The notes below the pieces were generated by a model, which ran no database searches, had not been told where the DNA came from, and was given only the letters and a program-made list of their open reading frames with translations. Below, one piece after another: positions 1-64,000 of a stretch of 64,000 nucleotides of DNA. Both the position numbers and the translations under genes were made by a program. Location: the NCBI RefSeq assembly GCF_014803405.1, contig NZ_JACYFG010000007.1:248001-312000 (forward strand), given 5' to 3'. The stretch comes from Pelagicoccus enzymogenes. Its GTDB lineage: Bacteria; Verrucomicrobiota; Verrucomicrobiia; Opitutales; Opitutaceae. The number at the start of each line of letters is the position of its first letter. Within the stretch, counting starts at the first letter, position 1.

Positions 1-1
1 T

Positions 2-949
2 CCGACTGGAGAAAAGGTGTCATGGGGCGGCGAATACAAGAAATTCGCTACCGGGTACAATATTCGAGATTTGTGGATCGGCAGCGAGGGAACCTTGGGA
101 GTCGTGACGAAAGCGGTGCTGCGTTTGCTTCCGAAGCCTGAGAAGAAGTGGACGATCCTCGTGGCTTTCGATTCCGATCTCAAGGCCCTGCAAGCGGTGC
201 AGAAGCTCCTGGGAGACGGGCACAATCCGTCGATTTTAGAGTTTCTCGACAGCAATTCGGTATACTGCGCGGAAGAAATAGCTGGAGTTAAGTTATTCAA
301 GGGTCTGTCGCTCAAGCCGCTGCTCCTCGTGGAGTTCGATGGCAATGCGGCGCAGTTGCGCGCTGACAAGAAGAAGGCTATCGAGTGGGCGAAAGCGACC
401 GGTCTAGCCTATCGCGAGGCGAGGACGGAAAAGGAGACGGAGGTGCTTTGGTCTGCGCGTCGCGCCTGTTCGCCGGCCATGTTTTCCATGGGCGATTCCA
501 AGATCAACGAGGACATCGTCGTCCCCTTGGAGAGTCAGGCCAAGTTTGCCCGTTTCCTCAAGCAGATGCAAAAGAAGTGGAAGATCAACGCTCCGACTTT
601 CGGCCACGCGGCGGACGGAAATTTCCACGTCAACATCATGTATACGCGCAGCGACAAGGAAGAGTGCAAGCGGGCCAAGGGAGCGGTAGCGGATCTCATG
701 AAGAAGGTTTGCGAGCTTGGAGGCACTATTTCTGGAGAGCATGGCATTGGTTTGGCGAAGACTCCATTCATGACGGTGGCTCGCAACGAGGCGGAGATCG
801 GTGCCATGAAGGCGATCAAGAAAGCGCTTGATCCGAAGGGGATCCTCAATCCCGGCAAGATTTTCGAGCCCTATGAAGTTTGGGACAAGGCGCTTGAGAA
901 GGTGAAGCTTCCTTGGGACAAGAAACCGATTGCGAAGAAAGAGTCCTAG
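2..949 (+). CDS. FAD-linked oxidase (GlcD / D-lactate dehydrogenase type), 5' truncated by the window edge
   Basis: The reading frame is open from base 2, so the N-terminal FAD-binding (PP-loop) half lies outside the window; the GTG at 17 is only an internal codon. The visible part is the end of the FAD domain (GSEGTLGVVT) followed by the FAD-oxidase C-terminal domain, with the family motifs GHAADGNFH and GGTISGEHGIG and the usual end DPKGILNPGKIF. Family members oxidise 2-hydroxy acids such as glycolate or D-lactate and pass electrons to the quinone pool or an iron-sulfur partner. The next gene starts only 3 bp after the stop, so the two are probably cotranscribed. No GlcE or GlcF partner follows. 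The substrate cannot be decided from this fragment. Confidence 0.9.
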   Translation, partial: PTGEKVSWGGEYKKFATGYNIRDLWIGSEGTLGVVTKAVLRLLPKPEKKWTILVAFDSDLKALQAVQKLLGDGHNPSILEFLDSNSVYCAEEIAGVKLFKGLSLKPLLLVEFDGNAAQLRADKKKAIEWAKATGLAYREARTEKETEVLWSARRACSPAMFSMGDSKINEDIVVPLESQAKFARFLKQMQKKWKINAPTFGHAADGNFHVNIMYTRSDKEECKRAKGAVADLMKKVCELGGTISGEHGIGLAKTPFMTVARNEAEIGAMKAIKKALDPKGILNPGKIFEPYEVWDKALEKVKLPWDKKPIAKKES

Positions 950-952
950 GCG

Positions 953-1624
953 ATGCATCAAGTACCACCGCGCTACGTGCTGCTCGGCGGTTGCATATTA
1001 GCTTTCGGTGCGGCCTTCGTTAATGTCGGTTTCTTGCTGAATACCGGGGCCTCTGCCAGCCACCTGACGGGAGATATCTCTCGGTTGGCTGCGGATTTTG
1101 CAAGCGTCGACGCTGTCCATCGACACAGCTTTTATTTGGTGTGCATGGCGACTTTGGGATTCGTGCTCGGCGCTTTGGTCTCGGGCATGCTGCTGCATCA
1201 TCCGCAATTGGAGTTGGCGAAGCCTTATGGCCGAATCGTATCGGGAATTGGGATACTTCTGGTCGCGGCGTATCTCGTTGCGTCGGCGAGTGAGGTGTTT
1301 GCGATTGGAATCGCGGGGTTTGCTTGCGGTTTGCAAAACGCTCTGGCGACGAAGTATCGCGGTTTGGTTCTTCGAACCACTCATATGACAGGGCTTCTCA
1401 CTGACTTGGGGGTTATGACTGGAATGTGGATCAGGGGGCATCGTCTAGAGATTTGGAGGATGATGGTGCCGCTTTTTCTCTGCCTGTCATTCTTCGTAGG
1501 ATCGTTGATAGGCGCATTTGCCGTCCTGAAATATGACTTGCCGTGGTTGGCCGTGGCAGGTGGAGCTTATTTCTTTGGCGGACTGGTTTGGAGTGTTGTT
1601 AAGCGTCGGCTTAAGGAGGCATAA
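953..1624 (+). CDS. YoaK/DUF1275-family membrane protein
   Basis: A 223-residue integral membrane protein with about six hydrophobic segments. It matches the DUF1275 (YoaK) pattern: an N-terminal segment ending in a Gly-Phe-rich helix (AFVNVGFLLNTGASASHLTGD), then the conserved second half FACGLQNALATKY...THMTGLLTDLG. The paired 'HLTGD' and 'HMTGLLTD' motifs reflect the internal duplication typical of the family. Its function is unknown; a transporter-like role is often assumed. The start ATG lies 3 bp after the upstream oxidase stop, indicating an operon. A bidirectional terminator follows immediately. Confidence 0.85.
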   Translation: MHQVPPRYVLLGGCILAFGAAFVNVGFLLNTGASASHLTGDISRLAADFASVDAVHRHSFYLVCMATLGFVLGALVSGMLLHHPQLELAKPYGRIVSGIGILLVAAYLVASASEVFAIGIAGFACGLQNALATKYRGLVLRTTHMTGLLTDLGVMTGMWIRGHRLEIWRMMVPLFLCLSFFVGSLIGAFAVLKYDLPWLAVAGGAYFFGGLVWSVVKRRLKEA

Positions 1625-1657
1625 AAAAACGGCCACTCGAGCGAGTGACCGTTTTGT
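1623..1657. terminator. Bidirectional Rho-independent terminator
   Basis: A hairpin with arms AAAACGGCCACTCG and CGAGTGACCGTTTT (one mismatch) sits between two convergent genes. It has an A-run on one side and a T-run on the other, so it can end transcription from both strands. Confidence 0.85.
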
Positions 1658-1690
1658 TGATTTAAAGCGACTTTGTGGCCTCCCTTGAGG

Positions 1691-2842
1691 TTAGGCGCCG
1701 GCTTTGACTTCTGCGTATGCCCAGTCTAGCCAAGGCAGCAGGGCTTCAATGTCTGCCGTATCCACGGTGGCGCCGCCCCAGATGCGGAATCCGGTTGGCG
1801 CGTCGCGATAGGCTCCGAAGTCGAAGCCTACGCCTTCAGCGTCGCAAAGAGAAACGATCTTCTTCGCCGCCGCCGCTTGCTCTTCAGCAGGTAGGGAAGT
1901 GAACCATGTATCCGTGATCTTGAGACAGATCGAAGTGTTGGATCGGATGGACTTGTCTTCGGCAAGGAATCCAGCCCAGTCGCTTTGCTCAACCCACTTT
2001 TCGATGGCAGCGAGATTGGCGTCGGAACGCTCGATCAGGGCGGGAAGTCCGCCGATTTCCTCGGCCCACTTGAGTCCATCCAAAGCGTCTTCCACGCAAA
2101 GCATGGATACGGTGTTGATGGTAGCTCCGGTGAATATTCCGTCGATCAGCTTGCCGCCCTTTGTGAGGCGGAAAATCTTAGGTAGCGGCCATGCGGGCGT
2201 GTAGGACTCGAGACGTTCGATGGCGCGAGGGCTGAGGATAAGCATGCCGTGGGCTGCTTCGCCGCCCATGACTTTTTGCCAAGAGTAGGTTACTACGTCG
2301 AGCTTCTCCCAAGGTAGTTCCATCGCGAATACGGCGGAGGTCGCATCGCAGATGGTGAGGCCTTCGCGGTCGCTAGGGATCCAGTCGCCGTTGGGAACCT
2401 TGGCGCCAGAAGTGGTGCCATTCCAAGTAAAGACCACGTCGTTGGAGAAATTGACTTTTGCGAGGTCGGGAATTTCGCCGTAGGCGGCTTCGTGCTTGGT
2501 GACGTTTTCCAGCTTGAGCTGTTTGATGACGTCGGTCACCCAGCCGGAACCGAAGGACTCCCAGGCCATCATGTCGACGCCGCGGGCGCCAAGCAGGGAC
2601 CAGAGCGCCATTTCGACGGCACCTGTGTCGGAGGCTGGAACGATGCCGCAAACGTATCCCTCGGGCAGTCCGAGGATATTCTTGGAGCGGTCGATCACTT
2701 CTTCGATGCGAGCCTTCGCGTTTTTAGCGCGGTGGGATCGCCCGACCAACGCGTTTTCGAGGGCGGAGAGGCTCCAGCCCGGACGCTTCGAGCAGGGGCC
2801 CGATGAGAAGTAAGGACGATTCGGTTTGATTGCGGGTTTCAT
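1691..2842 (-). CDS. serC: Phosphoserine aminotransferase
   Basis: A class V PLP-dependent aminotransferase of 383 residues. It converts 3-phosphohydroxypyruvate and glutamate to phosphoserine and 2-oxoglutarate, the second step of serine synthesis (also used in PLP synthesis). The N-terminus [18 protein letters not shown] is the signature of the Methanosarcina/alphaproteobacterial SerC subtype rather than the E. coli type. The internal segment [15 protein letters not shown] holds the lysine expected to bind PLP. Length is normal for this subtype. It is convergent with the DUF1275 gene and apparently monocistronic. Confidence 0.9.
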
Positions 2843-3094
2843 TCGCGTGTTAGGTTAAAGGAGCGGCTTGTCTAGGTGCGGCGGGCGAAGCTGTCAATGG
2901 CAGGCGCCACGGGGCGACTTTTTTCCATGCATGGGGAAGGCCACGGATGGATTCCGACTTTTTTGGAACAGTGGAGATCGCTCCTAGTCGTTGCCAAGCG
3001 GCAGTTCCTCTGTTGTTCCGAATGGGGTCATGAGGATCGTTTCGAACGTAGAGGTTCGCTGCCAGTTAACCCAAAAATAGAAAGTACTGTACCT

Positions 3095-3715
3095 ATGTTG
3101 ACTAAAACAAGCAGCGGAACGCTGATGAGAATCTCTCGCCTGTCCCGAGTCGCCGGATTTACGGCAGCCACGCTTGCCTTGCTGGCAGGTTCGGCAAGGG
3201 CGAAGAGCCTGAAGGATTTGGAGATCGAGCGCGTGGCTAGCGAGCCCGAAAGCGAATTAGCCGCAGTGCGTCGCCAGCTGTTGGAAATCGATCAGCGGAT
3301 CGATGCTGTGGAGAAGCAAGCGATGCTGCATGCGGGGCCGAAGGCTGCTGAGGCGGATTACGTCGAGGAGTTGAAGAAGGCTGCGATCGAAAAGTCGCCC
3401 GCTATCGAAGATAAGTTCGAGCGCCAGGACGAGTTGATCGAAGCGTTGAGCGGCAATCCTCAGCTGCGCATGGCTCCGGAGGAGCGATCTCCCGAATTCG
3501 TCGAGAAGCTTGACGAGTTCAAGGGGCTAAGGAACGAGATCAATCCCGTTGTGCAAAGTGTAAGCTCGGACCCGGCGGTGCGGGAGAGCTATCAAGAATT
3601 TCAAGACACGGTGTTGGCGCGAATGAAGGAGCTGGAACCGGAGACCGCTGACTTGCTGGCGCAGCGGGCAGAATTGGCGGAGCGATTCGAGGCGTTATCC
3701 GACCAGCCGATGTAG
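3095..3715 (+). CDS. Exported coiled-coil protein of unknown function
   Basis: Not recognised. From the ATG at 3095 it encodes 206 residues; an in-frame ATG at 3125 is an equally plausible start, and a GTG at 2876 would add 73 residues that do not look native. A signal peptide is clear (ISRLSRVAGFTAATLALLAG, then SARAKS). The mature part is highly charged and helical, rich in Glu, Lys and Leu, with heptad-like stretches around residues 45-75 and 150-200, and no cysteines. It is probably periplasmic or surface-associated. A strong terminator follows about 50 bp after the stop. Confidence 0.7.
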   Translation: MLTKTSSGTLMRISRLSRVAGFTAATLALLAGSARAKSLKDLEIERVASEPESELAAVRRQLLEIDQRIDAVEKQAMLHAGPKAAEADYVEELKKAAIEKSPAIEDKFERQDELIEALSGNPQLRMAPEERSPEFVEKLDEFKGLRNEINPVVQSVSSDPAVRESYQEFQDTVLARMKELEPETADLLAQRAELAERFEALSDQPM

Positions 3716-3767
3716 CCTCAGCAAATGGCTGCCGGGCGAGTCTTCGACTGGTGCGGCGTTCTCTGAG

Positions 3768-3811
3768 CGGCAGGAAGGACGGGTACGCCGGTCGCCTGCC
3801 GTTTTTATTTT
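3768..3811 (+). terminator. Rho-independent terminator of the exported coiled-coil gene
   Basis: Arms CGGCAGG and CCTGCCG enclose a 20-nt loop and are followed by TTTTTATTTT on the plus strand. The T-tract overlaps the stop region of the opposing fkbM-like gene. Confidence 0.75.
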
Positions 3812-4636
3812 GCCACCGCGACGGTATAGGATCCGGCTTGGCGAATGCTGGCGGGGGAGACGGTTCCGTCGGCGTGCAGTTTGTTCATCACGTAGCCGAG
3901 GGACACGAGGTAGGTTTCGATGCGGTCGAAGTTGTTCGTTTCCGTCGGAGGAAAAGCGGCTGAGCGTCTCGAAATAGATAGTTGGCTTGAACCTCTTGAG
4001 AGCGTTCTCGGCTCCTCTGAACACTTGAAGCTCCATCCCTTCAACGTCGACTTTCATGAAGTCGATTTTTTCGATGGCGTTGGACACGCAGTAGGAGTCG
4101 AGGCTGATGACCTTGGACTCGATGTCGCCCTTTTCGCCAAGCATGCCGTTGCCCGGGTTGCCGGGATCTTCGCTCCAGAATAGGGTGCCGGGCTGGTCGG
4201 AAATGCCCACGTTGTTGAGGGTGACCCGCTTCTCTAGCTCGGGATTGTGGGCTAGGTTCGCGGATAGGCGGCCGAAATTGGTGGGATTAAGCTCGAAGGT
4301 GTGCACGCGTCCGCTGTCGCCAACTTTGTCGGCCAAGGCGATGGAGATGGCTCCCACGTTGCCGCCGACGTCGAAGCAGACGGACCCTTCGCTCACGCGT
4401 TGGCTGGCTAGAGCGACGAGCTTTTCCTCGAACTTGCCGGTCCACATGATGCGCTCGACCTTGTACTTGGTATCGATGTTTACCCGAAATTTCCCGAGGT
4501 AGCCGTCGAAGACGAATTGCATGCCTTTGGGAGCAGCCTTGCGGGCGTTTGGGTGTTTTTCGAGGTATGCGAGGAGCTTGGCTTCTGGCATCAGGCTCAG
4601 GAAGACTCGTTTGAGGGCGCGGCTGACTTGTGGCAT
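3805..4636 (-). pseudogene. FkbM-family methyltransferase, frameshifted near its 3' end
   Basis: The first ~230 residues form a typical FkbM SAM-dependent methyltransferase: SAM motif CFDVGGNVGAISIALA, acidic motif HTFELNPTNF, and the KVDVEGMELQVFRGAENAL block. After TIYFETLSRF, at about 3945-3965, this frame runs into unrelated sequence. The expected C-terminal sequence (TETNNFDRIETYLVSLGYVMNKL to SYTVAVAK, stop at 3805) continues in another frame. A one-base indel in the coding strand around CGCTTTTCCTCCGAC explains both. The start is taken as the ATG at 4636; a TTG at 4672 would overlap the surE stop. It lies directly downstream of surE in the same direction. It may be a real mutation or an assembly error. 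Confidence 0.75.
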
Positions 4637-4664
4637 CGTGAAGTGAGCCAAGCAATGCTTGTGC

Positions 4665-5435
4665 CTACACAATGCGTCCGAGTTGCGAAAAGTCGAGGCG
4701 CGAGTAGCTGATCTTGCCGGAGATGAGCGTCTCGCGGTCCGTAGGCGTAGCAGGTTCGTTTTCGCCGAGCTCGCAGTAGGTGAAGCGATAGGCGTTTCCT
4801 TTTTGGGCGAAGAAGCTGCCGGCTTCCGTGCGGGCTGGATTCGAGCGGACGATTTCCGTATTTTCTTCGATAGGGGCGGAGGGGAAATTTATCTTGTGCA
4901 CCACGCCGTAGCTGGGCTCGGTGGACGCCAAGGTCTTCTCCACGAAGTTGGCGAGGATCTCGGCGGCGAGTTCCGCTTTGCCGCCGAGCGATTCGCCGAG
5001 GGCTTGGGGATTGTCCTTTAGCCGGTCGTAATCGCCGCGGTCGAGCCCGAGGGATGCGGCAAACGAGGGGATGCCGTGCAGGGCGCCTTCGAGGGCGGCG
5101 CCGACGGTGCCGGAGGAGAGCAGGTAAGCGAGGCCGGCGTTGTGGCCGACGTTGATGCCGGAGACGACGCAGAGGGGCTTTTCGGTAAGGAGGTGTCCGA
5201 GGGCGAGATTGACGCAGTCGGCGGGCGAGCCGGAGATGGAGTAGGCTTCGCAAGGTAGATCTTTACGCTCGATGACGTCGACGTCCTTGAAGCGGCTCAT
5301 GCATTTGGCGACCCAGCTTTGCTCGTAGCGTGGGGCGGCGACCACGACTTCGCCAAGTCGTTGGAAACTGGATACGAGAGCGAGCAGGAGCGGGGAGTCT
5401 ATCCCGTCGTCGTTTACGATGAGGATTTTTGGCAT
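4665..5435 (-). CDS. surE: 5'/3'-nucleotidase SurE
   Basis: A 256-residue SurE-family metal-dependent phosphatase that dephosphorylates nucleoside 5'- and 3'-monophosphates and is associated with stationary-phase survival. The metal site is visible at the N-terminus (VNDDG, Asp9-Asp10) and in SGSPADCVNLAL and VSGINVGHN, followed by SGTVGAALEGALHG, all family signatures. The length is normal. The downstream fkbM-like reading frame is closely spaced and probably cotranscribed. Confidence 0.95.
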   Translation of the reverse strand: MPKILIVNDDGIDSPLLLALVSSFQRLGEVVVAAPRYEQSWVAKCMSRFKDVDVIERKDLPCEAYSISGSPADCVNLALGHLLTEKPLCVVSGINVGHNAGLAYLLSSGTVGAALEGALHGIPSFAASLGLDRGDYDRLKDNPQALGESLGGKAELAAEILANFVEKTLASTEPSYGVVHKINFPSAPIEENTEIVRSNPARTEAGSFFAQKGNAYRFTYCELGENEPATPTDRETLISGKISYSRLDFSQLGRIV

Positions 5436-5460
5436 GTCGGTTGTTTAGCTTGTAGTCTTA

Positions 5461-5482
5461 TCGCGAGCAAGCTCGCTCCTAC
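5461..5482 (-). repeat. REP-like palindrome, family A
   Basis: On the minus strand the unit reads GTAG followed by GAGCGAGCTTGCTCGCGA, a GTAG head joined to a palindrome around GCGAGC/GCTCGC. Identical 22-bp copies occur at 17789-17810 and 49084-49105, with a near-identical inverted partner at 49049-49069. It lies just upstream of surE and downstream of the pnp terminator. Confidence 0.85.
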
Positions 5483-5486
5483 CAAC

Positions 5487-5520
5487 AAAAAAGCGCCCAA
5501 GGCGTGAGGCCTTGGGCGCT
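5487..5520 (-). terminator. Rho-independent terminator of pnp
   Basis: On the minus strand AGCGCCCAAGGC and GCCTTGGGCGCT pair around a short loop and are followed by six T residues, 16 bp after the pnp stop. Confidence 0.9.
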
Positions 5521-5535
5521 GTAATTGATTGAAGA

Positions 5536-7755
5536 CTACGCTTCGGTCTTTTCTTCGCTTGGCTCTTCAGCTGCCTCGGGAGCTTCGGCAGCTGGCTCTT
5601 CTTCGCCAGCTTCGGCCTTTTCCTTAGCGGCGCGGCGAGCTTCGAGCTCTTCGAGAGCGGCCTTGCGGGAGAGGCGAACGCGTCCACGCTCGTCGACGCC
5701 GAGGCACTTGACGACCATTTCGTCGCCTGGCTTGCAGACGTCTTCGGTCTTGCGGACGCGGAAGTCTGCGAGCTCGGAGATGTGCACGAGGCCTTCTTGG
5801 CCGGGGAGCACTTCCACGAAGCAGCCGAATTCCTTGGTCGCCTTGACGATACCGCGGTAGATCTTGCCTTCTTCGATTTCGCCGCAAACGAGGTCGATTT
5901 CGTGGAGGGCGCGCTTCATGGACTCTTCGCTGGTGGCGTAGACGTTCACGCGGCCGGAGTTGTCCTCGTTGATATCAACCTGAGCGCCGGTGATTTCGAC
6001 GATACGGCGGATGTTCTTGCCGCCTGGGCCGATGAGGGCGCCGATCTTCTCAGGGTTGATCTGGACGGTGGTGATACGTGGAGCGGTTGCTGCAACTTCT
6101 TCACGTGGCGCGGCGATCGCGGTGGCCATGTTTTCGAGGATTTGCAGGCGAGCTTCGCGGGACTGAGCGACGGAGGCCTTGACGATGTCGAAGGGGAGAC
6201 CGTTGATTTTGAGGTCCAGCTGGAAGCCGGTGATACCGTTCTTGGTACCGGCGATCTTGAAGTCCATGTCGCCGAAGTGGTCTTCTTCACCGAGGATGTC
6301 GGTGAGGATGTGGTGCTTACCGGGCTTGCCGTTTTCGTCGAACTCGGAAACGAGGCCTACGGAGATACCGGCGACGGGATCGGTGATGGGCACGCCAGCG
6401 TCCATGAGGGAGAGACAGCCGCCGCAGATGGATGCCATGGAAGTGGATCCGTTGGAAGCCATGATCTCGGAGCTGATGCGTATCGAGTACGGGAATACGT
6501 CTTCCGAAGGAACGACGGGCAGGAGCGAACGCTCAGCGAGGGCGCCGTGTCCGATCTCGCGACGACCAGGGGAACCGAAACGGCCGGTTTCGCCAACGGA
6601 GAAGGGAGGGAAGTTGTAGTGCAGCATGAAGGACTTGGTGGTCGGGCCGCCGGTGATGGCGTCGAGCGACTGGGCCTGATTTGCTGGACCGAGAGTGGTG
6701 AGGACGAGACCTTGGGTTTCACCACGGGAGAAGAGGGCGGAACCGTGTACGCGAGGTACGACGCCGACCTTGGACTTGAGTTCGCGGAGCTCGTTTGGCT
6801 TGCGGCCTCCGGCGCGGACGCCGTTGTCGAGGATGGACTTGCGGTAGGTGTGCTCGAGGAGCTCTTCCATCGCCATGTTGAGCTGGGCGGGATTGTAGTC
6901 GTCGCCGTACTTTTCCTGCAGGGCACCTTCGGCGAGAACCTTGAGCTCGTCGATCTTGGCGTTGCGCTCTTGCTTGTCGCCAGCGGCGCACGCTTCGCCG
7001 ATGCGGCCGCCAACGAGGGAGTTGACGATCTGGCGAACTTCGTCTTCGAGGACGCAAAGCGGGAAGGTCTTCTTCTCCTTGCCGGCTTCGGCGCGGAGTT
7101 GCTCGATGCCAGCGATGATGGGCTGGATGGCTTCGTGGGCGAACTGAAGGGCTTCGAGGAATCGGTCTTCTGGGATCTGGTCCGCGGAACCTTCGATCAT
7201 GAGCATCTCTTCCTTGGTGCCGACGTAGATGAGGTCGAGGTCGGAAGCGTATTGCTCTTCGATGGTTGGGTTGGCGACGAAGTGGCCGTCGATTTGCCCG
7301 ACGCGTACGGCACCGATGGGGCCGTTCCAAGGGATGTCGGAGATGGCGAGGGCAGCGGAGGCGCCGTTAACCATCAGGATGTCCGCGTCGTTTACTTGGT
7401 CAGCGGAGAGGAGGAAACCGATGATTTGTACTTCGTTGAGGAAGCCCTTCGGGAAGAGCGGACGGCAAGGACGGTCGCAGAGGCGGGAAGTGAGGATTTC
7501 CTTTTCGGAAGGACGGCCTTCGCGCTTGAAGTAGCCGCCTGGAATGCGGCCGGCAGCGGTGTACTTTTCGCGGTAGTCGACGGTGAGGGGGAACCAGTCC
7601 TGGCCTTCGCGCACGGTCTTGGCGACGGTAGCGGAAACGAAGAGGCTGGTTTCGCCGGTGGAGACGGTCACGGCGCCGGAGGCGAGGTTCGCTACGTCGC
7701 CGGTGGAGAATGTGATGTCGAGGTCGTCTACGGTGATGCTATGTTTCTGTATCAT
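5536..7755 (-). CDS. pnp: Polynucleotide phosphorylase (PNPase)
   Basis: Full-length PNPase of 739 residues, a 3'-5' phosphorolytic exoribonuclease and core of the RNA degradosome. In order: first RNase PH-like domain (about 10-145), helical linker, second RNase PH domain (about 320-460), KH domain with [14 protein letters not shown] (about 564-627), S1 RNA-binding domain (about 628-700) with [19 protein letters not shown], and an acidic Glu/Ala-rich tail (706-739). It lies downstream of rpsO in the classical order, separated by a hairpin that resembles the processed rpsO terminator. The gene avoids TTA, CTA and TCA codons, which leaves a long open frame on the opposite strand. Confidence 0.98.
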
Positions 7756-7941
7756 TTATTTCTTTTACGTCTTTGTGTGAGACGACTCGGCGAACGGGAT
7801 CGGTCTAAATCTGAAGAGATTTCGGGATGTGGCGACCACGCGAGGGGCGAGGCGCGACATGCAGAAATTTCCTCAAACGGATCGGGTTCTGCCGGGTCGT
7901 CGCGGGTGTTTTACTTAGTTGGTTCTAAATTTGGGAAAGCG

Positions 7942-7973
7942 AAAAAGCCCGCGAACGGAAATTCGCAGGCTTG
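7942..7973 (-). terminator. rpsO terminator / intercistronic hairpin
   Basis: On the minus strand AAGCCTGCGAA pairs with TTCGCGGGCTT (one mismatch), followed by TTTTT. It lies between the rpsO stop (8042) and pnp start (7755), so it probably attenuates read-through from rpsO into pnp. Confidence 0.85.
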
Positions 7974-8041
7974 AAAGGGGATCATCATCGCTGTGTTTGC
8001 AATGTCTGACCGGTGATTTGGTTCTTCGCTGGTGGCCGCAA

Positions 8042-8314
8042 TTATTTGCGGAGGTTGAGGCGCTGGAGAAGTTCGTTGTACTTCTCGAGGTCAGTCTTCT
8101 TCAGGTAGTTGAGAAGCTTGCGACGGCGAGCGGCGAGGGCGAGGAGACCACGGCGCGTGTGGAAGTCCTTGCGGTTCGTGCGGAGGTGCTCGGTCAGGTG
8201 GTTGATGCGAGCCGACAGAAGGGCGATCTGAACGTCTGAGGATCCGGTGTCGGAGTCGTGAGTCTTGAAGTCGCCAATGATCTGGGCCTTGTCGATTGAT
8301 TTGCTGTTAGCCAT
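8042..8314 (-). CDS. rpsO: 30S ribosomal protein S15
   Basis: A 90-residue S15 protein that binds the central domain of 16S rRNA and helps form the 30S platform. Recognisable by GSSDVQIALLSARINHLTEHL, the HTRRGLLALAARRRKLLNYLKK block and the ending YNELLQRLNLRK. Length and position just upstream of pnp are canonical. A ~200-bp non-coding stretch precedes it and contains several small hairpins, a possible site for feedback control by S15 itself. Confidence 0.98.
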   Translation of the reverse strand: MANSKSIDKAQIIGDFKTHDSDTGSSDVQIALLSARINHLTEHLRTNRKDFHTRRGLLALAARRRKLLNYLKKTDLEKYNELLQRLNLRK

Positions 8315-8517
8315 TTGTGTGTTCGTTTTGTGTTTCGAATGAGCACGGAAGTTCGGACAGGCAGTTGGGCCGGTCCCTAACCAAGTTTTCGCTGGGTTAG
8401 ACGCTGACTTCTCAGGGGAGAAGCTTCCGCGGAGTAGAGCGGTGTAGCCGCTAGACTCTGACGTGAAAGCGGTCTAAAAGAGGGGAATTCTTCGGGGGCG
8501 CAATAACAAAATGCGCT
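8315..8517 (-). other. Non-coding stretch upstream of rpsO with small hairpins
   Basis: Pairs CTAACC/GGTTAG (8377-8382 with 8395-8400), AGCGG/CCGCT (8438-8442 with 8448-8452) and TCTC/GAGA (8411-8422) could form a structured rpsO leader. No match to a described S15-binding leader was established. A weaker pair GCGCA/TGCGC near 8500-8516 directly follows the stop of the next gene. Confidence 0.3.
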
Positions 8518-8934
8518 CTAAGCTCCCTGAGGGATCGGTTCTTCCACCAAGGCGTGAAGTTTCGATTCGAAATCGCCGAAGGTAAAGGGCTTTTCGATGT
8601 AGCGGGAATGGGCGCCGATGCCCAGTTTTTTGTCCTGCGGACCGACAGGGTTGCCTGACATGATAAGGAAGCGATCGCAGGCGCCCTTGGCTTTCGCTTG
8701 CTTGACTACCGTCTCGCCGCTGGCTTTTGGCATGAGCAAGTCGGTCACGATCAAGTCGAAGGAATTCCCAGCGTTTGCCTCGAGCAGTTCCAAGGCGACC
8801 GCCCCGTTTGGCGCTTCGCAGACTTCGTAGCCTAGCTTTTGCAGGTAGTGGGCGACCAGTTCCCGAATCAGGGAGTCATCCTCCGCGAGGAGCGCTTTTT
8901 GACATTCGTTTCGGGAGGATGCTGATGAGTTCAC
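8518..8934 (-). CDS. Single-domain response regulator (CheY-like)
   Basis: A 138-residue protein that is only a receiver domain. The acidic pocket is Asp19-Asp20 (LLAEDDSL) and the phospho-acceptor is Asp65 (DLIVTDLLMPKASGE). The conserved Ser (LIMSGNP) and Lys (YIEKPFTF) are present, so it should be phosphorylatable. With no output domain it must act through protein contacts or a phosphorelay. The start is a GTG at 8934 and no good ribosome-binding site is seen. It is the last of three response regulator genes in a row on this strand, with no kinase gene adjacent. Confidence 0.9.
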   Translation of the reverse strand: MNSSASSRNECQKALLAEDDSLIRELVAHYLQKLGYEVCEAPNGAVALELLEANAGNSFDLIVTDLLMPKASGETVVKQAKAKGACDRFLIMSGNPVGPQDKKLGIGAHSRYIEKPFTFGDFESKLHALVEEPIPQGA

Positions 8935-8969
8935 TTTTAAGAGAAGGACGTTGGGATGGTTGAGGGACT

Positions 8970-9617
8970 TTACAGGTAGTGCATTCGCATGGCGTACCGC
9001 ATGAGGTCCTGCGGACTGTCCAAGCGAAGCTTCGCTTTGATTCGAGATCTATGGGACTCTATCGTCTTTACGCTAATTTGCAGCGCCTGAGCTATCTCTT
9101 TATTGTTTTTTGACATGCCGATTTGCTCGACGATCAAAAGCTCGCGGTCGGAGAGGTTATGAAAGGACGCGGAGCCTTCGCTGGCCCCGGGATTTGCCAG
9201 TCGATTGATCATGAGTGACTTTACGTTTTCGCTCACGTAGAGCTCCCCTTCGGTTACGGTTTCGATGGCGTGCTTTAGCTCGGAGAGCGGAGCGGCTTTC
9301 ATGATGAAGCCGTTGGCGCCGGCCTTGAGGCAGCGGTCGGCATAGATGCATTCGTCGTAGCTGCTGAGCACGAGCACGCGAGCATGCGGGTACTTTTGCT
9401 TCAGCTCGCGGACGGCAGCGATGCCTCGGGGGTGGGTGGAAGTGATCTCTATGATGGCCAGGTCGACGGAGTCCGGCAAGTCAGGGTCGTCGATGGATGG
9501 AGCGGCGTATGCGAGCACGTGGCTTGGACTGGCTTCGATAAAGGCTTGCAGGCCGGCGTGGCAGACGGGGTGTTCGTCGATGTAGAGAATTTCTTTGGGA
9601 GGATTTACTAGGATCAT
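8970..9617 (-). CDS. NarL/FixJ-type response regulator with Glu at the phospho-acceptor position
   Basis: A 215-residue two-domain regulator: receiver (about 8-125) and LuxR-type helix-turn-helix (about 150-210; LSDRELLIVEQIGMSKNNKEIAQAL, then ISVKTIESHRSRIKAKL). The receiver keeps an acidic pair (Asp14-Glu15 in LYIDEHPV) and the Lys in GFIMKAAPL. The residue aligned with the phospho-Asp is Glu57 (VDLAIIEITS). A Glu there cannot form the usual aspartyl phosphate and often mimics the active form, so this regulator may be constitutive or controlled otherwise. It shares architecture with the regulator at 9863-10513. Confidence 0.9.
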   Translation of the reverse strand: MILVNPPKEILYIDEHPVCHAGLQAFIEASPSHVLAYAAPSIDDPDLPDSVDLAIIEITSTHPRGIAAVRELKQKYPHARVLVLSSYDECIYADRCLKAGANGFIMKAAPLSELKHAIETVTEGELYVSENVKSLMINRLANPGASEGSASFHNLSDRELLIVEQIGMSKNNKEIAQALQISVKTIESHRSRIKAKLRLDSPQDLMRYAMRMHYL

Positions 9618-9802
9618 GAGGCAGTTATTAAGCTGCCACAGATTAGCATTTTGCGTTTTATTTTTACAATCGGGCCGACGCTGCGCCGAGAGTAGAAAAA
9701 GGGCTTGAGTATTGGCGGGTGGTTTTAGGGGACCGGCTTGGTTTGCCCTGAATTTTCCCCTGAGTGTTTCTTGCTAGGGGAGACTTGCCGGATATCGACA
9801 AA

Positions 9803-9836
9803 GAAAAAGGACGACCGCGAATCGGTCGTCCCTTTG
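9803..9836 (-). terminator. Rho-independent terminator after the NarL-type regulator
   Basis: On the minus strand GGGACGACCG and CGGTCGTCC pair around a short loop and run into CTTTTTC, 27 bp after the regulator's stop. It separates this gene from the two regulators downstream. Confidence 0.85.
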
Positions 9837-9862
9837 AAATTCTATTCAGCTGTTCGCTTGAA

Positions 9863-10513
9863 TCAGGACTCTTGCTGGTCGACCCACTGGACGGAGAACT
9901 GAACCAGTTCTGTCGCGTTGCGGAGGTTGAGCTTTTCCTTCACGTGGGCTCGGTGGGACTCGATGGTTTTGACCGACAAGTGCAGGCTTTCGGCTATCTC
10001 TCTGGTTGAGAGTCCGCGTCCAATCAGTTGCACGACTTCCAGTTCGCGGTCGGTGAGACGGTCCACCGGCGAGGCGGAGGCGTTGCTGGGACCGTTCACG
10101 ATCTGGTGCAGCACCTGGTCGGCGACGCGAGGGCTTACATAGATTTCGCCTTTGAGAATCTTGCGGATGGCTTCGATGATCTTTTCGGAAGACTCCTTTT
10201 TCATCACGTAAGCCTTGGCTCCAGCTCGCAATGCGCGTTGGGCGTAGATCGACTCGTCGTGCATGGAGAAAACGAGGATCGGCAGCTTTTCGTGGATGGC
10301 CTTAAGGTTCTTGATGAGTTCCAGCCCGTTGTTCCCTTGTAGGGATATGTCGACTATGACGACGTCGGGCTTCGTGTTGTCGATACCCCGCATCGCGGAA
10401 GGTGAATCCTCGGCTTCCCCGCACACTTCGAAGTCTTCTTGTCCGCCGATGATTTGGGTGAGGCCCTGACGGACGAGGGGGTGATCGTCTACGATGAATA
10501 CTCTTATCGACAT
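9863..10513 (-). CDS. NarL/FixJ-type response regulator
   Basis: From the ATG at 10513 this is a 216-residue regulator; the frame extends upstream to 10588 but the added 25 residues are not family-like. The receiver has Asp9-Asp10 (VFIVDDHPLVRQGL) and phospho-acceptor Asp55 (DVVIVDISLQGNNG). The C-terminal LuxR helix-turn-helix reads LTDRELEVVQLIGRGLSTRE, then IAESLHLSVKTIESHRAHVK. It should bind DNA upon phosphorylation. No sensor kinase gene is adjacent. A terminator follows. Confidence 0.92.
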   Translation of the reverse strand: MSIRVFIVDDHPLVRQGLTQIIGGQEDFEVCGEAEDSPSAMRGIDNTKPDVVIVDISLQGNNGLELIKNLKAIHEKLPILVFSMHDESIYAQRALRAGAKAYVMKKESSEKIIEAIRKILKGEIYVSPRVADQVLHQIVNGPSNASASPVDRLTDRELEVVQLIGRGLSTREIAESLHLSVKTIESHRAHVKEKLNLRNATELVQFSVQWVDQQES

Positions 10514-10672
10514 GTTCTGGATTCTCGTTTGTACAAACCGGTTGGAAAGGTTACCTAGAATTGATTGCTGAGCCCGCTGTGCTGGCAAGCCATTTAGCTG
10601 ATTATTAGGCGCTTATTTATCAATTCGGTCACGTATGCCGTTCCTTTAGGTTTTGGATTACGTGAGTACACG

Positions 10673-11866
10673 TTAGTAGGAAACCGTAGTGGAGAGTGTG
10701 ATCTGGGAAGAATCGTAGTCGCTGATGGCTTGGTTGGAGGAGGAATCGCGGTAGTTATAGGAGAGATTGGCTGACCAGTTGGAGCGAATCGAGTAGCGCG
10801 TGCTGAAGGTCGCGGTGAAGACGTCGTCGTTTCGCGAGTCGACATCGTAGATGTAGTCGTTGCTGCTCATGCCGATAGAGGCGACGAAGCCTAGCTTGGG
10901 CTGGGGCGTGTAGTCGACAGCGAGGTTCACCTGGCTTCGTTCAACCGTGCGATCGTCGTCGGTGACCTCCAGGTTTCGGTTGTAGGTGAGCGCCACGTTT
11001 GTTTTGGCGTTCATCGGGTAGCCTAGCTTTCCGTTGAGGGTGAGGCGGTTGCTGTTGCCGCTATTGGGACGGGAGTTCACGCGATCGCTGACGCTCGTGG
11101 AAGTGAATCCGAAGGACAGGTCAGCATCGAGCTTTGGAAAGAGGCGTTCGGGGAGGATTTGGCCAGTGATGCCGAAGTTTAGGCCGTCGTCGGTATCGTC
11201 CACGGCCTCGTCCCCGATAGTGATGAAATCCGTTTTGCGCTCTTGGATTTGGTATTCCGCATACATGCCGATGCGTCCGCGGATCAGTTCGCGGGCATGC
11301 AGTCCCGCTGCGAAAAGGGTCGTTGTGTTGGCGCTTGAAAACGAGCCGAAGACGCCGTCGTTTGACCGGTCGTTGTAAGATGCTCGAGTGCGGAAACTGA
11401 GGCGTCTTTGCAGCAGGTAGTCGGCGTAGGCGCTGACTGAGAAGGTTTCAGAGTCGAGGTTTTGGTTGGTGAGAAAGCTCTCGCGCACGCCGTCGAAGTA
11501 GTTGACCCCCCAGTTGCCCGATAGTTTCGGACCGGCGCCGAAGGGAATCTCTCCGCCTAGGTTGAAGCTGATGGAGTCAGAATCGAGCGAGTCGTTGTTG
11601 TCGTAACGTCGTACGGGAAAGCTCAAGCTGCCCTCTAGGTTCATCCTATTCGATTCTCGCGTGTAGCTGATTGCTGGCGTGAACCCGTAGATGGTGTCGG
11701 ATCCCGCATTCGAATTTGGACTCACGCGGCTGCTTTCCGTGATGGATACAGTCCCTTGGACTGTCACGTCTCCGCCCGCGAATCGAGGTCCGGCTAGCAG
11801 GGGCGTGGCGGGCGTGAGGAGGGCTGCGCCGATCAAGGCGAGGGATGTCAGGCTGAGAGGCTTCAT
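10673..11866 (-). CDS. Outer-membrane beta-barrel protein
   Basis: A 397-residue protein with a signal peptide (MKPLSLTSLALIGAALLTPA, cleavage near residue 25). The mature part consists of alternating polar/aromatic stretches (YADYLLQRRLSFRTRASYND, FGFTSTSVSDRVNSRPNSG, SANLSYNYRDSSSNQ) and ends in an aromatic residue (STTVSY), as expected of barrels inserted by BamA. It resembles the uncharacterised barrels often found near exopolysaccharide genes, but no such genes are adjacent, so a role in export is only a possibility. No catalytic motif is seen. Confidence 0.8.
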   Translation of the reverse strand: MKPLSLTSLALIGAALLTPATPLLAGPRFAGGDVTVQGTVSITESSRVSPNSNAGSDTIYGFTPAISYTRESNRMNLEGSLSFPVRRYDNNDSLDSDSISFNLGGEIPFGAGPKLSGNWGVNYFDGVRESFLTNQNLDSETFSVSAYADYLLQRRLSFRTRASYNDRSNDGVFGSFSSANTTTLFAAGLHARELIRGRIGMYAEYQIQERKTDFITIGDEAVDDTDDGLNFGITGQILPERLFPKLDADLSFGFTSTSVSDRVNSRPNSGNSNRLTLNGKLGYPMNAKTNVALTYNRNLEVTDDDRTVERSQVNLAVDYTPQPKLGFVASIGMSSNDYIYDVDSRNDDVFTATFSTRYSIRSNWSANLSYNYRDSSSNQAISDYDSSQITLSTTVSY

Positions 11867-11947
11867 TTCAGGATTCTGTGTCTGGGTAAATGCCGGGGGC
11901 TGGCTCGGATTACAAGCTTGAGCTGGGCGTTCTTGGAGTGAGTGGGA

Positions 11948-12649
11948 TTAGAGAAAGGCGGTTTGCAGGCTGGTTGAAAGCAGTCCGATCAAAGCGCCGA
12001 ACACGCCTCCCCAAACCACGAGCCAACCGAGGTGTTCGCGAATCAAGTCGGAGAGGATTTGTTTCACCTGAGGCGCGGTGAGCTCGTCGAGCTTCCCGCG
12101 GACGAGTCCCTCGATCATGGGTTGTACTTTTTCGAATGAGCTGTGCGATTGGCTAATATCGAGCGAATCGACGATTTGCTTTAGGCGTTTGCGAAACTCC
12201 TCCTTGAAGGGGTCGCGCAGGGGTTCGAGTACCTTTGCCCCGCCGAACATGGACAGCATGCCTCCGAATTTTGAGTGGGCCACTACTTGCAGGAAGCCTT
12301 CGAAGAGCTCGTCCATGTCGATGGACTTTTCCAAGGTTTCCGCGTCGAGCCCTTGGTGCAGGGCCGTGTCGGCGAACTTCATGAAATTTTCTTCGGTGAA
12401 GAAGCTTTCCATCACGAGCTTGTGGATGGCTGCTTTGAACTCCTCGAAACGCGCGGCGATCACTCCCGATCCGTAGAGGCCGGGGACTTTTTCGAACAGC
12501 ATGTGAACGGCGATCCAGTTGGTTACGGCGCCGGCGAGGGCGAAGACGCCCGCGTTCAGCACGAAAGGCTTGGCAGCGGAATCGGGTAGGGCTGCTCCCA
12601 GGATTAGCAAAGCGACAGCGATGAGGTTCGTGACGAGGCTCTTGTTCAT
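11948..12649 (-). CDS. DUF445-family membrane protein
   Basis: From the ATG at 12649 it encodes 233 residues; the frame is open further upstream but overlaps the esterase gene and looks unrelated there. It begins with two hydrophobic helices (LVTNLIAVALLILGAALP; FVLNAGVFALAGAVTNWIAVHMLFE), has a soluble helical middle, and ends in a C-terminal membrane helix (WLVVWGGVFGALIGLLSTSL). The motif GAVTNWIAVHMLFEKVPG, with 'GxGxIPxR'-like YGSGVIAARFEEF after it, is the DUF445 signature. The function is unknown. It is 23 bp downstream of the esterase gene on the same strand. Confidence 0.85.
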   Translation of the reverse strand: MNKSLVTNLIAVALLILGAALPDSAAKPFVLNAGVFALAGAVTNWIAVHMLFEKVPGLYGSGVIAARFEEFKAAIHKLVMESFFTEENFMKFADTALHQGLDAETLEKSIDMDELFEGFLQVVAHSKFGGMLSMFGGAKVLEPLRDPFKEEFRKRLKQIVDSLDISQSHSSFEKVQPMIEGLVRGKLDELTAPQVKQILSDLIREHLGWLVVWGGVFGALIGLLSTSLQTAFL

Positions 12650-12672
12650 GACGAAGGTGGAAAAGGAATGAG

Positions 12673-13485
12673 CTATTTTGTTTCGGTGGCGTTCGCCGCG
12701 GTGGCAAGATCGCTTTCGAGCTGTTGCAGCGGCAGCCAATTCAAGACGCGTTGGATGCTTGCGTCCCAGTATCCCCATTCGTGGGCGCCAGGACCTTCCT
12801 CGTAATCGAGCTCGAGCCCGATGGAACGGGAGTGGGCGAGGAAGCTCTGGTTGGCGAGGTACAGGTAGTCCTCCGTTCCGCAGCACTGGTAGAGGGCGGG
12901 GATGTCGGCGCGGTTTTCCGCTTTCAGTTTCGATGCGAGATGAAGCAAATCGTCCTCGCTGTTTTGGATTACCGCCTCGGGGCCGAAGATAGAGGGCCAA
13001 TCCGGCAGCCGTTCCTCCCTGTCCCCAGCCAAGGCTGCGATATCCAGAACGCCGGAGAGGCTGGCGGCTGCAGCGTAGCGGTCAGGGTTGGAAAGGGCTA
13101 GTTTGAAGGCGCCGTATCCTCCCATGGAAAGGCCTGCCACGAATGTGTCGTCGCGATTTTCGGAAATGGAAAAGTATCGCTGGCAGATTTCGGGAAGCTC
13201 GTGAGCAACGTAGTCGTAGTAGCGGTGTCCGGCGTGGGTGTTCCGATAGAAGCTTCGATGGACGGCGGGCATGACAACGGTAACGTCGTAGGCCTCGGCG
13301 TAGCGTTCGATACTGGTGCGGCGCGTCCAGGTCGTGTGGTCGTCGGACAGGCCGTGCAGGAGGTAGAGCACCGGGCTCCTGTGGTCGCTGCCTTTCTGTT
13401 GCTTGATACGCTGGCTGAAGGCCACCTTGATCGAAGAGGAGAGGCGCAAGGTTTCGGAAAAGAAGTCGAAGTGGATCAGAGCCAT
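12673..13485 (-). CDS. Alpha/beta-hydrolase esterase (EstA / esterase D family)
   Basis: A 270-residue putative esterase. The oxyanion region is LYLLHGLSDDHTTWTR, the nucleophile elbow is AGLSMGGYGAFKLAL, and the acid and histidine are in CCGTEDYLY and GAHEWGYWD, the order of esterase D and tributyrin esterase families. Likely substrates are short acyl esters, including acetylated sugars; S-formylglutathione hydrolase cannot be excluded from sequence alone. There is no signal peptide. It precedes the DUF445 gene closely on the same strand. Confidence 0.85.
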   Translation of the reverse strand: MALIHFDFFSETLRLSSSIKVAFSQRIKQQKGSDHRSPVLYLLHGLSDDHTTWTRRTSIERYAEAYDVTVVMPAVHRSFYRNTHAGHRYYDYVAHELPEICQRYFSISENRDDTFVAGLSMGGYGAFKLALSNPDRYAAAASLSGVLDIAALAGDREERLPDWPSIFGPEAVIQNSEDDLLHLASKLKAENRADIPALYQCCGTEDYLYLANQSFLAHSRSIGLELDYEEGPGAHEWGYWDASIQRVLNWLPLQQLESDLATAANATETK

Positions 13486-13742
13486 CCCGCGAACCCTAGG
13501 GGTGGTTTTGCAGAGATCAATGGCGTTATCTTGCAGTTGTACGATGAATCGTAGGCTACGTTTTGAGCGGTCGCAGACGGATGGGCTGAGCGGAATTGCG
13601 CAGATCCTCTAAGCGCTATGAGCGCCGGCGCTGCGAAAAATGCGGACCGACCCTATTTTTTTCAGAAGGGTGAATCCGATAGTAAGGGGTGCCAGTCGGA
13701 AGGCATCTGCCTCATGTCCGGCGCAACGGCCAACGAATTCCC

Positions 13743-14627
13743 ATGCAAACGACAACGAACAGGGGTCTCGACTCGCAACGAGGCCCCCTTGAAGAGCCCG
13801 ACTGGAAGCGAGCGTTTATCGCCCGCGTCGAGAAGCTGCCTACCCTTGGCAAGGTCTGTCGCGAGCTGTACTTCTATTTGCAGGAAAAGCACTCGACCAC
13901 GCAGGGTGCGACCGAACTGGTGGGCAAGGATCCACTTTTAACGGTTGAGATCGTGCGGAGCTCTAAGTCCGCGGTCTACGGATCACGCGGGGCGAATTCC
14001 GTTAAGGATGCGGTTCAGGCGATAGGATTGGAACGACTAGGGCGAATCGCCCTGAGGCTCTGGCTGCGGAACCTGATCCCGCACCATCTCTCGGTATACA
14101 ACATCGACGGCGGCAACTTCATCCGTCGCTCCTTCGCCTGCGGCTCCGCGATGCGCTTCATCTACCAAGGCGATACCGAGCGGGCGGAAACCGCCTACGC
14201 GATCGGATTGCTGCATGCGATCGGCTGGGTGATCGTGGACGAAGCGGTCCGATTGATCAGTGGAGACGAGCTGGTTTTTTTAGAGAAAACCTCGAGGCGG
14301 CTTGCGGAAGCGGAGTTGCGGGAGTTTGGAACGACTCATGCCGAAGTCGGCGGGCTTGCGCTTAAGATCTGGGGCTTTTCCAAGGAGGTGCATATCCCTG
14401 TGTCCTCGCAATTTTTAAATCCCCCGATGAAGGACCGATATGATTGGACGCAGAGCTTGGCGATCGCCCGTTTCATGGCGGATCGCGTTTTAGAGTCGTT
14501 CAATGGCGTTAAGGATCCGCTGCGCGGCGAAGGGCGCGCGGTCTATCGTGGCAAGACTTTGTCCGAAGTTTTCGAATACACGCTTGCGATGGTGGAAGAA
14601 GAAGCCGGACACCAGCAAGCCAACTAG
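13743..14627 (+). CDS. HDOD-domain protein
   Basis: From the ATG at 13743 it encodes 294 residues. The HDOD domain spans about residues 25-225: LPTLGKVCRELYFYLQEKHS, LVGKDPLLTVEIVRSSKSAVYG, VKDAVQAIGLERLGRIAL, then AYAIGLLHAIGWVIVDEA. The metal-binding His-Asp of true HD phosphohydrolases is degenerate ('LLHAIG'), as usual for HDOD. Such proteins act as signalling scaffolds in bacterial regulatory networks. No GGDEF or EAL domain is fused. It is transcribed alone. Confidence 0.85.
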   Translation: MQTTTNRGLDSQRGPLEEPDWKRAFIARVEKLPTLGKVCRELYFYLQEKHSTTQGATELVGKDPLLTVEIVRSSKSAVYGSRGANSVKDAVQAIGLERLGRIALRLWLRNLIPHHLSVYNIDGGNFIRRSFACGSAMRFIYQGDTERAETAYAIGLLHAIGWVIVDEAVRLISGDELVFLEKTSRRLAEAELREFGTTHAEVGGLALKIWGFSKEVHIPVSSQFLNPPMKDRYDWTQSLAIARFMADRVLESFNGVKDPLRGEGRAVYRGKTLSEVFEYTLAMVEEEAGHQQAN

Positions 14628-14667
14628 GAGGTTTGCCTCCGAGGGGGCTTCTAAGTGCAGGGCGCTC

Positions 14668-14692
14668 GACGCCCGCGGAGCGGCCGTCCCAC
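14668..14692 (-). repeat. REP-like palindrome, family C (GTGG head)
   Basis: On the minus strand the head GTGG is followed by arms GACGGCCGC and GCGGGCGTC around a TCC loop (one mismatch). A related copy is at 61864-61888. It lies between convergent HDOD and gcvP genes. Confidence 0.7.
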
Positions 14693-14735
14693 CTTCAGGT
14701 TGGGAGCAGCCTAAGTCTGTTTCGCTTGCCTGGGT

Positions 14736-17663
14736 TTATTCTGTGTAGGCCTCGATCGGCAGGCAGGAACAAACGAGATTTCTGTCGCCGAACACGTTGT
14801 CGACTCGACTGACAGCTGGCCAGTACTTGTATTCACGAGTCCATGACGCTGGGAAGGCCGCTTCGTCACGGGTGTAGGGAGAGCTCCAATCCGTCGCGGT
14901 CACCGCTTGGCTGGTGTGCGGCGCGTTCTTGAGTGGGTTGTTGTCCTTGGGCCATTCTCCGCTAGCGATGCGGAGCATCTCGCCCTTGATCGAAATCAGG
15001 GCGTCGCAGAGCCGGTCGAGCTCGGCTTTCGATTCGCTTTCGGTGGGTTCGATCATCATGGTTCCCGGTACGGGGAAGGACATGGTGGGCGCGTGGAATC
15101 CGTAGTCCATCAAGCGCTTGGCGACATCCTCGACCTCAACGCCGGATTGCTCCTTCCAGTCGCGGAAGTCGATGATGAACTCGTGGGCGACGAGGCCGCT
15201 CTCGCCGCGGTAGACGATTTTGAATTCCGATTCTAGGCGCTTCGCCATGTAGTTTGCGTTGACGATGGCGATCTTGGTGGCGTCGGTGATTCCTGTCGCC
15301 CCCATCATGCGGATGTAGGCCCAGGAGATTGGCAGGATGCTGGCGCTGCCGTAAGGAGCGGCCGAGATGGCTCCGATGCGTTCGTCGCCGGAAATCGAGT
15401 CGCTCAACTGGTGGCCCGGTAGGAAGGGGGCAAGGTGTTTGGCGACGCAAACGGGACCGATGCCGGGACCGCCTCCTCCGTGGGGAATACAGAAGGTTTT
15501 GTGCAAGTTGAGGTGGCAAACGTCCGCTCCGATTTCGCCCGGGCTCGTGAGTCCGCACTGAGCGTTCATGTTGGCGCCGTCCATATAGACTTGTCCTCCG
15601 TTGTCGTGGACGATTTGGCAAATTTCTCGTATGGAAGATTCGAATACGCCGTGTGTCGACGGGTAGGTGACCATCAGGGCGGCCAGGTTTTCAGCGTGCT
15701 GTTCCGCTTTTTCCCGGAGGTTTTCCACGTCGATATTGCCTTGCTCGTCGCAAGCCACGGTCACGACTTTCAATCCAGCCATGGCTGCGGAAGCGGGGTT
15801 GGTGCCGTGGGCGGAAAGGGGAATCAGGCACACGTTGCGGTTCGAGTCGCCGCGGCTGGCGTGGTATTTTTGGATGGCCAGCAACCCAGCGTATTCGCCT
15901 TGGGATCCCGCGTTGGGCTGAATGGAGGTCGCTTGGAAGCCAGTTATTTCCGAGAGCCAGCCTTCGAGTTGTTCGATCAATTCCAAGTAGCCCCTGGTTT
16001 GCTCTTTGGGGGCAAAGGGGTGGATGCTGGAAAACTCGGGCCAAGTGATGGGAAGCATCTCGGCCGCCGCGTTGAGCTTCATGGTGCAGGAGCCGAGCGG
16101 GATCATTGAGGTGGTAAGCGAAAGGTCGCGGTTCTCCAGCCTCTTGAGGTAGCGCAGCATCTCGGTTTCCGTATGGTAGGAATTGAAGACCGGGTGGCTG
16201 AGGTAGTCGATTTCGCGGTTCAATGCATCTTCGGCGGATGGCGAGCAAGCTTGGGCCTTTTCCACGAGCGCAGCGACGTCGGTTTCGATGCCGAAGACCT
16301 GGAGGAGGGCCACGAGGTCCGCGGGAGAGGTGGTTTCGTCGAGGGAAAAGCCAATCGAGCCGGGCGATACGGAGCGCAGGTTGATGCCGGCGTCTCCAGC
16401 GCGAGCTGCGGCATCGGCTGCAGCTTCTTCGGAAAGGTCCACCACCACGGTATCGAAGCGCTTGCCTGGGGCGACGTTGAAGCCGGATGCTTCCAAGGCA
16501 TCGGTGGCCAGTGTGGTGAGTAATTGGATACGGCTGGCGATGTTACGGAGTCCCACCGGGCCGTGGTAGACTGCGTAGGCTGCGGCGATGTTGGCGAGCA
16601 GCGCTTGGGCGGTGCAAATGTTGCTCGTAGCCTTGTCGCGGCGGATGTGTTGCTCGCGCGTTTGCAGGGCGAGGCGGAGGGCTGGGTTGCCCGCGCTGTC
16701 CTTGGAGATGCCGATGATGCGGCCGGGGATCTTTCTTTTGTATGCGTCGCGGGTTGCGAAGAAGGCAGCGTGGGGACCTCCGAATCCCATCGGAACGCCG
16801 AAGCGCTGCGCGCTGCCGACCGCCACGTCGGCACCCAGCGCGGCGGGAGATTTCAGAAGAGTGAGGGCCAGCAAGTCGGTCGCTACGATGGTCAGCACTT
16901 TGCTTTCCTTCGCTTGGGCGGCGATGGCGGAGAAATCTTTGGCGATACCGTTGGCGTCTGGATACTGTAGTAGAACCGCGAATACGCCCTCGAAATCCAG
17001 CGAATCCTCCAGGTCGACGATCTCGAAATCTATTCCTAGGGGAGCGGCTCGGGAGGTGACCACCTCTACGGTTTGCGGGAAGCAATCCTTGGAGATGAGG
17101 ATCTTTTGCTTTTTGCCGGCCCGTCCCACTTGGGAGAAGGCTAGTCCCATGGCCTCGGCAGCGGCGGTACCTTCGTCGAGCAGGGATGCATTGGCGATTT
17201 CGAGTCCGGTGAGGTCCGAAACCATTGTTTGGAAATTGAGAAGGCCTTCCATGCGGCCTTGGGAAATTTCCGCCTGGTAAGGCGTGTATTGGGTGTACCA
17301 GCCTGGGTTCTCCAGGATGTTGCGCTGGATGACCGGCGGGGTGATCGTTGGGTAGTAGCCGAGGCCGATGTAGGTTTTGTTGACCTTGTTTCGAGAGGCG
17401 AGGGTCTTGAGTTCGGCCAGCATGTCGTGCTCGCCGATCGGTTCGGGCAGGTTTTTCAGGCCCTTGCTACGGATGGAGGCCGGCACCGCTTGGTCGACGA
17501 GGGCGTCGACGGAATCGAAGCCCACCGCGCGGGCCAATTCGTCGGCGGCGGGGCCGCTGGTGCCGAGGTGGCGAGGAGCGAATTGGTCGAGCTTGGCGAG
17601 CGGGTTGGCTTGGGCTTGTGCAGAAGCGCTTCGTGATGGTGTGGCCGCGGTGCTGTTTGGCAT
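14736..17663 (-). CDS. gcvP: Glycine dehydrogenase (decarboxylating), P-protein of the glycine cleavage system
   Basis: From the ATG at 17663 it encodes 975 residues, the single-chain form in which the two P-subunit halves are fused. It decarboxylates glycine and passes the aminomethyl group to lipoylated H protein. Landmarks are [10 protein letters not shown] near the start, the Gly-rich [14 protein letters not shown] region, and the PLP lysine at Lys722 in [18 protein letters not shown]. gcvT and gcvH are not in the window, so the system is split. No glycine riboswitch-like structure was recognised upstream; the space before the gene is filled by palindromic repeats. Confidence 0.97.
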
Positions 17664-17718
17664 GGGCGGCAGACTAGAAATCGAAGCGCGCAAATCAATG
17701 CGGCAATTCGGTTAATTT

Positions 17719-17773
17719 TGTAGGGCTCGGACTTTATTGCTCATGCGGGACGGGCATAAAGCCCGCGCCCTAC
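17719..17773. repeat. Inverted pair of REP-like elements (family B)
   Basis: The plus strand starts GTAGGGCTCGGACTTTAT at 17719; the minus strand starts GTAGGGCGCGGGCTTTAT at 17773. These are two diverged copies of one GTAG-headed unit facing each other with about 10 bp between them. The right-hand copy contains a CGGGC/GCCCG stem. The layout is that of a REPIN. Confidence 0.75.
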
Positions 17774-17788
17774 TTTTCGGGTTGAGTT

Positions 17789-17810
17789 TCGCGAGCAAGC
17801 TCGCTCCTAC
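17789..17810 (-). repeat. REP-like palindrome, family A
   Basis: Identical over 22 bp to 5461-5482 and 49084-49105. It ends only 7 bp before the nth start codon, so it probably forms part of the nth 5' leader. Confidence 0.85.
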
Positions 17811-17817
17811 ATCTTTC

Positions 17818-18471
17818 ATGACGAATAAGGAGCGAGCTGCATACGTGGATCTTGAGTTGGAACGACGCTATCCGAATCCGCCGATTCCCTTGGACCACGT
17901 CGATGCTTACACGTTATTGGTGGCAGTGCTGCTCTCGGCTCAGTGCACGGACGAGCGCGTCAACAAGGTCACGCCGGAGCTTTGGAAGCTGGCGGACAAT
18001 CCGGACGACATGCGGCGGGTGCCGGTGGACTCCATTCGGGATGTGATTCGTCCTTGCGGACTTTCGCCGCGCAAGTCGCAGGCGATCCGAGATTTGTCGG
18101 AGATCTTGATGGCCAAGCATGGCGGCGTAGTGCCTCAAAGTTTTGAGGAGCTGGAGGCCTTGCCAGGGGTGGGGCACAAGACGGCGTCGGTGGTCATGTC
18201 GCAGGCCTTCGGTTTCCCGTCCTTTCCGGTCGATACGCACATCCACCGGCTGGGCCAACGTTGGGGGCTCACCAGCGGTAAGAACGTCGCTCAAACGGAA
18301 GCGGACCTGAAACGGCTCTTTCCCAAGGAGCGATGGAATCACCTGCACCTGCAGATCATTTACTACGGGCGCGAGTTTTGCACGGCTCGCGGATGCGATG
18401 GAACGGTGTGTCCGATCTGCCGGGCCTTGTACCCGGATCGCAAGCGAGCGAAGGTGACGCGCAAGGCGTGA
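17818..18471 (+). CDS. nth: Endonuclease III (DNA glycosylase/AP lyase)
   Basis: From the ATG at 17818 it encodes 217 residues, close to the family length; the frame continues upstream to 17737 but that part is only translated repeat. It removes oxidised pyrimidines and nicks the backbone (base-excision repair). The helix-hairpin-helix LPGVGHKTASVVM carries the catalytic Lys, and the catalytic Asp is in FPVDTHIHRLGQRW. Four C-terminal cysteines occur as C-x4-C-x4-C-x2-C (FCTARGCDGTVCPIC), not the classical C-x6-C-x2-C-x5-C iron-sulfur spacing, so cluster binding is uncertain. No clear Shine-Dalgarno sequence precedes the start because a repeat occupies that place. Confidence 0.95.
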   Translation: MTNKERAAYVDLELERRYPNPPIPLDHVDAYTLLVAVLLSAQCTDERVNKVTPELWKLADNPDDMRRVPVDSIRDVIRPCGLSPRKSQAIRDLSEILMAKHGGVVPQSFEELEALPGVGHKTASVVMSQAFGFPSFPVDTHIHRLGQRWGLTSGKNVAQTEADLKRLFPKERWNHLHLQIIYYGREFCTARGCDGTVCPICRALYPDRKRAKVTRKA

Positions 18472-18527
18472 GTCGGGAATGGATATCGCGGCTCAAGGCC
18501 GCTTCCCACGAGGATTGGAGCAAAAGA

Positions 18528-18556
18528 AAACCCCAGCCGGTAAAGGCTGGGGTTGT
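18528..18556 (-). terminator. Rho-independent terminator of the pseudopilin gene
   Basis: On the minus strand AACCCCAGCC pairs with GGCTGGGGTT, followed by TTCTTTT. It ends the pseudopilin transcript 22 bp after its stop and may also act on nth read-through. Confidence 0.85.
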
Positions 18557-18577
18557 GGAAAAGGTTTGTTGTTCAGG

Positions 18578-19294
18578 CTATCCGCCGGTACCTGTTGCTA
18601 CTGGCTCTCGGATGGCTCGGGTCGACGTTTCAGTTGCGCCTACCGCTGCGTCTATAGTGCCAACGGCGCCTCCATTTGGGTCAATCAATTGATTGGCGAG
18701 ATCTTCGTACCAATTGACATTGCCTCCGAGGAAGGCTACATGACCGCCCTCTGTTGAGTATGGGTCACCCGGCCCCCATTGGCCACCGGTGCCAGATTGT
18801 CGGGTGTAGACAACGGGGGTTGTGGCAGAGTCGAATGTGTTGAGACCGACAACGTAGGCGTAGGAAAATTGGTCGGGGCTGAACTGTAAGCTTGTTGTTA
18901 GATTACCATCTGCCAAATTTCCGGTGTACAAACCTCCGTTGCCCGTCAGGCGATCCGTCTCGTTGGCACTGACCCAAACCTTGGGATCATACAAATCTGC
19001 GGCAAAAGCCAACACAGCAGCCACGTCGACTAGGTCGTTTTCTCCCGTTGTTTCCACGCCCGTAGTTTCTAGCGTCTGTTCCGGCCCGACCAAGCGCTCC
19101 CCGTTCTGTGAGGCGAATAGGAGGGAGGCTTGCACGATGTCGCGAAGGTCGCTCGAGTCGCTGCTTTTCTTGGCGAGCGTGCGGAACTGACCGACGGTCG
19201 GGAAGATGATGGCTCCCAAGATGGCGAGGATCGCGATCACCGTCAGGACCTCGATGAGCGTGAAGCCCTTCTTCGTGTTGATCTTATGGTTCAT
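18578..19294 (-). CDS. Type II secretion/type IV pilin-like pseudopilin (GspG-like N-terminus)
   Basis: From the ATG at 19294 it encodes 238 residues. The prepilin signal is KKGFTLIEVLTVIAILAILG: a short basic leader, the cleavage site before Phe, Glu at +5, and a hydrophobic helix. The remainder is Gly/Thr/Asp-rich and ends like the Verrucomicrobia/Planctomycetes 'DUF1559-like' or H-X9-DG type proteins (TEGGHVAFLGGNVNWYED is such a motif), known as large families of substrate-like pilins. No secretion-system gene is adjacent; a GspE-type ATPase is at 30926. The final Gly-rich tail is unusual but short. Confidence 0.85.
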   Translation of the reverse strand: MNHKINTKKGFTLIEVLTVIAILAILGAIIFPTVGQFRTLAKKSSDSSDLRDIVQASLLFASQNGERLVGPEQTLETTGVETTGENDLVDVAAVLAFAADLYDPKVWVSANETDRLTGNGGLYTGNLADGNLTTSLQFSPDQFSYAYVVGLNTFDSATTPVVYTRQSGTGGQWGPGDPYSTEGGHVAFLGGNVNWYEDLANQLIDPNGGAVGTIDAAVGATETSTRAIREPVATGTGG

Positions 19295-19355
19295 GGCAAA
19301 ATGTGGGTTACGGATCGTTTGTCTCTTAGTTGGTTGGGGTGGTTTTTGTAGTCTC

Positions 19356-19385
19356 ATTAAAAGCCTTCGTGAACGCTTTCTTCAA
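19356..19385 (-). promoter_or_regulatory. Possible promoter for the pseudopilin gene
   Basis: On the minus strand TTGAAG (-35) and TTTAAT (-10) are separated by 18 bp, about 60 bp upstream of the start codon. The match is moderate. Confidence 0.3.
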
Positions 19386-19506
19386 GTTACAATGGCGTGT
19401 AAGGGTTATCAGCGTATTTGATACTAGGAGGCTCTCATGGTGGGCATTATGCCTACGTAATGGAAAGCCTGATAGGGTTGCTCCTGCTAGATCTGGCCTG
19501 GGGCGA

Positions 19507-19532
19507 GGACCCCAGCTTGGCTGGGCGGGTCC
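19507..19532. repeat. GC-rich inverted repeat
   Basis: GGACCCCAGC and GCTGGGCGGGTCC pair around TTG with a small bulge. It belongs to the 512-bp gene-free stretch 19295-19806, which otherwise holds the two REP-like palindromes below and no recognisable gene. Confidence 0.6.
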
Positions 19533-19548
19533 GTTTGCTTTTCAATTT

Positions 19549-19573
19549 GTAGGGCTGCCGCTTGCGGCACGCC
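19549..19573 (+). repeat. REP-like palindrome with GTAG head
   Basis: The GTAG head is followed by a perfect TGCCGC/GCGGCA stem and an outer GGC/GCC pair. It faces the unit at 19623-19647. Confidence 0.65.
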
Positions 19574-19622
19574 GCGAGGCAGGGGGAGCTAGGTTGAGGG
19601 TTGCGGGTTGCGGTCGGTGGGC

Positions 19623-19647
19623 GGTCCGCTGGGACAGCGGACCCTAC
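19623..19647 (-). repeat. REP-like palindrome with GTAG head and perfect 9-bp stem
   Basis: On the minus strand GTAG directly abuts GGTCCGCTG, loop TCC, CAGCGGACC. The stem is perfect. It is in inverse orientation to 19549-19573 but of different sequence. Confidence 0.75.
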
Positions 19648-19806
19648 CTGTCAGGCGCGATCTATGAGCCGCGATGAAGTGGAGCCAGTCTTGGTTTGGG
19701 TTGGCGTATCACGCGTTACGGGAGCTTGCTTCCTTTTGTCCGTTTCTCGTTCCCGCGGCACAATTTATTTGCCAGCGGGGGAGGGGCTTACAGATATACG
19801 CGGCCT

Positions 19807-20673
19807 ATGAAGATTTATTTGGACGGAGCGTTTGTTGAGAAGGAAGATGCGAAGATTTCGGTTTTTGACCATGGATTGCTCTATGGCGACGGGATTTTCG
19901 AGGGAATCCGCATCTACAAGAACTGCGTCTACCGCTTGGACGAGCATTTGGAGCGCCTCGAGTACTCGGCCAAGGCGATCCTTCTCAACATGCCCTGGTC
20001 GCGGCAGGAATTGTCCGACTTGGTGTGCGAATCGTGCCGCGTCAATGGTCTGAGCGACGGTTACATTCGATTGATCGTCACCCGCGGCCCGGGAAGCCTC
20101 GGCCTTTCGCCGAATTCTTGCCCGAAGCCTTCGCTGATCATCATCGCCGACAAGATCGCCTTGTATCCGGAAGAGTGTTACACGGAGGGTCTCAAGATCG
20201 TGACGGTACCGACGCGCCGCACCAATGCGGCAGCTCTGAATCCCGGGGTGAAGTCGCTCAATTACTTGAATAACATCATGGCCAAGGTGGAGGCCGCTCA
20301 GGCCGGCGCCTTGGAGGGGATTTTGCTCAACGACCAAGGCAACGTGGCGGAGTGTACGGGCGACAACATTTTCATCGTGCACAAGGGGGTAATTTTCACC
20401 CCGCACGCTTCAAATGGAGCGCTGCGCGGCATCACGCGCCAAGCGGTGATCGATCTGGCCAACGCTGAGGGAATCGAGGTCAAGGAAGTGAACTTGACGC
20501 GCTACGAAATCTGGAACGCGGACGAGTGTTTTCTGACCGGTACCGCTGCGGAACTGATTCCGGTGGTAGGCTTGGATTCCCGGGCGATCGGAGACGGCAA
20601 GCCAGGGCCCATCACGCAGAAGTTGCATGCAGCGTTTCACCAGGAGGTGAGCACGCATGGAACGATGATTTGA
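19807..20673 (+). CDS. ilvE: Branched-chain amino acid aminotransferase
   Basis: From the ATG at 19807 it encodes 288 residues of a fold-type IV PLP enzyme, the last step of valine, leucine and isoleucine synthesis. Motifs: VFDHGLLYGDGIFEGIR near the N-terminus, the PLP lysine Lys149 in GVKSLNYLNNIMAKVEA, and the EGILLNDQGNVAECTGDNIF and LTGTAAELIPV blocks. The length fits the shorter archaeal/Methanocaldococcus-type IlvE group. D-amino-acid aminotransferase and aminodeoxychorismate lyase share the fold and are less likely given the conserved EC..DNIF block. Confidence 0.9.
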   Translation: MKIYLDGAFVEKEDAKISVFDHGLLYGDGIFEGIRIYKNCVYRLDEHLERLEYSAKAILLNMPWSRQELSDLVCESCRVNGLSDGYIRLIVTRGPGSLGLSPNSCPKPSLIIIADKIALYPEECYTEGLKIVTVPTRRTNAAALNPGVKSLNYLNNIMAKVEAAQAGALEGILLNDQGNVAECTGDNIFIVHKGVIFTPHASNGALRGITRQAVIDLANAEGIEVKEVNLTRYEIWNADECFLTGTAAELIPVVGLDSRAIGDGKPGPITQKLHAAFHQEVSTHGTMI

Positions 20674-20926
20674 TTGGGGGTAATGCGTCCGGCTTCTCCG
20701 AAGTCGGACCACCTTTGCGGAGGCTGCAGTAATCTGCTGCCGCTTCTCGTAAAATTTAAGGAAATCGTTAGTCTTGTTTTGAGACGAAGCGATTCCTCAC
20801 GCATTAATGTTGGACAGTTCACAAACCTTCCAGCAAAGATGGCATGGGGTTTGCATTGTCTCGCTCGCGCACGAGTGGACGGCGCAATCTGCCTAGTTAA
20901 CCAAACCAAACACCTATCTTCTTTAA

Positions 20927-21436
20927 ATGGCGAAGCCACTGAAATGCGATGTCTGCAGCGAGCCGGCCACGGTTCATCTCACGCAGATTATCAACAATCA
21001 GATTCACAAGATCGACCTTTGCGAAAGCTGTGCCGAGCAAAAGGGCATCACCGATCCTAGCGGCTACTCTCTGGCGGACCTGCTGGTAAAGCCGGAATCG
21101 CAGTCTGCTCCCGAGGTCGCCGCTCTCTCCTGCCCGGAGTGCGGCTGCACGCAAAGGGAGTTCAAAAAGACTGGCCGACTGGGCTGCGGCGCCTGCTACG
21201 AAACCTTTGCCAGCGTGGTAAACCCTGCATTGCTCAACATGCACAAGGGAGATTCCCACAAGGGCAAGGTTCCGCAGCGAGCCTTGGAAAGGGCGACGTT
21301 CATCGACCGCTTGGGAACCTTGGAGGACGGCTTGAAGGAAGCGATCTCCTCGGAGCGCTACGAAGACGCGGCTCGCATGCGGGACGAGATTATTGAACTT
21401 AAAAAGGCGATGGAAGCCGCCGCCCTCGAGGACTGA
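20927..21436 (+). CDS. mcsA: McsA-like zinc-finger/UVR-domain activator of the McsB arginine kinase
   Basis: A 169-residue protein with two zinc-binding clusters and a UVR motif. The first cluster is Cys7-x2-Cys10 with Cys32-x2-Cys35; the second is CPECGC with CGAC around residues 70-90. The C-terminal UVR motif (LKEAISSERYEDAARMRDEI, about 135-160) matches that of UvrB and ClpC. In Bacillus, McsA activates McsB and helps ClpC. The gene order mcsA-mcsB-clpC is the Firmicute order, but no ctsR repressor gene lies upstream; ilvE does. A CtsR box or CIRCE element was not seen in the 250 bp before it. Confidence 0.9.
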   Translation: MAKPLKCDVCSEPATVHLTQIINNQIHKIDLCESCAEQKGITDPSGYSLADLLVKPESQSAPEVAALSCPECGCTQREFKKTGRLGCGACYETFASVVNPALLNMHKGDSHKGKVPQRALERATFIDRLGTLEDGLKEAISSERYEDAARMRDEIIELKKAMEAAALED

Positions 21437-21441
21437 ACTCA

Positions 21442-22572
21442 ATGTTAATCAAAAGCATATTTGGCGGAAAGTCGGAGATGACGGAAGCGGGCTCCAAGAA
21501 ATGCCCGGTTGTGCTCATGACGCGCATCCGCCTGGCTCGCAACATCGCCAACACGCCCTTTCCAGGGTGGGCCAAAGAGACGCGCCGCAAGGAGGTACTT
21601 GAGACATGTTTGCCCTCCGTCGCTTCGCTCAGCCAGATGAAGCGCGGCATCAGCGCGGAAATTTCCTCACTCTCCGATTTGGAACGTCAGATCCTTGTGG
21701 AACGCCACTTGATCAGCCGCGAGCTCTCGAGCAATGCGGACGCTGCCGGAGTGGTCATCAGCAAGGACCAGTCGATTTCGGTGATGATCAACGAGGAGGA
21801 CCACCTCCGCATCCAAGTAATCAAGTCGGGATACCGCTTCAAGAGCGCCTGGAACGCCATCGATGCGATCGACTCGGCCTTGGAAGAGCAGCTCGACTTC
21901 GCATTTTCGCAGAAGCTGGGCTACCTCACTGCTTGCCCGACCAACGTGGGCACGGGGATGCGGGCTTCGACCATGATGCACTTGCCGGCCTTGGTCATCT
22001 CCAGCCAGATGGAGAAGGTGGTACGGGCGGTCAACCAGCTCGGGATCGCGGTGCGCGGCTTGTTCGGCGAGGGCTCGGACGCGAGCGGCAGCATCTTCCA
22101 AATTTCCAATCAAACCACCCTTGGCGAATCCGAGGGCGAGATCGTCAAGCGACTCTCTTCGGTGCTTCGCACCATCATCGACCAGGAGATGAACGCGCGG
22201 GAGAAGATCTTGGAGAAAGATCCGAACAAGCTGTACGACAAGATCGGCCGCGCGTACGGGATTTTGCAAAACAGCCATTTGCTGACTTCCTCCGAATGCA
22301 TGAACCTCGCTTCGCTGGTCCGGTTCGGCGTTGATTTGGAGATGTTTCCCGAGAAGACGCGGAACATTGTGGACCGTATGTTCATCGAATGTCAGCCGGG
22401 CCACGTGCAGTACCACGCGGGCCACGAGATCGAGTCCAGCGCTCGAGACGAATTCAGGGCGGCCTACATGCGCAAGCAGTTCGAAAACGTTGCCCGTCCC
22501 ATATTTAACCTTCACGAAATGTCCTCAGAGGACGATACCCCCAAACCAGATCCCGAACAGGAGGCAGAATAA
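21442..22572 (+). CDS. mcsB: Protein arginine kinase McsB
   Basis: A 376-residue phosphagen-kinase-fold enzyme that phosphorylates arginine in proteins, marking them for ClpC-ClpP. Visible motifs are the N-terminal VLMTRIRLARNI, the active-site CPTNVGTGMRAS with Cys165, and the arginine-rich nucleotide site. It also retains the RDxxRA pattern (Arg335-Asp336-Glu-Phe-Arg339-Ala), the allosteric phospho-arginine pocket that distinguishes McsB from metazoan arginine kinases. It starts 5 bp after mcsA and ends 6 bp before clpC, so translation is probably coupled. The acidic C-terminal tail is slightly longer than in Bacillus. Confidence 0.95.
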   Translation: MLIKSIFGGKSEMTEAGSKKCPVVLMTRIRLARNIANTPFPGWAKETRRKEVLETCLPSVASLSQMKRGISAEISSLSDLERQILVERHLISRELSSNADAAGVVISKDQSISVMINEEDHLRIQVIKSGYRFKSAWNAIDAIDSALEEQLDFAFSQKLGYLTACPTNVGTGMRASTMMHLPALVISSQMEKVVRAVNQLGIAVRGLFGEGSDASGSIFQISNQTTLGESEGEIVKRLSSVLRTIIDQEMNAREKILEKDPNKLYDKIGRAYGILQNSHLLTSSECMNLASLVRFGVDLEMFPEKTRNIVDRMFIECQPGHVQYHAGHEIESSARDEFRAAYMRKQFENVARPIFNLHEMSSEDDTPKPDPEQEAE

Positions 22573-22578
22573 CGCTTT

Positions 22579-25083
<2,505 letters not shown>

Positions 25084-25111
25084 GCAACCTCGAGAACACA
25101 AATTTTTGCGC

Positions 25112-25148
25112 AAGACCGCAGCTTCCTTGGGGGGCTGCGGTCTTTTTT
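25112..25148 (+). terminator. Rho-independent terminator of the mcsA-mcsB-clpC operon
   Basis: AAGACCGCAGC and GCTGCGGTCTT pair around a 10-nt loop and are followed by TTTTT, 29 bp after the clpC stop. Confidence 0.9.
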
Positions 25149-25230
25149 GAATACGATCCCCCTTGTCGCGTCGTATGTAGATTGGACGAAGTGCTCCTCC
25201 GATTTTCAGTTTAGGTTTCTGTAGTCAAAA

Positions 25231-28200
25231 ATGACAGCCCGTCGCACAATCTTGATCCTGAGCGCAGCTTTGCTGTTGGCGTTCGTGGGAACTTGGATCG
25301 AGCAACGCTCACTTGAACCGATTGAGAGCGAGGAGGCGAAGGAGCTAGCATCTGGGAAACCCACTTCCCCTGGGCTTGGCGATGGGGCTTCTATGGGACC
25401 TCTCTCAGAGATCTCGATGGAGCTTTTGTTGGAGGAGTTTACGGGAGCTTGGACTGACCGGTATCCCGACGCGGTCGTCGCAGAAGCCCGACTCGCGACC
25501 TCGCGAAGCGGTTTTCCGCGCTTGCAGTTCTTGTTGTCCCGCAACAGCAAGCGGATGCCTTGGATCCTCTGGGAGGAAAAGCTCGAGATTCGGGACGGGG
25601 GAGAAATTGCGAGCGTTGGTTCGATCGCTCACATGGGAAACGTTTTTCTGGTAGATGCGGACCCGCTTCTCGTTCCCGAGGAGGCACTCGGGGAATTCGC
25701 GCGTGATCACGGGCTTTTTGTGGAACGCGAGTCCACTGTCGCGAATTATGTGTGCTTTGGGTTTGCGGATCCCGAGTTGGGTAAGATCGAGGCCTTGCTT
25801 GCAGCGTTTCAGCAGCGCTTTCCGGGTGCGGTTGGGGAATTTGACACGCTCAGCTTTCCCAGCGCTACACCGAGCGAATGGGATCCGTCGAGGATGTGGG
25901 GACTGGACCAGATCAAGGCGGAGGACGCTTGGACTTTCGAGGCGGGCGACCCCGACAACGAAGTGGTTGTCGCCGTTATCGATACGGGGACCCAGAGGTC
26001 GCATCCGGACCTAGCGGCGAATCTGTTTGTGAATCCTAGGGATTCGACCGACGACGGAGTCGACAACGACCGAAATAGCTTGCGGGACGACGTAAGTGGC
26101 TGGGATTTCTACGATGGTGACGCGAATCCTGAAGACCTTGACGGGCATGGCACGCACGTTGCCGGCATCGTGGGAGCGGTGGGTAACAACGGGCAGGGGG
26201 CGGTTGGCGTCAACTGGGGTGTTCGAATCTTGCCATTGAAAGCGGGAGGCGCGGATGGGCTCCGAACTTCCTCGATTAACGATGCGCTCGCATATGTCGC
26301 TACTCTCAAGGAAGCGGGTATCAACATTGTGGCGACAAACAATTCTTACGGCTCGAGCAGTCCCAGCGTAACGACCAGGGCGGAAATCGCAAAGCATGAG
26401 CAGCTGGGAATTTTGTTTGTCGCAGCTGCGGGTAACGAGGGCAGAAATTTGGATACTTCTGCGGACTCCTTGGAATATCCAGCGGGCTACAATTTGGAGA
26501 ACATTATTTCGGTTGGGAACTCGAATCAGGAGGACGCGCTGAACCAGAGCTCCAATTTCGGAAACGTTAGCGTCGATCTATCGGCTCCTGGCAGCGATAT
26601 CTATTCAACGTATCCGACGAATTCATACGAGTTCCTATCGGGTACCTCGATGGCTGCTCCGATGGTGGCAGGGGCGATTGGGCTGCTCGCTCAGGCACGG
26701 CCAGAGTTAGCGGCGGTCCAGCTTAAGGCGCGGATTTTGGAAACGGCTGATGCTGTGGATTCTCAGGCGGGGCTTACGGTTACCGGGAAACGCCTCAATT
26801 TGCTGGCGGCCCTCCGCCCAGAATTAAGCGACCACTTTGTAGCAGTTGAGAACGTCCCTGATGTTATCGTATTGGTAGGCGTTTCGGGATTGGACGTGGT
26901 CTTTGAAGTCGACGCGAAGGAAAGCGCGGGCGTTGCGGCGCAGTTAGTCAGCGGAAGCGAAGTGGGGGAGTTGCTGGACTTGGGGGATCGCAGGTTTCGT
27001 TTCGAGACGAAGGCGAACGGGCAAGCGACGATTCGCTTTTTTGCTCAGCTGGGTGGACTTAGGAAATCGATCGAGAAAACGGTGGTGGTGGGAAGCGTTC
27101 CCAGTCCGGATCAAGGCTTGTCGCACCACTTCGCTTTCGACGGGAGTGGAAACGCCGAACCGGATCTGGGAGGCGGTGGAAGCGCTTCGATCGTAGGAGC
27201 AAGTCGGGTCGCTAGCGACTATGGGAGTAGCTTGTCGCTGGACGCGGCGAGCGAGAATATGAACTTTGATGGGGCCTTCAGCGATCGCGTTACGATCGCT
27301 GCTTTGGTCCGTTCCGGCGATCTGCTGGCGAGCCCGCATCCGCGCATCGTGAACATGCCGTATTATTATCTCTATTTTTCGTCGGGCAACAACTTGGACG
27401 TCCCAGATGGGAATCGGCAGACATTGAAGTTTCTCGCGAACTACACCGGATTCGGGGTTTGGAATACGCCCCCTCGATCTGTTCGCGATGGCGAATGGTA
27501 TTACGTAGTCGGTAGTTACGATAGTCGCAATATTATGAATACGCCGAGTTTGTATATCAATGGCGACCGGCAAAAGGTGCGGCTGCAGCAGCCCCCGGAG
27601 GGGATTATGAATCGGGAGGGTGGACTTTCCTATGTAGGAAATAGCGACATCGGGAATCGCGCTTTCGAAGGGCTGATGGCGGATGTGAGAGTCTACAATC
27701 GAGAGCTGAGCTCGGAAGAAGTTATGCAGTTAGGCGCTTCGCTTTTAGAAAGCCGTTGGTCGCAGGCGAGTTTGCAGGTTCCTGATTTGATCGAAGTTGG
27801 GAAAGTGGGAAGGTTCCGATTTTTGGATACGGGGATCGATGATGCTGCGGTGGTGGTAGATTGGAATGTCGAGTCCGCTTCGGAAGCCTCGATCTTGAGC
27901 GAAAGCGGGGTGTCGGCGGAAATGCGATTCGAGGTAGCGGGGCGTTACCGTGTCACGGCCCATGTTTCGGATGGCTTAGCCACTCGCGTGTTAGCGGCAG
28001 ATGTGGACGTCAGGGAGGAGACGGTTGCTGCGGGCCATTTTGTGGGCGCTTCAGCTGGCGGTGGTGTGGCTTGGCTCGAGGTCGAAGCATCTTTGGAAAC
28101 GGGCTTTGTCACGGTTTTCGATGTAGAGTCAGGTTTTTATCGTATTCGTGAGCCGGTGACAATTGAACCGGACGGAGCCTTTTCTTCACTGGAAGAAGGA

Positions 28201-29271
28201 ACAGGTCGAATTCAGGGATTCGTCTTGGGAGGGTTCAGTTTGGAGATTCCGGGGCGAGCCTTGCTGTTCACTGGCGATCAGCAATCGACCCCCAGCTCCG
28301 TGTCCGATTTTGCGGGAGATTATCGTGGCGGCGGCATTGGAGTCCCTGGCGATAGCATCGAAATGAAGGCGCTCGGTGACGGACGTGTCTTCCTCTGGCG
28401 CGAGGGGCCTCATGCCGACCTCGCATTAGGGGCGCTTACTCCTAGGGGAGAAGTGTCGATCATAGCGGCCTCTGGAACTGGCCTCGAGCTGTCACTCGAT
28501 ATCGAGGATCGAACGGCTCAGGGCTTTTGGGGCGATCAGAAGGTCTTTTTGCGGGATGCCACGGCGGCTAGGGTTGCTCGCTTGATGGCGGGAGTTGTAG
28601 GCGGTTTTCCAAGTGGAAGCGGGGGAACTGGTTTGTACGCGGAGTTCTTGGCGAAAGGAGAGGCGGGCCGTAGTTCCCTGGAGCGGGGCGGTTTTTCTGG
28701 GCTTGGCAGTTCGCCGGAGGCGGGTCCTTTCATCCTTTTGGGAGCGAAGGGAAAGTCCTTGCTGATGGCGGGCGACAAGAGAGGCGAAGCGCTTGCGGAT
28801 GCAGTAGCGGCGGCGATCGCGGGAGGCGCTCTGGAGTTGGGGAGCAGTGAAATAGGAGGTGTGCGCCTGCAAGTTCCGATCGGGGATGCGGCAGCTGGAC
28901 TCGTTGGTTTTGCCGTTGCGGGGCCGGTTCCCCTCGAACTGTTGGTGAGGGGGCTAGGACCTTCCTTTTCCGAATTTGGAGCCGAGGATCCGAAGATCGT
29001 CATCTACAAGCTGCAGGATGGGGAAGCCTTCGCTCTCTCGCCGAACGACAACTGGCGGGATGGCGCCTTGTTTGCGGGTGAAGGCGAAAGCGCTCAAGGC
29101 GCATTCAGGGCGTTGGCTACGGGGTTCGAGGCGCTGGGCCTGTCTCCGCTCGCGGACGACGCGAAGGATGCCGCTCAGCGCGTTTGGCTTGAGGCGGGAG
29201 ATTACCTTGTCTTGATCCAGGTGGCCGAAGGCGAGGCTGGCAGCGCTCTGATAGAGGTTTTGGCCTTGTAG
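25231..29271 (+). CDS. Large secreted subtilisin-family (S8) protease with a LamG-like module and a verrucomicrobial C-terminal domain
   Basis: A 1346-residue exported protein. Signal/anchor at residues 5-22 (TILILSAALLLAFVGTW), then a propeptide-like region (about 60-220). The S8 catalytic domain (about 225-530) has Asp251 (VAVIDTG), His306 (DGHGTHVAG) and Ser473 (SGTSMAAP), and the oxyanion Asn in AAAGNEGRN. A concanavalin-A/LamG-like domain spans roughly 630-840 (HHFAFDGSGN ... ADVRVYNRELSSEEV). A Gly/Ala-rich middle follows. The last ~100 residues (LLVRGLGPSFSEFG, SPNDNWRDGA, GDYLVLIQVAEGEAGSALIEV) look like a C-terminal domain shared by many Verrucomicrobia exoproteins. It has its own upstream region after the clpC terminator. 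Confidence 0.9.
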   Translation: MTARRTILILSAALLLAFVGTWIEQRSLEPIESEEAKELASGKPTSPGLGDGASMGPLSEISMELLLEEFTGAWTDRYPDAVVAEARLATSRSGFPRLQFLLSRNSKRMPWILWEEKLEIRDGGEIASVGSIAHMGNVFLVDADPLLVPEEALGEFARDHGLFVERESTVANYVCFGFADPELGKIEALLAAFQQRFPGAVGEFDTLSFPSATPSEWDPSRMWGLDQIKAEDAWTFEAGDPDNEVVVAVIDTGTQRSHPDLAANLFVNPRDSTDDGVDNDRNSLRDDVSGWDFYDGDANPEDLDGHGTHVAGIVGAVGNNGQGAVGVNWGVRILPLKAGGADGLRTSSINDALAYVATLKEAGINIVATNNSYGSSSPSVTTRAEIAKHEQLGILFVAAAGNEGRNLDTSADSLEYPAGYNLENIISVGNSNQEDALNQSSNFGNVSVDLSAPGSDIYSTYPTNSYEFLSGTSMAAPMVAGAIGLLAQARPELAAVQLKARILETADAVDSQAGLTVTGKRLNLLAALRPELSDHFVAVENVPDVIVLVGVSGLDVVFEVDAKESAGVAAQLVSGSEVGELLDLGDRRFRFETKANGQATIRFFAQLGGLRKSIEKTVVVGSVPSPDQGLSHHFAFDGSGNAEPDLGGGGSASIVGASRVASDYGSSLSLDAASENMNFDGAFSDRVTIAALVRSGDLLASPHPRIVNMPYYYLYFSSGNNLDVPDGNRQTLKFLANYTGFGVWNTPPRSVRDGEWYYVVGSYDSRNIMNTPSLYINGDRQKVRLQQPPEGIMNREGGLSYVGNSDIGNRAFEGLMADVRVYNRELSSEEVMQLGASLLESRWSQASLQVPDLIEVGKVGRFRFLDTGIDDAAVVVDWNVESASEASILSESGVSAEMRFEVAGRYRVTAHVSDGLATRVLAADVDVREETVAAGHFVGASAGGGVAWLEVEASLETGFVTVFDVESGFYRIREPVTIEPDGAFSSLEEGTGRIQGFVLGGFSLEIPGRALLFTGDQQSTPSSVSDFAGDYRGGGIGVPGDSIEMKALGDGRVFLWREGPHADLALGALTPRGEVSIIAASGTGLELSLDIEDRTAQGFWGDQKVFLRDATAARVARLMAGVVGGFPSGSGGTGLYAEFLAKGEAGRSSLERGGFSGLGSSPEAGPFILLGAKGKSLLMAGDKRGEALADAVAAAIAGGALELGSSEIGGVRLQVPIGDAAAGLVGFAVAGPVPLELLVRGLGPSFSEFGAEDPKIVIYKLQDGEAFALSPNDNWRDGALFAGEGESAQGAFRALATGFEALGLSPLADDAKDAAQRVWLEAGDYLVLIQVAEGEAGSALIEVLAL

Positions 29272-29310
29272 AAAGCGCTGGCGCGGCGGTGTTGCATTCT
29301 TTGCGCTTAG

Positions 29311-30387
<1,077 letters not shown>

Positions 30388-30409
30388 TACCAGCATCTCC
30401 CACCTAACA

Positions 30410-30919
30410 ATGGCCAGTCTCAAGCCACTCATAATGCGTGCAAACCGCCTGCTCGGAGCGAGCTTGGTGGAGCGCGGCCTCGTCAGCATCGAGGCCCTCG
30501 ACGCAGCCAATGAGCGCTTTCTCGAGCTTCTTTCGAATGCCTCGGGCGAGTTGCGCTTGAGCCTGCTATCAATCCTGATCAACGAGAAGGAGAGCGTGCA
30601 AGAAGGCAGGCTCATGGAACACCTCGTTGAAGAAGAGGGGCTTGGCATTATAGACGTGCGAAACATGGAGGTGCCGGAAGAACTGGTATCGGCCACGGAT
30701 CGCGCCGAATGCTGGGCCACTTGGTCGGTACCATTCGATTTGGTAGAGGACACCCGCTACATCGCGACTGCCTACTACATGAGTCCAGCCGTTCGCGCTT
30801 TTTGGGAGCAGAAAGTATCAGGCAACATTGTCTGGTTCGCGGCTCCCTTGGAGACGATTACGGACTACCTGGAAACTCAAGAGGCAGAGGAGGCCAAGGC
30901 CGCGATGGTGGCGAGCTAG
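30410..30919 (+). CDS. GspE/MshE N-terminal-domain-like protein (separate polypeptide)
   Basis: From the ATG at 30410 it encodes 169 residues; the frame also runs upstream into obgE. It resembles only the N-terminal (MshEN/GspE_N) domain of type II secretion and type IV pilus ATPases: LLGASLVERGLVSIEALDAA, then a helical stretch, then LMEHLVEEEGLGIIDVRNME, PFDLVEDTRYIATAYYMSP and a final helix. It has no Walker motifs. It lies 6 bp upstream of the full ATPase gene at 30926, which has its own N-domain, so the pair probably forms a complex. Such domains bind c-di-GMP in some homologues; that is only a possibility here. Confidence 0.75.
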   Translation: MASLKPLIMRANRLLGASLVERGLVSIEALDAANERFLELLSNASGELRLSLLSILINEKESVQEGRLMEHLVEEEGLGIIDVRNMEVPEELVSATDRAECWATWSVPFDLVEDTRYIATAYYMSPAVRAFWEQKVSGNIVWFAAPLETITDYLETQEAEEAKAAMVAS

Positions 30920-30925
30920 TCCTTT

Positions 30926-32641
30926 ATGGCGTTAGGTCGACTACAGGCAGGGATCGTAGACCATCTGCACGAGCTCAAGTATCTCGATGCGGAACAGTCC
31001 GATATTCTCAAGGCCCGGGATGAGGAGCTCAACGGAAGCGCTTTCGACGATCTCCTGCAGGCGGACTATCGCATTTCGCCGCACCAGCTCAACATAGCCA
31101 AGGCCAAGACCTACGGGGTCACTCCGATCAACGTAAAGAACGTAGCCATCCACAAGGGAACTTGGGAGCTGCTGGACCAAGAGTTTTGCGAAAAGAACCA
31201 AGTGGTTCCGGTTAGCGCTTACGGCCGTTACATTGCGGTCGCCTTGGCTAACCCCTTCGAGCTGACGGTTACCTCTCGAATTTCCGAGATCAGCAAGAAG
31301 ACGGTCGTGGCGTTGCTGGCTCCGGAGAGCGACATCAAAGAGGTCCTCAAGCAGGACCAGAAGCGGGAAGAAACCCACTTTGAGGATGTCGTCGAAGCCG
31401 TCGGCATGGAGTTTGAGGAAGGGGAGATGGAAGATGTGGAGGAAGGCCTCGACGACGAGGATTCCGCTCCGATCATCCAGCTCGCCAACCGGATCATCGA
31501 GGACGCGTATTTTGCAGGCACTTCGGATATTCACATCGAACCCCGGGAGAAGGAGCTTGTCGTTCGCTACCGCATTGATGGGGTTTGCCAAGAAAAGTTG
31601 AAGTTGCCGCCCAAAGTTTCGGGCTCTCTGGTGGCTCGCTTGAAGATCATGTCGAACCTCGACATTGCGGAACGCCGCCTCCCACAAGACGGCCGTATCG
31701 TATTCAAGCAGTACACCAAGAAAAACGTCGATATCGACCTTCGCGTCTCGACCGCTCCGCTCAACCACGGGGAAGGGGTCGTCATGCGTATCCTTGACAA
31801 GCAAAAGTCGACTCTGCCGATGCCGGCTTTGGGCTTTTCGGAAGAAAATCTTACTCGTTACCGGGAAGTCATAAAGCAGCCCTATGGCATGATATTGCAC
31901 TGTGGACCGACCGGTTCCGGCAAGTCGATGACCTTGTACTCGGCGCTCAACGAGATCAACGATCCGAGCATGGTGATCCGCACGGCGGAGGACCCGATCG
32001 AGTACACGCTTAACGGCATCAATCAGATGCAGATGAACCGTCAAATCGGGCTGACCTTTGCCAGCGCCTTGCGCGCCTTCCTGCGCCAGGATCCGGACAT
32101 CATCTTGGTGGGGGAAATTCGTGACCAGGAAACTGCGAACATCGCGGTTGAAGCGGCGCTCACCGGTCACTTGCTTATCAGTACCTTGCATACCAACGAC
32201 GCGCCCAGCACGGTCGCGCGTCTGACGGACATGGGAATCGAGCCGTTTATGATCTCCTCGTCTCTACTGTGCGTCTGCGCTCAGCGACTGATGCGTCGGG
32301 TCTGCAAGACCTGTCGTATTCAATACGAGCCGGAAGGACGTGAACGCGAGATTCTAGAGGCTGGCATCGGCTGGAGCGGACCGATCTTCAGGCACAACCC
32401 GAAGGGATGTCCCCGTTGTTCGAATACGGGCTATAAAGGACGAGTTGGTATTCACGAATTGATGACAAGCTGCGAGCAGCTGGTGGAAGACATCAACAAG
32501 GGCCGCGAGACCGCTGATATCAAGCGTACTGCGGTCAAGTCGGGAATGAAGACCTTGCACCAGGACAGCCTTCTTAAGGTGAAGGATGGAATTTCTACCT
32601 TAGAAGAAGCCCTGTCGACGGTACCGGTCGATATGTTCTAG
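30926..32641 (+). CDS. GspE/PilB-family secretion or pilus-assembly ATPase
   Basis: A 571-residue hexameric ATPase that powers pseudopilus or pilus extension. An N-domain (about 1-160) is followed by the RecA-like core with Walker A GPTGSGKS (Lys333), the Asp box [17 protein letters not shown], and Walker [15 protein letters not shown], then His box [14 protein letters not shown] tetracysteine zinc motif (CKTC ... CPRC, about 470-500) marks it as GspE/PilB rather than PilT. It is preceded by the separate N-domain protein. The other secretion genes (GspD, F, G) are not in the window; the pseudopilin at 18578 may be a partner. Confidence 0.93.
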
Positions 32642-32682
32642 GGCCTTGCCAGCGGAATGGAATAGATACTAGTTTGCCCCTC

Positions 32683-33093
32683 ATGAAGCTTTTCCCCGCC
32701 GTCTCCCTTCTCGCAGCACTTTTTCTCTCAGCCTGTGGAAGCGGTCCGGAACCCGAATACCTGGAGGGTGAAGACAAGGCCGCGATGGTGGTAACCTCCT
32801 TCCTGACTGCCTTGCAGCAAGGAGACGAAGAAAAGGCGAAAGCCCTGACGGACGACAGTCCTGACTACATCATCGCGGACTTCGAGCGTTGCAGGGACTA
32901 CTTCTTCGAGCGCCGCCCGACAGGAACCAAGGTGATGAAAACGGGTTACGAGCATTACGCTCGCGAATGGCAAATTTTCGTTGATCTGCAGATCAACTAC
33001 GGCCCGCAAATGAAGCAGCTTCACTTCGTGCTCAGCCCGGGCGAGATTCCGAAGGTGCGCGGCGTCACGCCGATCGTACCGGATCTCCGCTAA
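32683..33093 (+). CDS. Small lipoprotein of unknown function
   Basis: A 136-residue protein with a lipoprotein signal peptide: KLFPAVSLLAALFLSACGSG, with the lipobox ending in the acylated Cys. The mature part (EPEYLEGEDKAAMVVTSFLT ... EWQIFVDLQINYGPQMKQLH) is NTF2-like in character but no family was assigned. The start is the ATG at 32683, 42 bp after the ATPase stop. It lies on the same strand as the obgE-ATPase group and may belong to that transcript. Confidence 0.7.
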   Translation: MKLFPAVSLLAALFLSACGSGPEPEYLEGEDKAAMVVTSFLTALQQGDEEKAKALTDDSPDYIIADFERCRDYFFERRPTGTKVMKTGYEHYAREWQIFVDLQINYGPQMKQLHFVLSPGEIPKVRGVTPIVPDLR

Positions 33094-33105
33094 GAGTCCG
33101 GGGAG

Positions 33106-33131
33106 CCTTGGCCGTGGTCAATCGGCCAAGG
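33106..33131. repeat. Inverted repeat between convergent genes
   Basis: CCTTGGCC and GGCCAAGG form a perfect 8-bp stem with a 10-nt loop. There is no T-run on either strand. It may be a terminator lacking its U-tract or a stabilising hairpin. Confidence 0.5.
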
Positions 33132-33160
33132 TACTCAAGAGCGTTTGGCAGCTAGGCTGG

Positions 33161-33769
33161 CTACTCTTTGATCGCTTTGGCGGCGGCCAGCAGTAGGTTG
33201 CCGGGGATGCGGTCCTTGTAGTTCGGGTTGACGTAGGAGAACGCGATTTCGTTGTCCGGCGTTACGATGAACACTGCGGGCGCTGGAAGTCGGTCCTTGT
33301 TCAGTCCGCCTGAGTTTTTAGCCAGGTCGATTCCAAAGCCTTTGTACTTGAGCACAGTGGCCTTGTTGAGAGTGAAGTCGATTCCGAAGCCTTCGATAGC
33401 AGCGAATCCACTATCTGAATACAGTTTGTAGGGGAGGTCTCCGTCTTTCTCGATGCTTGCCAGCATTTCGGGGGAGTCGGGACTGATGCCAATGATCTGG
33501 TAGCCAAGTTTCAGGAATTCCGCTTCCGCTTCTGCGAGCTCCTGCATGTGAGTGCTGCAGTAGGGACACCAGCCTCCTCGGTAGAAAACGATAATGCTGT
33601 GTTTCCCTTTGAGGAGCGCGGGCAGGAATTGCTTTGTCCCAGTTTCGTCTACGACGTCGACCTTCGGTGCCTTTTGTCCGATGAGGAGCGGGCTGACTTC
33701 GTCGGCCGTGCGCGCGCCGGCGAAGTTAAGAATGAACAGGAGCGAGAGTAGGAAGCTTATCTTTTTCAT
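33161..33769 (-). CDS. Exported peroxiredoxin-like (AhpC/TSA) protein
   Basis: A 202-residue thioredoxin-fold protein with a signal peptide (KKISFLLSLLFILNFAGARTAD). The active-site segment is FYRGGWCPYCSTHMQEL: a CPYC motif typical of the peroxiredoxin/redoxin group that resembles thiol-disulfide reductases. The rest matches the AhpC/TSA domain (IGISPDSPEMLASIEKDGDLPYKLYSD). It probably acts in the periplasm on peroxides or disulfides. It is downstream of agmatinase on the same strand (63 bp gap). Confidence 0.88.
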   Translation of the reverse strand: MKKISFLLSLLFILNFAGARTADEVSPLLIGQKAPKVDVVDETGTKQFLPALLKGKHSIIVFYRGGWCPYCSTHMQELAEAEAEFLKLGYQIIGISPDSPEMLASIEKDGDLPYKLYSDSGFAAIEGFGIDFTLNKATVLKYKGFGIDLAKNSGGLNKDRLPAPAVFIVTPDNEIAFSYVNPNYKDRIPGNLLLAAAKAIKE

Positions 33770-33832
33770 GCTGGTTGTATGGAGAAGAACGAACGAAGCC
33801 GGTGTTTATTCCAAAAATCTTGCGGGCGCGAG

Positions 33833-34720
33833 CTAGCTTCTCAGGCAGTCGAGTCGCTGGGCTATTTCCATGAACTTGTAGATCAGGTTTGCGACCAGGA
33901 AGTCAGGCGCATGCTGTCCCGCTTGCGGGGCGAGTTCTACGAAGTCGGCTCCAAGCAGCTTGCGGCCCTTGAGCGCGCGTTCCAGTCCATCGATAGCTTG
34001 ATACCAGTTGAGCCCGCCCGGAACTGGAGTTCCCGTCGAAGGCATGATCGATGGATCGAGTCCATCGACGTCGAATGTAATGAATACGTGCTCCGGAAAG
34101 TCGTCTGGCAAGAGTTGCTCGGGATATCCTTTCCAGTATAGGTCGGCGGCGTCCAGGTAGGTAACCTTGCGCTCTATGCGACGGTCTGCCTCCTCTTTGC
34201 AAAGAGCCCTAACTCCGATTTGGTGTAGGGGGATACCCATGTCGGTGCAGCGTTCCATGACGCTTGCATGACTGTATAGGTTTCCTTGATACGCATAGCG
34301 AAGGTCGGCATGGGCGTCGAATTGGACGATGCCAAAGGGGATGTCTAGCTCAGCGCAAGCTTGGACGGGGCCGAGGGTCATCGCGTGTTCACCGCCGAGT
34401 AGGATGGGGCACTTGTTTATGTTGAGAGCCGCTCGGGTCGCGACTTTGATGTTTTCAATAACAGTGGGAGCGGGGGCGTCACAGCGTACGGGGTCGGCGG
34501 TGTAGATGCCGGCGTCTCCGGGAAAGGATCCATCGAGCCAGTGCTCCAATTGAACGGAGGAATGGAGAATTGCGTTCGGTCCATTCGCGGTACCGCCTCC
34601 GTAGGATACGCTTGTTTCCCAAGGAACGGGGATAATATGAAACGCAGCGTCGTGCTGGTTGGATGGTTCGATGTCATCCGAATGAAACGCGGGAGGGTTC
34701 TCGTAAAGATCGTTAGGCAT
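33833..34720 (-). CDS. speB: Agmatinase (ureohydrolase)
   Basis: A 295-residue ureohydrolase. It hydrolyses agmatine to putrescine and urea and needs two Mn ions. The ligand motifs are GGEHAMTLGP, QFDAHADLR and TFDVDGLDPSIMPSTGTPVPGG, the canonical agmatinase pattern rather than arginase. It is placed in the same strand block as the carboxynorspermidine genes, so its product putrescine is likely the substrate for spermidine formation through carboxyspermidine. Arginine decarboxylase (speA), which would supply agmatine, is not in the window. Confidence 0.93.
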   Translation of the reverse strand: MPNDLYENPPAFHSDDIEPSNQHDAAFHIIPVPWETSVSYGGGTANGPNAILHSSVQLEHWLDGSFPGDAGIYTADPVRCDAPAPTVIENIKVATRAALNINKCPILLGGEHAMTLGPVQACAELDIPFGIVQFDAHADLRYAYQGNLYSHASVMERCTDMGIPLHQIGVRALCKEEADRRIERKVTYLDAADLYWKGYPEQLLPDDFPEHVFITFDVDGLDPSIMPSTGTPVPGGLNWYQAIDGLERALKGRKLLGADFVELAPQAGQHAPDFLVANLIYKFMEIAQRLDCLRS

Positions 34721-34792
34721 GTGGTTGGGATCGTTCTATCTGCTCGCTTCGAAATTGCGAAATGCATTGGTCACTAGCAAAGAGAATCTACG

Positions 34793-34821
34793 AAAAAAGC
34801 CTAACGGAAACGTTAGGCTTT
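34793..34821 (-). terminator. Rho-independent terminator of the sorting-tail protein gene
   Basis: On the minus strand AAGCCTAACG pairs with CGTTAGGCTT around a TTTC loop and runs into TTTTTTCG, 28 bp after the stop. It separates this gene from agmatinase, which therefore probably has its own promoter. Confidence 0.9.
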
Positions 34822-34848
34822 CGCAGGTGGCAGGTACGTTTTTGGGGA

Positions 34849-35616
34849 CTACCTTTTCCAGTAGTTGAAGCGTCTTGCTGCGATGAGCGAACTCAAGGCT
34901 AGCAAGCCGAGCAGGGAAGTGGATCCGGTGTCGGATACCTGCTGCTTTTGGGTCTCGAAGTTGTAGGTGGAGCTGTCGCCGTTTTTCCAGGTCAAGGTCA
35001 CGTTGTCGGCGAAGGCATGGTAGTCGGATCCAACCGAGGATCCCGCTCCCACGCTGATGCCCGCAATATAGGCGTTTTGCGAATAGATCGATTGCCAGTC
35101 GGAGATGTCGCGATCGTAAACAGCCGTTACTCCGATTCCAGACTGGAACTGCCAAAAGTTGTCGGATGCTCCGGTGGTGTACCAATCTCCTTTGGTTATG
35201 GTTCCGAGCGCGTTGTAGGCGCCTTCCCAGATCAGTTCGCTTCTTTGGAGGCCGTCCCATAGGTGGAGCCTGAGGGCGGGGGTGTAGTTTGGACCCAGCG
35301 CGGAAATGCTGTCGAGCGCTACGCTCCAATCGAAGGTAAAGGAAGACAGGTCCGATAGGAGTCCTATGTTTGAGGAGGAGTCGTAGAAGTTTCCTAGACC
35401 TACGAAACGGGTGCGGTCTCCAAACATTTCAACCGAACCGTTTCCGGATCTTGGGCTTGTATTCGTAATGCTTGATGAACCTCCTGCTCCGTTTTCGCCG
35501 GGCGGGTTAGCCCAGTTCGTTGAGCTTGGAGTAACAGTCACTACAGCAGCTTCCAATACCGAGCAGGCGAAGGTTGCAGCGAATGCGATTGAGGCAATGT
35601 GGGATATTCTCATCAT
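34849..35616 (-). CDS. PEP-CTERM/VPDSG-type sorting-tail protein
   Basis: From the ATG at 35616 (an ATG-ATG pair) it encodes 255 residues. It has an N-terminal signal peptide (SHIASIAFAATFACSVLEAA) and a C-terminal sorting signal: VSDTGSTSLLGLLALSSLIA then an Arg-rich tail (ARRFNYWKR). This is a variant of the VPDSG/PEP-CTERM anchor (Pro replaced by Ser) used by the exosortase/EpsH system in Verrucomicrobia. The body, rich in Ser/Thr/Asn and Trp, looks like a secreted beta-sandwich. No exosortase is in the window. It lies between polyamine genes but has its own terminator. Confidence 0.8.
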   Translation of the reverse strand: MMRISHIASIAFAATFACSVLEAAVVTVTPSSTNWANPPGENGAGGSSSITNTSPRSGNGSVEMFGDRTRFVGLGNFYDSSSNIGLLSDLSSFTFDWSVALDSISALGPNYTPALRLHLWDGLQRSELIWEGAYNALGTITKGDWYTTGASDNFWQFQSGIGVTAVYDRDISDWQSIYSQNAYIAGISVGAGSSVGSDYHAFADNVTLTWKNGDSSTYNFETQKQQVSDTGSTSLLGLLALSSLIAARRFNYWKR

Positions 35617-35871
35617 GTTGTTTTGGGTTTTGAGTTTCGATTCGTGCCACGCGGCACGAATCGAAGTCAGGCACTTGCTGCGCCAGTGCCGCCCCTGTAA
35701 CGGAAGCGATCCGCCGAAGCTATTCTCCATGAATAGCTTATGGAATTGCCTTAACTTGTTGTACCGTAAGGCAAAAAGCGGGATAGCGTAACGTATTGTT
35801 ACGTACGTCAAAAATCCGGACGAACCGTCCCTCGCCCCGGGAAGAGGAAGGGATGTTCATTCTCGAAGCTT

Positions 35872-37056
35872 CTAAGACAATCGGTCCCGGTAGTCGGTGT
35901 ATCCAAATTTCCTGACGATTGTCAGTTCTTCCTTGTCTGGATCCCAAGTTGCGATGGCGGGATGTTTAATACCGTTAAAGGTGCTAGTCTTGACCATGGT
36001 GTAGTGGGCCATGTCCAAGAAATAGAGCTTGTTGCCGGGCTGGAGAGGCTGGTCGAAGGAGTAGTGGCCGATCATGTCGCCAGCGAGGCAAGACAATCCT
36101 CCTAAGCTGTAGGTGTGTTGCTTCTCGCCAGCTTCCGCTGCGTCTACGATTTCGGGGCGGTAAGGCATTTCCAGCACGTCTGGCATGTGGCAGGTTGCGG
36201 AAAGGTCGAGGATGGCGATCGGGGGAGCCTCTTCTATGATGTCGAGCACGGTTGCGACGAGCACCCCGGTATTGATAGCCATGGCTTCACCTGGCTCGAG
36301 GTAGACTTCGAGATGCGGGTAGCGGGATTTGAAGTCTTTGAGAATGCGCACCAGACGATCCCGGTTGTAGGTGGGAGAAGTGATGTGGTGGCCGCCGCCG
36401 AAGTTGACCCACTGCATTTGTGGAAGAAGGTCGCCGAACTTTTCCTCGAAATGGACAAGCGTACGTTCCAGCGTATCCGAATTTTGCTCACACATCGTGT
36501 GGAAGTGCAGACCCTCGACCTTTGCCAGGTCTTGGCCTTCGAGCGCAGCCCGGCGAATCCCAAGGCGAGATCCGGCGACGCAAGGATTGTAGATGTCGGT
36601 CTCCACTTCGCTGTATTCCGGGTTTACGCGCAGGCCGCAGGACACTTTTCGTGAAGACCCAGCTATGGCTTCCTGGTGTTTTTGGAATTGGGCGATCGAA
36701 TTGAACGAAATGTGGTGGGCGAACTGCAACACCTCCTGCATGTCTTCATCGGTGAAGGCAGGCGCGAAGCAGTGCACTTCCTTGCCGAATTCTTCAGCGC
36801 CGAGTTGGGCTTCCCAGGGGCCGCTCGCGCAAACGCCCGCTACGTAGTCGCGCATGAGGGGGAAAGCGCTGTGCATGGCGAAGCCTTTGAGCGCGGCGAG
36901 AATCTTGGCTCCGCTTTGCTCTTGGACCGATTTGATGATCTCCATGTTTGAGCGCAGTCGCTTGAGATCGACGACGTATGCGGGAGAAGGGGTCTCCGGC
37001 GGTAGCTCCGGATCGTAGTGGATGATGTGATCCATGCAGGCTTTGGTGTTAGCCAC
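35872..37056 (-). CDS. nspC: Carboxynorspermidine (carboxyspermidine) decarboxylase
   Basis: A fold-type III, PLP-dependent decarboxylase of 394 residues (387 if translation begins at the ATG at 37035; 37056 is GTG, but a GAAGGA lies upstream of it). Lys57 in KILAALKGFAM binds PLP; the alanine racemase-like barrel includes VNFGGGHHITSP and a C-terminal LSATCHMPDVLEMPYRPE block. It removes CO2 from carboxyspermidine or carboxynorspermidine to give spermidine or norspermidine, the alternative route to SAM-dependent spermidine synthesis. It follows the dehydrogenase by 81 bp on the same strand. Confidence 0.95.
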   Translation of the reverse strand: MANTKACMDHIIHYDPELPPETPSPAYVVDLKRLRSNMEIIKSVQEQSGAKILAALKGFAMHSAFPLMRDYVAGVCASGPWEAQLGAEEFGKEVHCFAPAFTDEDMQEVLQFAHHISFNSIAQFQKHQEAIAGSSRKVSCGLRVNPEYSEVETDIYNPCVAGSRLGIRRAALEGQDLAKVEGLHFHTMCEQNSDTLERTLVHFEEKFGDLLPQMQWVNFGGGHHITSPTYNRDRLVRILKDFKSRYPHLEVYLEPGEAMAINTGVLVATVLDIIEEAPPIAILDLSATCHMPDVLEMPYRPEIVDAAEAGEKQHTYSLGGLSCLAGDMIGHYSFDQPLQPGNKLYFLDMAHYTMVKTSTFNGIKHPAIATWDPDKEELTIVRKFGYTDYRDRLS

Positions 37057-37137
37057 GAAAGGCGCAAGTCCTTCGAGAGTGAGAGTATGACTCCCCGGCC
37101 TCTCGCGAAGTTTGCGCCCCTTGTGGCGTAATCAGTA

Positions 37138-38343
37138 CTAGACGAGAACCTCTGGCTTTTTGTCGAGCCACTGCTCGACCCAAGGGAGGCCTTGTACGTT
37201 GAGTTGTTCCATGAAGGGGTCGGGATCGAATTGCTCCACGTTGAAGACCCCTTTGCCGCGCCATTTGTCCGTGAGCATCATCTTGGCTCCGATCATGGCG
37301 GGAACGCCGGTGGTGTAGCTGATCGCTTGAGAGTTGACCTCGGCGAAGCAGGCTTCGTGATCGCAGATGTTGTAGATGTAGTAGTGCTTGCGTTCGCCGT
37401 TCTTGTGGCCGTCGGCGACGATGCCGATACAGGTACGCCCCTTGGTGGACTCGCCAAGCGATCCAGGGTCGGGGAGGACGGCCTTGAGGAACTGGAGCGG
37501 AATGACTTCATGGCCGTTGTAGATGACCGGATCGATACGGGTCATGCCGACGTTTTCCAGAACCTTCAGGTGGGTGAGGTATTGCTGGCCGAAGGTCATC
37601 CAGAAGCGCATGCGCTTGATCTCGGGAAAGTTCTTTGTCAGAGACTCCATCTCCTCGTGGTACATGAGATACATGTCCTTGGGGCCGATTCCGTCCGGAA
37701 AATCGAATACACGCTTCTCGGAAAGAGGAGGCGTTTCCTTCCACTCGCCGTTTTCGAAGTAGCGACCGTTGGCGGTTACCTCACGAATATTGATTTCCGG
37801 ATTGAAGTTGGTGGCGAAAGCCTTGCCGTGGTCGCCGGCGTTGCAGTCGATGATGTCGAGCGTATCAATCGTGTCGAAGTGGTGCTTTTCGGCGTAAGCG
37901 GTGAAGATATTGGTCACGCCGGGGTCGAATCCGGACCCGAGCAGCGCCATGATTCCGGCATCCTTGAAGCGGTCGTGGTAGGCCCATTGCCAGCTGTACT
38001 CGAATTTCGCTTCGTCGCGCGGTTCGTAGTTGGCTGTATCCAGATAGTCGGTACCTGTTTCCAGGCAGGCGTCCATGATGGCCAAGTCCTGGTAGGGAAG
38101 GGCGACGTTGAGGACGAGGTCGGGTTGGAAGTCCTTGATCAGAGCGACGGTTTCCTCGGTCTTGTCCGCGTCGACTTGCGCGGTGTGAATCTCGCTGTCG
38201 ATTTGGTCCGCTATTTTGTCGCAACTGCTCTTGCGACGGCTGGCCAGGCAGATTTCGCCGAAAACGTCGCGATTCATCGCGCACTTATGGGTGACAACAC
38301 TTCCGACGCCGCCGGCGCCGATGATTAGGACTTTTTTGCTCAT
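37138..38343 (-). CDS. Carboxynorspermidine (carboxyspermidine) dehydrogenase
   Basis: A 401-residue saccharopine-dehydrogenase-family enzyme. It condenses aspartate semialdehyde with putrescine (or diaminopropane) and reduces the product with NAD(P)H to carboxyspermidine (or carboxynorspermidine). The Rossmann motif KVLIIGAGGVGSVVTHKCA opens it, with FGEICLASRRKSSCDKI after it and GSGFDPGVTNIFTAYAEKHH further on, as in known CANSDH enzymes. It is directly upstream of nspC, the order known from Vibrio and gut bacteria. It ends the minus-strand block that holds agmatinase. Confidence 0.95.
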   Translation of the reverse strand: MSKKVLIIGAGGVGSVVTHKCAMNRDVFGEICLASRRKSSCDKIADQIDSEIHTAQVDADKTEETVALIKDFQPDLVLNVALPYQDLAIMDACLETGTDYLDTANYEPRDEAKFEYSWQWAYHDRFKDAGIMALLGSGFDPGVTNIFTAYAEKHHFDTIDTLDIIDCNAGDHGKAFATNFNPEINIREVTANGRYFENGEWKETPPLSEKRVFDFPDGIGPKDMYLMYHEEMESLTKNFPEIKRMRFWMTFGQQYLTHLKVLENVGMTRIDPVIYNGHEVIPLQFLKAVLPDPGSLGESTKGRTCIGIVADGHKNGERKHYYIYNICDHEACFAEVNSQAISYTTGVPAMIGAKMMLTDKWRGKGVFNVEQFDPDPFMEQLNVQGLPWVEQWLDKKPEVLV

Positions 38344-38447
38344 AGTGAAGAGATCGTTGGGTTGACGCGGTTCGCCGGAGGAAAGCGTCGCTTGGTTTCG
38401 TCGTTTTTCATGGAAGGATGCAGAAGGATCAAGCGCTTTGTGCAGGC

Positions 38448-38522
38448 GCGGGCTTCGCCGTCGCCCGTGACGCTTCGCCGTGGCGTCCCCTTGGCTCTTG
38501 AAGGGTTCCCTCTATGGAGGGA
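38448..38522. repeat. Cluster of short hairpins in the 315-bp gap upstream of the 66-residue gene
   Basis: Stem CGGGC/GCCCG (38448-38466) and GACGC/GCGTC (38468-38486) share the loop sequence TTCGCCGT; a third stem TTCCCTC/GAGGGAA is at 38505-38522. The gap 38344-38659 holds no gene that can be supported. Confidence 0.6.
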
Positions 38523-38659
38523 AGGTGGGCCTGAGTGAAGTCTGGACGAAAAAGGGTCGAGGACTCTATTTACCGAAGCTCGTTGGAAATGTTATTCTGT
38601 GCTTACTGGGACGGTTTGCGGTTGAGGCGTCCGATCAGATGCATGAAAGGACGGCATAG

Positions 38660-38860
38660 ATGAATTTTCCACCTGTAGGTCAACTTTTAGGGGTCACTTT
38701 CGATCCGTTTGAGAACAAGCGGCCGGAGAGCCCGGAACCGGTACCTGAAACAGGCCGGAATCGGGGAAACGCGGCGGTGAGCCCGGAAAGCTTAGGGCCT
38801 AGCTCGCCGGCGACCGCCGAAACGCAACGCGTGGGCGCTTTTTTGAATACGGTCGCCTGA
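38660..38860 (+). CDS. Small proline-rich protein (66 residues), unknown
   Basis: Not recognised. The ATG at 38660 is preceded by an AAGGA 8 nt upstream, and a Rho-independent terminator follows 30 bp after the stop, so this looks like a real short gene rather than a chance frame. The protein starts MNFPPVGQLLGVTFDPFEN and continues with a Pro/Glu/Ser-rich, probably disordered segment, ending in GAFLNTVA. There is no signal peptide, membrane helix or cysteine. The neighbouring genes are on the opposite strand. Confidence 0.55.
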   Translation: MNFPPVGQLLGVTFDPFENKRPESPEPVPETGRNRGNAAVSPESLGPSSPATAETQRVGAFLNTVA

Positions 38861-38890
38861 AGCGAGAAACGTCTTTTTTGTCACATAAGG

Positions 38891-38926
38891 GAGTCGTCGG
38901 CGATTATTGCCGGCGGCTCCATTTTT
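38891..38926 (+). terminator. Rho-independent terminator of the 66-residue gene
   Basis: GAGTCGTCGGC and GCCGGCGGCTC form an 11-bp stem (with G-T pairs) followed by ATTTTTCG on the plus strand. The minus strand has no T-run, so it serves the plus-strand gene, not the opposing kinase. Confidence 0.8.
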
Positions 38927-38944
38927 CGTTCCAGCTAGGCGGCT

Positions 38945-41900
38945 TTATCGCAGTGTGCGGGATCGTCTGGGGGCTTCTTGCTGCAAGACCTTTTCTATGG
39001 CCTCGCGCAATTTGCGTCGCTCTAGGGGTTTGGTGAGGAAGTCGCTCATGCCGGCTTCGCGGGCGACCTCTCGATCGGAATCGGAAGTTTTGGCAGTTAC
39101 GGCTAGGATAGGTGGCGTGGCGTCTCCATTTTCCTCGCGCAGGCGCTTGGCGCACTCGATCCCGTCCATTCCCGGCATTTGGATGTCCATCAGGATTACG
39201 CGGTAGCGCTTTTTGGCCACGGTGCGACAGGCGAGTTCGCCGTTGTTGACGAGGTCGTAGCTGTATTCCAGGCGGCGGAGCATCATGGCGGTTACCTGCT
39301 GGTTGATGGGATTGTCCTCCACGAGCAAGACGTCCTTTTCCTCCTCGCTCACGGAACTTTTGCTCGAGTAGCTAGGCGTGAAGGGGTGAAGAGGCAGGGG
39401 AGAGGAATCGCTGAACTGCGGCACCGTTTTTTCGAAGGCCTCGACTTCCTCGGGGGAAGCGAGCGTTGCGCTCAAGGTCAGTGCAAAGCTGGATCCCTGT
39501 CCGGGTTGGCTGGATACGTCGATGTCTCCTCCCATTTGGTTCGCGAGTTTTTTGCTGATCGCAAGTCCGAGGCCTGTGCCTCCGAACTTCCGGGTGTTGG
39601 AGGAGTCGATTTGGCTGAACGCCTTAAAGAGTCGCTCCATTTTGTCGGCTTCAATTCCTAGACCGGTGTCGGATACGGTGTAGTGAAGTCGCGTTTGCGT
39701 ATCGCCGGTTTTCTCGCCCTCGAGCCGGATGACGATTTCGCCATGCTCGGTGAATTTGAGGGCGTTTCCAATCAGGTTGATGAGGATTTGCTTAACTCTG
39801 GTGGGGTCTCCCACGACCACCGGGGGTAGGCCTTCCGCTATGTCGCTTTTGAGAAGGAGGCCTTTTTCCTCGCAGGAGCGTAGAAAGAGTTTGAATACGT
39901 CGGTTACGGTCTGGGCTGGCGAGAAAGGGATGCTTTCCAGTTCTACCTTGCCGGCTTCGATCTTCGAGAAGTCTAGGATGTCGGCAATGATGGCCACTAG
40001 CGACTGGCCGCTGGAGTGGATGGCTCTCAGCATCTCGAATTGCTCTCGCTCTAGGGGAGTCGCGAGCAAGTGGTCGGCCATGCCGATGATGCAGTTCATG
40101 GGCGTTCTGATTTCGTGGCTAACCATGGCCAGAAATTCGCTTTTCGCGAGGTTGGCTTTTTCCGCCCGTTTCTTGAGCTCTCGTTCGCTGAGGAAGGCTC
40201 CATGTATCTGGATGTTCTTCTCTCGTAGGGCGCGTGTCTGAACGGCGACTTTTTCTTCCAAGGCTCGCTGTCGGTCGACGAGCTTGGCGTGCCTGATCCG
40301 GACGAGGAGGGCGACGAGCAAGGCAGACAGGACAGCGTAAAGCATGAACGCTGGAATCGTGCGGTAGATCGGTGTCGCGATTGAGATAGGCAGGCTTGTC
40401 GCCTCGCTGCTCCAAGCGCTTTCAGGGATAGCTTTTACTTCGAACAGGTAGTCTCCGGGAGGGATGCGGTCGAGATTGATGACCGAGCTGTTCACGGGAT
40501 CGCTCCATTGCTCGTTTTCGCCGGCTAGCCGGTAGGCGTATTTAATTCCTCCGGTGCTTTGGTAGTAGGGGGTGCTCAGCTGGACTTGGATGCTGTTTTG
40601 GGAGAAGGGAAGTCGCGCCGCCAGACCGAGGTCGGCTCGGGCGAAGTGTTGCAGGAGTTTTCCGCTCTTCAGGTCGGTTATGGAATCGATCTGAGGGGGC
40701 GGGATCGCTTGTTGGAGGTGTGGAGTGGAGTCGTCGATGCGGGTCAGCACCTTTCGGCTGATCAGCCACACGGTGTCGCCATCGTCCTCGAATTGGATCT
40801 CGTCGATCTGCAGGTTGGATATCTGTTGCAGCGTTTGGTAGTCGGGGTCGAAGCTTCCGTCCTCCTGTTTTCGCAAGACCACGGGATGTTGGTTGGCGAT
40901 GGCCCAGAGGTCGCCTTTGGGGGAGAAAGCAGGGCGAGTCAGTTTTTGAGTGCGCAGGGGGATCAAGGCGTTGAGCTCGCTCGCTTTTTCGAAACGCTCC
41001 GTCTCTCGATTGAAGCGAAGCGCTCCGGCGCGCGAAGAGAAGTAGACCTCTCCTCCATTGCGCCATATGGGAATCCACTGGTCGGCTGCAATTCCAGAAC
41101 TTGGATCGTATTCGAGGTATGAATACGATTCTCCGGAGCGAACGATTCGGCCGATGTTGGAAATTCCTCTTTCGAGCCAGAAGTCGCCGTGCTCGTCGTC
41201 CAGGATCTTGTTGTAGAGGCCTGTTGTTTCCAGGCTTGCCTCGAGCTTGAGTTGGCCGTCCCTGAATTCGGTGATGTAGGTCCGCTCCGGGTCCGCGACG
41301 ATGACGAGGGGAGGCTCTGCGAAGCGGGTCGTCTGGATACGGTAGACGAAGGGGATGTCCGATATTTTTTGGGGAGGCTGGTCTTTTTTTAGGAGGTAGA
41401 TGGCTTGGTCGGTGGAGGCGATCAGGCCGTCTCCATACTGCAGGGTCTCGTAGACGGTCTGGTCGGCGAGTATGTTGAAGGTTTCGAAGTGAGATAGGTG
41501 GTTCAGGTCGTTGTAGACGGCGTGGTACAGCTTCCCGTTCGAGCGAAGGATCATCTCCCCGCCAATGCGTCCGAAGTCGAAGTAGTTGAGAGGTACGTTC
41601 AGCCGCTGGTCGATGTAGGAAATGAGTCGAGTCGCTTGTATTTGCACGACGCCGTCGGAAAGGGTGACCCACAGGGTTTTGTCCGGAGCGACGGTGATCA
41701 CTCCGCAGTCGAGGAAGCGATGGTCTAGCTGCTTGTCGAGGTTGAGGACAGACCTGCCGTTGTGGTCGACCAGGTGGAGTCCGCTTTGCACGCTGGTGAT
41801 CGCAATGGTCTGCTCGTCCAGGCGTTCCATGTCGTTGACCCATACGATCTCCTGCTCTTTCTGGAAATCGTCCGGAATGTCCTCGAAGCGCTCGCCGTCG

Positions 41901-42664
41901 AATAGGACGAGCCCGTGTTGCGTATTGAAGATGGCGACTCGATCTGCGTCCCACTGGGTGGAGCTGATGTTTCGGCTTCCTTGGCCGAGGGAGCTGCCCC
42001 GGATGGGCAGCGTAATAAATTCGTCGCCCTCTAGGCGCTGGAATCCGTGGTTGGAGCTGACAAACAGCTTGCCGTCGAGAGGGAAGACGAGGTCGATGTT
42101 GATCCTGTTGAAAAGTTTGCTGCCTTCGTCCGGATGCCAGCGCACGAGGTGGTTTACTCCTTTGAAGTAGACGTAGCCGTCGAGGAAAGTTATATGGTCG
42201 AAATACTCGATGGAGGTCTTTATTTGCTCCTCTTGGTTCGCGAAGTGCACGATTTCGTACCGGCCTCTGTTGTCGACATCGAGCCGTCCCCAGTAGCCAA
42301 GACCGCCTACGTAGAGTACGCCGTCTGGACCTTCCTGCACGGCGATCAGGTCCTCGTTGGAGCGGCGCTTGGGTGTGCTCAAGCGCTTCCATTCGGTGCC
42401 GTCGAAGGCGGACAGTTCGCCCTCGCTCGAATAAAGGATACGCCCATTGGTGTCCAGGGCGACAAATCGGCTGCCGCGTGTGGTCCCAATTTCTTGGGTT
42501 GAATGGATGCGGAATTCTGGAAGGCCGAGCTCGCTGCGTTTGGGCTCAACGACTGTTGAAGGATCGGTTTCGCTGGTGGCCAGCGGTATGAGAAGGCAGG
42601 CCAGGACGAGAAAAACGGTCCTGGAAGCGAGCGAATCTTCTAGTCTGGGGAGGAAACTTGGCAT
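38945..42664 (-). CDS. Hybrid sensor histidine kinase with periplasmic beta-propeller sensor
   Basis: A 1239-residue membrane kinase. Signal peptide, then a periplasmic region of propeller-type repeats (about 45-700) and a Y_Y_Y-like domain (about 710-785, YAYRLAGENEQWSDPVNSS), one membrane helix (IPAFMLYAVLSALLVALLVR), a coiled coil, HisKA with His850 (MVSHEIRTPMN), HATPase with IGNALKF and GLGLAISKKLANQMGG, and a C-terminal receiver with phospho-Asp1160 (ILMDIQMPGMDG). It resembles the HTCS of Bacteroidetes, which sense glycans, but has no AraC output domain. The ligand is unknown. It is transcribed alone. Confidence 0.93.
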   Translation of the reverse strand: MPSFLPRLEDSLASRTVFLVLACLLIPLATSETDPSTVVEPKRSELGLPEFRIHSTQEIGTTRGSRFVALDTNGRILYSSEGELSAFDGTEWKRLSTPKRRSNEDLIAVQEGPDGVLYVGGLGYWGRLDVDNRGRYEIVHFANQEEQIKTSIEYFDHITFLDGYVYFKGVNHLVRWHPDEGSKLFNRINIDLVFPLDGKLFVSSNHGFQRLEGDEFITLPIRGSSLGQGSRNISSTQWDADRVAIFNTQHGLVLFDGERFEDIPDDFQKEQEIVWVNDMERLDEQTIAITSVQSGLHLVDHNGRSVLNLDKQLDHRFLDCGVITVAPDKTLWVTLSDGVVQIQATRLISYIDQRLNVPLNYFDFGRIGGEMILRSNGKLYHAVYNDLNHLSHFETFNILADQTVYETLQYGDGLIASTDQAIYLLKKDQPPQKISDIPFVYRIQTTRFAEPPLVIVADPERTYITEFRDGQLKLEASLETTGLYNKILDDEHGDFWLERGISNIGRIVRSGESYSYLEYDPSSGIAADQWIPIWRNGGEVYFSSRAGALRFNRETERFEKASELNALIPLRTQKLTRPAFSPKGDLWAIANQHPVVLRKQEDGSFDPDYQTLQQISNLQIDEIQFEDDGDTVWLISRKVLTRIDDSTPHLQQAIPPPQIDSITDLKSGKLLQHFARADLGLAARLPFSQNSIQVQLSTPYYQSTGGIKYAYRLAGENEQWSDPVNSSVINLDRIPPGDYLFEVKAIPESAWSSEATSLPISIATPIYRTIPAFMLYAVLSALLVALLVRIRHAKLVDRQRALEEKVAVQTRALREKNIQIHGAFLSERELKKRAEKANLAKSEFLAMVSHEIRTPMNCIIGMADHLLATPLEREQFEMLRAIHSSGQSLVAIIADILDFSKIEAGKVELESIPFSPAQTVTDVFKLFLRSCEEKGLLLKSDIAEGLPPVVVGDPTRVKQILINLIGNALKFTEHGEIVIRLEGEKTGDTQTRLHYTVSDTGLGIEADKMERLFKAFSQIDSSNTRKFGGTGLGLAISKKLANQMGGDIDVSSQPGQGSSFALTLSATLASPEEVEAFEKTVPQFSDSSPLPLHPFTPSYSSKSSVSEEEKDVLLVEDNPINQQVTAMMLRRLEYSYDLVNNGELACRTVAKKRYRVILMDIQMPGMDGIECAKRLREENGDATPPILAVTAKTSDSDREVAREAGMSDFLTKPLERRKLREAIEKVLQQEAPRRSRTLR

Positions 42665-42769
42665 TCGGCGCGAGGGGTAACTCCGCCAAAGCTATGCAAT
42701 TGGGAAACCGGGGCAAGGCTCAGCAAGCGATTGTCCTCGGCCGGAACCCTTAGTCGCAATCCATGCGGA

Positions 42770-43357
42770 TCACTCGAGTCCGAGTTTTTTCAGCTTAGGT
42801 GTGATGACGGCGCGGCAGTACGGGTAGCTCTTGTTGAGCTCGTAGTACTCCTGGTGGTAATCCTCGGCTTCGTAAAAGGTGCTAGCTGGGGTTATCTCCG
42901 TCACGATGGGGCGTGAAAACTTTTTGGCTGCAGCAGCGAGAGAGGCTTCCGCGACCTGTTTCTGCTCCTCGCTTTCGTAGAAAATGGCGGATCGGTACTG
43001 GGTTCCTACGTCCGCTCCCTGGCGGTTCAAGGTTGTGGGGTCGTGCGCCTCCCAAAAGAAGTCTATGAGGGTGCGGAGATCGGTCACCTTGGGGTCGAAC
43101 TTAACTTGGATGACTTCTGCGTGGCCGGTCCTGCCGGTGGTAACTGCTTTGTAGGTCGGATTTTCGACGTGGCCGCCCATGTAGCCGCTGACGGCGGATT
43201 CCACCCCGTCGAGTCGCTGGTAGACTGCTTCGACGCACCAGAAGCAACCAGCTCCGAGGGTGATCGTTTCGAGTTCTTTGGATTCTGTCGGATCGGTAGC
43301 CATAAGGGTGCTAGATATCAGGTGAAGTCCGAGGGCCAAGGCGATTCGTTTTCTCAT
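42770..43357 (-). CDS. msrA: Peptide methionine sulfoxide reductase A (exported)
   Basis: A 195-residue MsrA with a signal peptide (RKRIALALGLHLISSTLMAT). It reduces methionine-S-sulfoxide in proteins, here probably in the periplasm. The active site GCFWCVEAVY holds the catalytic Cys, and the segment YQRLDGVESAVSGYMGGH and DYHQEYYELNKSYPYCR are the usual family blocks. No MsrB is present in the window. It is monocistronic, upstream on its strand of the kinase gene. Confidence 0.95.
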   Translation of the reverse strand: MRKRIALALGLHLISSTLMATDPTESKELETITLGAGCFWCVEAVYQRLDGVESAVSGYMGGHVENPTYKAVTTGRTGHAEVIQVKFDPKVTDLRTLIDFFWEAHDPTTLNRQGADVGTQYRSAIFYESEEQKQVAEASLAAAAKKFSRPIVTEITPASTFYEAEDYHQEYYELNKSYPYCRAVITPKLKKLGLE

Positions 43358-43512
43358 AGTGAATAGTGGGTCTTTGGAGAGGGAGCGATTTGTAAGCCCG
43401 TTTATTCCCGGATAACGAATCCGTAGAGAATTTCATTGCCACAAAATCGCACTCCGCAAGTCTCAGCAATTCCACCGTTTTTGACGGGAAAAAGTATTAA
43501 GAATTTAACTAC

Positions 43513-44361
43513 ATGAATTTGCAGAGAATAGCCCTTGATCAGATCGATATTTACTCCGGCACGCAGACCCGCGTCGCGACCAACGACGAAGCCGTTTCCG
43601 GCTACGCGGAGGACATGAAGCAGGGAGCCCAGTTTCCTCCGATTATTCTCTACTACGATGGTTCGAAGTACTACCTAGCGGATGGATTCCACCGGTTTCT
43701 AGCCGCCAAGCGTATCGAGGAGAGGGATATCGAGGCGGAGGTTCGCGAAGGCTCGCGTACGGACGCCTTGGTGGCGGCTCTGGGCGCCAATGCGACCAAT
43801 GGGCTGTACCGCACCAACGCGGACAAGCGCCACGCCGTCGAAATCGCCCTCGAGGAGTGGACCGGCCATTCAAACGCATACCTGGCAGACATTTGCAAAG
43901 TTTCCATCGAGCTCGTGCGCCGCGTGCGCAAGGCGATGGGCTTGGACCATCCCGACAAGGTTATCGGCAAGGATGGCAAGAGCTACCCGGCAGGGATTGA
44001 AAAGACGGCTCGTCATGGTGGCGAGGAACGCGAAAAGAACGACGGCAGCTCCGGCGAAGGTGCGGGAGCGGGCGGCGGAGGCGGCGCCCCTTCCAAGAAA
44101 AACGCGAACTACTCGGATACTTCCGGCGGAACTCGAAACGAAATCGAGGAAGAAGCCCGCAGCATGATCCGCAATGGGGAGATGGACCCTCGCGAGCTGG
44201 ACACGCTGCCGACCGCGATTCCCAACGACTATGCGGTAGCGGCAATCGGGATTCTCGATCGCATGAACAAGGAAGACCCCAAGTACCCCGCGGCCATCGA
44301 GCGGCTCGAAAAGTGGGTGATGCAGCGCAAGGCCGAGTTGCTCGTAGGGGCCCAATCGTAA
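43513..44361 (+). CDS. ParB-like N-domain protein with C-terminal Gly-rich linker
   Basis: A 282-residue protein with a ParB/sulfiredoxin-fold domain (about 1-75; PPIILYYDGSKYYLADGFHR) and a helix-turn-helix-like region (about 85-140; ADKRHAVEIALEEWTGHSN, CKVSIELVRRVRKAMG). A Gly-rich segment (GEGAGAGGGGGAPSKK) then links to a helical C-terminus (RNEIEEEARSMIRNGEMDPR). It is not chromosomal ParB, which needs ParA and parS; it resembles StrR/KorB-type or phage ParB-domain regulators that bind DNA and, in some cases, CTP. It has no operon partner. A nested inverted repeat follows its stop. Confidence 0.7.
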   Translation: MNLQRIALDQIDIYSGTQTRVATNDEAVSGYAEDMKQGAQFPPIILYYDGSKYYLADGFHRFLAAKRIEERDIEAEVREGSRTDALVAALGANATNGLYRTNADKRHAVEIALEEWTGHSNAYLADICKVSIELVRRVRKAMGLDHPDKVIGKDGKSYPAGIEKTARHGGEEREKNDGSSGEGAGAGGGGGAPSKKNANYSDTSGGTRNEIEEEARSMIRNGEMDPRELDTLPTAIPNDYAVAAIGILDRMNKEDPKYPAAIERLEKWVMQRKAELLVGAQS

Positions 44362-44366
44362 GGAAT

Positions 44367-44408
44367 AACGCAAGTTTTTCGCATTAGCTGATGCAAAGGG
44401 CTTGCGTT
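44367..44408. promoter_or_regulatory. Nested inverted repeat between the ParB-like and MerC-like genes
   Basis: Perfect outer arms AACGCAAG and CTTGCGTT enclose a second palindrome GCAT-TAGCTG-ATGC. There is no T-run, so it is not an obvious terminator. It could be an operator for the metal-linked merC-like gene 30 bp downstream, or an mRNA hairpin. Confidence 0.4.
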
Positions 44409-44438
44409 AGCCCTCGATTCAGTGGATTGGATTAGCGA

Positions 44439-44888
44439 ATGGAAGCGGTTATGCATCGAGCGGAGACGAAAAAGTGGGACCTCGCGGGGATTAGTTTGTC
44501 TGTCCTTTGCGCGATTCACTGCCTCTCCGTTCCGTTTCTGATGGGTGTGTTGCCTATGTTCGGACTCGATTTCGTAGGAAATCACGAGTTCGAGTGGGTG
44601 ATGATGGGGATCATTTTCCTAGTGGCCGGAATCAGTTACGTGAACGGGTTCCGTCGCCACGGGAGGAAAGCGATATTTGCCTTTTTCGTGGCCGGCGTTG
44701 TCATCTTTACGGTCGTTCGTCCTCTGCTGGGGCATGACCACCATCACGATCACGTCCATGTCAACGACCTGCATCATATCGCTACCGTAGTGGGCGGCCT
44801 GGTCTTTGTCCTCGGGCATTGGAAGAATTGGCACTGGCACAAGCCGTCCTGTCACAAGCCTTGTTGCTCCCACGAGACGCACGCCTAG
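44439..44888 (+). CDS. MerC-domain membrane protein with His/Cys-rich tail
   Basis: A 149-residue protein matching the MerC mercury-resistance transporter domain: LSVLCAIHCLSVPFLMGVLP (Cys-x2-His-Cys in the first helix), then three further membrane helices. Between and after the helices are metal-binding stretches: GHDHHHDHVHVNDLHH and, at the C-terminus, SCHKPCCSHETHA. MerC homologues outside mer operons are linked to zinc or other metals and are often controlled by Zur. There are no other mercury genes here, so mercury resistance is unlikely. The start is ATG 44439. Confidence 0.8.
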   Translation: MEAVMHRAETKKWDLAGISLSVLCAIHCLSVPFLMGVLPMFGLDFVGNHEFEWVMMGIIFLVAGISYVNGFRRHGRKAIFAFFVAGVVIFTVVRPLLGHDHHHDHVHVNDLHHIATVVGGLVFVLGHWKNWHWHKPSCHKPCCSHETHA

Positions 44889-44992
44889 CTCTAGCCTCGG
44901 GAGCAAACCGAACGAATTTCCAGTCCTGGGTGGATTCTCGTACTTGATCGTGCCGCGATTGTTACGCATCCTCTGGCTCCGAGAGGTTTGCT

Positions 44993-45565
44993 ATGGATTC
45001 AGTACCGCTGGACTATCGTATCGAAACGCCGCGGCTCGTTCTGCGGATGTCTGCCAAGGAGGAGACGGACTTTGTTTGGGACGCGACGCGTCATCCGGGC
45101 TTCAATGACGGGATGCTTTGGAACATGCCGGAGTCGAAGGAGGAGCTCGACGAATTCGTGGGAAACGTGCCGGAGCGTTGGCTTTCCGGTGACGGATACC
45201 TTTTCACTTTCCGGGACAAGGCAAAGGACGAGCCTCTGGGCAGGATCGTGCTCGAAAGGCGCTGCGGAGGTTGGAATGCTGGGTTTTGGACGCATCCTAG
45301 GTACCAAGGGGCTGGATACGCGACGGAAGCTCTTGGTGGTGTTTTAGAATTTGCTTTTGAAGGCCTTGGGCTCAAAGCAGTTGGAGCCTGCCATGCGGAA
45401 TGGAATGTTGCCAGCCGCGCAGTGCTGGAACGGAACGGGTTCCGCTTCAAGCTCCGCATCGAAGAAGGGTTCGAAAAAGATGGCGAGTGGATCGCCCAGG
45501 ACAGCTTATCTATCAATCGGGACCAGTGGTTAGCCCTGAGGCAGGCAAGCGCCAGCAACCGCTAG
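44993..45565 (+). CDS. GNAT-family N-acetyltransferase (RimJ/RimL-like)
   Basis: A 190-residue acetyl-CoA-dependent acetyltransferase. The opening IETPRLVLRM is the RimJ/RimL family mark, and the pantetheine-binding loop is YQGAGYATEALGGVLEFAF with CHAEWNVASRAVLERNGFR as the C-terminal helix-strand. Substrates in this group are ribosomal protein N-termini, antibiotics or small molecules; the sequence does not decide. It ends 1 bp before the opposing membrane-protein gene. Confidence 0.85.
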   Translation: MDSVPLDYRIETPRLVLRMSAKEETDFVWDATRHPGFNDGMLWNMPESKEELDEFVGNVPERWLSGDGYLFTFRDKAKDEPLGRIVLERRCGGWNAGFWTHPRYQGAGYATEALGGVLEFAFEGLGLKAVGACHAEWNVASRAVLERNGFRFKLRIEEGFEKDGEWIAQDSLSINRDQWLALRQASASNR

Positions 45566-45566
45566 C

Positions 45567-46262
45567 TCAGCGTTTCCGCTTCTCGAGGATGCGGTCGATT
45601 ATCTCGCGAATTTCTCGGGCGATGTCCGGCGAGAGGTCGGTTTCGGGAATGTCTGCTTTGTCGGCGTATTGCTTGGCCTTGGCGAGAGCCGCGAAGATCT
45701 CCTCGTCGGAAATGTTCGAGCGGAACTGGAGGTCCTGGTAGTTTTCGTCGGTTCCTCGGTCGATGATGAAAGGATCCATCAACTCTCCGATCGCCGATTC
45801 TGGTATTTTCTCTTCGAATACGCCGTAGATGAAGCGCCGTATGGTCAGCATGGCTGCATCCTTTTGCTCCTGGGAGATGGAGCTTCGGTCCAGGGGGTCA
45901 CCTTCGATTTGGTAGTAGCGAACGACGCTCATCGCCGGGCTCTGTTCGAGCCCCTCGATAATCTCGATCAGCTCTTGGATGGAGATCTCGCCTTGCTGGA
46001 ACTCCTCCGTCAGGCGATCTATCTCAGCCTTGAGGGCGGCTTGTTGCTCGCCCGAAAGCCCGGACCTCTCGATCTCAGCGATGACTTCCTTGCGAATTTC
46101 GTCCGTTATCACCTTTTTCCCCGAGGTGAAGAGCCAGTAGGCTCCGCCTGCGAGGAGCAAGGTGAAGATGGCTACTAGTCCGATACAGCCAATCAGGACA
46201 GGTTTGCCGAAAATGCTTTTCTTGGGAGGTTCCGCGGAGTGGGAGCTAAGGGGCGAGGACAT
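45567..46262 (-). CDS. Membrane-anchored helical protein of unknown function
   Basis: Not recognised. 231 residues with a cytoplasmic N-tail, one membrane helix (about 22-45; PVLIGCIGLVAIFTLLLAGG) and an extracytoplasmic helical domain rich in Glu, Ile and Lys (KKVITDEIRKEVIAEIERSG; QELIEIIEGLEQSP), ending in a basic KRKR tail. No catalytic motif or cysteine pair is seen. It is 12 bp downstream of the phoX gene on the same strand, which suggests cotranscription. Confidence 0.7.
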   Translation of the reverse strand: MSSPLSSHSAEPPKKSIFGKPVLIGCIGLVAIFTLLLAGGAYWLFTSGKKVITDEIRKEVIAEIERSGLSGEQQAALKAEIDRLTEEFQQGEISIQELIEIIEGLEQSPAMSVVRYYQIEGDPLDRSSISQEQKDAAMLTIRRFIYGVFEEKIPESAIGELMDPFIIDRGTDENYQDLQFRSNISDEEIFAALAKAKQYADKADIPETDLSPDIAREIREIIDRILEKRKR

Positions 46263-46274
46263 AGGTTAAGGGAA

Positions 46275-47660
46275 TCAGGATGGAATCTTTCTATTCCATG
46301 GTCCGGTTATGGCAAGGGTTTGGCCGGGGCGCTTCTGGATATTAACGAAAAGGGTGCTTCCGTCTGGCGAGAAGCAGGCGCCAGCTAGTTCGCTTTTGAT
46401 TGCCACGTGACCGATATGGTAGAGCTCGCCTTTCGCAGTGATGCCCACGATGGCGCTCGATTCGTTGTCGTCCTCCACGATGACGACGTCGCCCCAAGGA
46501 GCGACGGTGAGGTTGTCGCACGCCTGCATCAGTTGGCTGTCGTGTGACTCGACGAAAAGCTCGAGTTGGCCGGGAGCGTTTGCCTCGAGGTCGGTGCCTT
46601 CGTGCTGGCTTGGCGTGTACTTGAAGATTTGCCCGAACTCTTGCGGTCCGCCGTTGGTGCAGGCGAAGTAAATGGAGCCGTTTCCGTAGAACATGCCTTC
46701 CCCTCTGGCGAAGCGTGCGGCCCCCGTGATGAATCCGCGGTGGCGCAGGTCGTCCTTGGGGGCCTCTACGTCGACCATATCGATCCAAGTAGTGGATACG
46801 GGTGTTCCGATCGGAAACTCCGGTTGTTGCTCCTTGGGCCAATTGCGGGTGTCGCGCGAAGGTTGGTCGAGCACTGCTAGGGCTTGCAGTTTTCCTCCGT
46901 TTATCAGCTTGCCCGGCTCGTTTGGAATGTAGCGGTAGATCAGGCCATCGCCCCGGTCTTCCGTGAGGTAGACGATGCCTGACTTAGGATCGACTGCTAC
47001 TGCCTCGTGGTTGAAGCGACCCATGCCCTTGATGGGAACAGGAAGCGCGAGGCCCATCTGCTCGCTCGCCGGTACCTCGAAGCAATAGCCGTGGTCCTTC
47101 TCGAAGTCGCCGCCCGCTAGGATGTTCGTCTCCTCGCAGGTGATCCAGCTGCCCCATGGAGTGGGACCTCCGGAGCAGTTGCGCATGGTCCCTAGCAAGC
47201 TGAGGGAGTGTTGCTCGAGGGTCTGAGTCTTTACGTTGTAGATGAGCGTGGAGGTGCCGCCGCTGCTGTTACCCGTATCTTTGGCAGCGTCGTAGTGCTT
47301 TTCTCGGTACTGCTTGAGGAGCCCGGGATCGCCTTTGAAAGGGCCTCTTTCGGGATCGCCCGGCCCCATCTCGTGATTGCGGACAAGGATCACACGATCT
47401 GCGTCCAGCGGAAAGGCGGCCATGCCGTCGTGAGCGCCGGGAACGAAGAGTCCGTCGTCCATCCGTTCTCCGGTCTTGGAGAATGTCTTGTAGCTGAACC
47501 CCTTGGGAAGCCTAAGCAGGCCGTTGGGATCCTCTAGGAGAGGGCCGTAGCCAATGCTTGGCGACTTGGAGCAGCCGGCCATGTAGGCTTGTAGTCCGAT
47601 GAAACCGACCGCGAGGGCAGTGTCCTTGATGAAGTCTCTACGTGTTGTTCGGGATGACAT
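46275..47660 (-). CDS. PhoX-family (DUF839) secreted phosphatase
   Basis: A 461-residue protein. The N-terminus TRRDFIKDTALAVGFIGLQ is a twin-arginine signal, followed by AGCSKS, so it may be a Tat-exported lipoprotein. The body is the PhoX beta-propeller: SYKTFSKTGERMDDGLFVPG, ILVRNHEMGPGD, WGSWITCEET (the Cys/Glu metal site) and YLTEDRGDGLIYRYIP. PhoX is a calcium/iron alkaline phosphatase that releases phosphate from organic esters; some DUF839 homologues have other roles. tatC is present at 52213. A Pho box was not identified. Confidence 0.88.
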   Translation of the reverse strand: MSSRTTRRDFIKDTALAVGFIGLQAYMAGCSKSPSIGYGPLLEDPNGLLRLPKGFSYKTFSKTGERMDDGLFVPGAHDGMAAFPLDADRVILVRNHEMGPGDPERGPFKGDPGLLKQYREKHYDAAKDTGNSSGGTSTLIYNVKTQTLEQHSLSLLGTMRNCSGGPTPWGSWITCEETNILAGGDFEKDHGYCFEVPASEQMGLALPVPIKGMGRFNHEAVAVDPKSGIVYLTEDRGDGLIYRYIPNEPGKLINGGKLQALAVLDQPSRDTRNWPKEQQPEFPIGTPVSTTWIDMVDVEAPKDDLRHRGFITGAARFARGEGMFYGNGSIYFACTNGGPQEFGQIFKYTPSQHEGTDLEANAPGQLELFVESHDSQLMQACDNLTVAPWGDVVIVEDDNESSAIVGITAKGELYHIGHVAIKSELAGACFSPDGSTLFVNIQKRPGQTLAITGPWNRKIPS

Positions 47661-47726
47661 GGGGCCTGTCTATGTTGGGGTATCTTGGGAGTCGATTTTT
47701 GTAATGCTACGTTTTGACGACAATTG

Positions 47727-49007
47727 TTAACGCTTCAAAACAAAAGGCGCGATGAGCCCAGATAGGGCTGGTGGAAAGATGCCCTCGATGTGGACGCCGT
47801 CGTCATCTGTAGTCTGTTCGCGAATTCCGCCGCTAGTGTGAAGCTTTGATATGACGTCGTAGCGTTCGTGAGGGATAAGCAGTTGGGTCGACTTGTACTT
47901 GGCGTTTAAATGGTGGGCGATGGCAGCCTTCAGTTCGGACACGCCTTCGCCGGTGTTGGCGCTGATGTAGAGGGCGTCCTTGTGGGTAAAGAGGAAGCGT
48001 TCCCTGTCGCTTTGGTCTTCCAGCGCGTCGATTTTATTGAAAACCACCAGCATGGGATTCTTGTCGGCTTCGATCTCCTTGAGGACTTCCATGGTGGTCT
48101 CGAAGTGCTTCTCGGCGTCCGGATTGGTAACGTCGACCACGTGTATCAGCAAATCCGCTACAACTGCTTCTTCGAGGGTTGCCTTGAAGGCTTCCACTAG
48201 ACGGTGCGGAAGGCGACGTACGAAGCCGACCGTGTCGGTGACGAGCACATGCTGGCTGTTGTCGAGTTCGAGGCGACGGGTGGTGGGATCGAGGGTGGCG
48301 AAAAGCTTGTCCTCAGCCAACACGTCGGAGTCGGTCATGGTGTTAAGAAGCGAAGACTTTCCGGCATTGGTGTATCCGACGATGGCTACGGTCGGAACGG
48401 GCTTGCGCAGGCGCTTGGCTCGCTGCACGTGGCGGTGCTGGATCACTTCTTTGAGTTCCTTCTTGGTCACGGCGATGCGGTCGCGAACCATGCGGGAGTC
48501 GGCTTCGAGCTGGGTTTCGCCTTGGCCGCGGGCTCCGGTGCCGCCGCCTCGTTGGCGGGAAAGGTGAGTCCAGGCGCGGCGCAGGCGAGGGAGGGAGTAC
48601 TCCATGCGGGCGAGCGCAACCTGGAGGGCGGCTTCCTTGGTGTGGGCTCGTTCGGAGAAGATATCGATGATGATCTCCTGGCGGTCGATGACGGTGATCT
48701 TGGACTCCGCCTCCCAGTTGCGCTGCTGAGCGGGGGTCAGTTCGTCATCGAATATGATGACGTCGGCCTCGAGTTCCTTGGCGTGGGCGATGAGTTCCTG
48801 CACTTTGCCAGTGCCGAGTAGGAAGGCGGGATGGGCCTTGCGCAGCTTCACCACGACGCGATCGACGGTGGGGATGTCGAGGTTGGCGGTGAGCTCTTGC
48901 AGCTCGTCGAGCAGGCGCTCCGCGTCTTCGCTGCTCATCTTGGAATCTTGGATGCCGACGAGCAGGGCGCGTTGTACTTTTTTTCTGTTATCTTCGAGAT
49001 CGAACAT
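47727..49007 (-). CDS. hflX: Ribosome-associated GTPase HflX
   Basis: A 426-residue HflX GTPase that splits stalled or heat-stressed 70S ribosomes. The N-terminal nucleotide-binding domain (about 1-165) contains LLGTGKVQELIAHAKE and FDDELTPAQQRNWE; the glycine-rich linker RQRGGGTGARGQGETQLE precedes the G domain, with G1 GYTNAGKSSLLN and G3 DTVGFVRRLP, and NKID (G4). It is monocistronic and starts just before an inverted REP pair. Confidence 0.96.
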   Translation of the reverse strand: MFDLEDNRKKVQRALLVGIQDSKMSSEDAERLLDELQELTANLDIPTVDRVVVKLRKAHPAFLLGTGKVQELIAHAKELEADVIIFDDELTPAQQRNWEAESKITVIDRQEIIIDIFSERAHTKEAALQVALARMEYSLPRLRRAWTHLSRQRGGGTGARGQGETQLEADSRMVRDRIAVTKKELKEVIQHRHVQRAKRLRKPVPTVAIVGYTNAGKSSLLNTMTDSDVLAEDKLFATLDPTTRRLELDNSQHVLVTDTVGFVRRLPHRLVEAFKATLEEAVVADLLIHVVDVTNPDAEKHFETTMEVLKEIEADKNPMLVVFNKIDALEDQSDRERFLFTHKDALYISANTGEGVSELKAAIAHHLNAKYKSTQLLIPHERYDVISKLHTSGGIREQTTDDDGVHIEGIFPPALSGLIAPFVLKR

Positions 49008-49048
49008 TCTGTCTGGGTTCCGGGGCGCGGGTGTTATGGCCCGGGCGA

Positions 49049-49105
49049 TAGGAGCGAGCTTGCTCGCGATTTTGCGTGGATTTTCGCGAGCAAGCTCGCT
49101 CCTAC
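49049..49105. repeat. Inverted pair of family A REP-like elements (REPIN-like)
   Basis: Left unit 49049-49069 on the plus strand (TAGGAGCGAGCTTGC continuing to TCGCGA, head base changed so it reads ATAG). Right unit 49084-49105 on the minus strand, identical to the copies at 5461 and 17789. A 14-bp spacer lies between them. The pair could fold into a long hairpin. Confidence 0.85.
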
Positions 49106-49111
49106 AAGGAA

Positions 49112-49149
49112 AATGAAAAGCCCTGCCTCCGGGTGTCGGAAGCAGGGCT
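49112..49149 (-). terminator. Rho-independent terminator of ppdK
   Basis: On the minus strand AGCCCTGC pairs with GCAGGGCT, followed by TTTTCATTTT, 30 bp after the ppdK stop. Confidence 0.85.
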
Positions 49150-49179
49150 GTGTAACTAATTATCGGATACGTTGATCAC

Positions 49180-51999
<2,820 letters not shown>

Positions 52000-52212
52000 A
52001 CTTCGATAGCTTGGGTTATGCGATGTGGTTGAGTGAAAGACGCGTAAGTGCCTCTTCCCAGTTTCGAAAAGGGGTTCCTCATAGTGATGCTGCTGCGGGT
52101 GTCAACGGGAATGCGGCTTAGGCGCACGCTCGCGCGAAGGGCAAGTCGACGCGATTTGCGATTGCCCGCAGCGAATCACTTGCGCATTAAGGTCCGCTTT
52201 CAAGCGACTGCA

Positions 52213-53046
52213 ATGAGCGATATCGTTCCCAAGGAAACAGAAGAAGAAGCCGACGAAGAAGACTTCGATTGGGCGGACGACCCCAAGAAGATGGGATTTC
52301 TCGACCATGTCGAAGAGCTGCGTTGGACGCTGATCAAGCCGCTTGCTGTCTTCTTCATCGCGTTCGTGGTCACGGTTGTCTTCATCCAGCACTTCAAGGA
52401 CATCTTGATGTATCCGCTGTACGAAAACTACACGCTGGAGCAGCAGAAGACCTTCGCTGGCTTGGCGACTCGCAATCCGACAGGCGTATTCACCGCCATG
52501 TTACACATCGGTTTGCTCATTGGCGTGACGGTGGCGTCGCCGGTGTTCTTGTACTATGTCGGCAGGTTCTTGGCTCCGGCGCTGACCAAGAAGGAGAAGA
52601 AGCTGCTGCTGCCAGGTACGGCTAGCGCTTTCTTCCTGTTCATAACGGGCGCTGCTTTCGCGTTCTTCGGACTGCTCCCGAAAGCGATACAGGTGACGAT
52701 GGCCTTCAACGAGATGATGGGCTTCCAGATCATTTGGTCGCCGGACAGCTATTTCGGGTTCATCACCTGGATCGTGCTTGGGATGGGGGTCTCCTTCCAA
52801 TTCCCGTTGATCGCGGTCGTGCTGGTTTATCTGGATATCGTTACGCTCGAAAAGCTGCGTTCCTTGCGCCGTGTCCTCATCATCATTTTCTTCATTCTGG
52901 CTGCGGTGCTTACTCCTCCGGACCCTGTCACACAGATCATGATGGCCTTGCCGATGATTGCTCTCTACGAGCTCTCTTTGATTGTAGCTGGAGTGCTGCT
53001 GCGCAAGCGGGCGAAACAGGAAGAGGAAGAGGAGTACGACGACTAG
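52213..53046 (+). CDS. tatC: Sec-independent (Tat) protein translocase subunit TatC
   Basis: From the ATG at 52213 it encodes 277 residues with six membrane helices and an acidic N-tail (ETEEEADEEDFDWADD). Family blocks: FLDHVEELRWTLIKPLAVFF, and ELSLIVAG near the end, with the TPPDPVTQIMMALPMIALYE stretch preceding it. TatC binds twin-arginine signals and, with TatA, exports folded proteins; the PhoX and MocA-family proteins in this window are candidate substrates. TatA/TatB genes are not in the window. An earlier in-frame start (52048) would add unrelated sequence. Confidence 0.97.
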   Translation: MSDIVPKETEEEADEEDFDWADDPKKMGFLDHVEELRWTLIKPLAVFFIAFVVTVVFIQHFKDILMYPLYENYTLEQQKTFAGLATRNPTGVFTAMLHIGLLIGVTVASPVFLYYVGRFLAPALTKKEKKLLLPGTASAFFLFITGAAFAFFGLLPKAIQVTMAFNEMMGFQIIWSPDSYFGFITWIVLGMGVSFQFPLIAVVLVYLDIVTLEKLRSLRRVLIIIFFILAAVLTPPDPVTQIMMALPMIALYELSLIVAGVLLRKRAKQEEEEEYDD

Positions 53047-53129
53047 GCCGCGAGCCAGCGACGCGGAAAGTGGGTTGGAACCCGTACGCGGGCGATTGAC
53101 GCGAACACGTAAGGCACTAGACTGTCGGG

Positions 53130-56100
53130 GTGCAGTTGAGTGTTTTTGCAGGGCTGTTAAGGGTCGCAGGGAGAATCGTTCTCCCAGCCTGCTGCACCCT
53201 ATTGGGCGGCGTCCTCGCTATTCTGGAGGGACGGGCCGAGGCGCGGCGGGTGGCTCCGGAGGGCTTGCGTTTCGATTGGTTTGAGGAAAGCGAAGGCTTT
53301 GGCAGCATTGCGGTGGTTGCCCTGCACCAAGATTCCTTCGGTTTTGTTTGGATCGGGACGAGAGAAGGCATCTACCGCTACGACGGTGAGAGGTTCCTTG
53401 AATTTCGATCGGATGTGGAGGAGCCTTTCCGGATTCCACAGAATGCGGTGAATCGCTTCTTCGAGGACTCTCGGGGGCGGCTATGGGTGGGGATGGAAGG
53501 TGGCGTCATCCACTATGACTACAGCCAGGAACGTTTTGTCGAACATGAGGTGGATGGCTTCCTTTACAGCGTCGCTCTCTTCATCGAGCGAGGCGACGGT
53601 CGGCTTCACATTTTGAACCAGAATGGGGCGCTGCTCGAATTGGATGACACGGGACGTTTCAGGGAGCTCAGTAGCGGGGAGGAGGATTGGGCTCGCTGCT
53701 CGTTCGTGTCGGACGCAGGAAGTGTTTTTGTGGGCGGGCGCTTCGGTATCCGGCAGTACTCGGGAGAGTTCGAGTTGCTGCGGGATTTCGATGCCAGCGC
53801 GATATTGGAGGACGAGGTTAACACCTACTTCACCGCTTTGGCCCTAGGCGATGACGGGCGTACGCTATGGGCAGGCACTACGCGTTACGGTGTTTGGTTA
53901 TTGGATACGGAAACCGGTGACTACAGGCAATTGCCATCGAACAATTTGGATGCGGATCGGGTGGGGACGATATTGGTCGACGAGCGTGGCTATGTGCTGG
54001 TGGGAACGACCGCTGGTTTGAGCGTGTATTCGCGAGAGGGGGAATTTGTGAGATCGTATCAGTGGAGCCGTTACGATCCGAAGTCGATTCCGACGGGCAC
54101 TGTGTATTCGATGCTCTACGACAGGCAGGGAAACCTTTGGGTTGGAACTTCGAGAGGTGGCTTGAGCATTGTAAGGAACACCAAAGCGTTTCGCAGCATC
54201 GATTCGTCGGATGCAGGAGAGTTGTCGCTCTCCAAGCAAAAGGTGACCGCTTTGTACCAGGACTCTCGATCGCGGCTTTGGGTTGGCTACCACAACGAGA
54301 GCCTCGACCGCTTGGATTTCGAGAAGGGTGAGAGTCTGTACTTCGATGCCCACTTGGAAAGCCCGGGCGCTTTAGGAAGAGGCACGGTCTGGGATATTGC
54401 GGAGACGAGCGACGGGCGTATGTGGATCGGCAGCAATCGCGGGGGACTCAGCGTTCTGGAGGCGGGAGCGTCTTCTTTTATCCGCTACCGGCCAGACGAG
54501 TCGCGCGCGGACTGGATCCCTGGGATCGACGTTCGAGGGATCCTGCCCGATGGAGAAGAAAACCTATGGCTCAATGTGCATGGCGTGGGTATCGCCCACT
54601 TTGACCGAGAGCGTTTGACCTTTCGTCGCTACGAAAACTTGGGACGGTACTGGGGAGAGGACTTTTTGTTGGATGCTGAAGGCTGCTTATGGGTAGGGAC
54701 CACGGAAGGCCTCAGCGTCTTGCTCCCGGGAGCCAACGCTTTCGTCGCCTGGCCGCCCGATGGCGATTCAGAGCTCGGGGGCGAGCTGGACGAGCATATT
54801 GTATGCTTGAGTGAAGACTCTCGTGGCCAACTTTGGATCGGCACCAGAAAGGGCCTGAAAGTGCTCTCCAAGGATCGCAAAAGCGTCAAGAGCTACACGC
54901 GAGCAGACGGGCTTCCCAGCGTTTCGATCCGTTCGGTTGTCGAGTCGCTCGAGGGGGAAATTTGGGTAGGTACCTCTGGGGGACTGGCTCGCTTCGATGC
55001 CCAAGGGGAGAACTTCAGGGCCTTTTTCAAAGGCGACGGTCTCTTGTCCAACGAGTTCACGGAGCGGGCAGCGATATTGGACAATGAGGGATTCCTCCTG
55101 ATGGGATGCGAAAAGGGAATCGTCCGATTCAAGCCAGAGTCCATAGAGCTGAACCTTGTTCCACCCAAAGTCCTGGTCACTGGAGTCAATGTAAATGGGG
55201 AGCCGGTATACCCGAAGACCAAGCAAGGAGCGATTCTGAAGGCCTCTCCCTTGGTTAGTGAGGAAGTCGTGTTTCCTGCGGGAGTGAGCTCGTTTGGTTT
55301 TCGATTCGCCGCCTTGGACTACATTAGCGACGGTCGAGTTTCCTACGAATACCGTCTGGAGGGGTTCGATGAACAGTGGGTACGCAATGGGTCTCGTAGT
55401 GATTGTTCTTATACGAATATCGTTCCGGGCAAATATGTGTTTCGAGTGAGAGCAAGCAATAGCGATGGAATTCGGAACGATGAGGGAGTATCGCTTGCGG
55501 TGACGGTCTTGCCGTTTTTTTGGCAAACGGACTGGTTCCTTGCGGGAGTAGTTGCGATATTGATTTTAGCGTTCGTGTACATTCTCAGGCTGCGAACAGC
55601 GGGGCTTGCTCGCCAACGGGCATTGCTGCAGGTCTCGATTGACGAGAAGACGCGGGATTTGCAACGCGCCCTCCGCGAACTCGAGTTGCAAAAAGCCCAG
55701 ATGGAAGACCAGAATATGGAGCTGCTTGACCATCGGGAGAATTTGGAGGAACTGGTCGAGCAACGTACTTCTGAACTGGTCGTCGCCAAGGAGCGAGCGG
55801 AGGAGGCGGATCGTTTGAAAACGGCTTTCTTGGAAAATATCTCGCATGAGATTCGCACCCCGATGAACGCCATCATGGGCTTCGTGAACATCCTGCGCAC
55901 GAGCGATGTCGACGAAGAGGAGGAGAAGGAGTACTTGAGTATCGTAGAGCAAAACGGCGAGACGTTGACGCGTCTCATCGACGACATCATCGAGCTTTCC
56001 ATCCTCGAAACCTCGCCCGGCGAATTGCGTTCTGAAGCGACCGATATCCATGCTTTCTTCCAGAAGTGGCATGCCTATCTGGCCAAGGAACTACAGCTCG

Positions 56101-56528
56101 CCGAGAAAAAAGGGATTGAGGCCAAGCTCTCTTTCCAAGGGAAGTCGAAGGCCAAGGTATTGGTAGCCTTGGACCCAGTCAGGGTGGGTCAAATCTTGAA
56201 GAACCTGCTGGACAATGCGGCCAAGTTCACGGACGAGGGGGTCGTCGAGATCCGCTACGGACTGGAAGATCAGGCCCTTTTCTTCGAGGTTTCGGATACG
56301 GGGATCGGAATTCCGGAGAACAAGTTGGCCGAGGTGTTCACGCTTTTCCGAAAGATTCGAGGGACGCAAAAGCGGCTCTTCCGCGGGACGGGGCTGGGCT
56401 TGGCAATGGTCAAGCGAGTGGTGGACTTGATCGGTGGTGAAATCAAGCTGGAGTCCGAAGAAGGAAAAGGCACTCGCGTATTCTTGCGAGTGCCTGTCAA
56501 GGATCTGATCGTAGAGGCTGAGGATTAG
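53130..56528 (+). CDS. Sensor histidine kinase with two-component regulator beta-propellers
   Basis: An 1132-residue kinase, start GTG at 53130. Signal peptide, then many ~40-residue Reg_prop repeats forming two propellers (about 60-680; repeated DSFGFVWIGTREGIYRYDGE, EDSRGRLWVGMEGG and similar), a Y_Y_Y domain (about 690-790; VSYEYRLEGFDEQWVRNGSR), one membrane helix (FLAGVVAILILAFVYILRLR), coiled coil, HisKA with His906 (ISHEIRTPMNAIMG) and HATPase (LLDNAAKF; TGLGLAMVKRVVDLIGGEI). It ends at the ATPase: there is no receiver and no DNA-binding domain, so it needs a separate regulator. The orphan response regulators at 8518-10513 are possible but distant partners. Confidence 0.92.
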   Translation: MQLSVFAGLLRVAGRIVLPACCTLLGGVLAILEGRAEARRVAPEGLRFDWFEESEGFGSIAVVALHQDSFGFVWIGTREGIYRYDGERFLEFRSDVEEPFRIPQNAVNRFFEDSRGRLWVGMEGGVIHYDYSQERFVEHEVDGFLYSVALFIERGDGRLHILNQNGALLELDDTGRFRELSSGEEDWARCSFVSDAGSVFVGGRFGIRQYSGEFELLRDFDASAILEDEVNTYFTALALGDDGRTLWAGTTRYGVWLLDTETGDYRQLPSNNLDADRVGTILVDERGYVLVGTTAGLSVYSREGEFVRSYQWSRYDPKSIPTGTVYSMLYDRQGNLWVGTSRGGLSIVRNTKAFRSIDSSDAGELSLSKQKVTALYQDSRSRLWVGYHNESLDRLDFEKGESLYFDAHLESPGALGRGTVWDIAETSDGRMWIGSNRGGLSVLEAGASSFIRYRPDESRADWIPGIDVRGILPDGEENLWLNVHGVGIAHFDRERLTFRRYENLGRYWGEDFLLDAEGCLWVGTTEGLSVLLPGANAFVAWPPDGDSELGGELDEHIVCLSEDSRGQLWIGTRKGLKVLSKDRKSVKSYTRADGLPSVSIRSVVESLEGEIWVGTSGGLARFDAQGENFRAFFKGDGLLSNEFTERAAILDNEGFLLMGCEKGIVRFKPESIELNLVPPKVLVTGVNVNGEPVYPKTKQGAILKASPLVSEEVVFPAGVSSFGFRFAALDYISDGRVSYEYRLEGFDEQWVRNGSRSDCSYTNIVPGKYVFRVRASNSDGIRNDEGVSLAVTVLPFFWQTDWFLAGVVAILILAFVYILRLRTAGLARQRALLQVSIDEKTRDLQRALRELELQKAQMEDQNMELLDHRENLEELVEQRTSELVVAKERAEEADRLKTAFLENISHEIRTPMNAIMGFVNILRTSDVDEEEEKEYLSIVEQNGETLTRLIDDIIELSILETSPGELRSEATDIHAFFQKWHAYLAKELQLAEKKGIEAKLSFQGKSKAKVLVALDPVRVGQILKNLLDNAAKFTDEGVVEIRYGLEDQALFFEVSDTGIGIPENKLAEVFTLFRKIRGTQKRLFRGTGLGLAMVKRVVDLIGGEIKLESEEGKGTRVFLRVPVKDLIVEAED

Positions 56529-56539
56529 AGGATGGAAGC

Positions 56540-57925
56540 CTAGCTCAGTATCCAGCCGTCTGGGTACTCCTTGCTGAGGTACTGGTTCGCTTCGGGCACG
56601 TTCGTGATCTTCATGGCTTTGGCATCGTATTCGATACGGCGTTGAGCTCGCATGGCCACGTTGCCGAGAAGAGCCATTTCTGTCAGGCCGGATGCGTATT
56701 CAAAATTCGAGCACGGAACCAGTTCGCCGCGGATTCCGTCTGTCCAGTTCTTTTGGTGGGAGCCTTTTACGCGCGGGATGGTGCGAGGCGGCAGGCTTGA
56801 CTTGAGCTCCGCGAACTTGGCATCTGGCAGGATCTGCACGTTCTTGCCATAAGTATCTGAATACAGATAGGCTTCCGATCCGATGATGATCGTGCCGCCA
56901 CTTTTGTCATCGTAAACGGAGGCTTCAAGTCCCTTCGGTATGGGAGGTATCAAGCCGCCCTCGAACCATTTGTAGGTGACGGGAGCGAGTTTTCCGCGCT
57001 GTGGAAATTCGAAGGTGACCACGGCGGAGGAAGGAGCGCTGTAGTCGTTGAAGCTGGTAGTGATGGCTTCCACGCTGGAGGGCATGCCGAGGTCGAGTCC
57101 CCAGTAGGCGACGTCCATGATGTGGCAAGCCATGTCGCCTACGGCGCCGCATCCGTAGTCCCACATGCCGCGCCAGTTGAAGGGGCAGATAGAGGGATCG
57201 TAGGCGCGGCGGGGGGCCACTCCTTGCCAGACGTCCCAATTGAGGGTAGAAGGTTTTACGGGGATCATCTTGGAATGGTCCGGCTCGGAGATGCCTTGCG
57301 GCCAAATCGGGCGGTTGGTCCAGGAGATTACCTCTTTGACTTCGCCGAGGACTCCTGCCTGTAGCCATTCGCGGGCGAGTCTCTGGCCCGCATTGGAATG
57401 CCCTTGATTGCCCATCTGCGTGACGAGTCCCGACTTGCGGGCGGCTTCGTCGATCCAGCGCGCCTCCTGCACCGTGTGCACTAGGGGCTTTTCGCAGTAG
57501 ACATGGATGCCAAGATTCAAGGCGCTACGGGCGATCGGGTAGTGCATGTGGTCGGGCGTGGAGATCACGACGCCGTCGATCTTGTCGGCCATTTCCTCGA
57601 ACATCTTGCGGTAGTCCGAATACCACTTCGCCCCCATTTCGTTGGCTTCGTCAACAACCTCCTTGAAGATGGGCGGAGTCCATTTGTGGGTGAAGGAGGC
57701 TTCCACGTTGCCCATATCCACGTCGCAGAAGGCGACCAGATTTTCGTCGCGCAGCGGCACGATGGACGATGCTCCTTTTCCGCCGACCCCGACGAAGGCG
57801 ATATTCAGTTTTCCGTTAGCTGAGCTCTTGCTTTTCGCAATTGAGAAGCGGGGAAGAGCGAAGAGGCCAGCGGCTGAGGTAGCTCCTTTGACGAAGCTGC
57901 GGCGATTGATTCCAGATTGATCCAC
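56540..57925 (-). CDS. Gfo/Idh/MocA-family oxidoreductase with Tat signal
   Basis: Start chosen as the GTG at 57925, with AGGA 6 nt upstream; it gives 461 residues and puts the twin-arginine motif NRRSFVKGATSAAGLFALP directly at the N-terminus. An ATG at 57994 would add a Pro-rich piece. The Rossmann domain has LNIAFVGVGGKGASSIVPLRD and GVVISTPDHMHYPIARSALN, then EKPLVHTVQEAR (the family's EKP). The C-terminal substrate domain follows. Tat-exported members occur widely in Bacteroidota and Verrucomicrobiota and act on sugars or glycosides; the specific substrate is unknown. Convergent with the kinase gene by 12 bp. Confidence 0.9.
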   Translation of the reverse strand: MDQSGINRRSFVKGATSAAGLFALPRFSIAKSKSSANGKLNIAFVGVGGKGASSIVPLRDENLVAFCDVDMGNVEASFTHKWTPPIFKEVVDEANEMGAKWYSDYRKMFEEMADKIDGVVISTPDHMHYPIARSALNLGIHVYCEKPLVHTVQEARWIDEAARKSGLVTQMGNQGHSNAGQRLAREWLQAGVLGEVKEVISWTNRPIWPQGISEPDHSKMIPVKPSTLNWDVWQGVAPRRAYDPSICPFNWRGMWDYGCGAVGDMACHIMDVAYWGLDLGMPSSVEAITTSFNDYSAPSSAVVTFEFPQRGKLAPVTYKWFEGGLIPPIPKGLEASVYDDKSGGTIIIGSEAYLYSDTYGKNVQILPDAKFAELKSSLPPRTIPRVKGSHQKNWTDGIRGELVPCSNFEYASGLTEMALLGNVAMRAQRRIEYDAKAMKITNVPEANQYLSKEYPDGWILS

Positions 57926-58122
57926 GATTTTTCCTAGGGTTAGGGGTTGGCCCGGAGGCTGAACAGGGGGAAGAGCCGGAGGGCAGTAGCCCATTCACGG
58001 TTCTGTAGTTCTGTTAGCGCGACCGGAGTCGTGATTCAACACGATAGAGTCGAGGCAGCCCTCATACAAAAGAAGGGTGCTATCAATCTAGGTTCTGTCC
58101 AAGTGGCGGCACGAGGAACGGA

Positions 58123-59400
58123 CTACAGTTCCTTGAGGGTTTCGGTCAATATATCCGTAGCCTGATCGATCGCGCCTTGTTGGTGGGCCGTGGAAATGAA
58201 GTTCGCCTCGTATTTGGAAGGAGGCAGGTAAACTCCCTTTTCGAGGCAGCGGTGGAAGTACTTGTTGAAGCGTTCGGTGTCGGTTGCGACGGCATCGTCC
58301 AAGTTGGTAACGGTGTTTTCGCTGAAGTAGACACAGAACATCGATCCGACCTGCGGCACGGTGAGCGGCAGCCCGATTTCCTTGGCGGTCGCCTTGATCG
58401 CGGAAGCGATTTGCTGGCCCATCTTGTCGAGGGTCGCATAGGCGTCGCCTTCGAGCAGGAGCTTTAGCGAGGCGATGCCGGCGGCCATGGCGAGGGGATT
58501 CCCGCTGAGGGTTCCCGCTTGGTAGACCGGACCGAGCGGAGCGAGGTGGTCCATGATCTCCGCCTTGCCTCCTAGGGCGCCCACCGGTAGCCCGCCGCCG
58601 ATGATTTTGCCGAGGGTAGTTATGTCGGGAGTGATGCCGACGTGCTGCTGTACGCCTCCGGCGGATACGCGGAAGCCGGTCATGACCTCGTCGAATATGA
58701 GTACGCTTCCGTACTTGGTGCAGAGTTCGCGCAAACCTTGCAGGTAGCCTTCTCGCGGGAAAATCAGTCCGACGTTGGCGGGGAAGGGTTCGAGGATGAT
58801 GCCAGCAATCTCGTCGCCGTAGTTGGCGAAAGCCTCCTTGACCTTGGCGAGGTCGTTGAAGGGGAGCACGATGGTCTCTTGGGCAAGGCTTTCTGGGATG
58901 CCGGCGGAATCCGGTTTTCCGAGGGTGAGGGCTCCGGATCCGGCTGCGATCAGCAAACTGTCGACATGGCCGTGGTAGCAACCGGCGAACTTGATGATCT
59001 TGTTACGCTGGGTGTAGCCGCGAGCGAGGCGGATGGCCGTCATGGTCGCCTCTGTACCCGAATTTACCATACGCACCTTTTCTACGGAGGGAACCATCTT
59101 GATAATGAGTTCCGCCATTTCGACTTCGTAGGGATTGGGCGTGCCGAAGCTGGTGCCTTTGAAGAGGGCGTCGGAAATGGCTTCCCGGATGACGGGGTTG
59201 TTGTGGCCGTGGATGGCGGGGCCCCAGGTGCAGACGAAGTCGATCAGTTCCTGGTTGTCCGCGGTCGTCAGGGTAGCCCCGTGCGCTTTCTTGGTGAAGA
59301 AGGGGGCTCCGCCTACGGAGCGGAAGGCGCGGACGGGGGAATTGACTCCGCCAGGGATGAGTTCTTGGGCGCGGGTGAAGAGGTCGGATGATATAGACAT
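58123..59400 (-). CDS. hemL: Glutamate-1-semialdehyde 2,1-aminomutase
   Basis: A 425-residue class III PLP aminotransferase-fold enzyme that makes 5-aminolevulinate from glutamate-1-semialdehyde, the start of tetrapyrrole synthesis by the C5 route. Motifs: [19 protein letters not shown] at the start, [16 protein letters not shown], and the PLP lysine Lys265 in [15 protein letters not shown]. The length matches the family. It is on the same strand as the nadE gene upstream of it (36 bp gap). HemA is not in the window. Confidence 0.97.
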
Positions 59401-59436
59401 GGTGAAGAGGAAGATGAAGAAGGGGATGAAGGTTAT

Positions 59437-61077
59437 TTACGAGACGTAGCGTTGTACGATGGGGATGCGGCGGCCGACGCCGAAGGCGAGCGGGGTGAGC
59501 TTGAGACCGGGCGCGGCTTGCTTGCGCTTGTACTCGTTCAGGTCCACCTTGCGTACCATGTCTTTCACTACATCCGCGTCGTAGCCTTGTTCGATTAGCT
59601 CCTTGCTGGACATGCCTTTTTCCACGTAGCCTTCGAGGATGCCGTCGAGGATGTCGTAGGGCGGTAGGCTGTCCTCATCCTTTTGGTCGGGGCGAAGCTC
59701 CGCGCTGGGCGGCTTTTCGATGGTGTTGACCGGGATGGTGGGCTTGTCGCGGTTGAGGTGTCGCGAAAGTTCGAATACCTTGGTCTTCGGCAGGTCGCTG
59801 ATCACCGCGAGTCCGCCGCACATGTCTCCGTAGAGCGTGCAGTAGCCGACAGCGAGTTCGGACTTGTTGCCGGTGGTGAGCAGCAAGGCGCCGAGCTTGT
59901 TGGAGAGCGCCATCAAGAGTAGGCCGCGGGAACGGGCTTGGATGTTCTCTTCCGTTACGTCGCGGCCGTAGCCTGAGGTGAGCGGGGCGAGGGTTGCCTC
60001 CGCGGAGGAGACGATGTCGGCGATGGCGATGGTGTGGAAATCGATGCCGAGGTTTTCGGCGAGTTCCTTGGCGTCGCTCTTGGAATGGTCGCTAGAAATG
60101 GCGGAGGGGAGGCTGACGCCGGTGACGTTTTCCGGTCCGAGAGCCTTGGCGGCGATGGCGGCGACCAGGGCGGAGTCGATTCCCCCGGAGAGGCCGATGA
60201 GGGCCTTTTTGAAGCCGGATTTGTGAACGTAGTCGCGCAGGCCGAGCACGAGGGCTTGCTCGATGTTGTCGAGCAGGTCTTGTCGGAAGGTCTTGGCGAT
60301 GCGAGGCTCCGCGGCGCCGAGGTCGACGACGGCTTGGTCGGCGGCGAAAGCGGACAGGCCGGCTACGATGTTGCCTTGGGAGTCGGAAACCATGCTCCGT
60401 CCGTCGAAGATAAGTTCGTCATTTCCGCCTACCGCGTTGACGTAGATGGTGGGGCATCCGCAGGACTTGGAGGCTCCGGAGACGAGGCCTTCCCTTTGTT
60501 CGCCTTTCCCGCCCCAGTGCCAAGGGCTGGCGGAGAGATTGAGATGCAGGTCGAGCTGCTGCTCTTTAAGGTACTCGACTGGGGCATGTGGGTAGCGCTC
60601 GCGGGAGACGTCAGTGTTTCCCCAAATGTCCTCGCAGATGGTGATGCCGAGGCGTTTGCCTTGCCATTCGAAGACGAGTGGAAGGTCGGCCGGTTCGAAG
60701 TAGCGGTCTTCGTCGAAGACGTCGTAAGTGGGAAGCAGGCTCTTGCGCGCGGTTTGCCGGACCTCGCCGTCGAAGCAGAAAGCGGCAGCGTTGAAGAAGT
60801 CGCGTCCGGATTTCGTGGGATTTGGGTCGACGAATCCGATGACTGCGGGGGCGGTCCCGATTTGCTTGGAGATGGCGTGTAGGCTTTCCAGCTGGTCGGG
60901 CACGAATCGGCGCTTGAAGAGGAGGTCGCGTGGCGGGTAGCCGCAGACGGCCAGTTCGGGAAACACCACGAGTTCAGCTCCTTGCGAAACGAGCGATTGG
61001 TAGGCGTCGAGGATAAGTTTCTGATTTCCGGCGAGGTCGCCAACGGTGGTGTTTATTTGCGCGAGTCCGATCTTCAT
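59437..61077 (-). CDS. nadE: Glutamine-dependent NAD+ synthetase
   Basis: A 546-residue two-domain enzyme. The N-terminal nitrilase-like glutaminase domain (about 1-260) contains [32 protein letters not shown] after the ITICE nucleophile motif, and provides ammonia; the C-terminal NAD synthetase domain (about 270-546) has the pyrophosphate loop [19 protein letters not shown] (Ser297) and [20 protein letters not shown]. It amidates nicotinic acid adenine dinucleotide to NAD. It precedes hemL on the same strand. Confidence 0.96.
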
Positions 61078-61180
61078 GGGTGCAAGGCGAGAGACTTGAA
61101 CAGACGCGGGCGAAAGGGCAAGCGCGGGGTGGCGTTTTTAGAGGTTGCCAAGCGGCGGAGGGAGACTTTGCGTGGGGAGT

Positions 61181-61792
61181 ATGTCGACACAACAAGTCAT
61201 CAGCTTCAACTATACCTTGCGCAACAAGGCCGGCGAGGTCTTGGACCAGTCTCCCGAAGGGCGTCCTCTAGAGTTCCTCTCCGGAGTTGGCCAAATCATC
61301 GAAGGGCTCGAGGAGAGCCTTCTAAAGATGGAAGAAGGCAAGAGCGAGGAAGTCATCGTGCGTCCAGAAAAGGGCTACGGCTTCCGCGACGAGTCCCAGA
61401 TCGACACGATCAATATTTCCCAGCTGCCAGTCGACCAGGTAAAGGTGGGCGACTACTTTCAAGCGGGGCAGGACCGCCATGCTCCCATCGTACGCGTGGT
61501 CAAGGTTGAAGGCGACCAGGTAACGCTCGACGCGAACCATCCGCTTGCGGGAGAGGACTTGGTCTTCTCCGTCGATCTGGTCGGCAAGCGCGACGCGACC
61601 GAGGAAGAGCTCGCCCACGGCCATGCCCACAGCGCAGGCGGTTGCTGCGGCGGCGGTGGCGGCGGGGGCTGCGGATGCAGCAGCGAAGAATCTGCCCGGG
61701 CGGCTGCCGACGAAGGCGAGTGCTGCGGCGGTGGTCATGGTCACGCCCACGATCATGAGCATGGCAAGGGTGGTTGCGGCTGCAGCCACTAA
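61181..61792 (+). CDS. SlyD-like FKBP peptidyl-prolyl isomerase with His/Cys-rich tail
   Basis: From the ATG at 61181 (GGGAG just upstream) it encodes 203 residues. The FKBP domain with inserted flap (about 1-145) has YTLRNKAGEVLDQSPEGRPL, FLSGVGQIIEGLEESLLKM and HPLAGEDLVFSVDLVGKRDA, the SlyD pattern. The last ~55 residues are a metal-binding tail: AHGHAHSAGGCCGGGGGGGC, then GECCGGGHGHAHDHEHGKGG. SlyD proteins act as folding chaperones and nickel carriers in hydrogenase maturation; the tail suggests metal storage, but no hydrogenase is in the window. It converges with the lipoprotein FKBP gene. Confidence 0.92.
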   Translation: MSTQQVISFNYTLRNKAGEVLDQSPEGRPLEFLSGVGQIIEGLEESLLKMEEGKSEEVIVRPEKGYGFRDESQIDTINISQLPVDQVKVGDYFQAGQDRHAPIVRVVKVEGDQVTLDANHPLAGEDLVFSVDLVGKRDATEEELAHGHAHSAGGCCGGGGGGGCGCSSEESARAAADEGECCGGGHGHAHDHEHGKGGCGCSH

Positions 61793-61816
61793 TTGGCCAC
61801 CGAAGATTTCAAATGA

Positions 61817-61847
61817 AAAGGACCGCCTAGTGGGCGGTCCTTTTTGC
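61817..61847. terminator. Bidirectional Rho-independent terminator between the two FKBP genes
   Basis: AAAAGGACCGCC and GGCGGTCCTTTT pair around a short loop, with an A-run on one side and T-run on the other. Confidence 0.9.
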
Positions 61848-61863
61848 GTTTGGAAATTGTGTT

Positions 61864-61888
61864 GCCGCCCGCGGAGCGGCCGGCCCAT
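61864..61888 (-). repeat. REP-like palindrome, family C
   Basis: On the minus strand GCCGGCCGC and GCGGGCGGC enclose TCC. It shares the core of the copy at 14668-14692; the A-T pair of that stem is replaced by a C-G pair on both arms. The head here is ATGG. Confidence 0.65.
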
Positions 61889-61903
61889 CTCTCTGCCTAG
61901 GCT

Positions 61904-62425
61904 CTACTTGAAATCTATGAGCTCTACGTCGAAGACGAGGACGGAATTGGGCGGGATGACGGGAGGGCTGCCGCGCAGACCGTAGGCGATTTGGGCTGGC
62001 AGGATGAGCTTACGCTTCTCGCCCTTCTTCATGTCGAGGAAGGCTTCGTCCCAACCCTTGATGACGCGGCCCATGCCGACCGGAAACTGGAAGGGCTTTC
62101 CGCGTTCCACTGAACTGTCGAAGACATCGCCGTTGAGCAGGGTGCCGTGGTAGTGGGCGGTGACCGTTTGGCCTTTGCTGGGCGTTTCGCCATCGCCTTC
62201 TTGCTCGACGATGTAGTGGAGTCCGCTCTCGGTCGATTTTGCGGACGGGTAGAGCTTACCGATTTCCTCGATTTGGAAACCGTGCGAGAGGGTAGGCTCC
62301 TGAGACTCGAGGTAACGGACGCGTTCTTCCAGGTCGGCGACTTGGGAGTCGTTCTTGCTGCAGCCGGCCAGAAGGGCGACCGTGGCCGCGGAGGCAAGGA
62401 AAGTGAATTTTGAAATAATCTTCAT
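61904..62425 (-). CDS. FKBP-type peptidyl-prolyl isomerase lipoprotein (Mip/FkpA-like)
   Basis: From the ATG at 62425 it encodes 173 residues. The signal peptide ISKFTFLASAATVALLAGCS ends in a lipobox, so the protein should be anchored in a membrane on the periplasmic side. A short coiled coil (VADLEERVRYLESQ) and a hinge precede the FKBP domain (about 75-173), with TVTAHYHGTLLNGDVFDSSV, PFQFPVGMGRVIKGWDEAFL and the final VLVFDVELIDFK. It should fold envelope proteins. It is convergent with the SlyD-like gene and divergent from the YgjP-like gene. Confidence 0.93.
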   Translation of the reverse strand: MKIISKFTFLASAATVALLAGCSKNDSQVADLEERVRYLESQEPTLSHGFQIEEIGKLYPSAKSTESGLHYIVEQEGDGETPSKGQTVTAHYHGTLLNGDVFDSSVERGKPFQFPVGMGRVIKGWDEAFLDMKKGEKRKLILPAQIAYGLRGSPPVIPPNSVLVFDVELIDFK

Positions 62426-62493
62426 TTGATTTTCAGGGTTGTTCCATTTTGAAATAAAAACGTATTCGAAGTCTTTGGACACGCTCAAGCCCT

Positions 62494-63234
62494 ATGTCTC
62501 TTTTTGCCGCTGCCAAGTTCCCTCTTGAAGCCACGATTCCGTTGAAGCGCAAGGACGTGGTTTTTCGCAACCATCCGCTCGCCAAGAGCTACCTCGCGAA
62601 GGTCGACAAGGAAGGTAACATCGTCTTGACCGTCCCACGAACGGGTACGGAGCGGGATGCCCTCGCGTTCGCCAACAAGAACCGCGAGTGGCTGGAAGAC
62701 CAACGCTTGCTGGCTCTGAAGCTGCTGCAGGAAGCGACCTTGAAGCCGGGACTGAGAGTCGGGGACTTGATTTGGTTTCGGGGCAAGCAGGTGGCCCTGC
62801 GCCTCGAAAAGGATTTTGGTCGCCCCGTGCTGTGTTTTGCGAAGGAGCGAATATATATCGCCGACGAAAGCATGGACCTTGCTCGTCCTCTGAAGGCTCA
62901 TCTGCACGAGCTGGCGAAGCAGGAGTTTCCGAGAGTCGTCTTCCGATACGCTGAGAAGCTGAGGGAAGTGATCAAGAAAAGAGTTAAAAAGGTTGTGGTG
63001 CGCGACCAGAAGACGCGCTGGGGCTCCTGCTCGACCAGCGGAACGATTTCCTTGAACTGGCGACTGATTCTGGCGAGCGAAGCGACCCGCGACTACGTGA
63101 TCGTGCACGAACTGATGCACATGAGGCGTTTCGACCACTCGCCCCGGTTTTGGGCTTTAGTGGAAGCGGCGTGTCCAAGCTATCGCAGGCACGAGGCTTG
63201 GCTCAAGGCCCACCAGGAGGAGCTGAGCTGGTAG
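62494..63234 (+). CDS. YgjP-like metal-dependent hydrolase (DUF45 / M48-like zinc metallopeptidase fold)
   Basis: A 246-residue protein with the zinc motif HELMHMRRFDHSPRFWALVE: two histidines and Glu in HExxH, with the third ligand His in 'DHSPRFW'. Before it come the family marks KKVVVRDQKTRWGSCSTSG and ISLNWRLILASEATRDYVIV. The family (YgjP/UTP pyrophosphatase-like, DUF45) is widespread and poorly characterised; cleavage of proteins or pyrophosphate bonds has been suggested. There is no signal peptide. It is divergent from the FKBP lipoprotein. Confidence 0.88.
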   Translation: MSLFAAAKFPLEATIPLKRKDVVFRNHPLAKSYLAKVDKEGNIVLTVPRTGTERDALAFANKNREWLEDQRLLALKLLQEATLKPGLRVGDLIWFRGKQVALRLEKDFGRPVLCFAKERIYIADESMDLARPLKAHLHELAKQEFPRVVFRYAEKLREVIKKRVKKVVVRDQKTRWGSCSTSGTISLNWRLILASEATRDYVIVHELMHMRRFDHSPRFWALVEAACPSYRRHEAWLKAHQEELSW

Positions 63235-63373
63235 GGCTCACTTGCCTTTTACCCTAGAGAACGATGCGGGTGATGGTTCCTTTTGAAGATGCGCCCGATC
63301 ACTGGCGTGTTCCTCGCTGTTTCGCCATCGAGTGGCATCAATGAAACGGGGGGCGACTGAACCGTTTGGATAC

Positions 63374-63420
63374 GAAAAAGCCCCGTTGCCGGTTGATTGC
63401 TAAAGGCCGACTAACGGAGC
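63374..63420 (-). terminator. Rho-independent terminator of the 79-residue gene
   Basis: On the minus strand GCTCCGTTAGTCGG pairs with CCGGCAACGGGGC (with G-T pairs and a bulge), followed by TTTTTCG. It lies about 55 bp after the stop. Confidence 0.7.
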
Positions 63421-63444
63421 TGATAGATTGCTTTGCTGATATGG

Positions 63445-63465
63445 CGTATCGATTGAGTCGATACG
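63445..63465. repeat. Perfect 8-bp palindrome in the 3' untranslated region of the 79-residue gene
   Basis: CGTATCGA and TCGATACG enclose TTGAG. It lies between the stop (63474) and the terminator, in the 239-bp gap 63235-63473, in which no gene is supported. Confidence 0.6.
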
Positions 63466-63473
63466 TTGAAAGT

Positions 63474-63713
63474 CTAGATCATGCAGGCGGTTTCGCAGTC
63501 TGTTGCCAGCATCAGGTACTCGTCGAGGCTGACCATCGATTCGGATACGACGCGTGGCATGTAGTCGCCGCGGACGAGCCGCTTTTTCGCATGCAGAATG
63601 ATGTCGAGAACTGGGTCCATGCTGATGTGCGCATAGCGAGCGTCGTCTAGCTGTACCTTGATGTAGGTTTCTAGATCTCTCAGCGTAAGTTGCGTGTCGA
63701 TGCACAATGTCAT
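63474..63713 (-). CDS. Small orphan protein (79 residues), unknown
   Basis: Not recognised. The ATG at 63713 has a perfect AAGGAGG 7 nt upstream, a promoter-like pair ~50 bp further up and a terminator downstream, so it is well supported as a gene. The protein begins MTLCIDTQLTLRDLETYIKV and continues with mixed helix and loop; it contains four cysteines (C4, and three near the end in DCETACMI and around it), an HAKKRLVRGDYMPR basic stretch and an acidic middle. No signal peptide or membrane helix. A toxin or antitoxin was considered but no motif supports it. Confidence 0.75.
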   Translation of the reverse strand: MTLCIDTQLTLRDLETYIKVQLDDARYAHISMDPVLDIILHAKKRLVRGDYMPRVVSESMVSLDEYLMLATDCETACMI

Positions 63714-63767
63714 GGTATCCTCCTTGTCGTTTGTTGTGTGGGAAACTCAGTCGGTTTCGTTACCCCC

Positions 63768-63796
63768 AGTATCGTCCATGTTTATCGATTTGTTAA
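63768..63796 (-). promoter_or_regulatory. Candidate sigma-70-type promoter for the 79-residue gene
   Basis: On the minus strand TTAACA (-35) and GATACT (-10) are separated by exactly 17 bp. The predicted start is about 47 bp upstream of the ATG. The rest of the window edge (63797-64000) shows no supported gene. Confidence 0.5.
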
Positions 63797-64000
63797 GTCC
63801 TTGGACAGTGAAAGAAGCGTGAAGTTCGTTTTGTATCCAGATTTTCGATCCTTCCTTACAATCCTTTTACGAGTCGACCCGTTCGATTGGATTCCTGAAC
63901 GGCGAAATGTTAATCGAATGTCAAGGAATCGGCGGTTTGATACCCCTCAGGACCGGTCCAGGGGCGTTCCACTTAATGTCCTTCCACGCTTACGATTGGC

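Follow-up and report, generated by a model that had tools for sequence, protein, structure and literature searches.

The repeat pair and its setting

The window (the whole 64,000-nucleotide stretch of Pelagicoccus enzymogenes DNA analyzed) holds, at 49048–49105, two GTAG-class 22-bp palindromes in inverted orientation, heads outward and 14 nt apart. Its neighbors on the two sides are a PPDK-family gene and a GTPase gene, each on the minus strand. The left REP unit (49048..49069, plus strand) reads ATAGGAGCGAGCTTGCTCGCGA, with an ATAG head and one mismatch, at its first base. The right REP unit (49084..49105, minus strand) is an exact GTAGGAGCGAGCTTGCTCGCGA, and the spacer (49070..49083) is the 14-nt loop of a long hairpin. 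A first-pass annotation had described the same inverted near-copy and 14-bp spacer, and that arrangement stands; its start at 49049 does not, as the left unit begins at 49048. An intrinsic-terminator-like hairpin after the PPDK-family gene (49119..49149, minus strand) adjoins the REPIN and is kept in L422, which is without the REPIN.

Two lone exact copies of GTAGGAGCGAGCTTGCTCGCGA occur elsewhere on the minus strand of the window, where the first-pass annotation had placed them. One (5461..5482) sits in the interval separating a SurE gene from a PNPase-type gene, and the other (17789..17810) in the interval separating the genes of a glycine cleavage P-protein and an HhH-GPD repair protein. 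All three sites of the unit in the window are intergenic. Together with the pair, the two lone copies make up the four window matches at ≤3 mismatches; 100 shuffles of the window gave none. The unit consists of a short hairpin with a GTRG head attached, as in GTAG-type REPs of about 20–30 nt. In single-stranded form the pair makes a hairpin with 21 bp in its stem and 14 nt in its loop (about −28 kcal/mol; z = −9.0 on one strand and −10.1 on the other), and the folding of a lone unit was unremarkable (z = −1.5, with 19/200 shuffles equally good). No Rfam family matched the window at gathering thresholds.

Other REP-like sequences were also observed in the window. A second inverted GTAG pair (17720–17773) lies 15 nt from the unit at 17789 and by eye resembles the repeats of L032, a RAYT of this genome, with a loop one base shorter, which is why our pattern scan of REP classes misses it. 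Lone REP-like units at 14672–14692, 18486–18509, 19549–19572, and 19625–19647 belong to the classes of the L037, L034, L033 (2 mismatches), and L035 RAYTs, respectively, so several REP classes share the window.

Copies and pairing across the genome

The genome assembly (6.2 Mb, 60 contigs, 95.9% complete) carries many dispersed copies of the unit, with an extragenic position known for the three window sites. The first-pass annotation had left open whether copies existed beyond the four in the window. We found 32 exact copies of a 19-mer of the unit (reversed-pattern control 0) and 124 copies at ≤3 mismatches (control 5), and the pattern GTRGGAGCGASCNNGSTCGCGA matched 91 times (control 0). With no match in the window shuffles and none genome-wide for the exact reversed pattern, a chance repeat was ruled out. 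The 91 pattern matches divided into 32 with a GAGC/GCTC stem, 57 with GACC/GGTC, in which the changed pair is compensated, and 2 mismatched. The varying stem pair was thus intact in 89/91 matches, against 49 expected if the two sides varied independently.

We read 110 distinct contexts (32 GAGC, 56 GACC, and 22 other), leaving out copies too near the ends of a stretch. An inverted partner within 90 nt and with ≤5 substitutions accompanied 19 of 32 GAGC units, 8 of 56 GACC units, and 7 of 22 others, including two doubtful, chance-like partner matches (L217, GACC; L236, other). Under a stricter reading (≤2 substitutions, gaps ≤40 nt) there were 16 same-class (A-A) pairs, all 16 head-out, with gaps of 12–17 nt in 13 pairs and 26–27 nt in three. 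Inverted pairs are therefore in excess, as in REPINs, given that 19/32 GAGC units are partnered. The repeat family, the head-out pairing of its units, and the compensated stem changes are each directly supported by these counts. The recognition of REP/REPIN hallmarks by the first-pass annotation is borne out in the anatomy, the genome-wide copies, the excess of inverted pairs, and the presence of RAYT-like genes.

GAGC and GACC units also pair with a second REP type, that of the L034 RAYT gene, which has 169 copies in the genome at ≤2 mismatches. In three head-out pairs the partner of a GAGC or GACC unit is of the L034 type, 16 nt away in each case, and seven neighbors in the same direction were also observed. 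L235 and L392 are one mixed class A/C pair that was entered twice in the pair listing. Neighboring REPs of unlike class were often seen with a common linker like AACCCGATCC (L166, L215, L222, L223, L392), which is absent from the listed head-out same-class pairs.

Spacer likeness was scored for 12/16 A-A pairs (gaps 12–15) and 9/10 head-out L034-type pairs, longer gaps being excluded. The 12 A-type spacers scored 0.565 vs 0.528 for shuffles (sd 0.023), i.e. within 1.6 sd. The nine L034-type spacers scored 0.585 vs 0.494 (sd 0.023), above every shuffle, and the two sets pooled scored 0.607 vs 0.543 (sd 0.015), again above every shuffle, the margin being weak in both cases. In this genome, spacer length is kept and the letters are kept weakly; the spacers may have a common origin.

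Distribution in the genus, family, and phylum

An exact 20-mer of the unit occurred in 3/387 genomes drawn from the phylum, P. enzymogenes included, all of them in its family. With a GTRG head and any loop, 54/200 family genomes had matches, and eleven besides P. enzymogenes had 20 to 82 copies. Across eight genomes of the genus, P. enzymogenes first, the wider pattern gave 91, 34, 6, 6, 2, 0, 0, and 0 matches. A contig titled uncultured Verrucomicrobia (L301) contained four exact units and one near copy in direct orientation over ~375 bp; it was the sole stretch with a Verrucomicrobia title among the 80 listed as carrying the unit, of at least 120 found. In congener G397 we observed longer composites (L173, L174) bounded on one side by a GAGC unit and on the other by an inverted GACC unit, 170–420 bp apart, whose interior sequence is repeated. 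Such composites were considered as RAYT flanks, but by eye no RAYT was seen in the parts read.

The REPIN at 49 kb is kept in three congeners (G448, G508, and G397), with arms identical to the P. enzymogenes copy at 43/44, 41/44, and 43/44 positions, respectively. Identity was 35/40, 29/40, and 23/40 in the left intergenic sequence and 67/74, 65/74, and 62/74 in the right; coding identity at the site to G397, the most distant of the three, was ~80%. The arms are more conserved than the left flank at this one site compared. The site is empty in G464, which lacks the whole pair and its spacer and retains the terminator and both genes, so presence and absence between species is directly observed. 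In G494 and G429 the intergenic stretch differs at this locus, and the G478 matches break off here at contig ends.

Conservation of this kind could mean that the hairpin is a host element, retained for a role in transcription, mRNA stability, or protein binding and mobile only in the past. The arms, nearly unchanged in G397, and the intergenic position of the three window sites fit that explanation. Yet the arm conservation was seen at one site only, the element is dispensable in congeners (three have no pattern matches, and the empty site keeps both genes), and an ordinary terminator already adjoins the REPIN. We regard a host element as unlikely.

Three further P. enzymogenes sites were compared with G508 and G397 so far as anchors allowed, of which the third was not alignable. 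At C37:228468, which was not alignable in G397, the place of the REPIN is taken in G508 by a decayed repeat of another class; that this tested site is not an empty one counts against a REPIN of a dispersed family. The mixed pair at C37:234884 is missing in G397 (L435) together with adjoining DNA, and seemingly in G508 too, judging from alignment breaks.

RAYT genes of the genome and its congeners

The Y1_Tnp profile detected eight RAYT-like genes in the P. enzymogenes genome, seven of them above the cut-off. The L034 protein scored 86.3 bits against the NCBIfam model REP_Tyr_transpos (NF047646, cut-off 80), with the L082 protein just under that cut-off (76.1 vs 80), and the sole solved structure that L034 matched was 4er8, TnpArep. 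H68, H70, and Y124 were invariant across nine sequences, and L034 has the HxH motif and tyrosine of Y1 HUH enzymes. We take Y124 of L034 to be the catalytic tyrosine.

The first-pass annotation had proposed a search for a RAYT gene bordered by the unit, and none was found among the eight. Neither GAGC nor GACC units lay within 450 bp on either side of any of the eight genes, which are flanked by inverted repeats of other classes; those of L034 are GTAGGAAGCGACCTCGCGTCGCGAT and GTAGGAAGCGGCCTTGCGCCGCGAT, the L034-type REP. A wider, looser scan placed one GACC-type unit ~1.4 kb from the L037 gene. Congeners gave the same picture, with the unit flanking none of the seven RAYT loci read, of 14 matches in six congeners. 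The absence of the unit from all eight close flanks and from these seven loci counts against a RAYT-mobilized family. The genome being 95.9% complete, a RAYT with this unit may be missing from the assembly. With L034 as the query, ten Pseudomonadota GAGC RAYTs scored E = 2e-23 to 1e-10, and the remaining congener matches fell below the last listed score, 8e-10. A Pseudomonas-type GAGC RAYT is therefore unlikely among those remaining matches, since it would score E = 1e-10 or better. A strict-motif search found no RAYT gene beside the unit in 113 listed unit-bearing stretches.

The same REP with separate groups of RAYTs

The first-pass annotation had named this motif as a REP of some Pseudomonas species, and this was correct. 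The available text of Nunvar 2013 (PMC3686654) gives REP class PF18 of Pseudomonas extremaustralis as GTAGGAGCGAGCyyGCTCGCGA, identical to the window's unit in head, stem, loop, and tail, and PF8 as a related class with a GTGG head. In a genus group around one Pseudomonas genome, the GTRG form occurred in 22/25 genomes, with up to 927 copies. In the Pseudomonas genomes read, the PF18-type unit flanks RAYT genes in inverted orientation; the P. enzymogenes genome differs in that none of its eight RAYT-like genes was found to carry the unit. It also differs in having short gaps, mostly unlike spacers, and copies in the tens, against hundreds in several Pseudomonas genomes.

RAYT loci, whose gene calls rest on profile search, were collected from the family (57 loci) and from 22 genomes bearing the exact unit (30 loci; 21 genomes of Gammaproteobacteria, Betaproteobacteria, and other Pseudomonadota plus one Verrucomicrobia MAG). 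The unit flanked 5/57 family loci, all in the GTGG form GTGGGAGCGAGCTTGCTCGCGA (L068, L074, L082, L135, L141), and 10/30 Pseudomonadota loci, each of which had the GTAG form as its commonest flanking repeat; the betaproteobacterial loci L358 and L374 are among the ten with the GTAG form. At L372 the GTAG form stands beside another REP class. Repeats with the same 14-nt core, GCGAGCTTGCTCGC, and a different head spacing were observed at L076 and L131, family RAYTs of another clade.

A tree of 82 RAYTs separated 56 family from 26 Pseudomonadota sequences by a 100/100 branch. The GAGC label (15 rows) needed six changes on this tree, a single-clade tree was rejected (p-AU 2.1e-5), and the family has its own GAGC RAYT clade, with a GTGG head. 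Sampling was non-random, covering these two groups: family sequences were chosen by likeness to L034 and Pseudomonadota by possession of the unit. L060 (the same gene as L034), L089 and a fragment (internal stop), and L375, L376, and L377 (weak, no such REP) were dropped beforehand. L378 (no match) and L142 (which repeats L061) are likewise not in the tree, and the label counts exclude L372, which has REPs of two types, along with two rows for which no REP is listed. In Stutzerimonas urumqiensis we observed a RAYT-like gene with an internal stop (L357) that groups with Pseudomonadota and has the best score of its set against the family profile; it shares its flanking repeat, GTAGGAGCCCGCTTGCGGGCGAT, with L088 of the family.

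The first-pass annotation had seen either convergence or horizontal spread in a match between distant phyla. The tree favors convergence over transfer, as RAYTs sharing this REP fall into separate deep groups and their union in one clade is rejected. Transfer would have brought a Pseudomonas-type REPtron into the genus, where it spread the unit and lost its RAYT. Such a history would suit the patchy copy number within the genus and the exact 22-mer common to many Pseudomonas and two betaproteobacterial genomes whose RAYTs it flanks, and RAYT transfer to Thauera has been described in a published report available to us in part. It would have to be reconciled with the 100/100 branch that divides all 56 sampled family RAYTs from the 26 Pseudomonadota ones, with the lack of a Pseudomonas-type RAYT among the seven congener loci read and its improbability by score among the remaining matches, with the family's own GAGC clade, and with gap lengths, which differ between the groups. 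We consider transfer distinctly unlikely.

Retention of one ancestral REP in both lineages since their split would place the GAGC label in both deep groups, as is the case, and label counting on the tree does not tell gain from loss. Against it, neighboring RAYTs on the tree often have unlike REPs, and GAGC is one of nine stem variants seen. This explanation we hold to be highly improbable.

REP sequence space and gap lengths

From the window's unit we defined the sub-form GTRGGAGC-nn-GC-NN-GC-nn-GCGA, in which the nn are paired, giving 16 possible nn. Units of the sub-form occurred at 16/57 family loci and 16/30 Pseudomonadota loci, with 9/16 nn pairs in use and two (GA and CC) in both groups. 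As there are few free positions in the sub-form, unrelated lineages must often meet on one sequence. The full REP space has more than 16 states, because the GACC unit of P. enzymogenes and the REPs of 41/57 family and 14/30 Pseudomonadota loci lie outside the sub-form.

Gaps in 33 family pairs were 11–17 or 25–27 nt, in contrast to Pseudomonadota peaks at 54, 44, and 33–34 nt. In viral and mostly Pseudomonadota stretches (L090–L122, L237–L356), inverted-unit gaps peaked at 24, 33–34, 44, and 54 nt, and the 54-nt REPIN spacers of Pseudomonadota resemble each other (best match 0.81 vs 0.47 shuffled, for the first 20 of 55). Helical phasing was strong across 149 pairs and also after like spacers were collapsed to 60, which gave a best period of 10.5 nt (0/2000 jitter nulls); it was no more than suggestive with each length counted once (R = 0.296, 27 lengths). 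For the 33 family gaps, periods of 12–13 were a better fit than 10.5. Among the papers listed, no title pointed to work on helical spacing of REPINs.

A broader proposal, which we put forward tentatively and as somewhat doubtful, is that RAYTs read a small REP code. Within the sub-form, the head and two stem pairs hold nearly all variation, and unrelated lineages in different phyla could thereby reach the same 22-mer. The helical phasing of paired units (~10.5 nt, in Pseudomonadota) would point to two units being handled on one DNA face.

Interpretation

We conclude that the feature at 49 kb is probably a REPIN of a dispersed non-autonomous family, and that its identity with the Pseudomonas REP probably reflects convergence in a limited sequence space instead of recent transfer. 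The unit would fold when its DNA is single-stranded, for instance on the lagging strand, where a RAYT, as a Y1 HUH nuclease, would recognize the GTAG head and stem-loop, then cut and rejoin the DNA and thereby spread copies. The unit was probably mobilized by a RAYT and may move at present. These copies were probably made by a RAYT of the L034/L061 lineage, in which the cognate REP later switched, or by one that was lost; the L034/L061 lineage is suggested by the head-out pairing of GAGC and GACC units with L034-type REPs.

As a REPIN, the feature is of an ordinary, known kind. The text available from Di Nocera 2013 (PMC3733652) describes GTAG REPs and RAYTs as widespread, includes GTAG repeats in Opitutus terrae (Verrucomicrobia), assigned to families 17, 19, and 20, and names Proteobacteria as the GTAG-1 species. 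By that description, the GTAG-1 family resembles the unit in having GTAG, two unpaired bases, a stem-loop, and a short tail, with head–head dimers as one form. The accessible portion of Bertels and Rainey 2011 (PMC3116915) reports over-represented, hairpin-forming inverted REP doublets in P. fluorescens SBW25, like those found here but with other REP sequences; doublets there measured 71 and 110 bp in simulations, against 56–61 bp (13 pairs) and 70–71 bp (3 pairs) here. Portions of PMC2817692, PMC8266576, and PMC6006769 were also drawn upon. The string GAGCGAGCTTGCTCGC matched the literature text of one paper, and among the papers listed we found no report of this REP match between phyla, judging from titles and abstract openings. 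REPs in Verrucomicrobia (PMC3733652) and the window's REP sequence in Pseudomonas (PMC3686654) are thus already in print, as far as the available text of both papers goes.

The case is nonetheless informative, as a letter-for-letter match across distant bacteria becomes a testable statement. If there are few REP states per form, such identity says little in favor of transfer, and horizontal spread should not be inferred from REP sequence alone. The P. enzymogenes genome contains several RAYT/REP classes, and its orphan class is linked through mixed pairs to one RAYT; it is well suited to testing the change of RAYT targets.
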